This document shows, one piece after another, positions 1 to 41,728 of a stretch of 41,728 nt of DNA. Position 1 is the stretch's first letter; every line of letters starts with the position of its first letter. Source of the stretch: Flavobacteriaceae bacterium (GTDB lineage Bacteria; Bacteroidota; Bacteroidia; Flavobacteriales; Flavobacteriaceae); NCBI GenBank assembly GCA_027073495.1, contig JALSVQ010000107.1:5116-46843 (forward strand), given 5' to 3'. The notes below the pieces were generated by a model. It made no database searches. It saw only the letters and a program-made list of their open reading frames with translations, and had not been told where the DNA came from. The translations under genes and the position numbers were made by a program.

Positions 1-911
1 GTGTATATGATAAAGATGACGCTTGTCCTGAAGTAGCTGGTCCAGTTGCTAACAAAGGATGTCCTGATACTGATGGAGATGGTGTATCTGATGATAAAGA
101 AGCTGCAGATGGAACAGATGTTAATGACAACTGTTCATTTGTAATGGCTTCTCAAAATCTAGAACCAAATGCTGCTTGGAAAGCTGCAGACTGTGACGGT
201 GACGGTGTAACTAATGCAACTGAAAAAGCAGATGCAACAGACGCACTTAATGCTTGTGATTATAAAGCTGGTTCTGTATCTGTAGCACAAAATGCTGCTT
301 GGAAAGCTATGGACTGTGACGGTGATGGTGTTGCAAACGGAACAGAAGTTTCTGACAATACTGACCCACAAGATGTATGTTCATACAAAGAAACAAGTGT
401 AACACTTACTCAATCTGCTGCATGGGCAAATGCTGATTGTGATGGTGACGGTGTGAAAAATGGAGAAGATAAATGTCCTACTGTTAAAGGTGTAGCTTCT
501 AACAATGGTTGTGAAGGTGTATCTAAGCAAGAGGTTGAGCAAGCTAATGTGCAATTTATGACTTTTGCAAAAGACATAAACTTTGTATCTAACAAAGCTG
601 ACTTTAGATTAGCAAAAACACAAACTGCTCTTAATGAAATTTTGAAAATAATGTTGAAATATCCTAAACAAACATATACTATTGGTGGTCACACAGATAG
701 TAGAGGGTCTGCAGTTTACAATCAAAAACTTTCTGAAAAGAGAGCAAATGCAGTTAAAAACTGGTTGATTGCTCACGGAGTAAATGCTGCTAATTTATCT
801 GCTACAGGTTATGGAGAAACACAACCAATAGCTACTAATATGAATAAAGCAGGTAGAGCACAAAATAGACGTGTAGAAGTGAAAATGGTAGGTAAAGTAC
901 AAGTTAAATAA
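1..911 (+). CDS. OmpA-family outer membrane protein with TSP3 repeats, 5' truncated by the window
   Basis: The reading frame is open from the window edge (first full codon at base 3), so the N-terminus lies outside. The visible part starts with calcium-binding thrombospondin type 3 repeats, seen as repeated DxDGDGV motifs. A C-terminal OmpA peptidoglycan-binding domain follows, with TIGGHTDSRG, SEKRANAVKNWL and a final NRRVEV. By family knowledge the C-terminal domain holds peptidoglycan in the periplasm and the TSP3 region is a stiff calcium-bound linker; the missing N-terminus is probably a beta-barrel. The internal ATG at 144 is not a credible start because the repeat pattern continues upstream of it. 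The gene ends in TAA and is followed by a strong terminator at 944-974, so it ends its own transcript. Identification of the two domains is secure; the exact cellular role is inferred. Confidence 0.93.
   Translation, partial: VYDKDDACPEVAGPVANKGCPDTDGDGVSDDKEAADGTDVNDNCSFVMASQNLEPNAAWKAADCDGDGVTNATEKADATDALNACDYKAGSVSVAQNAAWKAMDCDGDGVANGTEVSDNTDPQDVCSYKETSVTLTQSAAWANADCDGDGVKNGEDKCPTVKGVASNNGCEGVSKQEVEQANVQFMTFAKDINFVSNKADFRLAKTQTALNEILKIMLKYPKQTYTIGGHTDSRGSAVYNQKLSEKRANAVKNWLIAHGVNAANLSATGYGETQPIATNMNKAGRAQNRRVEVKMVGKVQVK
45..479 (+). repeat. In-gene tandem repeats of 123 bases encoding TSP3 units
   Basis: Inside the OmpA gene a 41-residue unit recurs with a period of 123 bases. The clearest copies start at 168 and 291; a more diverged copy starts near 45 and a shortened one near 414. 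Three of the units carry a tryptophan, as AAWK or AAWA, just before DCDGDGV. The copies at 168 and 291 also have a second cysteine, in CDY or CSY, about 21 residues after the first. The pattern is protein-level repetition and not CRISPR. Confidence 0.85.
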
Positions 912-943
912 TAACACCTCCATATTTTAACTTAAATATAATT

Positions 944-974
944 AAAACACCCTGAGTATTCAGGGTGTTTTTTT
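944..974 (+). terminator. Rho-independent terminator after the OmpA gene
   Basis: A perfect inverted repeat with 12-base arms (AAAACACCCTGA at 944-955 and its complement at 960-971) encloses the 4-base loop GTAT. An uninterrupted T run follows. It lies 33 bases after the OmpA stop codon and separates that gene from the nuclease gene. Confidence 0.93.
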
Positions 975-1001
975 GTACCTTTATTTTTTTAAATTAACAA
1001 C

Positions 1002-3767
1002 ATGAATTTTATAAATAGACTTGTAGAAACGGTATATACAACAAAGAGTAGTCCTGAAGATGAGTATGTATTTGTATTGCCATCTAGGCGTGCAGCTGTT
1101 TTTTTAAAACGAGCTATTAAAAAAAAGTTTCAAGATGCGGCTTTTATCATGCCCAAAATATATGCTATTGATTCGTTTATGGCAGAATTATCGCAGTTGG
1201 AACGTATTGATAAACTGGATTTATTATTCGAACTATACACAATCTATTTAAAACATACTGATAAAAATACAGTAGAATCTTTTGATGCTTTTATGAACTG
1301 GGCTGTTATGTTACTGCAAGATTTTAATGATATAGATGCTTACCTGGTCGATATAAATGCTGTCTTTTCACATATAGAAGATATTAAACGTATTGAAGCA
1401 TGGCAAGTTGATGGTGAAGATACCGTGTTAGTAAAACGCTATAAGCAGTTTTGGGGTAAAATAAGAATCTATTACAACGAGCTTCAACAACGATTATTAT
1501 CAGAGAGTAAAGCATATCAAGGACTACAATATCGAGAAGCTATAAACAATCTTGAGTTTTATAAACCTAATGGGCAATTGATTTTTGCAGGGTTTAATGC
1601 TTTAACTAAAGCAGAAGAACTTGTTATTCAACATTTTCTTACTAATGGAGCAAAAATATATTGGGATATTGATAAACGTATTTTTGAAGATTACAATCAA
1701 GAAAGTGCTTACTTTATTCGTAAATATGCGCAAAATTGGAATCATTATAAAAACAATAAATTTGAATGGATAACGGGTAATTTTTCCAAAAATAATAAAA
1801 CAAAAATTAATATTATAGGTGTTTCAAAGCAAGTAGGACAAGGCAATTATGTTAATACCATTGTATCTAATTCTGCTATTTCGGATACTGCTATTATATT
1901 GAATGATGAAAACATTCTCAACCCGATATTAAACACATTGCATACGGTAGATTATCTTAATGTAACCATGGGTTTTCCTATTAAATATAGTACCTATGCC
2001 AATCTGTATGATACATTATTCAAACTGTATGAAAACACCATTAAATATAGTACGAATCAAAAATCAAATCGGTTTTATTATAAAGATTTTATTCAATTTA
2101 TAGGTAATCCTTTGATTCAAAAATTGATTAGCCAAGAGGGTGTTAATGCCATTATTCATAAAATAAATACATATAACTGGGTTTTTCTTTCTCCTAAACA
2201 AATCATTAGTTTATTAGAAGAAACACCACTACTACATTTTCTATTTGATTTAACAGCGATAAATCCTAAAGATATATTAAATAAAGCTATAAAACTCAAT
2301 GGGTTATTAAAAAAAGACAATACTGATTTAGATAATGAATATTTGTTTCATTTTTACAAACTATTTAATAAGCTACAGTCCTATAATACCCTTTATGGAT
2401 TTATCACAACACTCAAAGTATTGTATACATTCTATCATCAATTAATAGCTCAAGATACTATTGACTTACAAGGAGAACCACTAGAAGGTATGCAACTTAT
2501 GGGAATGTTAGAATCGCGTATGCTCGATTTTGAACAGGTTATAATGACATCGGTTAATGATGGCGTGCTACCAAGTGGTCAAAGTAACAATTCGTTTATA
2601 CCTTTTGAGGTACGAATAACAAATGAATTGCCTACATATCAAGAACGTGATGCTATTTTTTCATACCATTTTTTCAGGTTATTATACCGTGCTAAAACGG
2701 TTCATTTGCTTTATAATACGTCAATTGACACATTCAGTTATGGAGAGCAAAGTCGTTTTGTATTGCAATTAAAAAACGAATGGCAAGATGTGTTTGATAT
2801 TCAAGAAACCATATTGAGTGCAGACTTGTTGGCTGAAGAATCAACAAACCTTATGATAAAAAAGACACCAGAGGTAATTGCTGTGTTACAAAAAATGGCA
2901 TTAGCCGGTTTTTCACCCTCTGCGCTGAATAGTTTTTTACGTGATCCATTAGATTTTTATTACAAAAAAGTATTAAAAATACGGGAAGAAGATGAAGTGA
3001 ATGAAGAAATAGCAGCAAACACTTTTGGAACGATAGTTCATAACGCTTTAGAAGAACTATACACACCTTTTGTAGATGCAAAACTCACTGTTTCGACATT
3101 AGATGCTATGGTTCCAAAAATAGAAGCAACGGTAATTAAATATTTTATTTTAGAATATAAAAATGAAGAGTTTCAATTTGGTAAAAATAAAATAGCTTTT
3201 GAAGTTGCTAAGAAATACATACGTGATTTTATTAAAAAAGAACGTGATTTAATAGAATCTGGACACGAAATTATGATACGTTTTTTAGAAAAAGAATTTT
3301 TAGCACCTTTAGAAACCAATTTTGATTTTCCTGTAAATATAAAGGGAATAATAGATAGGATAGATGAGTTTGATGGCATGACACGTATTATAGATTATAA
3401 AACGGGTAGTGTTTTAGGTAATGAAGTAGGCGTTTCTTCTTGGGAAGATTTAATTAACGGAAAAAAATCGAAAGCTTTTCAGGTGTTGACTTATGCCTTT
3501 TTGGTAAATAATGGAGTACAAGTATTTCGTGATGAAAACAGAAAAATTGTTAAAAAATGTGCAAGTACAATCCATACACCTTTTCAAGTGGGTATTTGGT
3601 CTTTTAAAAATCAAGCAAATGGTTTTTTACCTTTTTTTAGTAAGCCAACAAAACAAGAAAAAACTGTCATAATAGATGAAACAATTATTAGTAATTATCA
3701 AAATCAACTATTACAATTATTAAATGAATTATTTAATATTGAGATACCTTTTGAAGCTAAAAAATAG
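1002..3767 (+). CDS. AddB-like PD-(D/E)XK nuclease/inactivated helicase
   Basis: A 921-residue protein with the layout of AddB/RexB-type recombination nucleases. The N-terminal part is helicase-like (VLPSRRAAVFLKRA near residue 26) without a Walker A motif. The C-terminal nuclease domain has the expected order of active-site residues: H680 (GTIVHNALEEL), D785 in IIDRID, and D798/K800 in IIDYKTG. The four cysteines that hold the iron-sulfur cluster in Firmicutes AddB are not seen. By family knowledge it would act with an AddA-type UvrD helicase to process double-strand ends for RecA loading. That partner is not in this window. It converges on recX with a 7-base gap, so two RecA-related genes meet tail to tail. 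The ATG start fits the N-terminus of the family. Confidence 0.85.
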   Translation: MNFINRLVETVYTTKSSPEDEYVFVLPSRRAAVFLKRAIKKKFQDAAFIMPKIYAIDSFMAELSQLERIDKLDLLFELYTIYLKHTDKNTVESFDAFMNWAVMLLQDFNDIDAYLVDINAVFSHIEDIKRIEAWQVDGEDTVLVKRYKQFWGKIRIYYNELQQRLLSESKAYQGLQYREAINNLEFYKPNGQLIFAGFNALTKAEELVIQHFLTNGAKIYWDIDKRIFEDYNQESAYFIRKYAQNWNHYKNNKFEWITGNFSKNNKTKINIIGVSKQVGQGNYVNTIVSNSAISDTAIILNDENILNPILNTLHTVDYLNVTMGFPIKYSTYANLYDTLFKLYENTIKYSTNQKSNRFYYKDFIQFIGNPLIQKLISQEGVNAIIHKINTYNWVFLSPKQIISLLEETPLLHFLFDLTAINPKDILNKAIKLNGLLKKDNTDLDNEYLFHFYKLFNKLQSYNTLYGFITTLKVLYTFYHQLIAQDTIDLQGEPLEGMQLMGMLESRMLDFEQVIMTSVNDGVLPSGQSNNSFIPFEVRITNELPTYQERDAIFSYHFFRLLYRAKTVHLLYNTSIDTFSYGEQSRFVLQLKNEWQDVFDIQETILSADLLAEESTNLMIKKTPEVIAVLQKMALAGFSPSALNSFLRDPLDFYYKKVLKIREEDEVNEEIAANTFGTIVHNALEELYTPFVDAKLTVSTLDAMVPKIEATVIKYFILEYKNEEFQFGKNKIAFEVAKKYIRDFIKKERDLIESGHEIMIRFLEKEFLAPLETNFDFPVNIKGIIDRIDEFDGMTRIIDYKTGSVLGNEVGVSSWEDLINGKKSKAFQVLTYAFLVNNGVQVFRDENRKIVKKCASTIHTPFQVGIWSFKNQANGFLPFFSKPTKQEKTVIIDETIISNYQNQLLQLLNELFNIEIPFEAKK

Positions 3768-3774
3768 GAGTACA

Positions 3775-4254
3775 TTAATTTGAAACATCTATGGTTTCCA
3801 ACCATTCATAAATTAATGATGATTCGTAGCCTTTTTGCATTAAAAAACGGATTACTTTTTGTTTCTTTTTATAAGGATTTGGCTCTTTTAAAGCTGCTAG
3901 TTTTTTTGTGCCAAGTTGACTTAAAGTTTCTAAATAAGCCGTTTCATCAATTTCTTGGAATGCTGTTTTTATTAAATTATTGCCAATTCCTTTTTGCCGT
4001 AAACCTTGTGTTATTTTTATGCGCCCGTATTTTTTAATGGTAAACTTACCACGAACATAGCTTTTTGCAAAGCGTTCTTCATTGAGAAAATTATGTTGCA
4101 TTAAATGTAAAACAACAACGTCAATTGCCATAGGAATCATCTGCATATCTCTTAGTTTTTGCTGTACTTCGTGATGACTTCTATCTTGATAGACACAATA
4201 CTGTTCTAGTCTTCGTTTTGCCTCTTCTACAGTGTATGTTTTGTTATTTTTCAT
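3775..4254 (-). CDS. recX: RecX family regulatory protein
   Basis: A 159-residue protein of the usual RecX size. It has the repeated three-helix pattern and family motifs EAKRRLEQYC, LRDMQM, NFLNEERFAKSYVRGK, KYGRIKITQGLRQKGI and FLMQKGY. RecX proteins bind RecA filaments and limit or modulate strand exchange in the cytoplasm. The start ATG overlaps the stop codon of the membrane-protein gene by one base (TAATG), so the two are almost certainly co-translated from the promoter near 5491-5523. The coupling to a membrane protein is unusual. The RecX assignment itself is secure. Confidence 0.93.
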   Translation of the reverse strand: MKNNKTYTVEEAKRRLEQYCVYQDRSHHEVQQKLRDMQMIPMAIDVVVLHLMQHNFLNEERFAKSYVRGKFTIKKYGRIKITQGLRQKGIGNNLIKTAFQEIDETAYLETLSQLGTKKLAALKEPNPYKKKQKVIRFLMQKGYESSLIYEWLETIDVSN

Positions 4255-5468
4255 TAATTTAATATATTATTAGGTTTAAAAATTTGAATTAAAATTTGAA
4301 AAAGACTTATTAATAATACGGTACTTGCAAGAAACAAAAACAAAGTATAATACGGTAAAGAATACTTAAAAAAAACAATTAAAACACCTTGTATAAACAA
4401 TAAAAACTCTGTGCTAATGACACCAAAAACAAAAAATAATTTCACTTGTTTTTTAAGCAATATAAAATTATATTTTTGTAGTAGAAATACCAAAAAAGCA
4501 CTAATGATACCAAGTGTAACTAGGTGAATATAACCAATCACAAAGTAAGACTTTAATGCTGGCAGTAGTTGACTTATACTTGGAAAAGCAGAAACAAACT
4601 GCAAAATGAGTTTTAATACAAAAGCTACAAATATTAAGCGTAAGAGAGGTTCTTTATTGATGTTTATAACTAAATCATGTGTCAATATTTTTATAAAACA
4701 ATAGAGTGCTATAAGTTGTAAAAAACCAGCTAAAAAACCTCCAGAAACCACAAAAAAGGAAGTGCTTTTTACCAATGATAATAAATAACTTGGCGCACAA
4801 GCAATAAACAAAAACCAAAAAAACCTCATTTGATTTTTAGTAGAATTTTCAGGTAGTTTATTTTCAAATACATGAAAAAACAAACCGAATAAGGCAAATA
4901 TAAAAAAACCATTATATAAAAAATGAAGGTAGAAATAGATAGTGTTGTGATAGAGTTCTCCTTTTCCTTGCGTAGCAGCAATCGTGCCAATAGCCCAAAT
5001 GGCAAACATAGCAATGAGATAGTAAAAAACAGCAGCTTTTATAAATAATTGTGTTGTTTTAGCCTTTGAATAAAGCACATTATCTTTATAAAAAAGATAA
5101 ATATAAGCATATGATGTTATAGCATAAACACTTAATAATACAATAGAAAACACCTTATACCCTTGCCATGCAAAACTAACAAGCATTAAAGCAATGCTTA
5201 TTAATTGAATAGCAAAAAGAAACCTGTATTTTTTGCTAAAAGCAATTTGTTTAGATAAAAAACAGCAATTAAAAAAAACAGCAATAGTTAAAAAACCCCA
5301 ACCCAAAAAAGCAACATGAGAATGTGCTTGCAGTATTTTTATATAAGTAACAAAAGGAAGTGTTATCAAACCATTCAAGCGCAACAACCAACCATAGCTA
5401 GCAGCTAAAAAAAACAATAGAAATGTAAATTTTAGATAATAGGATGCGCTATTTTGATGTGTTATCAT
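4254..5468 (-). CDS. Polytopic membrane protein with conserved-looking histidines (heme-copper oxidase/NnrS-like?)
   Basis: A 404-residue protein made almost entirely of hydrophobic segments, about 12 predicted membrane helices. Histidines sit at helix positions: H49 and H51 (LQAHSHVAFLGWGF), H174, H182, H199 and H315 (GYIHLVTLGI). The HSHVAFLGW motif near the N-terminus is reminiscent of heme-b-binding helices in cytochrome c oxidase subunit I and NnrS-like proteins. It lacks the full set of oxidase metal ligands, so a heme or metal role is inference only. It is the first gene of a two-gene unit with recX. The start ATG lies about 20 bases after a good -33/-7 promoter. I would not assign a function. 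Confidence 0.75.
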   Translation of the reverse strand: MITHQNSASYYLKFTFLLFFLAASYGWLLRLNGLITLPFVTYIKILQAHSHVAFLGWGFLTIAVFFNCCFLSKQIAFSKKYRFLFAIQLISIALMLVSFAWQGYKVFSIVLLSVYAITSYAYIYLFYKDNVLYSKAKTTQLFIKAAVFYYLIAMFAIWAIGTIAATQGKGELYHNTIYFYLHFLYNGFFIFALFGLFFHVFENKLPENSTKNQMRFFWFLFIACAPSYLLSLVKSTSFFVVSGGFLAGFLQLIALYCFIKILTHDLVININKEPLLRLIFVAFVLKLILQFVSAFPSISQLLPALKSYFVIGYIHLVTLGIISAFLVFLLQKYNFILLKKQVKLFFVFGVISTEFLLFIQGVLIVFFKYSLPYYTLFLFLASTVLLISLFQILIQIFKPNNILN

Positions 5469-5482
5469 AAAACAAATAAATA

Positions 5483-5498
5483 TACTTTTGCAAAAGTA
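5483..5498. promoter_or_regulatory. 16-bp perfect palindrome holding divergent -7 boxes
   Basis: TACTTTTGCAAAAGTA reads the same on both strands, so a TAnnTTTGC box is present in each direction and the two overlap at GC. The minus-strand copy has a matching -33 element. The plus-strand copy lies about 110 bases before the phosphate transporter start. It could be an operator or simply two overlapping boxes. Confidence 0.5.
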
Positions 5499-5523
5499 CT
5501 ACAAAATATTACTTTCTTAACAA
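5491..5523 (-). promoter_or_regulatory. Bacteroidota promoter for the membrane protein-recX unit
   Basis: Read on the minus strand, a -33 TTG (5523 to 5521) is followed after 22 bases by the -7 box TACTTTTG (5498 to 5491). This spacing fits the TTTG/N17-23/TAnnTTTG model. The start codon at 5468 lies about 20 bases further on. Confidence 0.65.
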
Positions 5524-5564
5524 TTTAGTAACATCTATTACTAGCAATAAAATACGCTTTTGTG

Positions 5565-5572
5565 TATTTTTG
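5565..5572 (+). promoter_or_regulatory. Possible -7 box for the phosphate transporter
   Basis: TATTTTTG fits TAnnTTTG and lies 30 bases before the ATG at 5602. It is embedded in a small inverted repeat, GTGTAT/ATACAC at 5562-5578. No convincing -33 TTG is seen at the proper distance, so this is tentative. Confidence 0.4.
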
Positions 5573-5601
5573 ATACACTTTAATTTAAAGATAAATTTAG
5601 A

Positions 5602-7878
5602 ATGGAACACGTATATTTATTAATGGTAATAGCCTTAGCAGTTTTGGCAGTCATTGACCTTATCGTTGGTGTAAGTAATGATGCTGTTAATTTTTTGAAT
5701 TCAGCTATTGGTTCTAAAGCAATACCTGTCAAAAAAATATTAATAATAGCAAGTTTAGGTGTGCTTGTTGGTGCATTGACATCTAGTGGAATGATGGAAG
5801 TAGCGCGAAAAGGAATTTTTAATCCAGGTATGTTTGCTTTTCAAGATATCATCTATATTTTTATGGCAGTAATGATTACAGACATTCTGCTTCTTGATGT
5901 GTTTAATACATTAGGAATGCCAACATCTACAACAGTTTCTATTGTATTTGAACTATTAGGTGCTGCAGTAGCTATGTCATTGATTAAAATAGCCGCTTCT
6001 GATACAGAAACGGTTTCAAAAATATGGAATTACATCAATTATAGCACAGCCATCACAATTATCATAGGAATACTGCTCTCTGTGGCAGTGGCTTTTACAG
6101 TTGGAGCACTAGTACAATTTATCTCACGATTAATTTATTCATTCCAAATAGCCTCACGTCCTATAATAGTAAACACCTTGTTTGGAGGTGTTGCGCTTAC
6201 AGCCATTACCTATTTTATATTTATAAAAGGACTAAAAGGGGCTAGTTATTATGGAACAATAAAACATTATATAGATGCTAATTTACTCTATATTGTAGCA
6301 GGAGGTTTTATTTTTTGGCTATTATTCTCATTTCTAACAACCAAATTCTTAAAATGGAATGTGCTTGTAGTGATTATTGGTTTAGGTACTTTTTCGCTCG
6401 CCATGGCTTTCTCAGGTAATGATTTGGTTAATTTTATTGGAGTGCCTATTGCAGGATGGAACTCCTACCAAGCATGGCATGATGCATTTTTAGCAAATGG
6501 CGTATTAGCTACTGAATTTCCTATGAGTGTTTTAGCTAAAAAAGTGCCTTCAAATGATATGTTACTTCTTATAGCAGGAAGTATTATGGTATTGACCATT
6601 TGGTTTTCTTCTAAAGCAAAAGAAGTTATCAAAACAGGAGTTGATTTATCACGTCAAGATGAAGGAACAGAAAAGTTTAAAGCAAACAATACAGCTCGTT
6701 TTATTGTACGATTAGCTATAGAAATAAACAAAGTTTTTACTGCTATAATACCTAAAAGCACACTTAAAAAAATAGACAATCAATTTCAAAGACCTGTTGT
6801 AGTACTTTCTAAAGAAAAAAGCTACGAAATGCCTGCTTTTGATATGGTACGCGCATCTGTTAACTTGGTTGTTGCAGGTATCTTAATCACTATTGGGACA
6901 TCATTTCATTTACCATTATCTACAACCTACGTTACCTTTATGGTAGCAATGGGAACATCATTAGCAGATAGAGCTTGGGGAAGAGAGTCTGCTGTTTACC
7001 GTGTTTCTGGCGTGTTAAATGTTGTTGGTGGTTGGTTTCTTACAGCTATCGTTGCTTTTACAGCATCAGCTATTGCTTTGTATTTAATTCATATTGGAGG
7101 ACCATTTATGATTGCCGTTTTGTTAGGACTAGTGTTCTTTTTGATTGTACGTAATTATATACGCTACAATAAAAAAGTAAAAATAGAACAAGCAGCACGA
7201 CAAATCAAAAAATCTGAATTAAAAACCATTGCCGAAGTTATTGAGCAAAGTTCTGATCATATTACTGAAGTATTAACTCGAGTGATTAAGCTCTATAATG
7301 CAGTTATCAAAGAATTAATAACAAATGATTTAAATAAATTATCAAAATCTAAAAAACACGTTACAAAACTTAATAACGAGATAGAAACACTCAAAGATGA
7401 TGTGTTTGATTTCATCAAATCACTTGATGATAGTTCTGTTGAAGCGAGTCGTTTTTACATTTTGGTATTGGCATCATTACAAGATATTTCACAATCTATG
7501 GAACATATTACCAAGTCAAGCCATAATCATGTAAACAACAATCACAAGCCACTTAAAAAAGGGCAAACTAAAGACTTATTAGAAATTCAAAATAAACTTG
7601 GAGACTTTATAGACGTTATAAAAGAAGTGTTCCATGCTAATAATTTTGCAGATTTATCCAAAATAAGTAATGATAAAAACATGGTTTTAGAGCATGTTTC
7701 AGCTTCTATAGAACGTCAAATAAAACGCATTCGTTCTGAAGAATCAAGTAAGAAAAATTCAAGTCTTTATTTTGGAATATTACTCGAAACACAGGATTTT
7801 ATTGGCTCGATAGAAAAGTTATTAAACCTTTATCAAAACTATTACCACAATATTAGTAAGACAGGAATAAAGTTATAA
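5602..7878 (+). CDS. Inorganic phosphate transporter (PiT/PHO4 family) with C-terminal PhoU-like domain
   Basis: A 758-residue inner-membrane protein. The two inverted PHO4 signatures are visible: GVSNDAVNFLNSAIGSKA near residues 23-40 and FSGNDLVNFIGVPIAG near 270-285. A further conserved block (LPLSTTYVTFMVAMGTSLADRAWGRE) lies near 435-460. About 10-12 membrane segments occupy the first 520 residues. From about 530 to the end the protein is soluble and helical with coiled-coil character, resembling the PhoU/DUF47 domain that regulates low-affinity phosphate carriers. By family knowledge it imports phosphate using the cation gradient. The fusion of permease and regulator into one chain makes it longer than E. 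coli PitA (about 500 residues). The divergent upstream gene shares the 134-base intergenic region. Confidence 0.92.
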   Translation: MEHVYLLMVIALAVLAVIDLIVGVSNDAVNFLNSAIGSKAIPVKKILIIASLGVLVGALTSSGMMEVARKGIFNPGMFAFQDIIYIFMAVMITDILLLDVFNTLGMPTSTTVSIVFELLGAAVAMSLIKIAASDTETVSKIWNYINYSTAITIIIGILLSVAVAFTVGALVQFISRLIYSFQIASRPIIVNTLFGGVALTAITYFIFIKGLKGASYYGTIKHYIDANLLYIVAGGFIFWLLFSFLTTKFLKWNVLVVIIGLGTFSLAMAFSGNDLVNFIGVPIAGWNSYQAWHDAFLANGVLATEFPMSVLAKKVPSNDMLLLIAGSIMVLTIWFSSKAKEVIKTGVDLSRQDEGTEKFKANNTARFIVRLAIEINKVFTAIIPKSTLKKIDNQFQRPVVVLSKEKSYEMPAFDMVRASVNLVVAGILITIGTSFHLPLSTTYVTFMVAMGTSLADRAWGRESAVYRVSGVLNVVGGWFLTAIVAFTASAIALYLIHIGGPFMIAVLLGLVFFLIVRNYIRYNKKVKIEQAARQIKKSELKTIAEVIEQSSDHITEVLTRVIKLYNAVIKELITNDLNKLSKSKKHVTKLNNEIETLKDDVFDFIKSLDDSSVEASRFYILVLASLQDISQSMEHITKSSHNHVNNNHKPLKKGQTKDLLEIQNKLGDFIDVIKEVFHANNFADLSKISNDKNMVLEHVSASIERQIKRIRSEESSKKNSSLYFGILLETQDFIGSIEKLLNLYQNYYHNISKTGIKL

Positions 7879-7945
7879 TTATATCAAGAGTATTGATACG
7901 AAAAGATAATTCTGTAACATTTTAGAGTTAGACCGTAAAAAAAAT

Positions 7946-7954
7946 TACTTTTGC
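7946..7954 (+). promoter_or_regulatory. -7 box directly upstream of thiL (probably leaderless)
   Basis: TACTTTTGC matches TAnnTTTGC. After its G only four bases precede the ATG at 7958, so the predicted transcription start falls on or next to the start codon. No clear -33 TTG is visible. Confidence 0.55.
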
Positions 7955-7957
7955 ACT

Positions 7958-8998
7958 ATGATAGAAGATAAACATAACAGTCAGACGCCACTGTCTAAAC
8001 TTGGTGAATTTGGGTTAATACACTACTTAACCAAAAACATAAAACTAACACACAAAAGTACCATAAAAGGTGTTGGTGACGATGCTGCTGTATTAGCTAT
8101 GGAAAAAAACCAATTGGTTACTACCGATTTATTGGTTGAAGGTGTACATTTTAACTTAGTATATTCACCATTAAAACATTTGGGATATAAAGCAGTTATG
8201 GTCAATCTTTCTGATGTCTATGCTATGAACGCTATTGCAACACAAATCACAGTTTCTATAGCTGTTTCAAGCCGTTTTACAGTAGAAATGATACAAGAAC
8301 TTTACGAAGGTATTTATCTTGCTTGTGCAAACTACAAAATAGATATTGTAGGTGGAGACACCACATCTTCAACTGCAGGTTTGATGATTAGTATTACGGC
8401 ACTTGGAGAAGCAAAACCCAAAGAAATAGTGTATCGTTCTGGTGCAAAACCAAGTGATTTGCTTGTTGTTTCTGGAGATTTAGGCGCTGCATATCTTGGC
8501 TTGCAAATACTAGAGCGTGAACGTCAAGTGCTAGAAGTTGACCCAAAAAGTCAACCCGATATGGAACCGTATTCCTATCTTTTGGAACGCCAATTAAAAC
8601 CCGAAGCTCGAAAAGACATTGTACGTTTGCTTAAAGAATTAAAAATTAAACCAACAGCAATGATAGATATTTCTGATGGTTTGAGTTCAGAAATATTGCA
8701 TATTTGTAAATCTTCTGAAGTGGGTTGTAGTCTTTATGAAGAAAAAATACCGCTAGACCCTCAGGTTATTAGTACTTGCGAGGAGTTAAATCTGGATAGT
8801 ACAACAATATCGCTGAGCGGTGGAGAAGATTATGAACTCCTGTTTACCATTAGTATAGCAGATTTTGACAAAATAAAAGGGAATCCTAATTTTACAGTTA
8901 TTGGTCATATGCTCGAAAAAAATGAGGGTGCGCATTTGATTACGCGTGGCAATCAAAAAATAGGCTTGAAAGCTATGGGTTGGAATAGTATGGAATAG
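7958..8998 (+). CDS. thiL: Thiamine-monophosphate kinase
   Basis: A 346-residue protein of the PurM/ThiL/SelD fold. It has the metal/ATP-binding motif GVGDDAAVL, the block LVEGVHFNL, IDIVGGDTTSS, the substrate-side motif MIDISDGLSSEI and SGGEDYELLF, all in the order found in ThiL. It phosphorylates thiamine monophosphate to thiamine diphosphate, the last step of vitamin B1 synthesis, in the cytoplasm. No other thiamine gene is nearby, so it appears to be a single-gene unit under its own promoter. The chosen ATG is supported by the short N-terminal leader before LSKLGEFGLI, which is the usual beginning of the family. Confidence 0.95.
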   Translation: MIEDKHNSQTPLSKLGEFGLIHYLTKNIKLTHKSTIKGVGDDAAVLAMEKNQLVTTDLLVEGVHFNLVYSPLKHLGYKAVMVNLSDVYAMNAIATQITVSIAVSSRFTVEMIQELYEGIYLACANYKIDIVGGDTTSSTAGLMISITALGEAKPKEIVYRSGAKPSDLLVVSGDLGAAYLGLQILERERQVLEVDPKSQPDMEPYSYLLERQLKPEARKDIVRLLKELKIKPTAMIDISDGLSSEILHICKSSEVGCSLYEEKIPLDPQVISTCEELNLDSTTISLSGGEDYELLFTISIADFDKIKGNPNFTVIGHMLEKNEGAHLITRGNQKIGLKAMGWNSME

Positions 8999-9055
8999 CT
9001 TTAAAAATTTCGAAATTTCCTTACAATTAATAAACAATGGTCTTATATTTTAACC

Positions 9056-9064
9056 TATATTTGC
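9056..9064 (+). promoter_or_regulatory. -7 box between thiL and the CPBP gene
   Basis: TATATTTGC matches TAnnTTTGC. No open reading frame begins just downstream; instead two hairpins and a T run follow within about 60 bases. No clear -33 element is seen. Confidence 0.45.
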
Positions 9065-9068
9065 ACCG

Positions 9069-9127
9069 TTAAGTTTTTAACTTAATATTAGTACGCTGCG
9101 TAGCTTCCATACAAAGCGTACTTTTTT
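9069..9127 (+). ncRNA. Candidate small RNA of about 60 nt
   Basis: After the -7 box at 9056-9064 comes a short hairpin (TTAAGT 9069-9074 pairing with ACTTAA 9080-9085). A second hairpin with 8-base arms, 9090-9097 with 9115-9122, then runs into six or more T. No protein start is present. The arrangement promoter, two stems, terminator is what a small independent RNA would look like, but it could also be only the thiL terminator with a chance box upstream. Confidence 0.3.
9090..9127 (+). terminator. Probable Rho-independent terminator downstream of thiL
   Basis: Arms AGTACGCT (9090-9097) and AGCGTACT (9115-9122) are exact complements around a 17-base loop, and a T run continues to 9127. It would end either thiL transcription or the candidate small RNA. 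Confidence 0.6.
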
Positions 9128-9218
9128 GTTTTTATAAAAATTGTAACATTATTAATTTTTGTGCGTCTTATAGTAAAACGCCATTATAACAATGTAATTT
9201 TACAAAAAACACAAAACT

Positions 9219-10088
9219 ATGACAACACAAAAAAGTTTCATAAAACACGGTTGGCTAAGAGCCCTTTCTATAATCATTCCTTGGTTTTTAGTTTATGCTA
9301 TTTTTAGCTTAATTGGTATATTTGCTTTAGGAGGAAATCCTTTTGCTGGTAAAAACGTTGCTGATAATGAAACAACAATGCTTGTTACGCAATTATTTGG
9401 GATTTTTGGAACATTTTTTATTATTTGGTTATTTACCAAATATATCGATAAAAAAGCGTTTTATACCGTTGGCTTTGTCAAAAAAAACTTATTGAAAGAT
9501 GTTATTTTAGGTATTCTTGCAGGTTTTATAATGATTGGTGTTGGTTTCTATGCTTTACAAGATTTAGGGCAAATTAAATACACAATAAACACAATTAATT
9601 ACACTAAAATTGGTTTTGGTGTCTTATTGTTTATAATTGTTGCCATTAATGAAGAATTACTTTTTAGAGGATACCTGTTGAACAATTTTTTACAGAGTGT
9701 TCCTCGATATTGGGCTTTGCTTATATCATCATTATTATTTGCAGCTTTACATCTTGGCAATGCTCATATTGATGCTATAGGTTTTGGTAATATTATTTTA
9801 GCAGGTTTTCTCTTAGGTATTTCATATACGTATACCAAAAGTTTATGGTTTCCTATTGCCTTGCATTTTTCGTGGAATTTTTTTCAAGGTACTGTTTTTG
9901 GTTATGCTGTTAGTGGTAATGACACGTACAGTATTATCAAACAAATGCGTGATGCAGATACTGTTTGGAATGGAGGTGCGTTTGGTTTTGAAGCCTCGCT
10001 AACTGCTATATTCCTATTGCTTATTTTTACGGTTTTAATTGGTAAATATTATGCCAATAAAAACAATAAATTAGAAGCTACTCTTTAA
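9219..10088 (+). CDS. CPBP family intramembrane metalloprotease (CAAX protease/Abi)
   Basis: A 289-residue membrane protein with about eight hydrophobic segments. The three family motifs are present in order: EExxxR at E145-E146...R150 (NEELLFRGYLL), FxxxH ending at H178 (FAALH), and HxxxN at H216...N220 (HFSWN). In type II CAAX proteases (Rce1 family) these residues build a glutamate/histidine active site within the membrane. Bacterial members act in bacteriocin self-immunity, protein maturation or signalling, and the substrate cannot be told from sequence. The gene stands alone and overlaps the oppositely directed lipoprotein gene by four bases at their stop codons. Confidence 0.93.
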   Translation: MTTQKSFIKHGWLRALSIIIPWFLVYAIFSLIGIFALGGNPFAGKNVADNETTMLVTQLFGIFGTFFIIWLFTKYIDKKAFYTVGFVKKNLLKDVILGILAGFIMIGVGFYALQDLGQIKYTINTINYTKIGFGVLLFIIVAINEELLFRGYLLNNFLQSVPRYWALLISSLLFAALHLGNAHIDAIGFGNIILAGFLLGISYTYTKSLWFPIALHFSWNFFQGTVFGYAVSGNDTYSIIKQMRDADTVWNGGAFGFEASLTAIFLLLIFTVLIGKYYANKNNKLEATL

Positions 10089-11512
10089 TGTAAAAAACGA
10101 TCTGAATTGTTTAAATAATATGGTAAACGTTCGCTAAAAAGATTTTCAAATGCTGTAATGATTTTACCAGCTGGTGTTGTGACAATCACATGAGAGAGCG
10201 AAGTCATTGAGAGCTGTTTGGTCAGATCTGCTGTGTTTTCTAATTGATATAAATGTGTAGTGCTCAATCCTTTTTCTTTGGCTATAGTTAGCCAATTAGT
10301 ATCTGGTTTATCAATATTAATAGCAATAAAATTAACTTTTGGAAATGCTTTTTTCAAGGCATTTATTCTTGCATTCATTTTTGTAATATATTGTGTGGCT
10401 TCTACTGTCCAAAGGTAAAAAACTGTTGTCTTCTTCTCATTAGCAAGTTTTGCAATACTAGTTATATTATCTTGTGAGTCGTGAAGATAGATTTTAGGTG
10501 CAGGTTTTCCTTGGGCTAATCGTGCAAAATTGGAAATAATACGATTGAGTTCATTTTTAAAATCTACATCTGTTAAATCTTTGAAATAATCTTTAAATGC
10601 GTCCAAAACATTTATATCCATAGGGTTTTCATATGCATATTGTATAATATTGTATTGCAGTAAATTATCACGTACTTTGGCATTTTTTATCGTATTTTTT
10701 ATGTGATCTAATTTATGCAGTATAAAATCTTTCTTTTTGGAGTTTGGTATGTTTTTACCTCTTTTTTCAAAATATTCTAAAAATGTTTTTCGAACAAAAT
10801 AACTATCTAAAAACAAATAATAATTGCGGTTTCCTATTAACTTTTCATTATTAAAATCTAATTTTTTTTCAAACGCATAAAAATCAGGAGATAATTTTGG
10901 AAAAGAATCTAATTGTTTTTGTTTGAGATAATTAACAGGGTATAATTCTTTTGCTATATATGTTGGGTAATTTATTTCAACATCCAAAATAGTTTCAAAT
11001 GCTTTTGAAAACGTTATCGCATTGGTTTGTTTTATTTTTTGTGCTAAGTCCTTTTTCTTTTGTAGTATTTCTTGTTGTTTTTTTAGAAATTCTTCAGGTG
11101 ATAGATTTAGAGACTTGCTGCTTGTTTCCTTGTTTTTTTCATTAATAAGAAATAGTTTAAGCAGTAAATTATTCTTTACAGCACCTGCGCCGCAAAAAGC
11201 TAGTGATTCATCAAAATCTAAAGTGTTCAAACGTATCATTAAGGAATCATTGGGTTCTAAATAAAAATATTGATATTCTCTACCGTGCGAAAAATAATAT
11301 AAACCGCTAGTTGTTTTTGGAAAATTAAAATAAAATCGATTGTTTTTATCTAATTTTGTAGAATCTAATATTTTACCATTTTTAAAAATTTTGACATAAT
11401 CATCTTTTGGATTTATAATCTCTCCTCCTATTAAAGCATGAGCACTTTCTTTTTTATCTACTGTACAAGATAATGTAAAGAAAAGTAAGATAATGTAAAA
11501 CCGCTGTGTCAT
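10085..11512 (-). CDS. Lipoprotein with thioredoxin-like C-terminal domain lacking CxxC
   Basis: A 475-residue protein. It begins with a short signal peptide ending in a lipobox (FFTLSC, lipidated C16). A beta-rich N-terminal part follows (about 30-110, GGEIINPKDDYVKIFKNGKILD), resembling the DUF4369-type region of Bacteroidota TlpA-like proteins. The middle is helical. The C-terminal stretch from about 335 has the thioredoxin fold pattern (TTVFYLWTVEATQY, FIAINIDKPD, HVIVTTPAGKI). The position where TlpA proteins carry WCxxC reads WTVEA (W near 367), so redox activity is not expected. It is probably anchored in the periplasm or outer membrane. The function is unknown beyond the fold. Confidence 0.8.
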   Translation of the reverse strand: MTQRFYIILLFFTLSCTVDKKESAHALIGGEIINPKDDYVKIFKNGKILDSTKLDKNNRFYFNFPKTTSGLYYFSHGREYQYFYLEPNDSLMIRLNTLDFDESLAFCGAGAVKNNLLLKLFLINEKNKETSSKSLNLSPEEFLKKQQEILQKKKDLAQKIKQTNAITFSKAFETILDVEINYPTYIAKELYPVNYLKQKQLDSFPKLSPDFYAFEKKLDFNNEKLIGNRNYYLFLDSYFVRKTFLEYFEKRGKNIPNSKKKDFILHKLDHIKNTIKNAKVRDNLLQYNIIQYAYENPMDINVLDAFKDYFKDLTDVDFKNELNRIISNFARLAQGKPAPKIYLHDSQDNITSIAKLANEKKTTVFYLWTVEATQYITKMNARINALKKAFPKVNFIAINIDKPDTNWLTIAKEKGLSTTHLYQLENTADLTKQLSMTSLSHVIVTTPAGKIITAFENLFSERLPYYLNNSDRFLH

Positions 11513-11528
11513 AAACCTATTTAAAACA

Positions 11529-11536
11529 CAAAGCTA
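11529..11536 (-). promoter_or_regulatory. -7 box for the thioredoxin-like lipoprotein
   Basis: On the minus strand TAGCTTTG (11536 to 11529) fits TAnnTTTG and lies 16 bases before the start codon at 11512. No -33 TTG is seen at the expected place. Confidence 0.45.
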
Positions 11537-11624
11537 AGCTAATTATCGTTTTGTTGTTGTTAATTGGATGTTAAAAAAAAGTGCTAGTGTATAATAATAA
11601 ATTGTATTTTTACTAAAAAAATTT

Positions 11625-13511
11625 ATGAAAAAATTACCTCAAGCTGTTTTAATCATATTAAAGACCTATTTATTAAGCTTAATTACATTTTTATTATTTA
11701 GAATTATTCAATTCTTAATACATTATAGTGATGTAATGCATGATAAAGACTTTAGTTTTTTAGAAATTGTTGATAGCTTTTTTTATGGATTTAGGTTTGA
11801 TACCGTTATTATAAGTTATCTATTAATTGTGCCTTTTTTATTACAACGTATTATATTCGAATTTATTTTTCTTCTTTTTATCAGCTCTTTCTTAATTGCA
11901 ATGGCAGATATACCATATTACAATAAGTTTTATAATAGATTAACCATAGAATCATTTGAATGGTTTAATGACCCAACCATTGTTATTGGAATGGTTTTTC
12001 AAGACATTAAATTATGGAGTCTATTTATACCATTGTTCTTTATATTATGGTTTGTTAGAAAATTGTTATATAAAATATTTTATCTTAAAACAAATACTAA
12101 ACAAACCAATAGTGTTTTGTTTTATATACTAACCGTGTTTTTAATTATTTTAGGTTTAAGAGGAACTGTCAGAGAAGCTCCTTTGAGATACCGAGATGCT
12201 TTTGGTGGTAAAAACATGTTTTTGAATGCATTGAAATTAAACCCTGTTTATACTATAGAAAAAAGTTATGAAGAAAAATTAAAGAATAAAAACCATATTT
12301 TAAATCTGATTGACCAACAACTTGCTATTAAAAATACACGTAGTTATTTTGCTGTTTCTGACAGTACTAAATTTAAAAGTCCAATTGCTAGATCTATTAA
12401 TTATCAATCAAATACTGAAACTAAGAAAAAGAATGTGGTTCTTATTCTTATGGAAAGTCTTGGAGCATCTAAAATGAGTTATTTTGGTAGTACAGAAAAT
12501 CGTACACCTTTTTTAGATAGTTTGTTTTTAAAAAGTTTAAGCTTTACAAATTTATATAGTAATGGTATTCATACCTATGCGGGGATTTTTGGAACAAACT
12601 ACTCGTATCCAATGCTTTTTAATAAACATCCAATGACCGAAGTGGTTTTAAAAAAACATAATGGATCGCCTTATACATTATTAAAAAACGGTTATCAAAC
12701 TTCTTTTTTTGTTTCTGGAAATGGCTCTTTTGATAATATGACAAATTTTTTACTTAGCAATAGCTATAATAGGATTTACACTGAAGCCGATTACCCTAAA
12801 AAAGAACAATTAAATGTATATGGTGTTTCTGATGATTATTTATTAAATTTTGCTTTAGAAACCATTACTAAAAAGTCAAATAAAAATCAACCATTTTTAG
12901 CAACTATATTGACTATTTCAGATCATATACCCTATCGATTTCCTGATTATTATCAATCAAATACTAAAAATAAAAACATTAAAGCAACACAATTTGCAGA
13001 TTGGTCTATCAAACAGTTTATGAAAAAAGCTGCTAAGCAAGCTTGGTATGATAACACGATATTTGTGTTTGTTGCTGACCATGGTCAAGCTCAAGGCGTT
13101 ATTAATTACAAAACACCTTTAACTTATAATCATACACCTTTGATTTATTTTTATAAAGGTATTGAACATCAAATTGTAGATAAAATAGCGAGCCAATTAG
13201 ATGTGTATCCAACTTTAATGGGATTGTTAAAAATAAATTATACCAATAACTCTTTTGGTATTAATCTACTTCATGAAAATAGACAATACACCATTTTTAA
13301 TCACGATAAAGAATATGGAATTATTGATAAAGAATTTTTATTAATAGTTAATCGAAATGAAACTATTGGCTTATACAAATATCCAAAAAAAGATAAAACA
13401 AACTATAAGAATGAGTATCCAAAAATTGTAAAAAAAATGGAAACATATTTTAAATCTCAAATACAGACCTATCAATATATGCTTACAAACAACTTGCAAT
13501 TTGTAGAGTAA
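11625..13511 (+). CDS. LTA synthase family sulfatase-fold membrane transferase
   Basis: A 628-residue protein with about five N-terminal membrane helices (roughly residues 8-170). An extracytoplasmic sulfatase/alkaline-phosphatase-fold domain follows. Landmarks match LtaS: metal ligand E277 in ILMESLG, the likely nucleophile T317 in HTYAGIFG, and metal ligands D485/H486 in VADHGQ. Family members move phosphoglycerol or phosphoethanolamine from a phospholipid to a surface glycan or lipid. Gram-negative homologues probably decorate lipid A, periplasmic glucans or other envelope molecules. There is no glycolipid or teichoic acid gene nearby to name the acceptor. The length and domain order are those of the family. 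Confidence 0.9.
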   Translation: MKKLPQAVLIILKTYLLSLITFLLFRIIQFLIHYSDVMHDKDFSFLEIVDSFFYGFRFDTVIISYLLIVPFLLQRIIFEFIFLLFISSFLIAMADIPYYNKFYNRLTIESFEWFNDPTIVIGMVFQDIKLWSLFIPLFFILWFVRKLLYKIFYLKTNTKQTNSVLFYILTVFLIILGLRGTVREAPLRYRDAFGGKNMFLNALKLNPVYTIEKSYEEKLKNKNHILNLIDQQLAIKNTRSYFAVSDSTKFKSPIARSINYQSNTETKKKNVVLILMESLGASKMSYFGSTENRTPFLDSLFLKSLSFTNLYSNGIHTYAGIFGTNYSYPMLFNKHPMTEVVLKKHNGSPYTLLKNGYQTSFFVSGNGSFDNMTNFLLSNSYNRIYTEADYPKKEQLNVYGVSDDYLLNFALETITKKSNKNQPFLATILTISDHIPYRFPDYYQSNTKNKNIKATQFADWSIKQFMKKAAKQAWYDNTIFVFVADHGQAQGVINYKTPLTYNHTPLIYFYKGIEHQIVDKIASQLDVYPTLMGLLKINYTNNSFGINLLHENRQYTIFNHDKEYGIIDKEFLLIVNRNETIGLYKYPKKDKTNYKNEYPKIVKKMETYFKSQIQTYQYMLTNNLQFVE

Positions 13512-13560
13512 CTGATTATAATTACGCTTATCTTAGCAATCATATCTAATCTTTTAATTG

Positions 13561-13569
13561 TACTTTTGC
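13561..13569 (+). promoter_or_regulatory. -7 box directly upstream of ygiQ (probably leaderless)
   Basis: TACTTTTGC matches TAnnTTTGC exactly. Five bases separate its G from the ATG at 13574, so transcription should begin at or within a base or two of the start codon. Confidence 0.55.
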
Positions 13570-13573
13570 CCTT

Positions 13574-15514
13574 ATGGAGCACAGACCCAAAATAACAGCT
13601 TGGTTACCAACTACCAAAAAAGAAGTAAAACTTCATGGTTGGGATACTTTAGACGTCATCATTTTTAGTGGTGATGCTTATGTAGATCATCCTTCTTTTG
13701 GTCCTGCTGTTCTAGGGCGTATTCTCGAAAGTTATGGACTCAAAGTGGCGCTTGTTGCACAACCATCGGTCAATGATAATCTACAAGATTTTACCAAACT
13801 AGGCAAACCGCGTTTGTTTTTTGCCGTTACTGCTGGCGCTATGGATTCTATGGTTAGTAACTATACCGCTTCCAAAAGACCACGCCCAAAAGACGCCTAT
13901 ACACCCAATGGAGACAAAGGGTTTCGCCCTGATTATGCTACCATACGTTACAGTACTATTTTGAAAGATTTTTTTCCTGATGTGCCTGTGGTCATTGGCG
14001 GTATAGAAGCTTCGTTGCGTCGAGTAACGCATTATGACTATTGGTCTGATAGACTCATGCCTTCAATACTTGAAGACAGTAAAGCAGATTTATTGGTCTA
14101 TGGTATGGGTGAAAAACCATTGCGCGAAATCGTGACATTACTAGAGCGTGGTGTGCCTTTTTCTTCGCTAAAAACAATACAACAAACAGCATTTTTTGTA
14201 CATCAAGGAGAAAAAATACCTAAGAATAAGAATTGGGAAGATGTGACTATCAATAGTCACGAAAGTTGTCTAAAAAACAAGAAAAGTTTTGCGGCAAATT
14301 TTAAAACACTCGAAATAGAATCAAACAAAGTGTATGGAAGGCGTATTTTTCAAGAAGTTAATGAGAAAACGCTAGTTATCAATCCTGCTTATCCTACGAT
14401 GACAGAAAAAGAAATTGATGCGTCTTTTGATTTACCTTTTACACGTTTACCACATCCTAAATATTATAAAAGAGGCCCTATTCCTGCCTTCGAAATGATT
14501 AAATTTTCTATAAACATACATCGTGGTTGTTTTGGTGGCTGTAGTTTTTGTACCATTTCGGCACATCAAGGTAAGTTTATAGCCAGTAGAAGTCAAGAGT
14601 CTATACTCAAAGAGATTGACACCGTTACCAAAATGCCCGATTTCAAAGGGTATCTTTCTGATGTTGGAGGTCCTTCGGCAAATATGTATCAAATGAAAGG
14701 TATTGTACAAGCTATCTGTGATAAATGTACAGCACCTTCGTGTATTAGCCCTGTGGTTTGTAGTAATTTAAACACGTCTCACAAACCACTTACTGATTTG
14801 TACAAGGCTGTAGATAAACATCCAAAAATAAAAAAATCTTTTATTGGTTCTGGTATTCGTTATGATTTATTAGTCCCAGAATTCAATAAAAAAGCAGATC
14901 CTAAAGAACTCTTAGATTATACCGAGGAGGTTTTGTTAAACCACACCTCAGGACGCCTTAAAGTGGCGCCCGAACATACTTCGGACAATGTATTGAAACA
15001 AATGCGTAAGCCGTCATTTAAATATTTTCATATTTTTAAAAAATATTTTGACAAAATCAACAAAAAACATGGGCTCAAACAACAGCTCATTCCGTATTTT
15101 ATCTCAGCACACCCAGATTCGCAGTTAGAAGATATGGCAAATCTAGCAGCAGAAACCAAAGCAATGGGCTTTCAATTGGAGCAAGTTCAAGGTTTTACGC
15201 CTACACCAATGACTATTTCTACAGTTATTTACTACAGTGGTTATCATCCTTATACGCTCAAAAAAGTGTACACGCCAAGAACTAAACATGAAAAAGATGA
15301 ACAACACCGCTTTTTCTTTTGGTACAAAAAAGAAAACCAGCAATGGATTCGCAAAGTTTTGAAAAAAGTAGGACGTGAAGATTTGGCTGATAGAATACTT
15401 GCTGATAGCGAGAAAACCAATAATAATTATCAAAAATGTAATAACAACAAGGGGAAATCAAGTTCGTTTAAATCGATTAAACCAAAAAGGAAACATTATA
15501 AAAATCGAAAATAA
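13574..15514 (+). CDS. ygiQ: YgiQ family radical SAM protein
   Basis: A 646-residue protein. The N-terminal 300 residues match the YgiQ-specific domain (WDTLDVIIFSGDAYVDHPSFG, VVIGGIEASLRR, DLLVYGMGEK). A radical SAM core then carries the cluster ligands C319, C323 and C326 in HRGCFGGCSFC, a Cx3Cx2C spacing typical of YgiQ and not the classical Cx3CxPhiC reading. Further family blocks are SDVGGPSANMY, RLKVAPEHTS and QGFTPTPMT. The C-terminus is basic and lysine-rich. Cytoplasmic iron-sulfur enzyme; the reaction of YgiQ proteins is not established. It stands alone between an envelope transferase and a channel gene. Confidence 0.95.
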   Translation: MEHRPKITAWLPTTKKEVKLHGWDTLDVIIFSGDAYVDHPSFGPAVLGRILESYGLKVALVAQPSVNDNLQDFTKLGKPRLFFAVTAGAMDSMVSNYTASKRPRPKDAYTPNGDKGFRPDYATIRYSTILKDFFPDVPVVIGGIEASLRRVTHYDYWSDRLMPSILEDSKADLLVYGMGEKPLREIVTLLERGVPFSSLKTIQQTAFFVHQGEKIPKNKNWEDVTINSHESCLKNKKSFAANFKTLEIESNKVYGRRIFQEVNEKTLVINPAYPTMTEKEIDASFDLPFTRLPHPKYYKRGPIPAFEMIKFSINIHRGCFGGCSFCTISAHQGKFIASRSQESILKEIDTVTKMPDFKGYLSDVGGPSANMYQMKGIVQAICDKCTAPSCISPVVCSNLNTSHKPLTDLYKAVDKHPKIKKSFIGSGIRYDLLVPEFNKKADPKELLDYTEEVLLNHTSGRLKVAPEHTSDNVLKQMRKPSFKYFHIFKKYFDKINKKHGLKQQLIPYFISAHPDSQLEDMANLAAETKAMGFQLEQVQGFTPTPMTISTVIYYSGYHPYTLKKVYTPRTKHEKDEQHRFFFWYKKENQQWIRKVLKKVGREDLADRILADSEKTNNNYQKCNNNKGKSSSFKSIKPKRKHYKNRK

Positions 15515-15588
15515 CATTTCTAGTAATTAGTTTATTATAAAAATAGTAAAAAAATTTGAGATAAATAATTAATTTCTGACCGAAACTT

Positions 15589-17220
15589 ATGAAAAAAACA
15601 GTCTTAATATTCACTTTACTCACATCATTTTTTGTTTTTTCACAAAATGACGTTCAGGTAGATTTGTCCAATCCAAATGCTACTATCTATACGCATCTGT
15701 ATTTTCTGCAACCAGACTCGTACTATCCTAAAAAAGCTGCAAAAACCATCTATGGACTTGAAGAAAAAGAAGCTATAACTAAAGCTATTAAACTCAAAAA
15801 AATATTTGATGGAAAAGGCTTAAAAGTCGATTTTTCTAAAATACCAACCAACAAAAACTATACTGATTCTACTTCAATATCAGGAAACCGATATGAGCTT
15901 TTTCCATATCGACTTCCTCAAATATATCTTGAAAAGGTAAATAATAAATGGTACTACGCCCCAGAAAGTATTTCATTGATAGACAATATATACCAAGAAA
16001 CATTCTCTTGGCAAACCGAATGGGTAACTAAATTGTTACCCACTAAAATAGCACACAAAAAGCTGTTTTCAATAGAATCTTGGCAGTATTTAGGCGTACT
16101 GATTTTAATTATACTTAGTGTCCTGCTTTTCTATATCACCAATTTTTTATTCCGTATTATTTTAAAACGATTAAAAAAATGGATTTTCCCACTAAAAAAA
16201 GAATATAGCAATGTAACATTTATTGATCTTGCAAGGCCTTTAGCTTTATTAATGGTTATTGCTTTTGTTACTAAATTTATACCGTCATTACGTTTTGAAA
16301 TAGATATTAATAAATATTTATTTTTAGGATTAGCCATTTCAAAAACTGTTTTTTGGGTCTATGTATTCTTAAAAATCGTCCATATCGTGATGTCTATTTA
16401 TGCAGAGTTCACATTAAAAACACATGCTAAATTAGATGATCAATTGGTGCCTATATTGAATAAATTTTTAACAGGAATCGTCTTTTTCTTAGGTGTATTA
16501 AAACTACTCACTCTTTTTGGTGTAAATATTAAAGCAGTAGTAATGGGAGCGTCTATTGGTGGTTTAGCTTTGGCTTTGGCATCACAAGATACGGTAAAAA
16601 ACCTCATCGGTACTTTTATGATATTTTTAGATAAACCCTTTCATATTGGCGATTGGATAGTGGCAGATGGTGTAGAGGGTAGTGTAGAAGAAGTTGGTTT
16701 TCGTTCTACACGCATGCGTGCTGCGGATACTTCTATCTACCAAATACCAAACAGTAAATTATCCGAAATAACCATTAACAATAAAGGGTTACGAAAATTT
16801 AGACGCTATTCAACCAAACTTGGTATTCGTTATGACACACCGCCAGAATTGATTGATGCTTTTGTCCTTGGTTTACAAAAAATAATTGTGATACATCCTT
16901 GTGCTGACCCACAAAAACACAATGTGGCTTTTATTGCTTTTGGAGATTCTGCACTAGAAATACTCCTCAATGTCTATTTCAAAGTCAAGAATTGGGATGA
17001 AGAGCAAAAAGCGAAGCACGACCTTCATATGGCGATACTTAAACTTGCCGAAAATCTTAATGTTGGTTTTGCTTTTCCTTCTCAAACACTGTATTTAGAG
17101 CAGTTTCCTGAGAAAAAAGACGCGCAACCAAACTATAATACCGATAAACAGTTTATCAATACACAAATAGACAAAACAGCTACAGCGCTAAAAGAAATTT
17201 TTACTAATCTAAAAGCATAA
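15589..17220 (+). CDS. MscS family mechanosensitive ion channel
   Basis: A 543-residue protein with an N-terminal signal peptide (about 1-18, ending FFVFS). An extracytoplasmic segment to about 155 follows, then about four or five membrane helices. The MscS pore-lining helix is clear: VVMGASIGGLALALASQDTVKNLIG near residues 318-343. The beta domain follows (DKPFHIGDWIVADGVEGSVEEVGFRSTRMR) and a C-terminal alpha/beta cage. It is longer than E. coli MscS (286) because of the periplasmic N-terminal domain, like the larger MscS-type channels. It releases solutes during hypo-osmotic shock. The helicase gene starts only 4 bases after its stop codon, so the two are likely co-transcribed. Confidence 0.93.
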   Translation: MKKTVLIFTLLTSFFVFSQNDVQVDLSNPNATIYTHLYFLQPDSYYPKKAAKTIYGLEEKEAITKAIKLKKIFDGKGLKVDFSKIPTNKNYTDSTSISGNRYELFPYRLPQIYLEKVNNKWYYAPESISLIDNIYQETFSWQTEWVTKLLPTKIAHKKLFSIESWQYLGVLILIILSVLLFYITNFLFRIILKRLKKWIFPLKKEYSNVTFIDLARPLALLMVIAFVTKFIPSLRFEIDINKYLFLGLAISKTVFWVYVFLKIVHIVMSIYAEFTLKTHAKLDDQLVPILNKFLTGIVFFLGVLKLLTLFGVNIKAVVMGASIGGLALALASQDTVKNLIGTFMIFLDKPFHIGDWIVADGVEGSVEEVGFRSTRMRAADTSIYQIPNSKLSEITINNKGLRKFRRYSTKLGIRYDTPPELIDAFVLGLQKIIVIHPCADPQKHNVAFIAFGDSALEILLNVYFKVKNWDEEQKAKHDLHMAILKLAENLNVGFAFPSQTLYLEQFPEKKDAQPNYNTDKQFINTQIDKTATALKEIFTNLKA

Positions 17221-17224
17221 ATCA

Positions 17225-19846
17225 TTGACAAAGGTGTTTAATAATTTGAATTTTCAATTTACTTGGAGAAGCTATCAAGAGAAGCTATTGAATGAGTTTT
17301 CAAAGCATATAGCTGACAATCATTTTCATGTTATTGCGCCTCCAGGTTCTGGAAAAACACTTTTAGGTCTCGAAATAGTGAACCGTTTGAACAAAAAAAT
17401 ATTGATTCTCTCTCCTACATTAACCATTAGAGACCAATGGGAAGATCGTTTGCAAAGTTTTTTTACGCAAGAGAAAGATTTTAAAAACTATTCTTTTGAT
17501 ATCAAAAAGCCCGCTGATATTACCTTTTCTACTTATCAATCACTACAATCATTTTATGGTAAATTTGAAAACAAAGATGATTGCTTTAATTTTTTTAGAA
17601 AACACAAAATTGAAGTTTTATTAGTTGATGAAGCACATCATTTAAAAAATACGTGGTGGCAAAGTTTATTTGAATTAAAACAAAATTTAGGCTTAATAAT
17701 AGTTGCACTTACAGCTACACCTCCTTATGATAGTTCGAGCATTGAACTCAATAAATATTTCAAGCTTTGTGGCGAAGTAGATGCAGAAATTGCTGTGCCT
17801 GATTTAGTAAAAGCAGGTGACCTTGCTCCGCATCAAGATTTTATCTTTTTGTCACAACCAAAAGCAACTGACATCAACTTTATTGCTGATTTTAGATTGA
17901 AAGTTTCCAATCTTATAGCCGATTTAAAAAAGGACGAACAGTTTATCCATTTTATAAAAACACATCGTTTTTATGCAGAAACCAAAGCAAATTTAGAAGA
18001 ACTGTACGGTAATCCTGAATATTTTTCTGCTTTACTAATTTTTCTTCATGCTATTGGAGAAAAAATCGCTAGAAGAAAATTGAATGTTTTAGGTTTTGGT
18101 CGTCGTGATGAAATTGAGTTTCCTCAATTGAATTACAAATGGATGGAACTCTTATTCCAATATATACTTGTTGATGATCGCGAAAATTTAGTAAAAGATG
18201 AAACGTATTTATCAGAATTAGCTGCAAAATTAAAGCGTTTACATCTTTTATCTAATAAAAAAGTAAATCTATTAGGCAATGAAGCATTATATAAGTCGCT
18301 TTCGCAAAACCCAAGTAAACTAGCAAGTATTGTAACCATTATTAATGCTGAACAAGCTGCCTTAGGCAATAATTTACGAGCGGTTATCTTGACCGACTAT
18401 ATTAGAACTTCATTTTTAAACACTACTACAGCACATTTACCTTTAATCAATCAATTGGGTGTGTTGCCTATTTTTCATTATTTGAGAAATGGTATTGCTC
18501 AAAAGGAAACTTTGGCTGTTTTGACAGGAAGTGTGGTGATTATCCATAAATCTATTTTAGCAGAATTTAAAGCACTTCTTTTTTTTGATAAAAAACTAGA
18601 AAAACCGCTAGCTGTTGCTGCCGATTTTATCCAAATACCGAAACAAGAAAACACTGTTGCTGCGATAACAGCACTCTTTGAGAAAGGTGCTATAAATATA
18701 TTGGTAGGAACAAAATCATTATTAGGTGAAGGTTGGGATGCGCCTTCAATTAATAGTTTAATTTTAGCCTCTTTTGTAGGTTCATTTGTTACTTCAAACC
18801 AAATGCGTGGTAGAGCAATTAGAAAAAATGCTAAAGTACTCGACAAAACAGGAAATATTTGGCATCTCGCTTGCTTAGATCCAACAGTGGAAGATGGCGG
18901 TAAAGATATTGAAATGCTCAAAAGGCGTTTTAATGTTTTTATGGGAGTTTCTAATTTGGATGTGCTTGGTATCGAAAATGGCATCGATCGTTTAGGTTTA
19001 CCAAATCGTTTTGTAGATGCTAATTATGAAGGTTTCAATGAAAAATCGCTTCAAAAATCGCACAATCGAAATGCAATCATATCCAAATGGAAAAATTCCA
19101 TTGCCAAAGGGTATCAGCTAACAAAGCAATTGCGTATTTTTTATAGTAATAGAAAAGAATATAAAAGACAAAAACGAGTCAATTTTAAAGATATAATATG
19201 GTATTCTACCTTAGAATTAATTTTAGGAATTGGTGCTTATTTACTAAAATTTATAATTCAAAATAGTACTATAGAAATAGTAACGTCTAGCAAATATTTC
19301 TATTATTTACTAACTACTCTGATGGTTAATTTTGGCTATAGAATCTTTTTGGCCGTAAAAAGGTATCTCCAATATGGTTTTATACACAAAAAAACCAAGC
19401 GAATGGGTAAAGCTGTTTTACAAACATTGTTTGATTTGGGGTATATTAACTCTGTTATGGAATCTATTACTATTCAAACTAAATTAACTCCAGAAGGAAA
19501 CGTTTATTGCGCTATTACAGGTGTTAATCAGTATGAAAACACGTTGTTTATTAATGCTTTAGAAGAAATAGTGCAGCCTATAGAAAACCCTAGATATCTT
19601 ATTGTTGTCAAAAACTATTTTAAAAGAAAATTGGATATTCAAAATTTTTATGCTGTTCCAAAACTATTTGGAGCACATAAAAAAGAGAGTTTACTATTTC
19701 TCCAAAACTGGAAAAAAGAAATGGGACACTCCAAATTATTTTACACAAGACATATTGAAGGACGTAAACTACTCTTGAAAGCTAGAATATACCACAGTAG
19801 TAATGCTTTTGAAAAGGTGACAAAAAACATCGTGATTTGGAAATAA
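17225..19846 (+). CDS. SF2 DEAD/DEAH-type helicase with two C-terminal hydrophobic segments
   Basis: An 873-residue protein. Helicase motifs: Walker A APPGSGKT with K44, DEAH at 135-138, TAT at 163-165, a motif around LGEGWDAPSI and motif VI QMRGRAIR at 526-533. After the second RecA-like domain the chain contains two hydrophobic stretches, near residues 657-678 and 693-711. A final conserved-looking soluble part of about 160 residues follows (ENPRYLIVVKNYFKRK, RHIEGRKLLLKAR), which I cannot assign. Helicase function is secure by motif; membrane association is inferred. Translation seems to begin at TTG 17225 (GTG at 17234 is the alternative), since no ATG precedes Walker A and the stop of the MscS gene is 4 bases upstream. 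Substrate and pathway are unknown; no nuclease or methylase lies next to it. Confidence 0.85.
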   Translation: MTKVFNNLNFQFTWRSYQEKLLNEFSKHIADNHFHVIAPPGSGKTLLGLEIVNRLNKKILILSPTLTIRDQWEDRLQSFFTQEKDFKNYSFDIKKPADITFSTYQSLQSFYGKFENKDDCFNFFRKHKIEVLLVDEAHHLKNTWWQSLFELKQNLGLIIVALTATPPYDSSSIELNKYFKLCGEVDAEIAVPDLVKAGDLAPHQDFIFLSQPKATDINFIADFRLKVSNLIADLKKDEQFIHFIKTHRFYAETKANLEELYGNPEYFSALLIFLHAIGEKIARRKLNVLGFGRRDEIEFPQLNYKWMELLFQYILVDDRENLVKDETYLSELAAKLKRLHLLSNKKVNLLGNEALYKSLSQNPSKLASIVTIINAEQAALGNNLRAVILTDYIRTSFLNTTTAHLPLINQLGVLPIFHYLRNGIAQKETLAVLTGSVVIIHKSILAEFKALLFFDKKLEKPLAVAADFIQIPKQENTVAAITALFEKGAINILVGTKSLLGEGWDAPSINSLILASFVGSFVTSNQMRGRAIRKNAKVLDKTGNIWHLACLDPTVEDGGKDIEMLKRRFNVFMGVSNLDVLGIENGIDRLGLPNRFVDANYEGFNEKSLQKSHNRNAIISKWKNSIAKGYQLTKQLRIFYSNRKEYKRQKRVNFKDIIWYSTLELILGIGAYLLKFIIQNSTIEIVTSSKYFYYLLTTLMVNFGYRIFLAVKRYLQYGFIHKKTKRMGKAVLQTLFDLGYINSVMESITIQTKLTPEGNVYCAITGVNQYENTLFINALEEIVQPIENPRYLIVVKNYFKRKLDIQNFYAVPKLFGAHKKESLLFLQNWKKEMGHSKLFYTRHIEGRKLLLKARIYHSSNAFEKVTKNIVIWK

Positions 19847-19956
19847 TTGAAAAAGAGGTTTGAGTCCGTATTTCGATACATTTTTGAAACGACTTGGTTG
19901 CACTAGATCATTACAATAAAAAAATCATGTAAATTGCACTAAATTTTTTTTTGAGT

Positions 19957-20481
19957 ATGGAAATATTAGATATTATATTGGCTGTATTATTATTGTACGG
20001 ATTAGTTATGGGAGTAAGCAAAGGGCTTTTTGTTGAAGCTGCTTCATTAGTTTCATTGGTATTAGGTGTTTATGGCGCTATTAAATTTTCTCATTTTACT
20101 GCTTCGTATCTCAAAAATTATGTTTCTTGGGATGAAAAAGTTTTAGGTTTAGCTGCTTTTGCCATAACTTTTGTAGTGATTATAATAGTTATTGCATTAT
20201 TGGGGAAACTCTTTACAAAACTTGCCGATGCTGCCGCTTTAGGTATTGTCAATAAACTCTTAGGAGGCGCTTTTGGGTTAATAAAAATAGGGTTAATCTT
20301 AAGTATTATTCTTATTGTATTTACACATATCAATAACACAATGACTTTTGTAAAACAAGAAACTTTGGATAAATCTATACTTTACAAACCAGTAAAAAGT
20401 CTTGCTCCAATGATTTTTCCTCAAATTATAAAAAATGCGGAGAGCAAAGCTGAAGAAGGCGGATTGCTAAATTTACCTTAA
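19957..20481 (+). CDS. cvpA: CvpA family membrane protein
   Basis: A 174-residue protein with four membrane helices in the CvpA pattern: N-terminal MEILDIILAVLLLYGLVMGVSKG, a second helix around SLVLGVYGAIKF, and later LLGGAFGLIKIGLILSII. E. coli CvpA is needed for colicin V production and envelope stress tolerance; the molecular role in Bacteroidota is unknown. I place the start at the ATG at 19957 and not at the TTG six bases upstream, because the family begins at this methionine. An 8-base direct repeat TTGCACTA occurs upstream at 19898 and 19934. The gene is 110 bases downstream of the helicase and may be in its transcript. Confidence 0.88.
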   Translation: MEILDIILAVLLLYGLVMGVSKGLFVEAASLVSLVLGVYGAIKFSHFTASYLKNYVSWDEKVLGLAAFAITFVVIIIVIALLGKLFTKLADAAALGIVNKLLGGAFGLIKIGLILSIILIVFTHINNTMTFVKQETLDKSILYKPVKSLAPMIFPQIIKNAESKAEEGGLLNLP

Positions 20482-20523
20482 ATATAATCGAAAGTAACTT
20501 GTTTTCCGGTTTTTATTAAATTT

Positions 20524-20540
20524 TTACATTTCTAATGTAA
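20524..20540. promoter_or_regulatory. Inverted repeat upstream of the DoxX-like gene
   Basis: TTACATT-TCT-AATGTAA is a perfect 7-base dyad with a 3-base centre, about 56 bases before the DoxX-like ATG. No T run follows, so it is not a standard terminator. A dimeric regulator site is possible. Confidence 0.4.
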
Positions 20541-20595
20541 GAGTTTACACCTTGTAACGTCTAAGATGTTATAACTAATCAAATTAATAAAAATT

Positions 20596-20970
20596 ATGAA
20601 TTCAAAAGTAACACTTATCGCACGTATTTTATTAGGATTTATCCTTATCGTTTTTGGTCTAAACAAATTTTTAGATTTTATGCCACATCCAGAATTATCA
20701 GCACAAGGTGCTACATTTATGGGAGCGCTTATGACTACAGGATATATGTTCAAACTCGTAGGGCTTACAGAGTTTGTATCTGGCTTACTATTACTAGTAA
20801 ATAAATACAAAGGGTTTGCTCTTGTATTGCTAGTTCCTATTTCCGTAAATATTGTATTTTTTCATCTTGTTCTAGAAGGTGGAAATGGTATTTTTCCTGC
20901 ATTAGTAGTTGCTGGCCTTAACGCATTCTTGATATATGTTAATTGGGATCGTTTCAAAAGCTTGTTCTAA
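20596..20970 (+). CDS. DoxX family membrane protein
   Basis: A 124-residue protein with four membrane helices and the DoxX-family features LIARILLGFILIVFGLNKF, a central GLTEFVSGLLLL and NIVFFHLVLEGG. DoxX relatives are small quinone-linked or redox-associated membrane proteins, often regulated by oxidative or thiol stress; the exact activity is unknown. The gene stands alone between cvpA and glnS, and the only regulatory hint is the dyad at 20524-20540. Identification to family is good, to function weak. Confidence 0.85.
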   Translation: MNSKVTLIARILLGFILIVFGLNKFLDFMPHPELSAQGATFMGALMTTGYMFKLVGLTEFVSGLLLLVNKYKGFALVLLVPISVNIVFFHLVLEGGNGIFPALVVAGLNAFLIYVNWDRFKSLF

Positions 20971-21055
20971 AAAAACGTATTAATAAAAACCTTATATAAG
21001 TAATTTATGTTTTTTAAATAGCTCTAAGCAATTATATTGATTTCTCTACATTTGC

Positions 21056-21088
21056 TTTTTGCTGAACAGCAAAAATAACTATCTTTGC
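21056..21088 (+). promoter_or_regulatory. glnS promoter with overlapping inverted repeat
   Basis: The -33 element TTTTTG (21056-21061) and the -7 box TATCTTTGC (21080-21088) are 18 bases apart, a good match to the Bacteroidota consensus. A dyad TTTTTGCTG-AA-CAGCAAAAA (21056-21075) covers the -33 element and most of the spacer, where a repressor would block initiation. The ATG lies 21 bases after the -7 box. Confidence 0.7.
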
Positions 21089-21109
21089 ACGGTATACTAA
21101 AAAGTAATT

Positions 21110-23236
21110 ATGGGCGAAGAAAAAAAAGCATTGAATTTTATTGAAGAAATAGTAGAAAATGATTTAAAAAATGGTTTATCACAAGACCATTTACGTTTTC
21201 GTTTTCCACCAGAGCCAAATGGATATTTGCACATTGGGCATGCAGCTTCTATCTACCTTAATTTTGGACTTGGACTAGAATACAATGCGCCAGTAAATTT
21301 ACGCTTTGACGATACAAACCCTGCCAAAGAAGAACAAGAATATGTAGATGCTATAAAAAAAGACATTAAATGGCTTGGTTTTTCTTGGGATAAAGAATTG
21401 TATTCTTCAGACTATTTTGAACAACTTCACTATTGGTCAGTAACCTTAATACAAAACGGAAAAGCGTATGTAGATGAGCAAACTGCCGAAGAAATAGCTA
21501 CTCAAAAAGGAACCCCAACACAAGTTGGTACAGATAGTCCATATCGCTACCGCCCAATAGAAGAAAATTTAGAGCTTTTTGAACGTATGAAAACTGGTGA
21601 ATTTGATGAAGGTACACATATATTACGTGCCAAAATTGATATGAATTCATCCAATATGTTGATGCGTGATCCTATAATATATCGCATTCTTAGAAAAGCA
21701 CATCACCGAACAGGTGATGCGTGGAATATCTATCCAATGTATGATTGGACACACGGAGAAAGTGATTATCTTGAGCAAATTTCACATTCTATCTGTACTT
21801 TAGAATTCAAAATGCACCGGGAACTCTACGATTGGTTTTTAGACCAAGTTTATGATAAATCTATTTTGCCATTGCGCCCGAAACAACGCGAGTTTGCACG
21901 TCGTAATTTGAGTTATACTGTAATGAGCAAACGCAAGTTATTACAACTTGTACAAAACAAGGTTGTCAATGGTTGGGATGACCCACGAATGCCTACAATA
22001 TCTGGTTTGAGACGCAGAGGTTACACACCTGCTTCAATTCGAAATTTCAGTGAAATTTCTGGTATATCGAAGCGTGATAATGTTACCGATGTAGCATTAT
22101 TAGAATATTGCATTAAAGATGATTTAAACAAAACAGCTCCACGAGTTATGGCGGTGTTAAATCCTGTAAAAGTGGTTATTACTAATTATCCCGAAGGCAA
22201 AGAAGAATGGCTTGAAGCGGAAAACAATCCTGAAGACGAACATGCAGGAACTAGACAAGTACCTTTTTCAAAAGAAATCTATATTGAACGTGAAGATTTT
22301 AGAGAAGAAGCCAATAAAAAATTCTTCCGATTGAAACTTGGTAAAGAAGTGCGTTTGAAAAATGCTTATATTATTAATGCGAATAGTGTAGTTAAAGATG
22401 CAGATGGAACTATCCAAGAGATTCACTGTACATATGATGAAGATTCACGTTCGGGTTCTGGAACTGACGCGAGTAAACGCAAAGTAAAAGGTACATTGCA
22501 TTGGGTTTCAATAAATCACGCTGTAAAAGCAACAGTGCGTATCTATGATAGACTTTTTATAGATGAAGCACCCGATGGTCATAAAGATAAAGACTTTATG
22601 GATTTTGTAAACCCTAATTCATTAAAAACACAAACAGCTTATGTTGAGCCGAGCCTTGCAACAGCCAAAATTGGTGATCATTTTCAATTTCAACGTTTGG
22701 GCTATTTCAATATAGATGATGACAGTACAGCAGATCAATTGATTTTCAATAGAACGGTTGCACTTAAAGATTCTTGGGCAAAAATTGAAAAAAACACCAA
22801 TAATAAAGGGAAGCAACCACAAAATAATGCTTTGGCAGAAATTTATACTGCTGCAGGAAAATACTTAAAAGCACGTGAAGAAGATGAGCGTCAAACATTG
22901 GAAGCAAAGCTCTATGAATTAAGTAAAAAAGTAAGTGCTGATGAGGTTTTAGCATTAATACCACAAGCAAATAGTAACAAAGAGTTTCTAGCGTATTTAT
23001 TTATGCTTAACAGCAAGAATATAGCTCTTGATTTTGATAATAAAACCAATTTTGACAGTGCTAATGCTTTTTTAGCTAAAGCAATTGTGATGAAAAACTC
23101 TTATGTGCGGTATCGTGCGGTAGATTTTATCAAAAACTATCCTATTTTTCAAGCTAATTATTCGGAGTTGTTAAATACCATGGTCAAAGAAGATAAAAAC
23201 ACAAAGATTGTGGAGTTATTGAAGGGAATATTGTAG
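21110..23236 (+). CDS. glnS: Glutamine--tRNA ligase with C-terminal extension
   Basis: A 708-residue class I tRNA synthetase. The HIGH motif (FPPEPNGYLHIGHA, near 34-46), FDDTNPAKEEQEY and the KMSKS-equivalent VMSKR at 271-275 are those of GlnRS; the FDDTNP and EPNGYLHIGH forms favour GlnRS over GluRS. It charges tRNA-Gln directly in the cytoplasm. The anticodon-binding beta-barrels end near residue 557. The remaining 150 or so residues are helical (NALAEIYTAAGKYLKARE onwards) and exceed the 554 residues of E. coli GlnRS. Some bacterial GlnRS carry YqeY-like tails, but clear YqeY motifs are not visible here. It has its own promoter and no close co-directional neighbours. Confidence 0.95.
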   Translation: MGEEKKALNFIEEIVENDLKNGLSQDHLRFRFPPEPNGYLHIGHAASIYLNFGLGLEYNAPVNLRFDDTNPAKEEQEYVDAIKKDIKWLGFSWDKELYSSDYFEQLHYWSVTLIQNGKAYVDEQTAEEIATQKGTPTQVGTDSPYRYRPIEENLELFERMKTGEFDEGTHILRAKIDMNSSNMLMRDPIIYRILRKAHHRTGDAWNIYPMYDWTHGESDYLEQISHSICTLEFKMHRELYDWFLDQVYDKSILPLRPKQREFARRNLSYTVMSKRKLLQLVQNKVVNGWDDPRMPTISGLRRRGYTPASIRNFSEISGISKRDNVTDVALLEYCIKDDLNKTAPRVMAVLNPVKVVITNYPEGKEEWLEAENNPEDEHAGTRQVPFSKEIYIEREDFREEANKKFFRLKLGKEVRLKNAYIINANSVVKDADGTIQEIHCTYDEDSRSGSGTDASKRKVKGTLHWVSINHAVKATVRIYDRLFIDEAPDGHKDKDFMDFVNPNSLKTQTAYVEPSLATAKIGDHFQFQRLGYFNIDDDSTADQLIFNRTVALKDSWAKIEKNTNNKGKQPQNNALAEIYTAAGKYLKAREEDERQTLEAKLYELSKKVSADEVLALIPQANSNKEFLAYLFMLNSKNIALDFDNKTNFDSANAFLAKAIVMKNSYVRYRAVDFIKNYPIFQANYSELLNTMVKEDKNTKIVELLKGIL

Positions 23237-23295
23237 GAAATTATTGAGATTTACTAAAGAAGAAGAAAAAAATGACAACTATTTTTCTACAATAA

Positions 23296-24531
23296 CTAAT
23301 CACTTATATCTAAATACGACACTATTTTTTCAGTAGCACCAAGGTGTTTATTGATATATTCTTGACATTGGCTGCCTTTTATTTTTGCTAAAGCTAAATC
23401 ATTTAAAAGTAAATCTACTGTTGTATTAAATGTTTCTTGATTATCAACTACAAAAACAGTTTTTTGCTCAACTAAAGCTACAGCTTCTTTAAAGGTATCA
23501 AAAATTGAACCTATAATTATAGGAACACCAAATGTGGCGGGTTCTAAAATATTGTGAATACCAGCTTTTCCAAAACCACCACCAACATAAGCTAAAGAGG
23601 CATAACTATATATTTTTGTCAATAAACCTACAGTATCTACTATAAGCACATCATAATCTGATAGATTTTTTCCAGCATGTTCAGAATATAAAACAACGTT
23701 AGTATTAAGTGCTTCTTTTAAAGCTTGTATTGCTGTTTTTTTGATATTATGTGGTGCGATAATGAGTTTGAAATCAGTAACACTTTTTGAGTTATAATAT
23801 TTAATAAGTAGTTTTTCATCTTCAGCCCAAGTGCTACCAGCTACAAACACCTTTTTATTAGCTACAAAATTTGTTACAAAATCAAGTTCATTATCTTGAT
23901 TTACTATTTGCTGTACTCTATCAAAACGGGTGTCTCCAGCTATTTGTACTGTTTTGAATCCAGCGTTCTCTAATAAATTTTTAGATGTTTGGTCTTGCAC
24001 AAATAAAGCATTGAAATGTGACATAGATTTGCGAATAAATGCACCTAAAGGCTTAAACAAAAATTGTTTTTTATTAAAAATACCCGAAATAAGAATAGTT
24101 TGTATTTGCTGTTTACCAAGTTCATTTAAGAGATTAGGCCATATTTCATATTTGACAAAAACAGCTGTTTTAGGGTTTAAAAGCGTTACAAATTTTTGAG
24201 CATTTGCCTTACTGTCTAGAGGAAGATACAAAACTAAAGCTGCTTTATCATACGCTTTTTGTACTTCATAACCCGAAGGCGAAAAAAAAGTAAGCACAAC
24301 ACTATAGTTGTTTTGAATATTTGGATGTTCTAGTATGGGACGTCCTTGTTCAAATTCGCCTAAAGAAGCACAATGCATCCACAAAATAGGTTTTTCAGTT
24401 TTAAAATTTTTCAGTTGTTCAAAAGTAGTTTTTCTACCTTGTACAAATAACTTTAATTTAGGATTAAACCAAGCTAAAACAGGGAGGATCCAAGTTGTAA
24501 TTTGTATTGCAAAAGAATAAAGAAGTATCAT
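23296..24531 (-). CDS. waaA: 3-deoxy-D-manno-octulosonic acid (Kdo) transferase
   Basis: A 411-residue GT-B glycosyltransferase of family GT30. It has an N-terminal hydrophobic anchor (ILLYSFAIQITTWILPVLAWF), the catalytic-glutamate motif ASLGEFEQGRP, VLTFFSPSGYE, FVAGSTWAEDE, and the C-terminal AYVGGGFGKAGIHNILEPA typical of WaaA. It adds Kdo from CMP-Kdo to lipid A precursor at the cytoplasmic face of the inner membrane. I choose the ATG at 24531 over the one at 24546, because the upstream ATG overlaps a -7 box and the shorter form begins right at the membrane anchor. It is divergent from the aminotransferase gene, at the edge of the polysaccharide locus. Confidence 0.93.
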   Translation of the reverse strand: MILLYSFAIQITTWILPVLAWFNPKLKLFVQGRKTTFEQLKNFKTEKPILWMHCASLGEFEQGRPILEHPNIQNNYSVVLTFFSPSGYEVQKAYDKAALVLYLPLDSKANAQKFVTLLNPKTAVFVKYEIWPNLLNELGKQQIQTILISGIFNKKQFLFKPLGAFIRKSMSHFNALFVQDQTSKNLLENAGFKTVQIAGDTRFDRVQQIVNQDNELDFVTNFVANKKVFVAGSTWAEDEKLLIKYYNSKSVTDFKLIIAPHNIKKTAIQALKEALNTNVVLYSEHAGKNLSDYDVLIVDTVGLLTKIYSYASLAYVGGGFGKAGIHNILEPATFGVPIIIGSIFDTFKEAVALVEQKTVFVVDNQETFNTTVDLLLNDLALAKIKGSQCQEYINKHLGATEKIVSYLDISD

Positions 24532-24535
24532 AGTA

Positions 24536-24543
24536 CAAAAATA
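24536..24543 (-). promoter_or_regulatory. -7 box directly upstream of waaA (probably leaderless)
   Basis: On the minus strand TATTTTTG (24543 to 24536) fits TAnnTTTG, with four bases between its G and the ATG at 24531. It covers part of the alternative upstream ATG, which argues for the shorter protein. Confidence 0.5.
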
Positions 24544-24579
24544 CATTTCTTATACTAAATAAATAGTTATCTTTTTAAT

Positions 24580-24587
24580 TATCTTTG
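24580..24587 (+). promoter_or_regulatory. -7 box for the aminotransferase-galE unit
   Basis: TATCTTTG fits TAnnTTTG and lies 29 bases before the ATG at 24617. It shows that the GTG at 24587 belongs to the promoter and is not the start codon. No clear -33 element is seen. Confidence 0.5.
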
Positions 24588-24616
24588 TGCTTATTCTAAT
24601 AAAAAAAGAATTTACG

Positions 24617-25747
24617 ATGAAAAAAATACAAATGGTTGACTTAATCGGTCAATACGAACAGATAAAAGATCAAGTCAATAGTTCATTAACACAGATAATG
24701 GAAACGGCACAATTTGTAAATGGGCCAGCAGTCAAACAATTTCAAGTAGATTTAGAGCAGTATCTTGATGTCAAACATGTAATCCCTTGTGCCAATGGTA
24801 CCGATGCATTGCAGATAGCAATGATGGGATTGGGCTTAGAACAAGGTGATGAGGTTATCACAGCCGATTTTACCTTTGCAGCTACTGTAGAGGTTATTGC
24901 ATTGCTTAAACTAACACCAGTTTTAATAGATGTAGATAAAGATACATTTACCATTAATATAGCTGCATTAAAAAAAGCGATTACACCGAAAACAAAAGCG
25001 ATAGTACCTGTTCACCTTTATGGACAATGTGCCAATATGGAAGAAGTTCTTGAAGTAGCAAAAGCACACAACCTATTTGTTATAGAAGACACCGCACAAG
25101 CTATAGGCGCAACATACACGTTCAAAGATGGTACAAAGCAAAAAGCAGGAACAATGGGACATGTTGGTTGTACTTCATTTTTCCCATCAAAAAATTTAGG
25201 CTGTTATGGCGATGGCGGAGCTATATTTACCAATGATGATGCTTTGGCACATACTTTACGCGGTATTGTAAACCACGGAATGTACCGTAGATATTATCAT
25301 GATGTTGTAGGCGTAAATTCACGATTAGATAGTATGCAAGCGGCTGTTTTGCAAGCAAAATTACCATTGTTAGACAATTATAATGCAGCAAGACAACAAG
25401 CAGCAGCGTATTATGATAAAGCCTTTGCTTCTTGCAATAAAATTAGTACACCACATCGTGAAACGAGCTATTCTGACCATGTTTTTCATCAATATACAAT
25501 TCGTATAATTGGTGCAGATAGAGATGCTTTGGCAGCGCATTTGCAAGCACAAAACATTCCGCATGGTATTTATTATCCTGTACCTTTGCACTTACAAGAA
25601 GCATACAAAGATAGTCGCTACAATGAAGCTGATTTTGTACAAACCAATAGTTTGATTCACGAAGTACTTTCTTTGCCAATGCATACCGAATTAGACGAAG
25701 AACAATTAGCCTTTATTACCAACACTATTTTAGAATTTTTAAACTAA
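24617..25747 (+). CDS. DegT/DnrJ/EryC1/StrS family sugar aminotransferase
   Basis: A 376-residue PLP enzyme. Family blocks are NGTDALQIAMMGLG, GDEVITADFTFAAT, VHLYGQCANME, VIEDTAQAIGA and FFPSKNLGCYGDGGA, where K192 is the Schiff-base lysine. Such enzymes aminate nucleotide-linked keto sugars, making amino sugars for surface glycans. It resembles the WbpE/WlbC type acting on UDP-3-keto sugars, but the substrate cannot be settled by reading. The ATG at 24617 is chosen because the longer GTG start at 24587 lies in the -7 box. Its stop overlaps the galE start by one base (TAATG). Divergent from waaA. Confidence 0.88.
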   Translation: MKKIQMVDLIGQYEQIKDQVNSSLTQIMETAQFVNGPAVKQFQVDLEQYLDVKHVIPCANGTDALQIAMMGLGLEQGDEVITADFTFAATVEVIALLKLTPVLIDVDKDTFTINIAALKKAITPKTKAIVPVHLYGQCANMEEVLEVAKAHNLFVIEDTAQAIGATYTFKDGTKQKAGTMGHVGCTSFFPSKNLGCYGDGGAIFTNDDALAHTLRGIVNHGMYRRYYHDVVGVNSRLDSMQAAVLQAKLPLLDNYNAARQQAAAYYDKAFASCNKISTPHRETSYSDHVFHQYTIRIIGADRDALAAHLQAQNIPHGIYYPVPLHLQEAYKDSRYNEADFVQTNSLIHEVLSLPMHTELDEEQLAFITNTILEFLN

Positions 25748-26760
25748 TGATACTTGTTACAGGAGGTTTAGGATTTATAGGCTCGCATACCGTGGTTGCG
25801 TTGCTAGAGCAAGGATATGAGGTGGTTATTATTGATAATTTATCCAATTCATCATTAGCTGTTTTGGATGGTATAACTAAAATAACGGGAGTAAAACCCC
25901 ATTTTGAACAATTGGATTTACGGAACAAACCCGCTGTTCATTATTTCTTTGAAAAACATAAAAATATTGAAGGAGTAATTCATTTTGCAGCATCAAAAGC
26001 CGTTGGAGAAAGTGTAAAGAATCCGTTATTGTATTATGAAAATAATATAGGAACATTGGTATATTTACTCCAAGAGATGACACGCCATGGTTTGTCTAAC
26101 CTTATTTTTAGTTCGTCGTGCACGGTTTATGGACAAGCAGCAACACTACCCATAACAGAGGAAGCACCAATACAAAAAGCCTTGTCTCCTTATGGAAACA
26201 CGAAACAAATAAGTGAAGCAATACTAAAAGACACCGTTAATGCTTATCCTGCGTTTAAAGCGATAGCATTACGTTATTTCAACCCTATCGGGGCACACCC
26301 GTCAGCATTGATAGGGGAGTTGCCCAGAGGAACGCCACAAAATCTAATTCCTTATATAACACAGACAGCCATTGGAAAACGCGAAGAGTTGGCTGTCTTT
26401 GGTTCAGATTATGATACGTCAGATGGTACTGCAGTACGTGATTATATCCATGTTATTGATCTTGCTGAAGCGCATATTGTTGCGTTAGCGCGATTGTTAG
26501 CAGCGAAAAACAAATCGAATTTAGAATTTTTTAATATTGGAACAGGAACAGGTAGTTCTGTGTTGGAGGTTATCCATGCTTTTGAACGCGTTAATAAGCT
26601 AAAAGTGAATTACAAAATAGCACCCAAACGTCCAGGCGATGTTACTGCTGCTTATGCAGACACCACATTGGCAAATAATGAATTAGGATGGCAATCTAGA
26701 CTTAGCTTAGAAGATGCCTTACGAGATGCTTGGCACTGGGAGCAAAAGTTAGCAGAGTAG
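25747..26760 (+). CDS. galE: UDP-glucose 4-epimerase
   Basis: A 337-residue short-chain dehydrogenase. It shows the NAD-binding GGLGFIGSH at the N-terminus, IIDNLSNSS, HFAASKAVGES, the catalytic serine region SSSCTVYG, and YxxxK in SPYGNTK. ALRYFNPIGAHPS and RDYIHVIDLAEAH complete the GalE signature. It interconverts UDP-glucose and UDP-galactose, or the GlcNAc/GalNAc forms, in the cytoplasm. Translationally coupled to the aminotransferase upstream. Galactose or GalNAc entering the polysaccharide is the natural inference. Confidence 0.93.
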   Translation: MILVTGGLGFIGSHTVVALLEQGYEVVIIDNLSNSSLAVLDGITKITGVKPHFEQLDLRNKPAVHYFFEKHKNIEGVIHFAASKAVGESVKNPLLYYENNIGTLVYLLQEMTRHGLSNLIFSSSCTVYGQAATLPITEEAPIQKALSPYGNTKQISEAILKDTVNAYPAFKAIALRYFNPIGAHPSALIGELPRGTPQNLIPYITQTAIGKREELAVFGSDYDTSDGTAVRDYIHVIDLAEAHIVALARLLAAKNKSNLEFFNIGTGTGSSVLEVIHAFERVNKLKVNYKIAPKRPGDVTAAYADTTLANNELGWQSRLSLEDALRDAWHWEQKLAE

Positions 26761-26788
26761 CTTTGTTGATAAGGAAAAATGAACTAAA

Positions 26789-26818
26789 AGAAAGGAGCGT
26801 TAATTGAAGTTCCTTTCT
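26789..26818. terminator. Hairpin after galE, possible weak terminator
   Basis: AGAAAGGA (26789-26796) pairs exactly with TCCTTTCT (26811-26818), extended by GC/GT, around a loop of about 10-14 bases. No T run follows on the plus strand; on the minus strand a TTTT does, but no minus gene ends here. It may attenuate or end the aminotransferase-galE transcript. Confidence 0.35.
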
Positions 26819-26916
26819 CATTACAAAACAAAATTAGGTTACTTTCTATTGATTAATTATAAAGCATAAATAACGTTAAAATAAAGAGAATACAATTATA
26901 CTCTTTTCTTTATTTG

Positions 26917-26925
26917 TATATTTGC
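26917..26925 (+). promoter_or_regulatory. -7 box heading the DUF6909-polysaccharide operon
   Basis: TATATTTGC matches TAnnTTTGC and lies 20 bases before the ATG at 26946. It overlaps the upstream TTG at 26922, ruling out that codon as the start. No further good box is seen before the end of the gene series near 41.2 kb, so it could drive the whole operon. Confidence 0.55.
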
Positions 26926-26945
26926 AGATTAAAGAAGATAATATT

Positions 26946-28628
26946 ATGAATAAAAAATATGTAAGAACACGTGCGCAAGAATCTTCTAATGCTATAGAAC
27001 GATTATATATTACAATGCGTCACTTGTTTAACCGTGGCTTTTATAAACCAACAGGAGTTTCAGGTGAATCAATACGTCAAGCACTTTTATTACTTAGACC
27101 AGAGATTTATGGATCAATAGCTGAAGAAAAAGTAGAAATAGAAGGTTTATCTTACGTATTAGATAGGCTACCAGAAGGAATAGAACAATGTCGTTTTATT
27201 AACTTAACATCTAGCGAAGGATTTGCAAAATCACATTTTAAAGTGATTATTCCACCTAAAAGAAGAAGAAACTGCTATCGTGTAGATGATGAGCAGATGA
27301 ATATAGAAATAACACGTGGACGATCGGATGTTTATGATGTTTTGACCCATTTAACATTTCTGTACAATGAATCGTTAAAAATAAAACAACGCGTACTACT
27401 CGATGTTAACACAGGTAAAACCAAACGTGAATGGGAAAAGTTTGAAAAAGCTATTGCAAAGCATAAAACGCTTACGGTATCTGAACGTGAGGTGGCACTT
27501 ACACATGCGGCAACTTTTTTAGCACGTTCTTTTGAAGAAGTACAAGAAGTATATAATACTTTTAAAACCAAAAAAAACCCAGACCGTTTTCTACAAATTG
27601 TCTATTGGTTAGGAACACTTGCCATAGAGGAGGCTGTAGAAGGTTCAAAACGAGCAATCACCTTTAGTCCTGTTTTGCGCGAACAAATAGGGCATCATAT
27701 CCATGGTGAGATTTGGGCAAATACGATTAAATCATTTTTAAATAAAAAAGGATTGTTAGAACGTCCTATTCATATAATTTCTGCCAACATGCACAGTGTA
27801 ATGAACTCTATTTATGCTCCGATAGTTTTTGAAAAAGAATTAAAAAAAGGCAAAGATATTATGGAGTTATTTGCAGATTTAAGTAAATCGGAGAATAAGA
27901 CAATTCGTAAGAAAATAATTGATTTTTCTAATAAAAACGGCTTATACTATATAGCAGATAATTCAGGAACCAACATTAATGTTCAACTAATAGATACTGC
28001 AAAAATTGATTTTTCAAAAACCAATTATAAACTCCATACATCTGATGATCAAAAACCAGTTATTTTTGTAATGGATTATGCATTTGGAGAGCAAGCTTAT
28101 GAAACATTAGATGAGTTTTTAAAACCTTTTACTCAAAAAGACACTAAAACATACTTAAATATCGTTTCTATATCTATAATGGGAAAAGCAGGAATTTTAT
28201 CAGGAAATAAAGGCGATATAATGATTCCAAAAGCACATATGTTTGAAGGAACAGCAGATAATTATGTATTTGATAATCAGCTTAAAAAAAAACATTTAGA
28301 AGGCTATGGTATTGGGGTTGTAGATGGTACAATGCTTACCGTGTTAGGTACATCATTGCAAAATAAAGATATGTTGGAATATTTTCAAAAATCAAGTTGG
28401 CGTGTGATGGGACTCGAAATGGAAGGTGCTCATTATCAAAAAGCCATACAAGCAGCATCAAAAATACGTAAAAATATACGTAATGATGTTAAAGTGAGTT
28501 ATGCGTATTATGCCTCTGACAATCCGCTTAAAACAGGAGCAACATTAGCCTCTGGAGGATTAGGAGAAACAGGTGTAAAACCCACGTATTTAATAACAAG
28601 AAAAATAATAGAACAAATATTTAATTAA
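26946..28628 (+). CDS. DUF6909 family protein; C-terminal half nucleoside phosphorylase-like (inferred)
   Basis: A 560-residue soluble protein, which I recognise as the Bacteroidota family DUF6909. The N-terminal 330 residues are mostly helical with no known motif beyond the family. From about 370 the chain reads like the nucleoside phosphorylase/nucleosidase fold: a first strand VIFVMDYAFGEQA, GKAG at 413-416 followed by GDIMIP at 423-428, then GLEMEGA with E491 and E493, and SDNP with D525. In that superfamily the EMEG motif binds ribose and a later SD aspartate handles the base, so a nucleosidase-type role is possible but unproven. The ATG at 26946 is chosen because the TTG at 26922 is within the promoter. 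The next gene begins one base after its stop, so it is firmly part of the polysaccharide operon. Confidence 0.75.
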   Translation: MNKKYVRTRAQESSNAIERLYITMRHLFNRGFYKPTGVSGESIRQALLLLRPEIYGSIAEEKVEIEGLSYVLDRLPEGIEQCRFINLTSSEGFAKSHFKVIIPPKRRRNCYRVDDEQMNIEITRGRSDVYDVLTHLTFLYNESLKIKQRVLLDVNTGKTKREWEKFEKAIAKHKTLTVSEREVALTHAATFLARSFEEVQEVYNTFKTKKNPDRFLQIVYWLGTLAIEEAVEGSKRAITFSPVLREQIGHHIHGEIWANTIKSFLNKKGLLERPIHIISANMHSVMNSIYAPIVFEKELKKGKDIMELFADLSKSENKTIRKKIIDFSNKNGLYYIADNSGTNINVQLIDTAKIDFSKTNYKLHTSDDQKPVIFVMDYAFGEQAYETLDEFLKPFTQKDTKTYLNIVSISIMGKAGILSGNKGDIMIPKAHMFEGTADNYVFDNQLKKKHLEGYGIGVVDGTMLTVLGTSLQNKDMLEYFQKSSWRVMGLEMEGAHYQKAIQAASKIRKNIRNDVKVSYAYYASDNPLKTGATLASGGLGETGVKPTYLITRKIIEQIFN

Positions 28629-28629
28629 T

Positions 28630-29610
28630 ATGAGCGAACAAGTACCAAACAATGAAGAAATAGATTTAGGACAACTTTTTAAGGTTATTGGTAAAGGAAT
28701 TTCTAATTTCTTTCAAGGGATAAAAAATTTATTTATAGGCTTACTTAATATTTTTATTCAAATAGCATTATTTATAAAACAGCATTTCATAAAAATTGCT
28801 TTAATAACCTTTTTAGGAGCTGCATTTGGATTGTATAAAGATTTATACACCCCAAAAAACTTTGAATCTACGATGCTTGTTGAGTCACATTTTGAAAGTG
28901 CAGCACAATTGTATAATATTGTAGCAGATATTAATAAAAAAGATTATAAGGGGTTATTACAGATAGTCATACAACCTGTAAAAACAGATCTTTTACAATT
29001 AGCAATTTATGATAAATTTATTATTGATTTGGACACTACTACTATTAAAAATGTAGCTTATGATAAATTTATTTCAAGTTTAAAAGAAACAGATTACCCT
29101 TTACATAATATCACTGTTAAAACTACTGATTCTAAGTTGTTTGATAAAATAGAACAGGCTATTGTAGAAAAATTAAACACGAACAAACGTTTAACTCAAA
29201 AACAAAAAACGAGCATTAATAACATTAAATTTACAAAAGAAAAATTACATCAAGACTTAAGCACATTAGACTCTCTTGAAAAAGTCTATCAAAAAGCACT
29301 GTTGGCAGAGTCTCAAAATAATAGTGTCGGTACAAGTATCGTTACAGCTAAACAAAACAATGCTCAGAATAAAGAGTTAGAAGTTTTCAAGGAAAAACAA
29401 GAAATTATTGATGCTATTTCTAATTTAAACAATGCACAAGATGATAAAAATAAAATTTTAAGAATAATAGCGCATTTTTCTAAGAAAAACAAAGAAGTAG
29501 GAGTAATCGATTTTAAAACCATAAAATATGGTTTAGCAGCGTTTTTTCTGGCTGTTTTTAGCATTTTATTTTTCAATTTCAATCGTTATTTAAACACCTT
29601 AAAAAAATAA
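28630..29610 (+). CDS. Wzz-like polysaccharide chain-length determinant
   Basis: A 326-residue protein with the Wzz/PCP layout. It has a short cytoplasmic N-terminus containing EEIDLGQLFKVIG, a first membrane helix near 50-72 and a long periplasmic region with heptad-like helices (about 180-285). A second helix lies near 299-318 before a short basic tail. These proteins set polymer length in Wzy-dependent synthesis. No tyrosine kinase domain is present, so it is closer to the O-antigen type than to the Wzc type. It begins one base after the DUF6909 stop and shares one base with rmlB (TAATG), so it is translationally linked to both. The assignment is by layout and neighbours more than by strong motif. 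Confidence 0.7.
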   Translation: MSEQVPNNEEIDLGQLFKVIGKGISNFFQGIKNLFIGLLNIFIQIALFIKQHFIKIALITFLGAAFGLYKDLYTPKNFESTMLVESHFESAAQLYNIVADINKKDYKGLLQIVIQPVKTDLLQLAIYDKFIIDLDTTTIKNVAYDKFISSLKETDYPLHNITVKTTDSKLFDKIEQAIVEKLNTNKRLTQKQKTSINNIKFTKEKLHQDLSTLDSLEKVYQKALLAESQNNSVGTSIVTAKQNNAQNKELEVFKEKQEIIDAISNLNNAQDDKNKILRIIAHFSKKNKEVGVIDFKTIKYGLAAFFLAVFSILFFNFNRYLNTLKK

Positions 29611-30632
29611 TGAAAAAAAGTATCTTCATTACTGGAGGAGCTGGTTTTATAGGCTCAAATTTTATTCCTTATTTTTTGGAAAAACATCCAGATTATAAGG
29701 TGATTAATTTCGATATTTTATCGTATGCAGGAGATTTAGAAAACCTTCAAGAGCTAGCAGATAATCCAAATTATATTTTTATACAAGGTGATATTTGCGA
29801 TAAAAATCAGCTTCAAAACGTGTTTAAAACACATCAAATAGCTGGCGTAATTCATTTTGCAGCAGAATCTCATGTCGATAATTCTATTTCGGGTCCAGAA
29901 GCCTTTATAGACACAAATATCAAAGGCACATTTAACCTTTTGGAAGTCGCTCGAAACTTTTGGATGAACAGTCCAAACAATTATAAAGAAACATTCAAAG
30001 ACGCTGTATTCCATCACATCTCTACAGATGAGGTTTATGGTTCATTGGGCGCTACGGGCTTATTTAGAGAAGATACACCGTATGCGCCAAACAGTCCTTA
30101 TAGCGCATCAAAAGCTTCATCAGATTTTATAGTACGCAGCTATTTTCATACCTATGGCATGCAAGTAGTGACAACCAATTGCTCTAATAATTATGGACCA
30201 AAACAGCATGATGAAAAATTGATACCAACAGTAATACGTAAAGTATTGCAAGGTGAGCAAATACCCATTTATGGTGATGGAAAAAATGTACGTGATTGGC
30301 TTTATGTATTAGATCATTGCAAAGGAATAGATCTTGTTTTTCACAAAGGAAAACATGGTGAAACCTATAATATTGGTGGGGAGAATGAACGAGACAATCT
30401 TTATATAGTACACAAAATAATAAGCATCATAGAAGAGCTGCAACCAAGCAAAGGAAAACCATATACTGAGCTTATTAGTTTTGTAGCTGATCGTTTGGGA
30501 CATGATAGACGTTATGCTATTGATGCTACTAAAATCACCAAAACATTAGGATGGAAAGCCGATGAAAATTTTGAAACAGGAATATACAAAACAGTAGTTT
30601 GGTATCTTAATAAATACAATAAAACACAATGA
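29610..30632 (+). CDS. rmlB: dTDP-glucose 4,6-dehydratase
   Basis: A 340-residue SDR enzyme. The NAD motif [22 protein letters not shown], the dehydratase-specific active site [10 protein letters not shown] and YxxxK in [10 protein letters not shown] match Rml[17 protein letters not shown] and the late [10 protein letters not shown] are also typical. It converts dTDP-glucose to dTDP-4-keto-6-deoxyglucose, the second step to dTDP-L-rhamnose. First gene of an rmlBACD block. Its stop overlaps the rmlA ATG in an ATGA arrangement. Confidence 0.96.
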
Positions 30633-31483
30633 AAGGAATACTACTTGCAGGAGGATCAGGAACACGTTTGCACCCACTAACACAAGTGATAAGCAAACAA
30701 CTATTGCCCGTATATGATAAACCGATGATTTATTACCCGTTGAGTACTTTGATGCAAGCAGGAATCACCGAAATATTGATTATATCTACACCTCATGACT
30801 TGCCATTATTTAAAAAACTGCTCCAAGATGGCAGTCAGTTTGGTTGCCAGTTTCAATATGCGGTACAAGAACAGCCAAACGGATTGGCAGAAGCCTTTAT
30901 TATCGGTGCTGATTTTATTGGTAGTGACAAAGTTGCTCTTATTCTAGGCGATAATATTTTTTATGGTGTAGGCTTAGGTTCTTTATTGCAAGCCAATAAC
31001 AACCCAGAAGGCGGAATAATATATGCTTATCAAGTGCGTGACCCAGAGCGTTATGGCGTGGTTTCTTTTGATAAAAATAATAAAGCCATTGCTATAGAAG
31101 AAAAACCAAGTAATCCAAAATCTAAATTTGCAGTACCAGGTATTTATTTTTATGATAATAGCGTTGTAGCCATTGCTAAAAATCTAAAACCCTCTGCACG
31201 AGGCGAATTAGAGATAACCGATGTTAATAAAATTTACCTTGAACGCGGTAAGCTCAATGTGAGTATTCTCGATAGAGGAACCGCTTGGTTAGATACCGGA
31301 ACTTTTGATTCGTTGATGCAAGCATCGCAGTTTGTACAAGTTATAGAAGAACGTCAAGGATTAAAAGTAGGTGCTCCAGAAGAAATAGCTTACAAAATGG
31401 GCTATATTGATAAAGCGCAATTGCACAAACTTGCTAAACCATTATTAAAAAGTGGTTACGGAAAACAATTAATGGAACTTTAA
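30629..31483 (+). CDS. rmlA: Glucose-1-phosphate thymidylyltransferase
   Basis: A 284-residue nucleotidyltransferase with the N-terminal signature [48 protein letters not shown], and the late [16 protein letters not shown], as in short RmlA proteins. It joins glucose-1-phosphate and dTTP to dTDP-glucose, the first step of rhamnose donor synthesis, and is usually feedback-controlled by dTDP-rhamnose. Overlaps rmlB by four bases and is two bases from rmlC. Confidence 0.96.
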
Positions 31484-31484
31484 T

Positions 31485-32033
31485 ATGAAACGTATTGACA
31501 CGCCATTAGCAGATTGTTTTGTCCTTGAACCTCGTGTTTTTGTAGATGAACGCGGTTATTTCTTTGAAAGCTTTAATCAAACAGTTTTTGAAGCATTATT
31601 GGGCAAGAAAATAGCTTTTGTACAAGATAATGAATCCTTATCACAACAAGGCACTTTACGCGGTTTGCATATGCAGCAAAGTGAAACAGCTCAAGCAAAA
31701 TTGGTACGTGTTATACAAGGAGAAATTTTGGATGTTGCTGTAGATTTACGTAAAAATTCAAAAACATTTGGACAGTATTTTAGTATTATACTTTCTGGAG
31801 TAAATAAAAAACAACTCTTTATACCAAGGGGTTTTGCTCATGGATTTATTACCTTGAGTGATACAGCTATTTTTAATTATAAATGTGATAATTATTACAA
31901 CAAAGCGTCAGAAGTAGGGATTATATACAATGATGCAACTCTTGCTATTGATTGGCAATATGATTTGGATAAAATCATTATTTCGGAGAAAGACAAGCGC
32001 AATATAACGCTCAAAGGATTTGTAAATGGCTAA
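31485..32033 (+). CDS. rmlC: dTDP-4-dehydrorhamnose 3,5-epimerase
   Basis: A 182-residue cupin enzyme. The active-site block QDNESLSQQGTLRGLHMQ with its catalytic histidine, the basic GEILDVAVDLRKNS, and FIPRGFAHGFITLSD are the RmlC hallmarks. It epimerises C3 and C5 of dTDP-4-keto-6-deoxyglucose. The 3' end overlaps rmlD by eight bases. Confidence 0.96.
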   Translation: MKRIDTPLADCFVLEPRVFVDERGYFFESFNQTVFEALLGKKIAFVQDNESLSQQGTLRGLHMQQSETAQAKLVRVIQGEILDVAVDLRKNSKTFGQYFSIILSGVNKKQLFIPRGFAHGFITLSDTAIFNYKCDNYYNKASEVGIIYNDATLAIDWQYDLDKIIISEKDKRNITLKGFVNG

Positions 32034-32880
32034 AAAAACACTATTGGTTACAGGAAGTGATGGGCAACTGGGCAGTGAGTTTCAAGAAATAGCAAGTTAC
32101 TATCCTGATTTTACATTTTTGTTTGCCAATTCAAAAAGACTAGATATAACCGATCAACAAGCAGTTTCTGATTTTTTTGAAACCAATAATATAGATTATT
32201 GTATTAATTGTGCAGCTTATACCCAAGTAGATCAAGCCGAAACAGATCAGGAACTTGCTTATGCGGTAAATGTAACTGGCGTTGCTAATTTGGCAGCAGC
32301 TTGTAAAGAGCAAAATGCTATTTTAATACATATTTCTACAGATTTTGTTTTTGATGGATCACAAACAAGACCGTACACAGAAACCGATAGCCCCAACCCT
32401 ATAAATTATTATGGAAAAACCAAATATTTAGGCGAACAAGAAATAGCAAAAACACTATCAAACCATTATATCATTAGAACCTCTTGGTTATATGGTAAAA
32501 AAGGCGCTAATTTTGTAAAAACAATACTACGATTAGCTGCAGAAAAAGAAAACCTTACGGTGGTAAACAATCAGTTTGGCGCACCGACAAACGCGGAAGA
32601 TTTAGCAAAATTTATATTATATTTAATTCAAAACAGTTTTGATTTTGGAATATATCACCTTAGTAACCGAACAGAAAACCAAGTTAGTTGGTATGATTTT
32701 GCTAAAGAAATATTAAAATTACAAAAGAAAACGATACCTTTGTTAGCTACAAACCAAAAATTTGGTGGTGTAGCAAGACCGAATTATAGTGTAATGAGTC
32801 TTGAAAAAACAACACGTACAAATTTTAGAATATCACATTGGAAAAAAAGTTTAGAAAAGTATATAAAAAGCTATGAATAA
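32026..32880 (+). CDS. rmlD: dTDP-4-dehydrorhamnose reductase
   Basis: A 284-residue SDR enzyme with LLVTGSDGQLGSEF at the nucleotide site, CINCAAYTQVDQAE, STDFVFDG and YxxxK in YYGKTKYLGEQ, then IRTSWLYG. It reduces the 4-keto group to finish dTDP-L-rhamnose. With rmlB, rmlA and rmlC it completes the pathway, so the polymer made by this locus very likely contains L-rhamnose. Confidence 0.95.
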   Translation: MAKKTLLVTGSDGQLGSEFQEIASYYPDFTFLFANSKRLDITDQQAVSDFFETNNIDYCINCAAYTQVDQAETDQELAYAVNVTGVANLAAACKEQNAILIHISTDFVFDGSQTRPYTETDSPNPINYYGKTKYLGEQEIAKTLSNHYIIRTSWLYGKKGANFVKTILRLAAEKENLTVVNNQFGAPTNAEDLAKFILYLIQNSFDFGIYHLSNRTENQVSWYDFAKEILKLQKKTIPLLATNQKFGGVARPNYSVMSLEKTTRTNFRISHWKKSLEKYIKSYE

Positions 32881-32895
32881 AAAAAATCTAAACAA

Positions 32896-34014
32896 TTGAA
32901 AAAGAAAAACTTAATAATATTTGGAACAAGACCAGAAGCTATTAAAATGGCTCCATTGGTAAAAGCATTTTTAAAAGACAATACCTTTGAAAGTAGAGTG
33001 TGTGTTACAGCACAACATAGAGAAATGTTAGATCAAGTATTAGATTTTTTTAAAATTGTACCAGATTACGATTTAAATTTAATGACCAAAGGGCAAAGTT
33101 TAAATATTTTGACTTCACGTATTTTTAGTGAATTACAACCAGTTTTAGAAGAATTTAAACCAGACTATGTGTACGTTCATGGCGATACGACTACTTCAAC
33201 AGCAGCTGCAATAGCGGCTTTTTATGCAGGAGCAAAAGTATGTCATATAGAAGCGGGATTGCGTACGTTTAATAAGCAATCTCCTTTTCCAGAAGAAATG
33301 AACCGATGCGTTACGGGTAGTGTGGCAGATTATCATTTTGCTCCTACAAGTACTTCTAAAAATAATTTATTACAAGAAAATGTTTCCGAGAAAAATATTT
33401 TGGTAACTGGTAATACAGTTATTGATGCTTTAGAAATGAGTATTCAACAATTAGATAGTTATACAAGTGATGAATTAGATGAAGTTAAAAATAATCTTGA
33501 CTCTACTAAAAAAACGATTTTAGTAACAGGACATCGAAGAGAAAATCACGGACAAGGATTTATAAATATCTGTAATGCCTTAAAACAAATTGCAGATAAT
33601 AACAAAGATGTTGAAATTATTTATCCAGTACACTTAAATCCAAAAGTATTAAAACCCGTTCATGATATTTTAGATGGTGTTGAAAACATAAGGTTAATTA
33701 AGCCATTAGCTTATCCTACGTTTGTTTGGCTAATGAATAAAGCAACATTAATTATTACCGATAGTGGAGGAGTTCAAGAAGAAGCACCAAGTTTAGGAAA
33801 ACCTGTATTGGTAATGCGTGATACTACAGAAAGACCAGAAGCTGTGGATGCAGGAACTGTTATTTTAGTTGGTACCAATACCAAAAAAATAGTATTAGAA
33901 ACAGAAAAACTATTAAAAAATAAAGAACAATACAAAAAGATGAGTCAATTACATAATCCTTATGGAGATGGCAAATCTAGTAAACGTATTGTTGATTTTA
34001 TTAAGAATATATAA
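32896..34014 (+). CDS. wecB: UDP-N-acetylglucosamine 2-epimerase (non-hydrolysing)
   Basis: A 372-residue GT-B-fold epimerase. Signatures are [81 protein letters not shown] and TERPEA. It forms UDP-ManNAc from UDP-GlcNAc. Translation appears to start at TTG 32896, since the conserved N-terminal strand follows at once and no in-frame ATG is available. It is followed after two bases by wecC, the next enzyme in the pathway. Confidence 0.95.
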
Positions 34015-34016
34015 GT

Positions 34017-35225
34017 ATGAGTAATAAAAAAATAGTAATGATTGGTTTAGGCTACATTGGTTTGCCAACTGCAGCATTGATTGCTAGTAAAAAAATAAAT
34101 GTATTTGGAGTTGATGTTAATCAACATGTTGTTGATACGATTAATAAAGGAGAAATTCATATTGTAGAGCCAAAACTAGAGATTTTAGTTAAAGAAGTTG
34201 TTGAAAAAGGATATTTACAAGCTACAATTACACCTATCGCAGCGGATGTTTATTTAATAGCAGTACCTACACCTTTTAAAGGCGACTACGAACCAGATAT
34301 TGCCTACGTAGAATCGGCAATACGTAATTTAATTCCTACTTTAAAAGAAGGTGCTTTAGTTATTATTGAATCTACTAGTCCTGTAGGAACAACCGAAAAA
34401 ATGCAAAAGATAATTTTTGCAGAAAGACCAGAATTAAAAGGGAAAATATTTATGGCATTTTGTCCAGAACGTGTTTTGCCAGGCAATGTAATTTATGAGT
34501 TAGAACATAACGATCGTGCCATTGGAGGAATTAATCCAGAATCAACTCAAAAAGCAGTAGATTTTTATAGTTTATTTGTAACAGGAGAATTACACAAAAC
34601 AAATGCACGAACAGCAGAATTAACCAAATTGGTAGAAAACGCTTCACGTGATGTACAAATTGCATTTGCCAACGAACTTTCAATGATTTGTGATAAAGCA
34701 GGAATTAATGTTTGGGAATTAATCAATCTTGCAAATAAACACCCAAGAGTAAATATCTTACAACCTGGTACAGGAGTTGGAGGTCATTGTATTGCCGTAG
34801 ATCCTTGGTTTATTGTCTCGGCCTTTCCAAAAGAAGCAAAAATTATTCGAGCAGCTAGGGAAATTAATAACTATAAAACAGCATGGGTTATAGAAAAAAT
34901 AAAAAACAAAGCGCTACATTATAAAATTAATAACGGTAAAGAGCCTGTTATTGCTTGTTTGGGTTTAGCTTTTAAACCAAATATTGATGATTTAAGAGAA
35001 TCTCCAGCTTTATTTGTAGCGCAATCATTAAAACAAGAAGGTTTTGACCTTGTTGTGGTTGAGCCTAATATAGAAAGTCATGAAGATTTCAATTTGGTTA
35101 CTACTAATGAAGCATTAGAAAAGGCAACTATTATTACTATTTTAGTAGCGCATAATGAGTTTAAGAGCCTTAAAGAAACAACTAATGAATTGGATTTTTG
35201 TGGTATAAGGAATTCAAATAAATGA
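34017..35225 (+). CDS. wecC: UDP-N-acetyl-D-mannosamine dehydrogenase
   Basis: A 402-residue enzyme of the UDP-glucose/GDP-mannose dehydrogenase family. It has the NAD motif GLGYIGLPTA, IAVPTPFK, STSPVGTTE, FCPERVLPG, and the catalytic cysteine C258 in GVGGHCIAVDPWF, a form typical of WecC. LGLAFKPNIDDLRESPA marks the C-terminal domain. It oxidises UDP-ManNAc to UDP-ManNAcA. Together with wecB this predicts an acidic ManNAcA residue in the glycan. Its stop overlaps the next glycosyltransferase by four bases (ATGA). Confidence 0.95.
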   Translation: MSNKKIVMIGLGYIGLPTAALIASKKINVFGVDVNQHVVDTINKGEIHIVEPKLEILVKEVVEKGYLQATITPIAADVYLIAVPTPFKGDYEPDIAYVESAIRNLIPTLKEGALVIIESTSPVGTTEKMQKIIFAERPELKGKIFMAFCPERVLPGNVIYELEHNDRAIGGINPESTQKAVDFYSLFVTGELHKTNARTAELTKLVENASRDVQIAFANELSMICDKAGINVWELINLANKHPRVNILQPGTGVGGHCIAVDPWFIVSAFPKEAKIIRAAREINNYKTAWVIEKIKNKALHYKINNGKEPVIACLGLAFKPNIDDLRESPALFVAQSLKQEGFDLVVVEPNIESHEDFNLVTTNEALEKATIITILVAHNEFKSLKETTNELDFCGIRNSNK

Positions 35226-36343
35226 AAGACACAAATAACATAAAACTATTATTTGTACAACGTGTGGTAACAAGTTATCGGTTAAACTTATTACAATTAC
35301 TGTGTAGCGATTTTAAAGAAGTTGGTATAATCACTTCAAAAGGTGATAAAATAGGCACTTTAAAACTTGCCAAACAGGATAACTTACCCACTAATTTAAC
35401 AATTCATAAATTACCTGCGATTAGAATAGGCTATAAAGGAGAAACACGAGCAACCAATTTCTTTTTGTACCCCAAAGCAGTAAGCCTTATCAAAAAATAT
35501 GATGTTATTATTTTTGAAGGAACAACCAATCTAATCAACAACATTTACTTAGTTCCTTATGCCAAACTATTAGGCAAAAAAACAATTTGGTGGGATGCGG
35601 GTTATTCATTGCCAACACGAACATTTAAGCGAAAATTAATTGATTTTGTAGTAAAACCATTTATTAAATTGACCGATGCTCAAATGGCGTATTCTTCATT
35701 AGCAAAGAATTATTTAACTAAACATATGGGCGCAAAAAACGCCTTTTTGAATTTAAACACTATAAATACTAATTATTTTGAAGGTATTACCAATGAAATA
35801 ATTGAGAATAATAACAATTACCAATTTGATAAAACTAACATTAAATTACTATATGTTGGTGTAGTTGAAGCTAGAAAAAAAGTGAAAGAATTAATAGATG
35901 TTGTACTTGCCTTAAATCAAGCAAATGGAAATAAAAAATTTAGTTTAACGGTTATTGGAGGTGGAAACCAATTGGAAAAATTGAAAGCATTTACAAAAAA
36001 ATATAAAGAAATTAATGTTTTAGGAGCTATTTACGATAAAGATAAGCTAAAAAATTATTATTTTGAAAGTGATTTATTTGTTTTGCCTGGAGATGGTGGT
36101 TTAGCTATATTGCAATCGCTACTTTTTGGGTTGCCTGTTTTGAGTGTTATTGGTGCAGATGGCACAGAACTTGACTATATTACCAATCCAAAATTTTTAA
36201 TGGAAAACATATCTCATTTGAGTAATAAATTAAGTAATTTAGAGTTTGATAAGCGAACAGGTTACAAACAGACGTATGAAAAACTTTCTTCAGCGCAATG
36301 GATTAGAGTATTAAGTGATATAATTAAATCTTTATACTATTAA
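35222..36343 (+). CDS. Glycosyltransferase, GT-B fold (GT4-like)
   Basis: A 373-residue protein with two Rossmann-like halves. The second half starts at LLYVGVVEARKKVKELID near residue 210 and contains LTVIGGGNQLEKL and LFVLPGDGGLAILQSLLFGLPVL. In most GT4 enzymes the last region contains an ExxxxxxxE motif; here the two glutamates are replaced (GDGG...Q), as in some divergent subfamilies. It would transfer one sugar of the repeating unit at the cytoplasmic face of the membrane; donor and acceptor are unknown. It is coupled to wecC and marks the start of a visibly more AT-rich stretch. Confidence 0.82.
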   Translation: MKDTNNIKLLFVQRVVTSYRLNLLQLLCSDFKEVGIITSKGDKIGTLKLAKQDNLPTNLTIHKLPAIRIGYKGETRATNFFLYPKAVSLIKKYDVIIFEGTTNLINNIYLVPYAKLLGKKTIWWDAGYSLPTRTFKRKLIDFVVKPFIKLTDAQMAYSSLAKNYLTKHMGAKNAFLNLNTINTNYFEGITNEIIENNNNYQFDKTNIKLLYVGVVEARKKVKELIDVVLALNQANGNKKFSLTVIGGGNQLEKLKAFTKKYKEINVLGAIYDKDKLKNYYFESDLFVLPGDGGLAILQSLLFGLPVLSVIGADGTELDYITNPKFLMENISHLSNKLSNLEFDKRTGYKQTYEKLSSAQWIRVLSDIIKSLYY

Positions 36344-36346
36344 ACA

Positions 36347-37624
36347 ATGTCAATAATTTTAAAATATAGTAAAATACACGAATTTATTATTCTATTTTCA
36401 GTAATATATCTTGTTTTTTTTTATGATGTATTAGCTAATAGTTTAGGTTTTTATGATGAAATATTAGCTTTATATTTTATGATGGTTATTATAGTAGTTT
36501 TACTTTTTTCGAAAAAAATATTTTTATATAAAAATGAAAAAAACATTGTTATACTTCTTAGTTTTATAGGTTTTATAGGCTTATTATCTAATTATTTATC
36601 TTATTTGGGTGGTAATGTTACTGACACTAATGCTATTATAGGAGATTTTATTAATCTGTATAAAGCGTTTATTGTTTATTTTGGTATTCGATTAATTTCA
36701 TCTAAATTTAATGCACAAAATGTTTTAAAAAAAACTGAAAAACACACTCGGTTTTTATTTAATCTAATTATAATTCTTTTATTTTTTGATATTATATTTA
36801 AATTATTTCCTCAACTTCCTAGATATGGAATACATTCTTACCAACTATTTTTCTTACATCCATCTAGGTTTAGTTTTGTTTTTTCTTTCGTATTTTTAGT
36901 GCTTTTTAATAAATATATTAAATCAAATAAAAAACATCTATTATTTATTTTAATAATAGGCTTAACATCACTACGTGTTAAATATTTTGGTTTTGTAGTG
37001 CTTGCTATTTTTCTGATGTATTATAGACATTTATTATTTAAAATATCTAAAAAAACTATTTTTATTTTAATTGGTTTGCTATTTGTTTTAATTGGTTTGC
37101 TATTTCAAGATCAAATTAAAATGTATTTCTCATTTGATAATATAAAAAATGGATGGTCACGAGGTATTCTTTTGATGGAGAGTATTAAAATTGGGTATGA
37201 TTACTTTCCCTTTGGTACAGGCTTTGGGTCTTATTCGTGTTATTTTTCTGGTAAATATTATTCATGGGTATATGATAAATATGGAATCAATAATGTTTGG
37301 GGTATTTCTCGTTTTTATTGGGGTTTTGTGTCTGATCAATTCTGGCCAATGGTGTTAGGTCAATTTGGTTATTTTGGTTTGTTGGCTTACTTGTTAATTA
37401 TATATCAATATATCGTTTTGTTTTTAAAATTTTTAAAAAGTAATATAACAAATATTAAAAATTCTAATTATATGTTTACTGCATTACTGGGTATGCTATT
37501 GTTATTAATTGATAGTTCTTCTGACGCTATCTTTACTCAAAATAGAGCTGTGGTTCTATTTATTTTATTTGCTCTTTTTATTAATTCACAATCAAATAAA
37601 ACTATTGAAAAAAACACTAAATAA
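36347..37624 (+). CDS. Wzy-like polysaccharide polymerase candidate
   Basis: A 425-residue protein of about 11-12 membrane helices with a larger periplasmic loop around residues 285-335 (SYSCYFSGKYYSWVYDKYG). This is the layout of O-antigen polymerases and ligases. Sequence in this class is poorly conserved, so the call rests on topology and position between a glycosyltransferase and a flippase. A 21-base exact duplication in a membrane helix lies at 37065-37105. The downstream flippase gene starts inside its 3' end. Confidence 0.65.
   Translation: MSIILKYSKIHEFIILFSVIYLVFFYDVLANSLGFYDEILALYFMMVIIVVLLFSKKIFLYKNEKNIVILLSFIGFIGLLSNYLSYLGGNVTDTNAIIGDFINLYKAFIVYFGIRLISSKFNAQNVLKKTEKHTRFLFNLIIILLFFDIIFKLFPQLPRYGIHSYQLFFLHPSRFSFVFSFVFLVLFNKYIKSNKKHLLFILIIGLTSLRVKYFGFVVLAIFLMYYRHLLFKISKKTIFILIGLLFVLIGLLFQDQIKMYFSFDNIKNGWSRGILLMESIKIGYDYFPFGTGFGSYSCYFSGKYYSWVYDKYGINNVWGISRFYWGFVSDQFWPMVLGQFGYFGLLAYLLIIYQYIVLFLKFLKSNITNIKNSNYMFTALLGMLLLLIDSSSDAIFTQNRAVVLFILFALFINSQSNKTIEKNTK
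37065..37105 (+). repeat. 21-base tandem duplication inside the Wzy-like gene
   Basis: The 20-base sequence TTTTAATTGGTTTGCTATTT at 37065-37084 recurs at 37086-37105, period 21. It keeps the frame and repeats seven residues (LIGLLFV/LIGLLFQ) in a membrane helix. Confidence 0.85.
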
Positions 37625-38795
37625 TAAAGCAATACCTTTTGTCGAGTTATTTGCAAAAGTAATTTCCTTTGCAAATATTTTACTGTTTACAAGTATTTTA
37701 CCAATTAAAGAATATGCCAATTATTCATACATTATTGCTATTGTTTTGTGGGCTTCTGTTTTGATGGATGGTGGAATTAATAGTTTAATCTATAATAAAA
37801 GTTTAAAAAACGAAAAAGAAGGTATTAATGAATTATATACGGGTCGTTTATTTTTATCAATTGGAGTTACGGTAGTAATTGTCTTGTTTTTTTATTTTAA
37901 AAATCCAAAATTTGTTATTCCAGCTTTATTATTTTCTTTTATTACCTATTTTACCTCCACATCTTCATTAGTAAAAATGTTGTCTCGTGGTTTAGGCTAT
38001 ACCAAAGTTGATGTGATCGCAATTGTAGTAGAACCTATTTTTAGACTAATTGTTTTGTTGATTATTTATTTATTTAAAGACCAGTTAGATTTGAATTTGA
38101 GTATGGTGTTATTTTGGTATTTATTATCAGGTATTCTAGCTTTTATAATCAATAAAAAACAAATACGTATTTATTTTGAATTAAATTTGATAGCTATAAA
38201 ATCAAATCAACTGTATAGTTTAATAGTAAGTTCTTTACAAAAATCTAAATATTACTTATTGTATTATTTAATGTTTATTGGTTTAGCACGAATTGATGTT
38301 ATTTATCTAGAAACGGTGACGAGTAAAGAAAATTTGGGGACATATTCTTTAGCATTTCAATTATATCAAGTTGCGCAATTGTTTTTCTTTGCTATTATTA
38401 CATCGCAATTTTTAAAACTATATAATACTAAAAACACGATACTAAAAGTTATTATGCCACTTACTGTTTTAGCAATACTAGTTACCTATTTGCTATCACC
38501 TTATATTTTTAAGTATTTATTTAACCAAGATTATAATGATGGTCAGTTTGTGCTTAATATTTTAATTCTAGCATTGATACCATCAGTTTTAAATTACTAT
38601 TTTATTGCTAAAAATAATTATGAAAATATGGTTAAAATTAATTTTGTTTTGATTTTGCTGGTGTTTGCTTTAAAAGCAATGGTGTATTTTATTGTAGATG
38701 CTTCAAGTATTTTTTTCTATGCTTTTGGTGTTATTATTAGTGAATTAGTATTACTTTTAAGTTTTATTGGATACAAACAAATTAAAAAGCATTAA
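37605..38795 (+). CDS. Wzx-like polysaccharide flippase (MATE-like/oligosaccharide flippase superfamily)
   Basis: A 396-residue protein with about 12 membrane helices evenly spaced, beginning with IPFVELFAKVISFANILLF, as in Wzx and other oligosaccharide flippases. It would move undecaprenyl-linked repeat units across the inner membrane. The open frame extends upstream to a TTG at 37509, but that would add a long stretch overlapping the Wzy-like gene. The TTG at 37605 (TTGAAAAAAACA) gives the family's normal N-terminus and only a 20-base overlap. Assignment rests on topology, length and context. Confidence 0.75.
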   Translation: MKKTLNNKAIPFVELFAKVISFANILLFTSILPIKEYANYSYIIAIVLWASVLMDGGINSLIYNKSLKNEKEGINELYTGRLFLSIGVTVVIVLFFYFKNPKFVIPALLFSFITYFTSTSSLVKMLSRGLGYTKVDVIAIVVEPIFRLIVLLIIYLFKDQLDLNLSMVLFWYLLSGILAFIINKKQIRIYFELNLIAIKSNQLYSLIVSSLQKSKYYLLYYLMFIGLARIDVIYLETVTSKENLGTYSLAFQLYQVAQLFFFAIITSQFLKLYNTKNTILKVIMPLTVLAILVTYLLSPYIFKYLFNQDYNDGQFVLNILILALIPSVLNYYFIAKNNYENMVKINFVLILLVFALKAMVYFIVDASSIFFYAFGVIISELVLLLSFIGYKQIKKH

Positions 38796-38801
38796 TTAAC
38801 G

Positions 38802-40007
38802 GTGAAAATACTTCAAATAAATAAATTTTTAAAAATAGTTGGTGGAGCCGAAACTTATATGTTTCAGCTAGCAAAAGCTTTACAAAATGAAGGACATATC
38901 GTCAAGTTTTGGGGGATGTCAGACCCTGAAAATTTAGTAAATGATTTTCCTGATTTATTAGCAAACAATATAGATTATTCAAATCAAGGTCTAGTAAGTA
39001 AATTGTCATCTTCGATAAATACAATTTACTCAAAAGACAATAGAAAAAAAATTGCAAAAGTTCTGGGTGATTTTCAACCAGATATTGTGCACATTCACAA
39101 TTATAATTTTCAATTAACACCAAGTATTTTACCTGAAATAAAAAAAAGAGGTATTAAGGTTGTACAAACAGTTCATGACAGTCAAATGGTTTGCCCATAT
39201 CATAGATTGTACAATTTTCAGCAAGATACTATATGTACCAAATGTGTTACAGGTAGTTTTACAAATTGTATAAAAGACAAGTGTTTTGACGGTTCTATTC
39301 TTAAAAGTTCTTTAGGAGCATTTGAAAGTATGTTTTACCATAAATTTAAGTACTATGAAAAATATATTGATTTATACATTTCACCAAGTAAGTTTTTAAA
39401 ATCAGTAGTTTCAAAGCGAATTAATGCACCAATTAAGGTAATTCCTAATTTTACTGAAGTTGAACAGACTACTAAAGATATTAAAAATAAAAAATCATAT
39501 TATTTATATTATGGAAGAATATCTGATGAAAAAGGAATTTTAGAAATTATTGATATTTTTAAGGAAATAAAGCTTAAGTTATTAATTATTGGAAAAGGCC
39601 CTATTGAAAATAAAGTTAACGAGGCTATTACTGATAGCAATAGTATTCAATTTATTGGACCAAAATATGGAGAAAAATTATTTGAGTATGTTCAAAACGC
39701 TAAATATATAGTACAATCTTCAAAATGGTACGAGAACTGTCCGATGACCATAATTGAAGCATTTGCTTTAAAGGTTCCTGTTATAGGTTCTAATCATAGT
39801 GGTTTTAAAGATTTAATTACAAATGGAAAAACTGGCTTTTTAATTGATTTTACTGATAAAGAGAACTCCATCAAAAAAATGAAAAAAGTTGATATAATAG
39901 ATGTTGTGCAATTAAAAAATAATGTAAATATGTTTTACGCTAACAATTTATCTAAAAAAATTCACCTAAATAAAATTCTATCAATTTATCAGAATTTACT
40001 AAAATAA
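38802..40007 (+). CDS. Glycosyltransferase family 4 protein with cysteine cluster
   Basis: A 401-residue GT-B enzyme. It opens with INKFLKIVGGAETYMFQLAKAL. The acceptor-side half has PDIVHIHNYNFQL and VVQTVHDSQMVCPYHRLYN, and the donor-side half YYGRISDEKGILEIID, LLIIGKGP, ENCPMTIIEAFALKVPVIGS with the GT4 glutamate region. Five cysteines (C131, C145, C148, C156, C161) follow the HDS motif in a pattern known from a GT4 subgroup and may bind a metal. The start is GTG 38802, six bases after the flippase stop. It adds one sugar of the repeat; specificity is unknown. Confidence 0.9.
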   Translation: MKILQINKFLKIVGGAETYMFQLAKALQNEGHIVKFWGMSDPENLVNDFPDLLANNIDYSNQGLVSKLSSSINTIYSKDNRKKIAKVLGDFQPDIVHIHNYNFQLTPSILPEIKKRGIKVVQTVHDSQMVCPYHRLYNFQQDTICTKCVTGSFTNCIKDKCFDGSILKSSLGAFESMFYHKFKYYEKYIDLYISPSKFLKSVVSKRINAPIKVIPNFTEVEQTTKDIKNKKSYYLYYGRISDEKGILEIIDIFKEIKLKLLIIGKGPIENKVNEAITDSNSIQFIGPKYGEKLFEYVQNAKYIVQSSKWYENCPMTIIEAFALKVPVIGSNHSGFKDLITNGKTGFLIDFTDKENSIKKMKKVDIIDVVQLKNNVNMFYANNLSKKIHLNKILSIYQNLLK

Positions 40008-40015
40008 TAATAGAA

Positions 40016-41194
40016 TTGCAAAAGACATTAAATTATATATTATCGTTACTATCCATACTCTATTTATCATTAGTGTATTTTAATTTTGCTTATACAAATA
40101 TGGCAATGTTACTTTTGATTGTTGTTTTTATATATGGCGTTGTTTTTAAAAACATATCTTTAAAAATAAATAAAGAATTTATTAAAAATTATAGTTTAAT
40201 TAGTATTCCTTTTTTATTAACTATTATTTCCGTTATAATTTCAAAAGAGAAAGTAATTGGCTTGTCCTATATTGTTTTTAGATTACCTATTTTACTAGTA
40301 CCGTTTATTATTTTATTAGTTTTTGAAACAAAAAGATCGTTAAAAAACATAGTTTTTATCTATATTTTCACTAGTGTTATTGCATTATTTATTACATTAA
40401 TCAATATTTCAAAATTGAATTTTAACAACTCTTTTATTGATATAATTATGTCTAATAAAAGTACTATTATTCAACACCCTTATTTTGGAGTTTTTCAATT
40501 GCTAGCTTTAATTTTTCTATTAGAATTTTTTAAAGATAGAATTAATAAATACGGGTTTTATTTATTATTTATTATATTTAGTTTAGGTATTTTAATTTCT
40601 ACTTCTAGAATTAGTTATCTACTGTACTTTATAATAATTTCGCTGTATGTATTAAAAAACTTAAGTGTTAAAAAATCAGCACTAATCATAGCTATTTTAA
40701 GTTTGACTTTCTTAACTATTATTACTACTAATAAGCAGTTGCAGTATAAGTTTACTAGAAGTTTTAATATAGAAACATCACCTAGATTAAAGATTTGGAA
40801 AAATTCTTTTTTAGTACTAAAGAAAGCTGATTTTCCTTTGTTTGGTGTTGGAATTGGCGATTATTACCAAAAAGGAAAAAAAGATGCTTATTGGTTAAAA
40901 GGAATTCTTTTAGAGTTAAAAAACGATTATAATGGTTTAAATGGTTATGACTCGCATAGTATGTATATCGAATTTATATTATTAAATGGAGTAATTGGAT
41001 TGTTTTATACTTTCTTAATGCTATATCTATTATTTAAATCATTGAAAGAAAAAGATATATTTAAGATTAGTATAGTTTTAATACTTGTGTTTTTTTCAGT
41101 AACAGAAAGTATATTAAATAGACAATATGGTTTAACACTTTATTGCTTTCTAATGCCAATTATTTTTTCTCTCAAGATTAACAAAAACAAATAA
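40016..41194 (+). CDS. O-antigen ligase/polymerase family membrane protein (Wzy_C-like)
   Basis: A 392-residue protein with about 10-12 membrane helices. A large periplasmic loop carries PRLKIWKNSFLVLKKADFPLFGVGIGDY and later YDSHSMYIEFILLNGVIGLF. The SHxxYxxxxxxxGxxG pattern is that of the Wzy_C/WaaL family. It could polymerise repeats or ligate the finished chain to the lipid A core. With the other Wzy-like protein at 36347 one may be polymerase and the other ligase. Translation seems to start at TTG 40016, eight bases after the preceding stop. Last gene of the co-directional operon. Confidence 0.8.
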   Translation: MQKTLNYILSLLSILYLSLVYFNFAYTNMAMLLLIVVFIYGVVFKNISLKINKEFIKNYSLISIPFLLTIISVIISKEKVIGLSYIVFRLPILLVPFIILLVFETKRSLKNIVFIYIFTSVIALFITLINISKLNFNNSFIDIIMSNKSTIIQHPYFGVFQLLALIFLLEFFKDRINKYGFYLLFIIFSLGILISTSRISYLLYFIIISLYVLKNLSVKKSALIIAILSLTFLTIITTNKQLQYKFTRSFNIETSPRLKIWKNSFLVLKKADFPLFGVGIGDYYQKGKKDAYWLKGILLELKNDYNGLNGYDSHSMYIEFILLNGVIGLFYTFLMLYLLFKSLKEKDIFKISIVLILVFFSVTESILNRQYGLTLYCFLMPIIFSLKINKNK

Positions 41195-41259
41195 CTTAAA
41201 TCCGATATAAATATTTTACTTTTACAGAACTATTAATTTGAAAATAAAACACTAAAAAT

Positions 41260-41496
41260 ATGAGTAACGAAATCCAATCTTTTTCTTTAAACGTTGATGC
41301 ATTAGAAAAAAGAGTTTTAGCAATAGACAAGAACAACCTCAATAATATTGAAGCAATAAAAAAGGACATTTTAGAATTATTATCAAAACTGAAACGAAAG
41401 CAAGATGAAATACTGAATGAAGATGACGAAAATACCTACGAAGATTTGGTTGCTAGAGTTATTGTCTTATTAGGAGAATTTGATACTAAGTTATAG
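41260..41496 (+). CDS. Small hypothetical protein, helical
   Basis: A 78-residue acidic protein, mostly predicted helix with a coiled-coil-like middle (EAIKKDILELLSKLKRKQDEIL) and no signal peptide or membrane segment. The ATG at 41260 is 65 bases after the operon's last gene, and a near -7 sequence TACTTTTA lies in the gap, so it may be separately expressed. It ends three bases from the stop of the minus-strand glycosyltransferase. I do not recognise the family. It may bind a partner protein, but nothing in the sequence shows which. Confidence 0.6.
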   Translation: MSNEIQSFSLNVDALEKRVLAIDKNNLNNIEAIKKDILELLSKLKRKQDEILNEDDENTYEDLVARVIVLLGEFDTKL

Positions 41497-41499
41497 AAA

Positions 41500-41728
41500 T
41501 TAACTATTTTTATATACAGCAATTACTTGTTCTGAAATTAAATTCCAGTTATATAGATTTTTAATTTTAGTTTTAAAACTATTAGTATTAGCTGTAGTTA
41601 ACTTTTTTTCTAATTTAATTTTTAGTTCTTCAATATCACCGACTTTAAAATAGTCTTTTTCATTTAATTCAACTTCTAAATTTGCAGGAATATTACTTAC
41701 TAGTACATTTAAATTGTAACTCATTGCT
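41500..41728 (-). CDS. Glycosyltransferase (GT4-like), C-terminal end only
   Basis: The minus-strand frame is open to the window edge. The visible 75 or so residues begin AMSYNLNVLVSNIPAN and continue EKDYFKVGDIEELKIKLE, matching the end of GT4 enzymes (EAMSxGxPVLxSxIPAN..., YFxVGDxEEL). The methionine at 41724 lies inside this motif and is not the start; the gene continues beyond the window. It suggests a second, opposite transcription unit of glycan genes to the right. Confidence 0.75.
   Translation of the reverse strand, partial: AMSYNLNVLVSNIPANLEVELNEKDYFKVGDIEELKIKLEKKLTTANTNSFKTKIKNLYNWNLISEQVIAVYKNS

Follow-up and report, generated by a model that had tools for sequence, protein, structure and literature searches.

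What is the function of the DUF6909 protein whose gene directly precedes a Wzz-like gene in this Flavobacteriaceae genome? The gene lies in the stretch of 41,728 nucleotides analysed here, called the window below. Its product scored 216 bits with the Pfam profile PF21850 (curated cut-off 27), and is thus a match to a family to which Pfam gives no function. A keyword search of the literature returned nothing on DUF6909, and a search on AMP nucleosidase (AMN) in Bacteroidetes returned little. The NCBIfam search of the protein gave no match, and the sequence search of PDB chains, performed with the protein or its alignment, yielded chance matches only. A TTG at 26922 lies in frame with the ATG start codon. 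The sequence TATATTTG at 26917-26924, 21 bases before this ATG, matches the Bacteroidota -7 promoter element TAnnTTTG, the frequency of which in the window shows no above-chance excess. The idea that the gene is phage or plasmid cargo was considered and rejected, as no relative was found on phages or viral contigs and plasmid matches came from Persicobacter only.

Table 1. Window coordinates of the DUF6909 gene, of the domains and motifs of its product, and of the following gene
Feature	Coordinates	Strand	Basis or remark
CDS, DUF6909 protein	26946..28628	+	560 aa, ATG start agreeing with homologues; PF21850 E 7.6e-64
N-terminal domain, residues 1-250, mostly helical	26946..27695	+	modelled alone
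Arg-rich conserved block, residues 103-127	27252..27326	+	P103, R106, R108, R112, D114, M118, E121, G125 and S127 invariant
HHIHGE, residues 250-255	27693..27710	+	H251 and G254 invariant; conservation and KpAmn active site (PMC9584410)
Predicted NP-I (nucleoside phosphorylase/nucleosidase) fold domain, residues 252-560	27699..28625	+	VIA-align and Foldseek on predicted model
SANMHS, residues 279-284	27780..27797	+	putative counterpart of AMN TN[YF] with active-site N205
DYAFGEQ, residues 377-383	28074..28094	+	aligned to AMN NFGMGSP, glycine loop after strand
GKAG, residues 413-416	28182..28193	+	GKCG in short AMN
GD, residues 423-424	28212..28217	+	conservation in 31 homologues
EGTADNY, residues 434-440	28245..28265	+	EGTSNDY in short AMN
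LEMEG, residues 490-494	28413..28427	+	M492-E493 correspond to AMN M404-E405 (ribose/base)
SDNP, residues 524-527	28515..28526	+	D525 corresponds to AMN D428 (base)
Wzz-like membrane protein, 326 aa	28630..29610	+	conserved neighbour in Flavobacteriaceae only, among the families examined

Conserved residues of the DUF6909 protein

A sequence-only reading of this DNA had listed a series of nucleosidase-like motifs in the protein, and translation of the open reading frame places all of them where that reading put them: GKAG at 413-416, GDIMIP at 423-428, L490-E491-M492-E493-G494 and S524-D525-N526-P527. In 31 homologues sharing 52-70% identity, G413, K414, A415, G416, D424, M426, E491, M492, E493, G494 and S524-P527 were invariant, and G423, I427 and P428 were conserved in at least 90%. 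Extending the comparison to 136 sequences left G413, K414, A415, G416, D424, E491, M492, E493, G494, S524, D525, N526 and P527 conserved in at least 99%. A lack of conservation of E491, E493 and D525 had been named as a reason to abandon the nucleosidase assignment; all three proved invariant in the 31 diverse homologues and at least 99% conserved in the 136 sequences. Two traits of NP-I enzymes, a [DE]ME motif for ribose and an aspartate that protonates the base, are present as E491-M492-E493 and S524-D525 in at least 99% of the 136 sequences. The ordered pattern G[KHTS][CAS]G-GD-[ED]ME-SDxP was absent from all 200,000 shuffled versions of the protein.

Predicted fold and domain layout

A full-length AlphaFold2 model was built from 31 sequences (pLDDT 81.8) and compared with known structures. 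VIA-align superposed model residues 252/255 to 560 with Z 19.2 and an rmsd of 2.7 Å over 213 aligned residues; this best Z was reached by PNP and UP (uridine phosphorylase) chains, tied with nucleosidases. In the Foldseek search, the first three rows were Salmonella AMP nucleosidase 2guw (E 1.5e-7 to 6.1e-7), followed by futalosine hydrolase, MTAN (MTA/SAH nucleosidase), UP and PNP, with 254 matches at E <= 0.001; the long 2guw alignments had an rmsd above 20 Å and served for ranking only. At the sequence level, the Pfam family PF01048 (PNP_UDP_1) weakly matched 13 of the 31 members (best E 0.0015), the window protein not being among them. On the model, then, residues ~252-560 have the NP-I fold. 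Together with the conserved core residues, the predicted structure bears out the proposal of a diverged NP-I protein carrying an added N-terminal domain, and the structural searches, from which a mismatch with this fold would have spoken against it, found a match. The domain limits need revision: the NP-I part had been placed from about residue 370, which is too late, and since the fold begins near residue 252 in the VIA-align span, the extra domain, mostly helical as proposed, measures about 250 residues instead of 330.

The ranking of PNP and UP chains by VIA-align means that the modelled structure alone would not single out AMN, and it is also what one would expect if DUF6909 were a phosphate-using nucleoside phosphorylase and not a hydrolase. 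The phosphate loop of phosphorylases such as DeoD has the form PGDP..R. This loop was not seen in DUF6909, where the segment reads ISANMHSV and is nearer to the TN[YF] of AMN, and profile scores with DeoD and UP remained within background, so that we regard a phosphorylase as very unlikely. The sequence of DUF6909 is distant from all characterised members, as might be the case for a catalytically dead NP-I domain acting as a ligand sensor; with every core catalytic residue invariant, such a loss of activity is scarcely credible.

Comparison with AMP nucleosidase

We compared the motifs of DUF6909 with those of the NP-I subfamilies. SDxP was found in 136/136 DUF6909 sequences, in 16/16 short and 4/4 long AMN sequences, and in 0/29 sequences of MTAN, DeoD, UP and PunA. 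GK[CA]G was present in all 136 DUF6909 and all 16 short AMN sequences, and EGTxxY in 132 of the 136 and 15 of the 16, respectively, neither of them occurring elsewhere. The hhalign score of DUF6909 against the short AMN of Bacteroidota was 24.7, while 35 unrelated families gave a mean of 14.9 (sd 2.4, maximum 20.7); with an E of 0.017, this sequence similarity is weak. The scores for MTAN, DeoD and UP (14.7, 19.8 and 17.7) were within background, the maxima being 21.7, 23.0 and 23.2. The hhalign alignment put the motifs in register, pairing AMN NFGMGSPNAA..MDLL with DYAFGEQAYETLDEFL of DUF6909, GKCG with GKAG, GEGTSNDY with FEGTADNY, DMET with EMEG, and SDQP with SDNP. Judged by sequence, AMN is the NP-I subfamily closest to DUF6909.

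The short Bacteroidota AMN (AMN-like by TIGR01721; structure 1ybf) shares with DUF6909 the NP-I fold and the motifs GK[CA]G, GD, EGTxxY, [DE]ME and SDxP in the same order, and its distribution among genomes alternates with that of DUF6909. It differs in its length of about 258 aa without an N-terminal domain, and in the presence of NRRVWE and of a Lys after SDxP; DUF6909 is missed by TIGR01721. The two-domain AMN of Enterobacteriaceae (E. coli Amn, K. pneumoniae Amn 7uwq, Salmonella 2guw) likewise combines an N-terminal domain with a C-terminal NP-I domain, shows [DE]ME and SDKP of the same motif type and is the top Foldseek match. Its N-terminal domain is PF10423 (AMNp_N), absent from both DUF6909 and the short AMN, it has GHCG in place of GKAG, and its R381, W383 and K436 are unmatched in DUF6909. 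Some genomes of the phylum encode AMN of about 393 aa and of the SDKP/GHCG type (L155, L156 and L157, from genomes G054, G065 and G112), the N-terminal part of which is shortened; Pfam matches L155 with PNP_UDP_1 alone, without AMNp_N. MTAN, futalosine hydrolase, DeoD and uridine phosphorylase have the NP-I fold in common with DUF6909 and, in many cases, catalytic residues of the ME and Asp type, whereas the MTAN, DeoD and uridine phosphorylase sequences tested lack SDxP, GK[CA]G and EGTxxY.

The active site of K. pneumoniae Amn (KpAmn) consists of H188', Y189', N205, R381, W383, M404, E405, D428 and K436 (PMC9584410). M404, E405 and D428 are matched in DUF6909 by M492, E493 and D525. H250/H251 and N281 are plausible counterparts of H188'/Y189' and N205, respectively. 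No conserved counterpart of R381 and W383 (in TTNRRVWE) or of K436 was seen in the alignments: the DUF6909 segment opposite R381/W383 reads TVLGTSLQNKD (around S470-N473), and no invariant Lys follows SDNP. This pattern indicates that the machinery for base and ribose would be retained and the recognition of the 5'-group altered, and because the 5'-phosphate residues R381 and K436 as well as W383 are unmatched, AMP is put forward only as the presumed substrate.

The N-terminal domain

Modelled alone from an alignment of 88 sequences, from which one plasmid sequence was left out, the N-terminal domain reached a pLDDT of 90.3. The comparison of this model with the PDB gave no convincing match (best Foldseek E 0.17, best VIA Z 4.0). 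The suggestions that it corresponds to AMNp_N, or to a further NP-I domain that has degenerated, were dropped as unsupported, an E of 0.17 and Z <= 4 being at chance level; the absence of AMN N-terminal domains from the Foldseek and VIA match lists is no proof that the folds differ. With Pfam, PF10423 matched neither the window protein nor any of the 31 members, while E. coli Amn scored 174 bits. The invariant residues of the Arg-rich block (P103-S127) suggest a ligand site, and we propose that HHIHGE may correspond to H188-Y189 of AMN, a pair lent to the phosphate site of the neighbouring subunit.

These observations bear on a different possibility, in which DUF6909, as a nucleosidase with this fold, would act on another adenine compound with a different 5'-group, for instance a breakdown product of an adenosine cofactor, recognised by the N-terminal domain, its role overlapping that of AMN partially without being identical. 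The base and ribose residues are retained and the 5'-phosphate ligands of AMN lost, as this would predict, and the invariant Arg-rich block of DUF6909 is unlike the AMN N-terminal domain, which is rather variable (PMC9584410). The EGTxxY and SDxP marks common to AMN and DUF6909 count against it.

Genomic distribution of DUF6909 and AMP nucleosidase

DUF6909 was detected in 43 of 296 genomes of a phylum sample, including all listed or sampled genomes of the window's family, the Flavobacteriaceae (f1), and of the other family of the same order (f2). None of these 43 genomes had an AMN match at E <= 1e-20; five Flavobacteriaceae genomes had weak AMN matches only, with E of 3.3e-7 to 1.5e-4. In a class sample of 295 genomes, DUF6909 was found in 20, AMN in 200 and both in none, for 13.6 expected (P 3e-11, ignoring kinship). 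In the best-sampled order, that of G076, 55 of 194 genomes had DUF6909, 108 had AMN, and only two had both for 30.6 expected (hypergeometric P 3.5e-22, again ignoring kinship); these genome counts are not independent, relatives being included, and kinship inflates the P values. The remaining 33 genomes had neither gene, indicating that the function is dispensable. The two genomes with both genes (G554 and G640), the only such cases among the samples, are large, at 9.0 and 6.7 Mb. Another NP-I enzyme, DeoD, was used as a control: it was present in 10 of the 194 genomes, nine of which also had DUF6909, and is therefore not excluded.

A switch between DUF6909 and AMN was observed between genera inside six families (f5, f8, f51, f95, f114 and f115), so that one inherited state per lineage fails to explain the exclusion. 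In the protein tree, the DUF6909 sequences of family f95 (L166 and L167, from genomes G350 and G508), which lies outside the window's order, nest among Flavobacteriaceae sequences, although support for their exact position is poor (0.44); this suggests a horizontal transfer of DUF6909 replacing AMN. The window's genome (88.6% complete) contains genes for PunA-type PNP, MTAN-like and UP-like proteins. AMN was not found in it, and the TIGR01721 profile gave no match there at E <= 0.001.

The near-exclusion of the two genes points to a role of DUF6909 in purine nucleotide metabolism. The two genomes holding both would be in line with a different adenine substrate, but the near-perfect exclusion of AMN and the switches at the genus level suggest the same role, and the other-substrate explanation appears rather unlikely to us. 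It is unlikely, too, that DUF6909 forms a new nucleosidase family whose own N-terminal domain recognises a non-AMP adenine substrate, with a reaction new for these bacteria that has made AMN dispensable.

Gene neighbourhood

The Wzz-like open reading frame starts one base past the DUF6909 stop codon, just as the sequence-only reading had reported; its product stayed below the cut-offs of all Pfam and NCBIfam families. A Wzz-like gene comes next after DUF6909 in 83/85 Flavobacteriaceae loci, separated from it by 1-132 bases, and dTDP-rhamnose-type genes are frequent thereafter. The usual order in this family is a gene for an M23 peptidase, one for a GH3-like protein (names that we assign from our own reading of the sequences), DUF6909, the Wzz-like gene and then rml genes; the window retains the Wzz-like gene but has DegT-type and GalE-type genes in place of the two usual upstream genes. 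Such an arrangement could mean that DUF6909 belongs to a polysaccharide system, in which it would process a nucleotide or nucleotide sugar for glycans or act with the Wzz-like protein in regulating the operon. No Wzz-like neighbour was seen, however, in any of 13 loci from other families, nor in the f51 and f95 loci, nor in Persicobacter, where the locus has a methyltransferase gene and DUF6909 is followed by a gene with the annotation mechanosensitive channel. Since the neighbour was not seen in the loci examined outside Flavobacteriaceae, the glycan link is local to one family and is no guide to function. The high conservation of DUF6909 extends to families whose gene neighbourhoods are unrelated. 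The polysaccharide link is thus weak, the role in glycan synthesis first suggested for the protein finds no support as a general one, and we judge it highly improbable.

Three further genes of the window were noted. At 36347-37624, a hydrophobic protein of 425 aa without Pfam match, encoded in the polysaccharide cluster, is a candidate Wzy polymerase. Its reading frame overlaps by about 115 bases that of a flippase (PF01943) at 37509-38795, the listed start codon of which is probably too early. A glutaminyl/glutamyl-tRNA synthetase-type gene (708 aa) lies at 21110-23236; the Pfam domains of its product stop near residue 536, and the C-terminal extension beyond them, about 170 residues long, has no assignment.

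Proposed function

We consider it fairly probable that DUF6909 is an NP-I N-ribosyl hydrolase, a nucleosidase that replaces AMN in a number of Bacteroidota lineages, Flavobacteriaceae among them, and hydrolyses an adenine 5'-nucleotide, probably AMP. The predicted NP-I fold, the invariant M492, E493 and D525, the sequence marks shared with AMN and the near-exclusion of both genes support this proposal; with the fold taken from prediction and the residues from conservation, we infer the reaction and its substrate. DUF6909 would bind an adenine 5'-nucleotide, most likely AMP, E493 would hold the ribose and D525 would protonate the purine base, and hydrolysis of the N-glycosidic bond would then release adenine and ribose 5-phosphate. 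Because the AMN ligands R381 and K436 have no conserved counterpart, we propose that the conserved, Arg-rich N-terminal domain, acting with the His loop (H250/H251), may serve in 5'-phosphate recognition and/or regulation.

Against a simple AMN reading, the unmatched R381, W383 and K436 mean that the 5'-group recognised by DUF6909 may differ, and the function ascribed here to the short Bacteroidota AMN comes in turn from annotation. As the phosphate residues of the AMN active site and a TIGR01721 match were both sought and not found, we do not class DUF6909 as an AMP nucleosidase; what we claim is a similar mode of action.

The analysis of DUF6909 also exposes a conserved domain of about 250 residues with no structural relative detected. 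The proposed activity provides a testable function for an unannotated protein of Flavobacteriaceae and would explain how these bacteria manage without AMN, as a natural gene replacement in purine nucleotide turnover.
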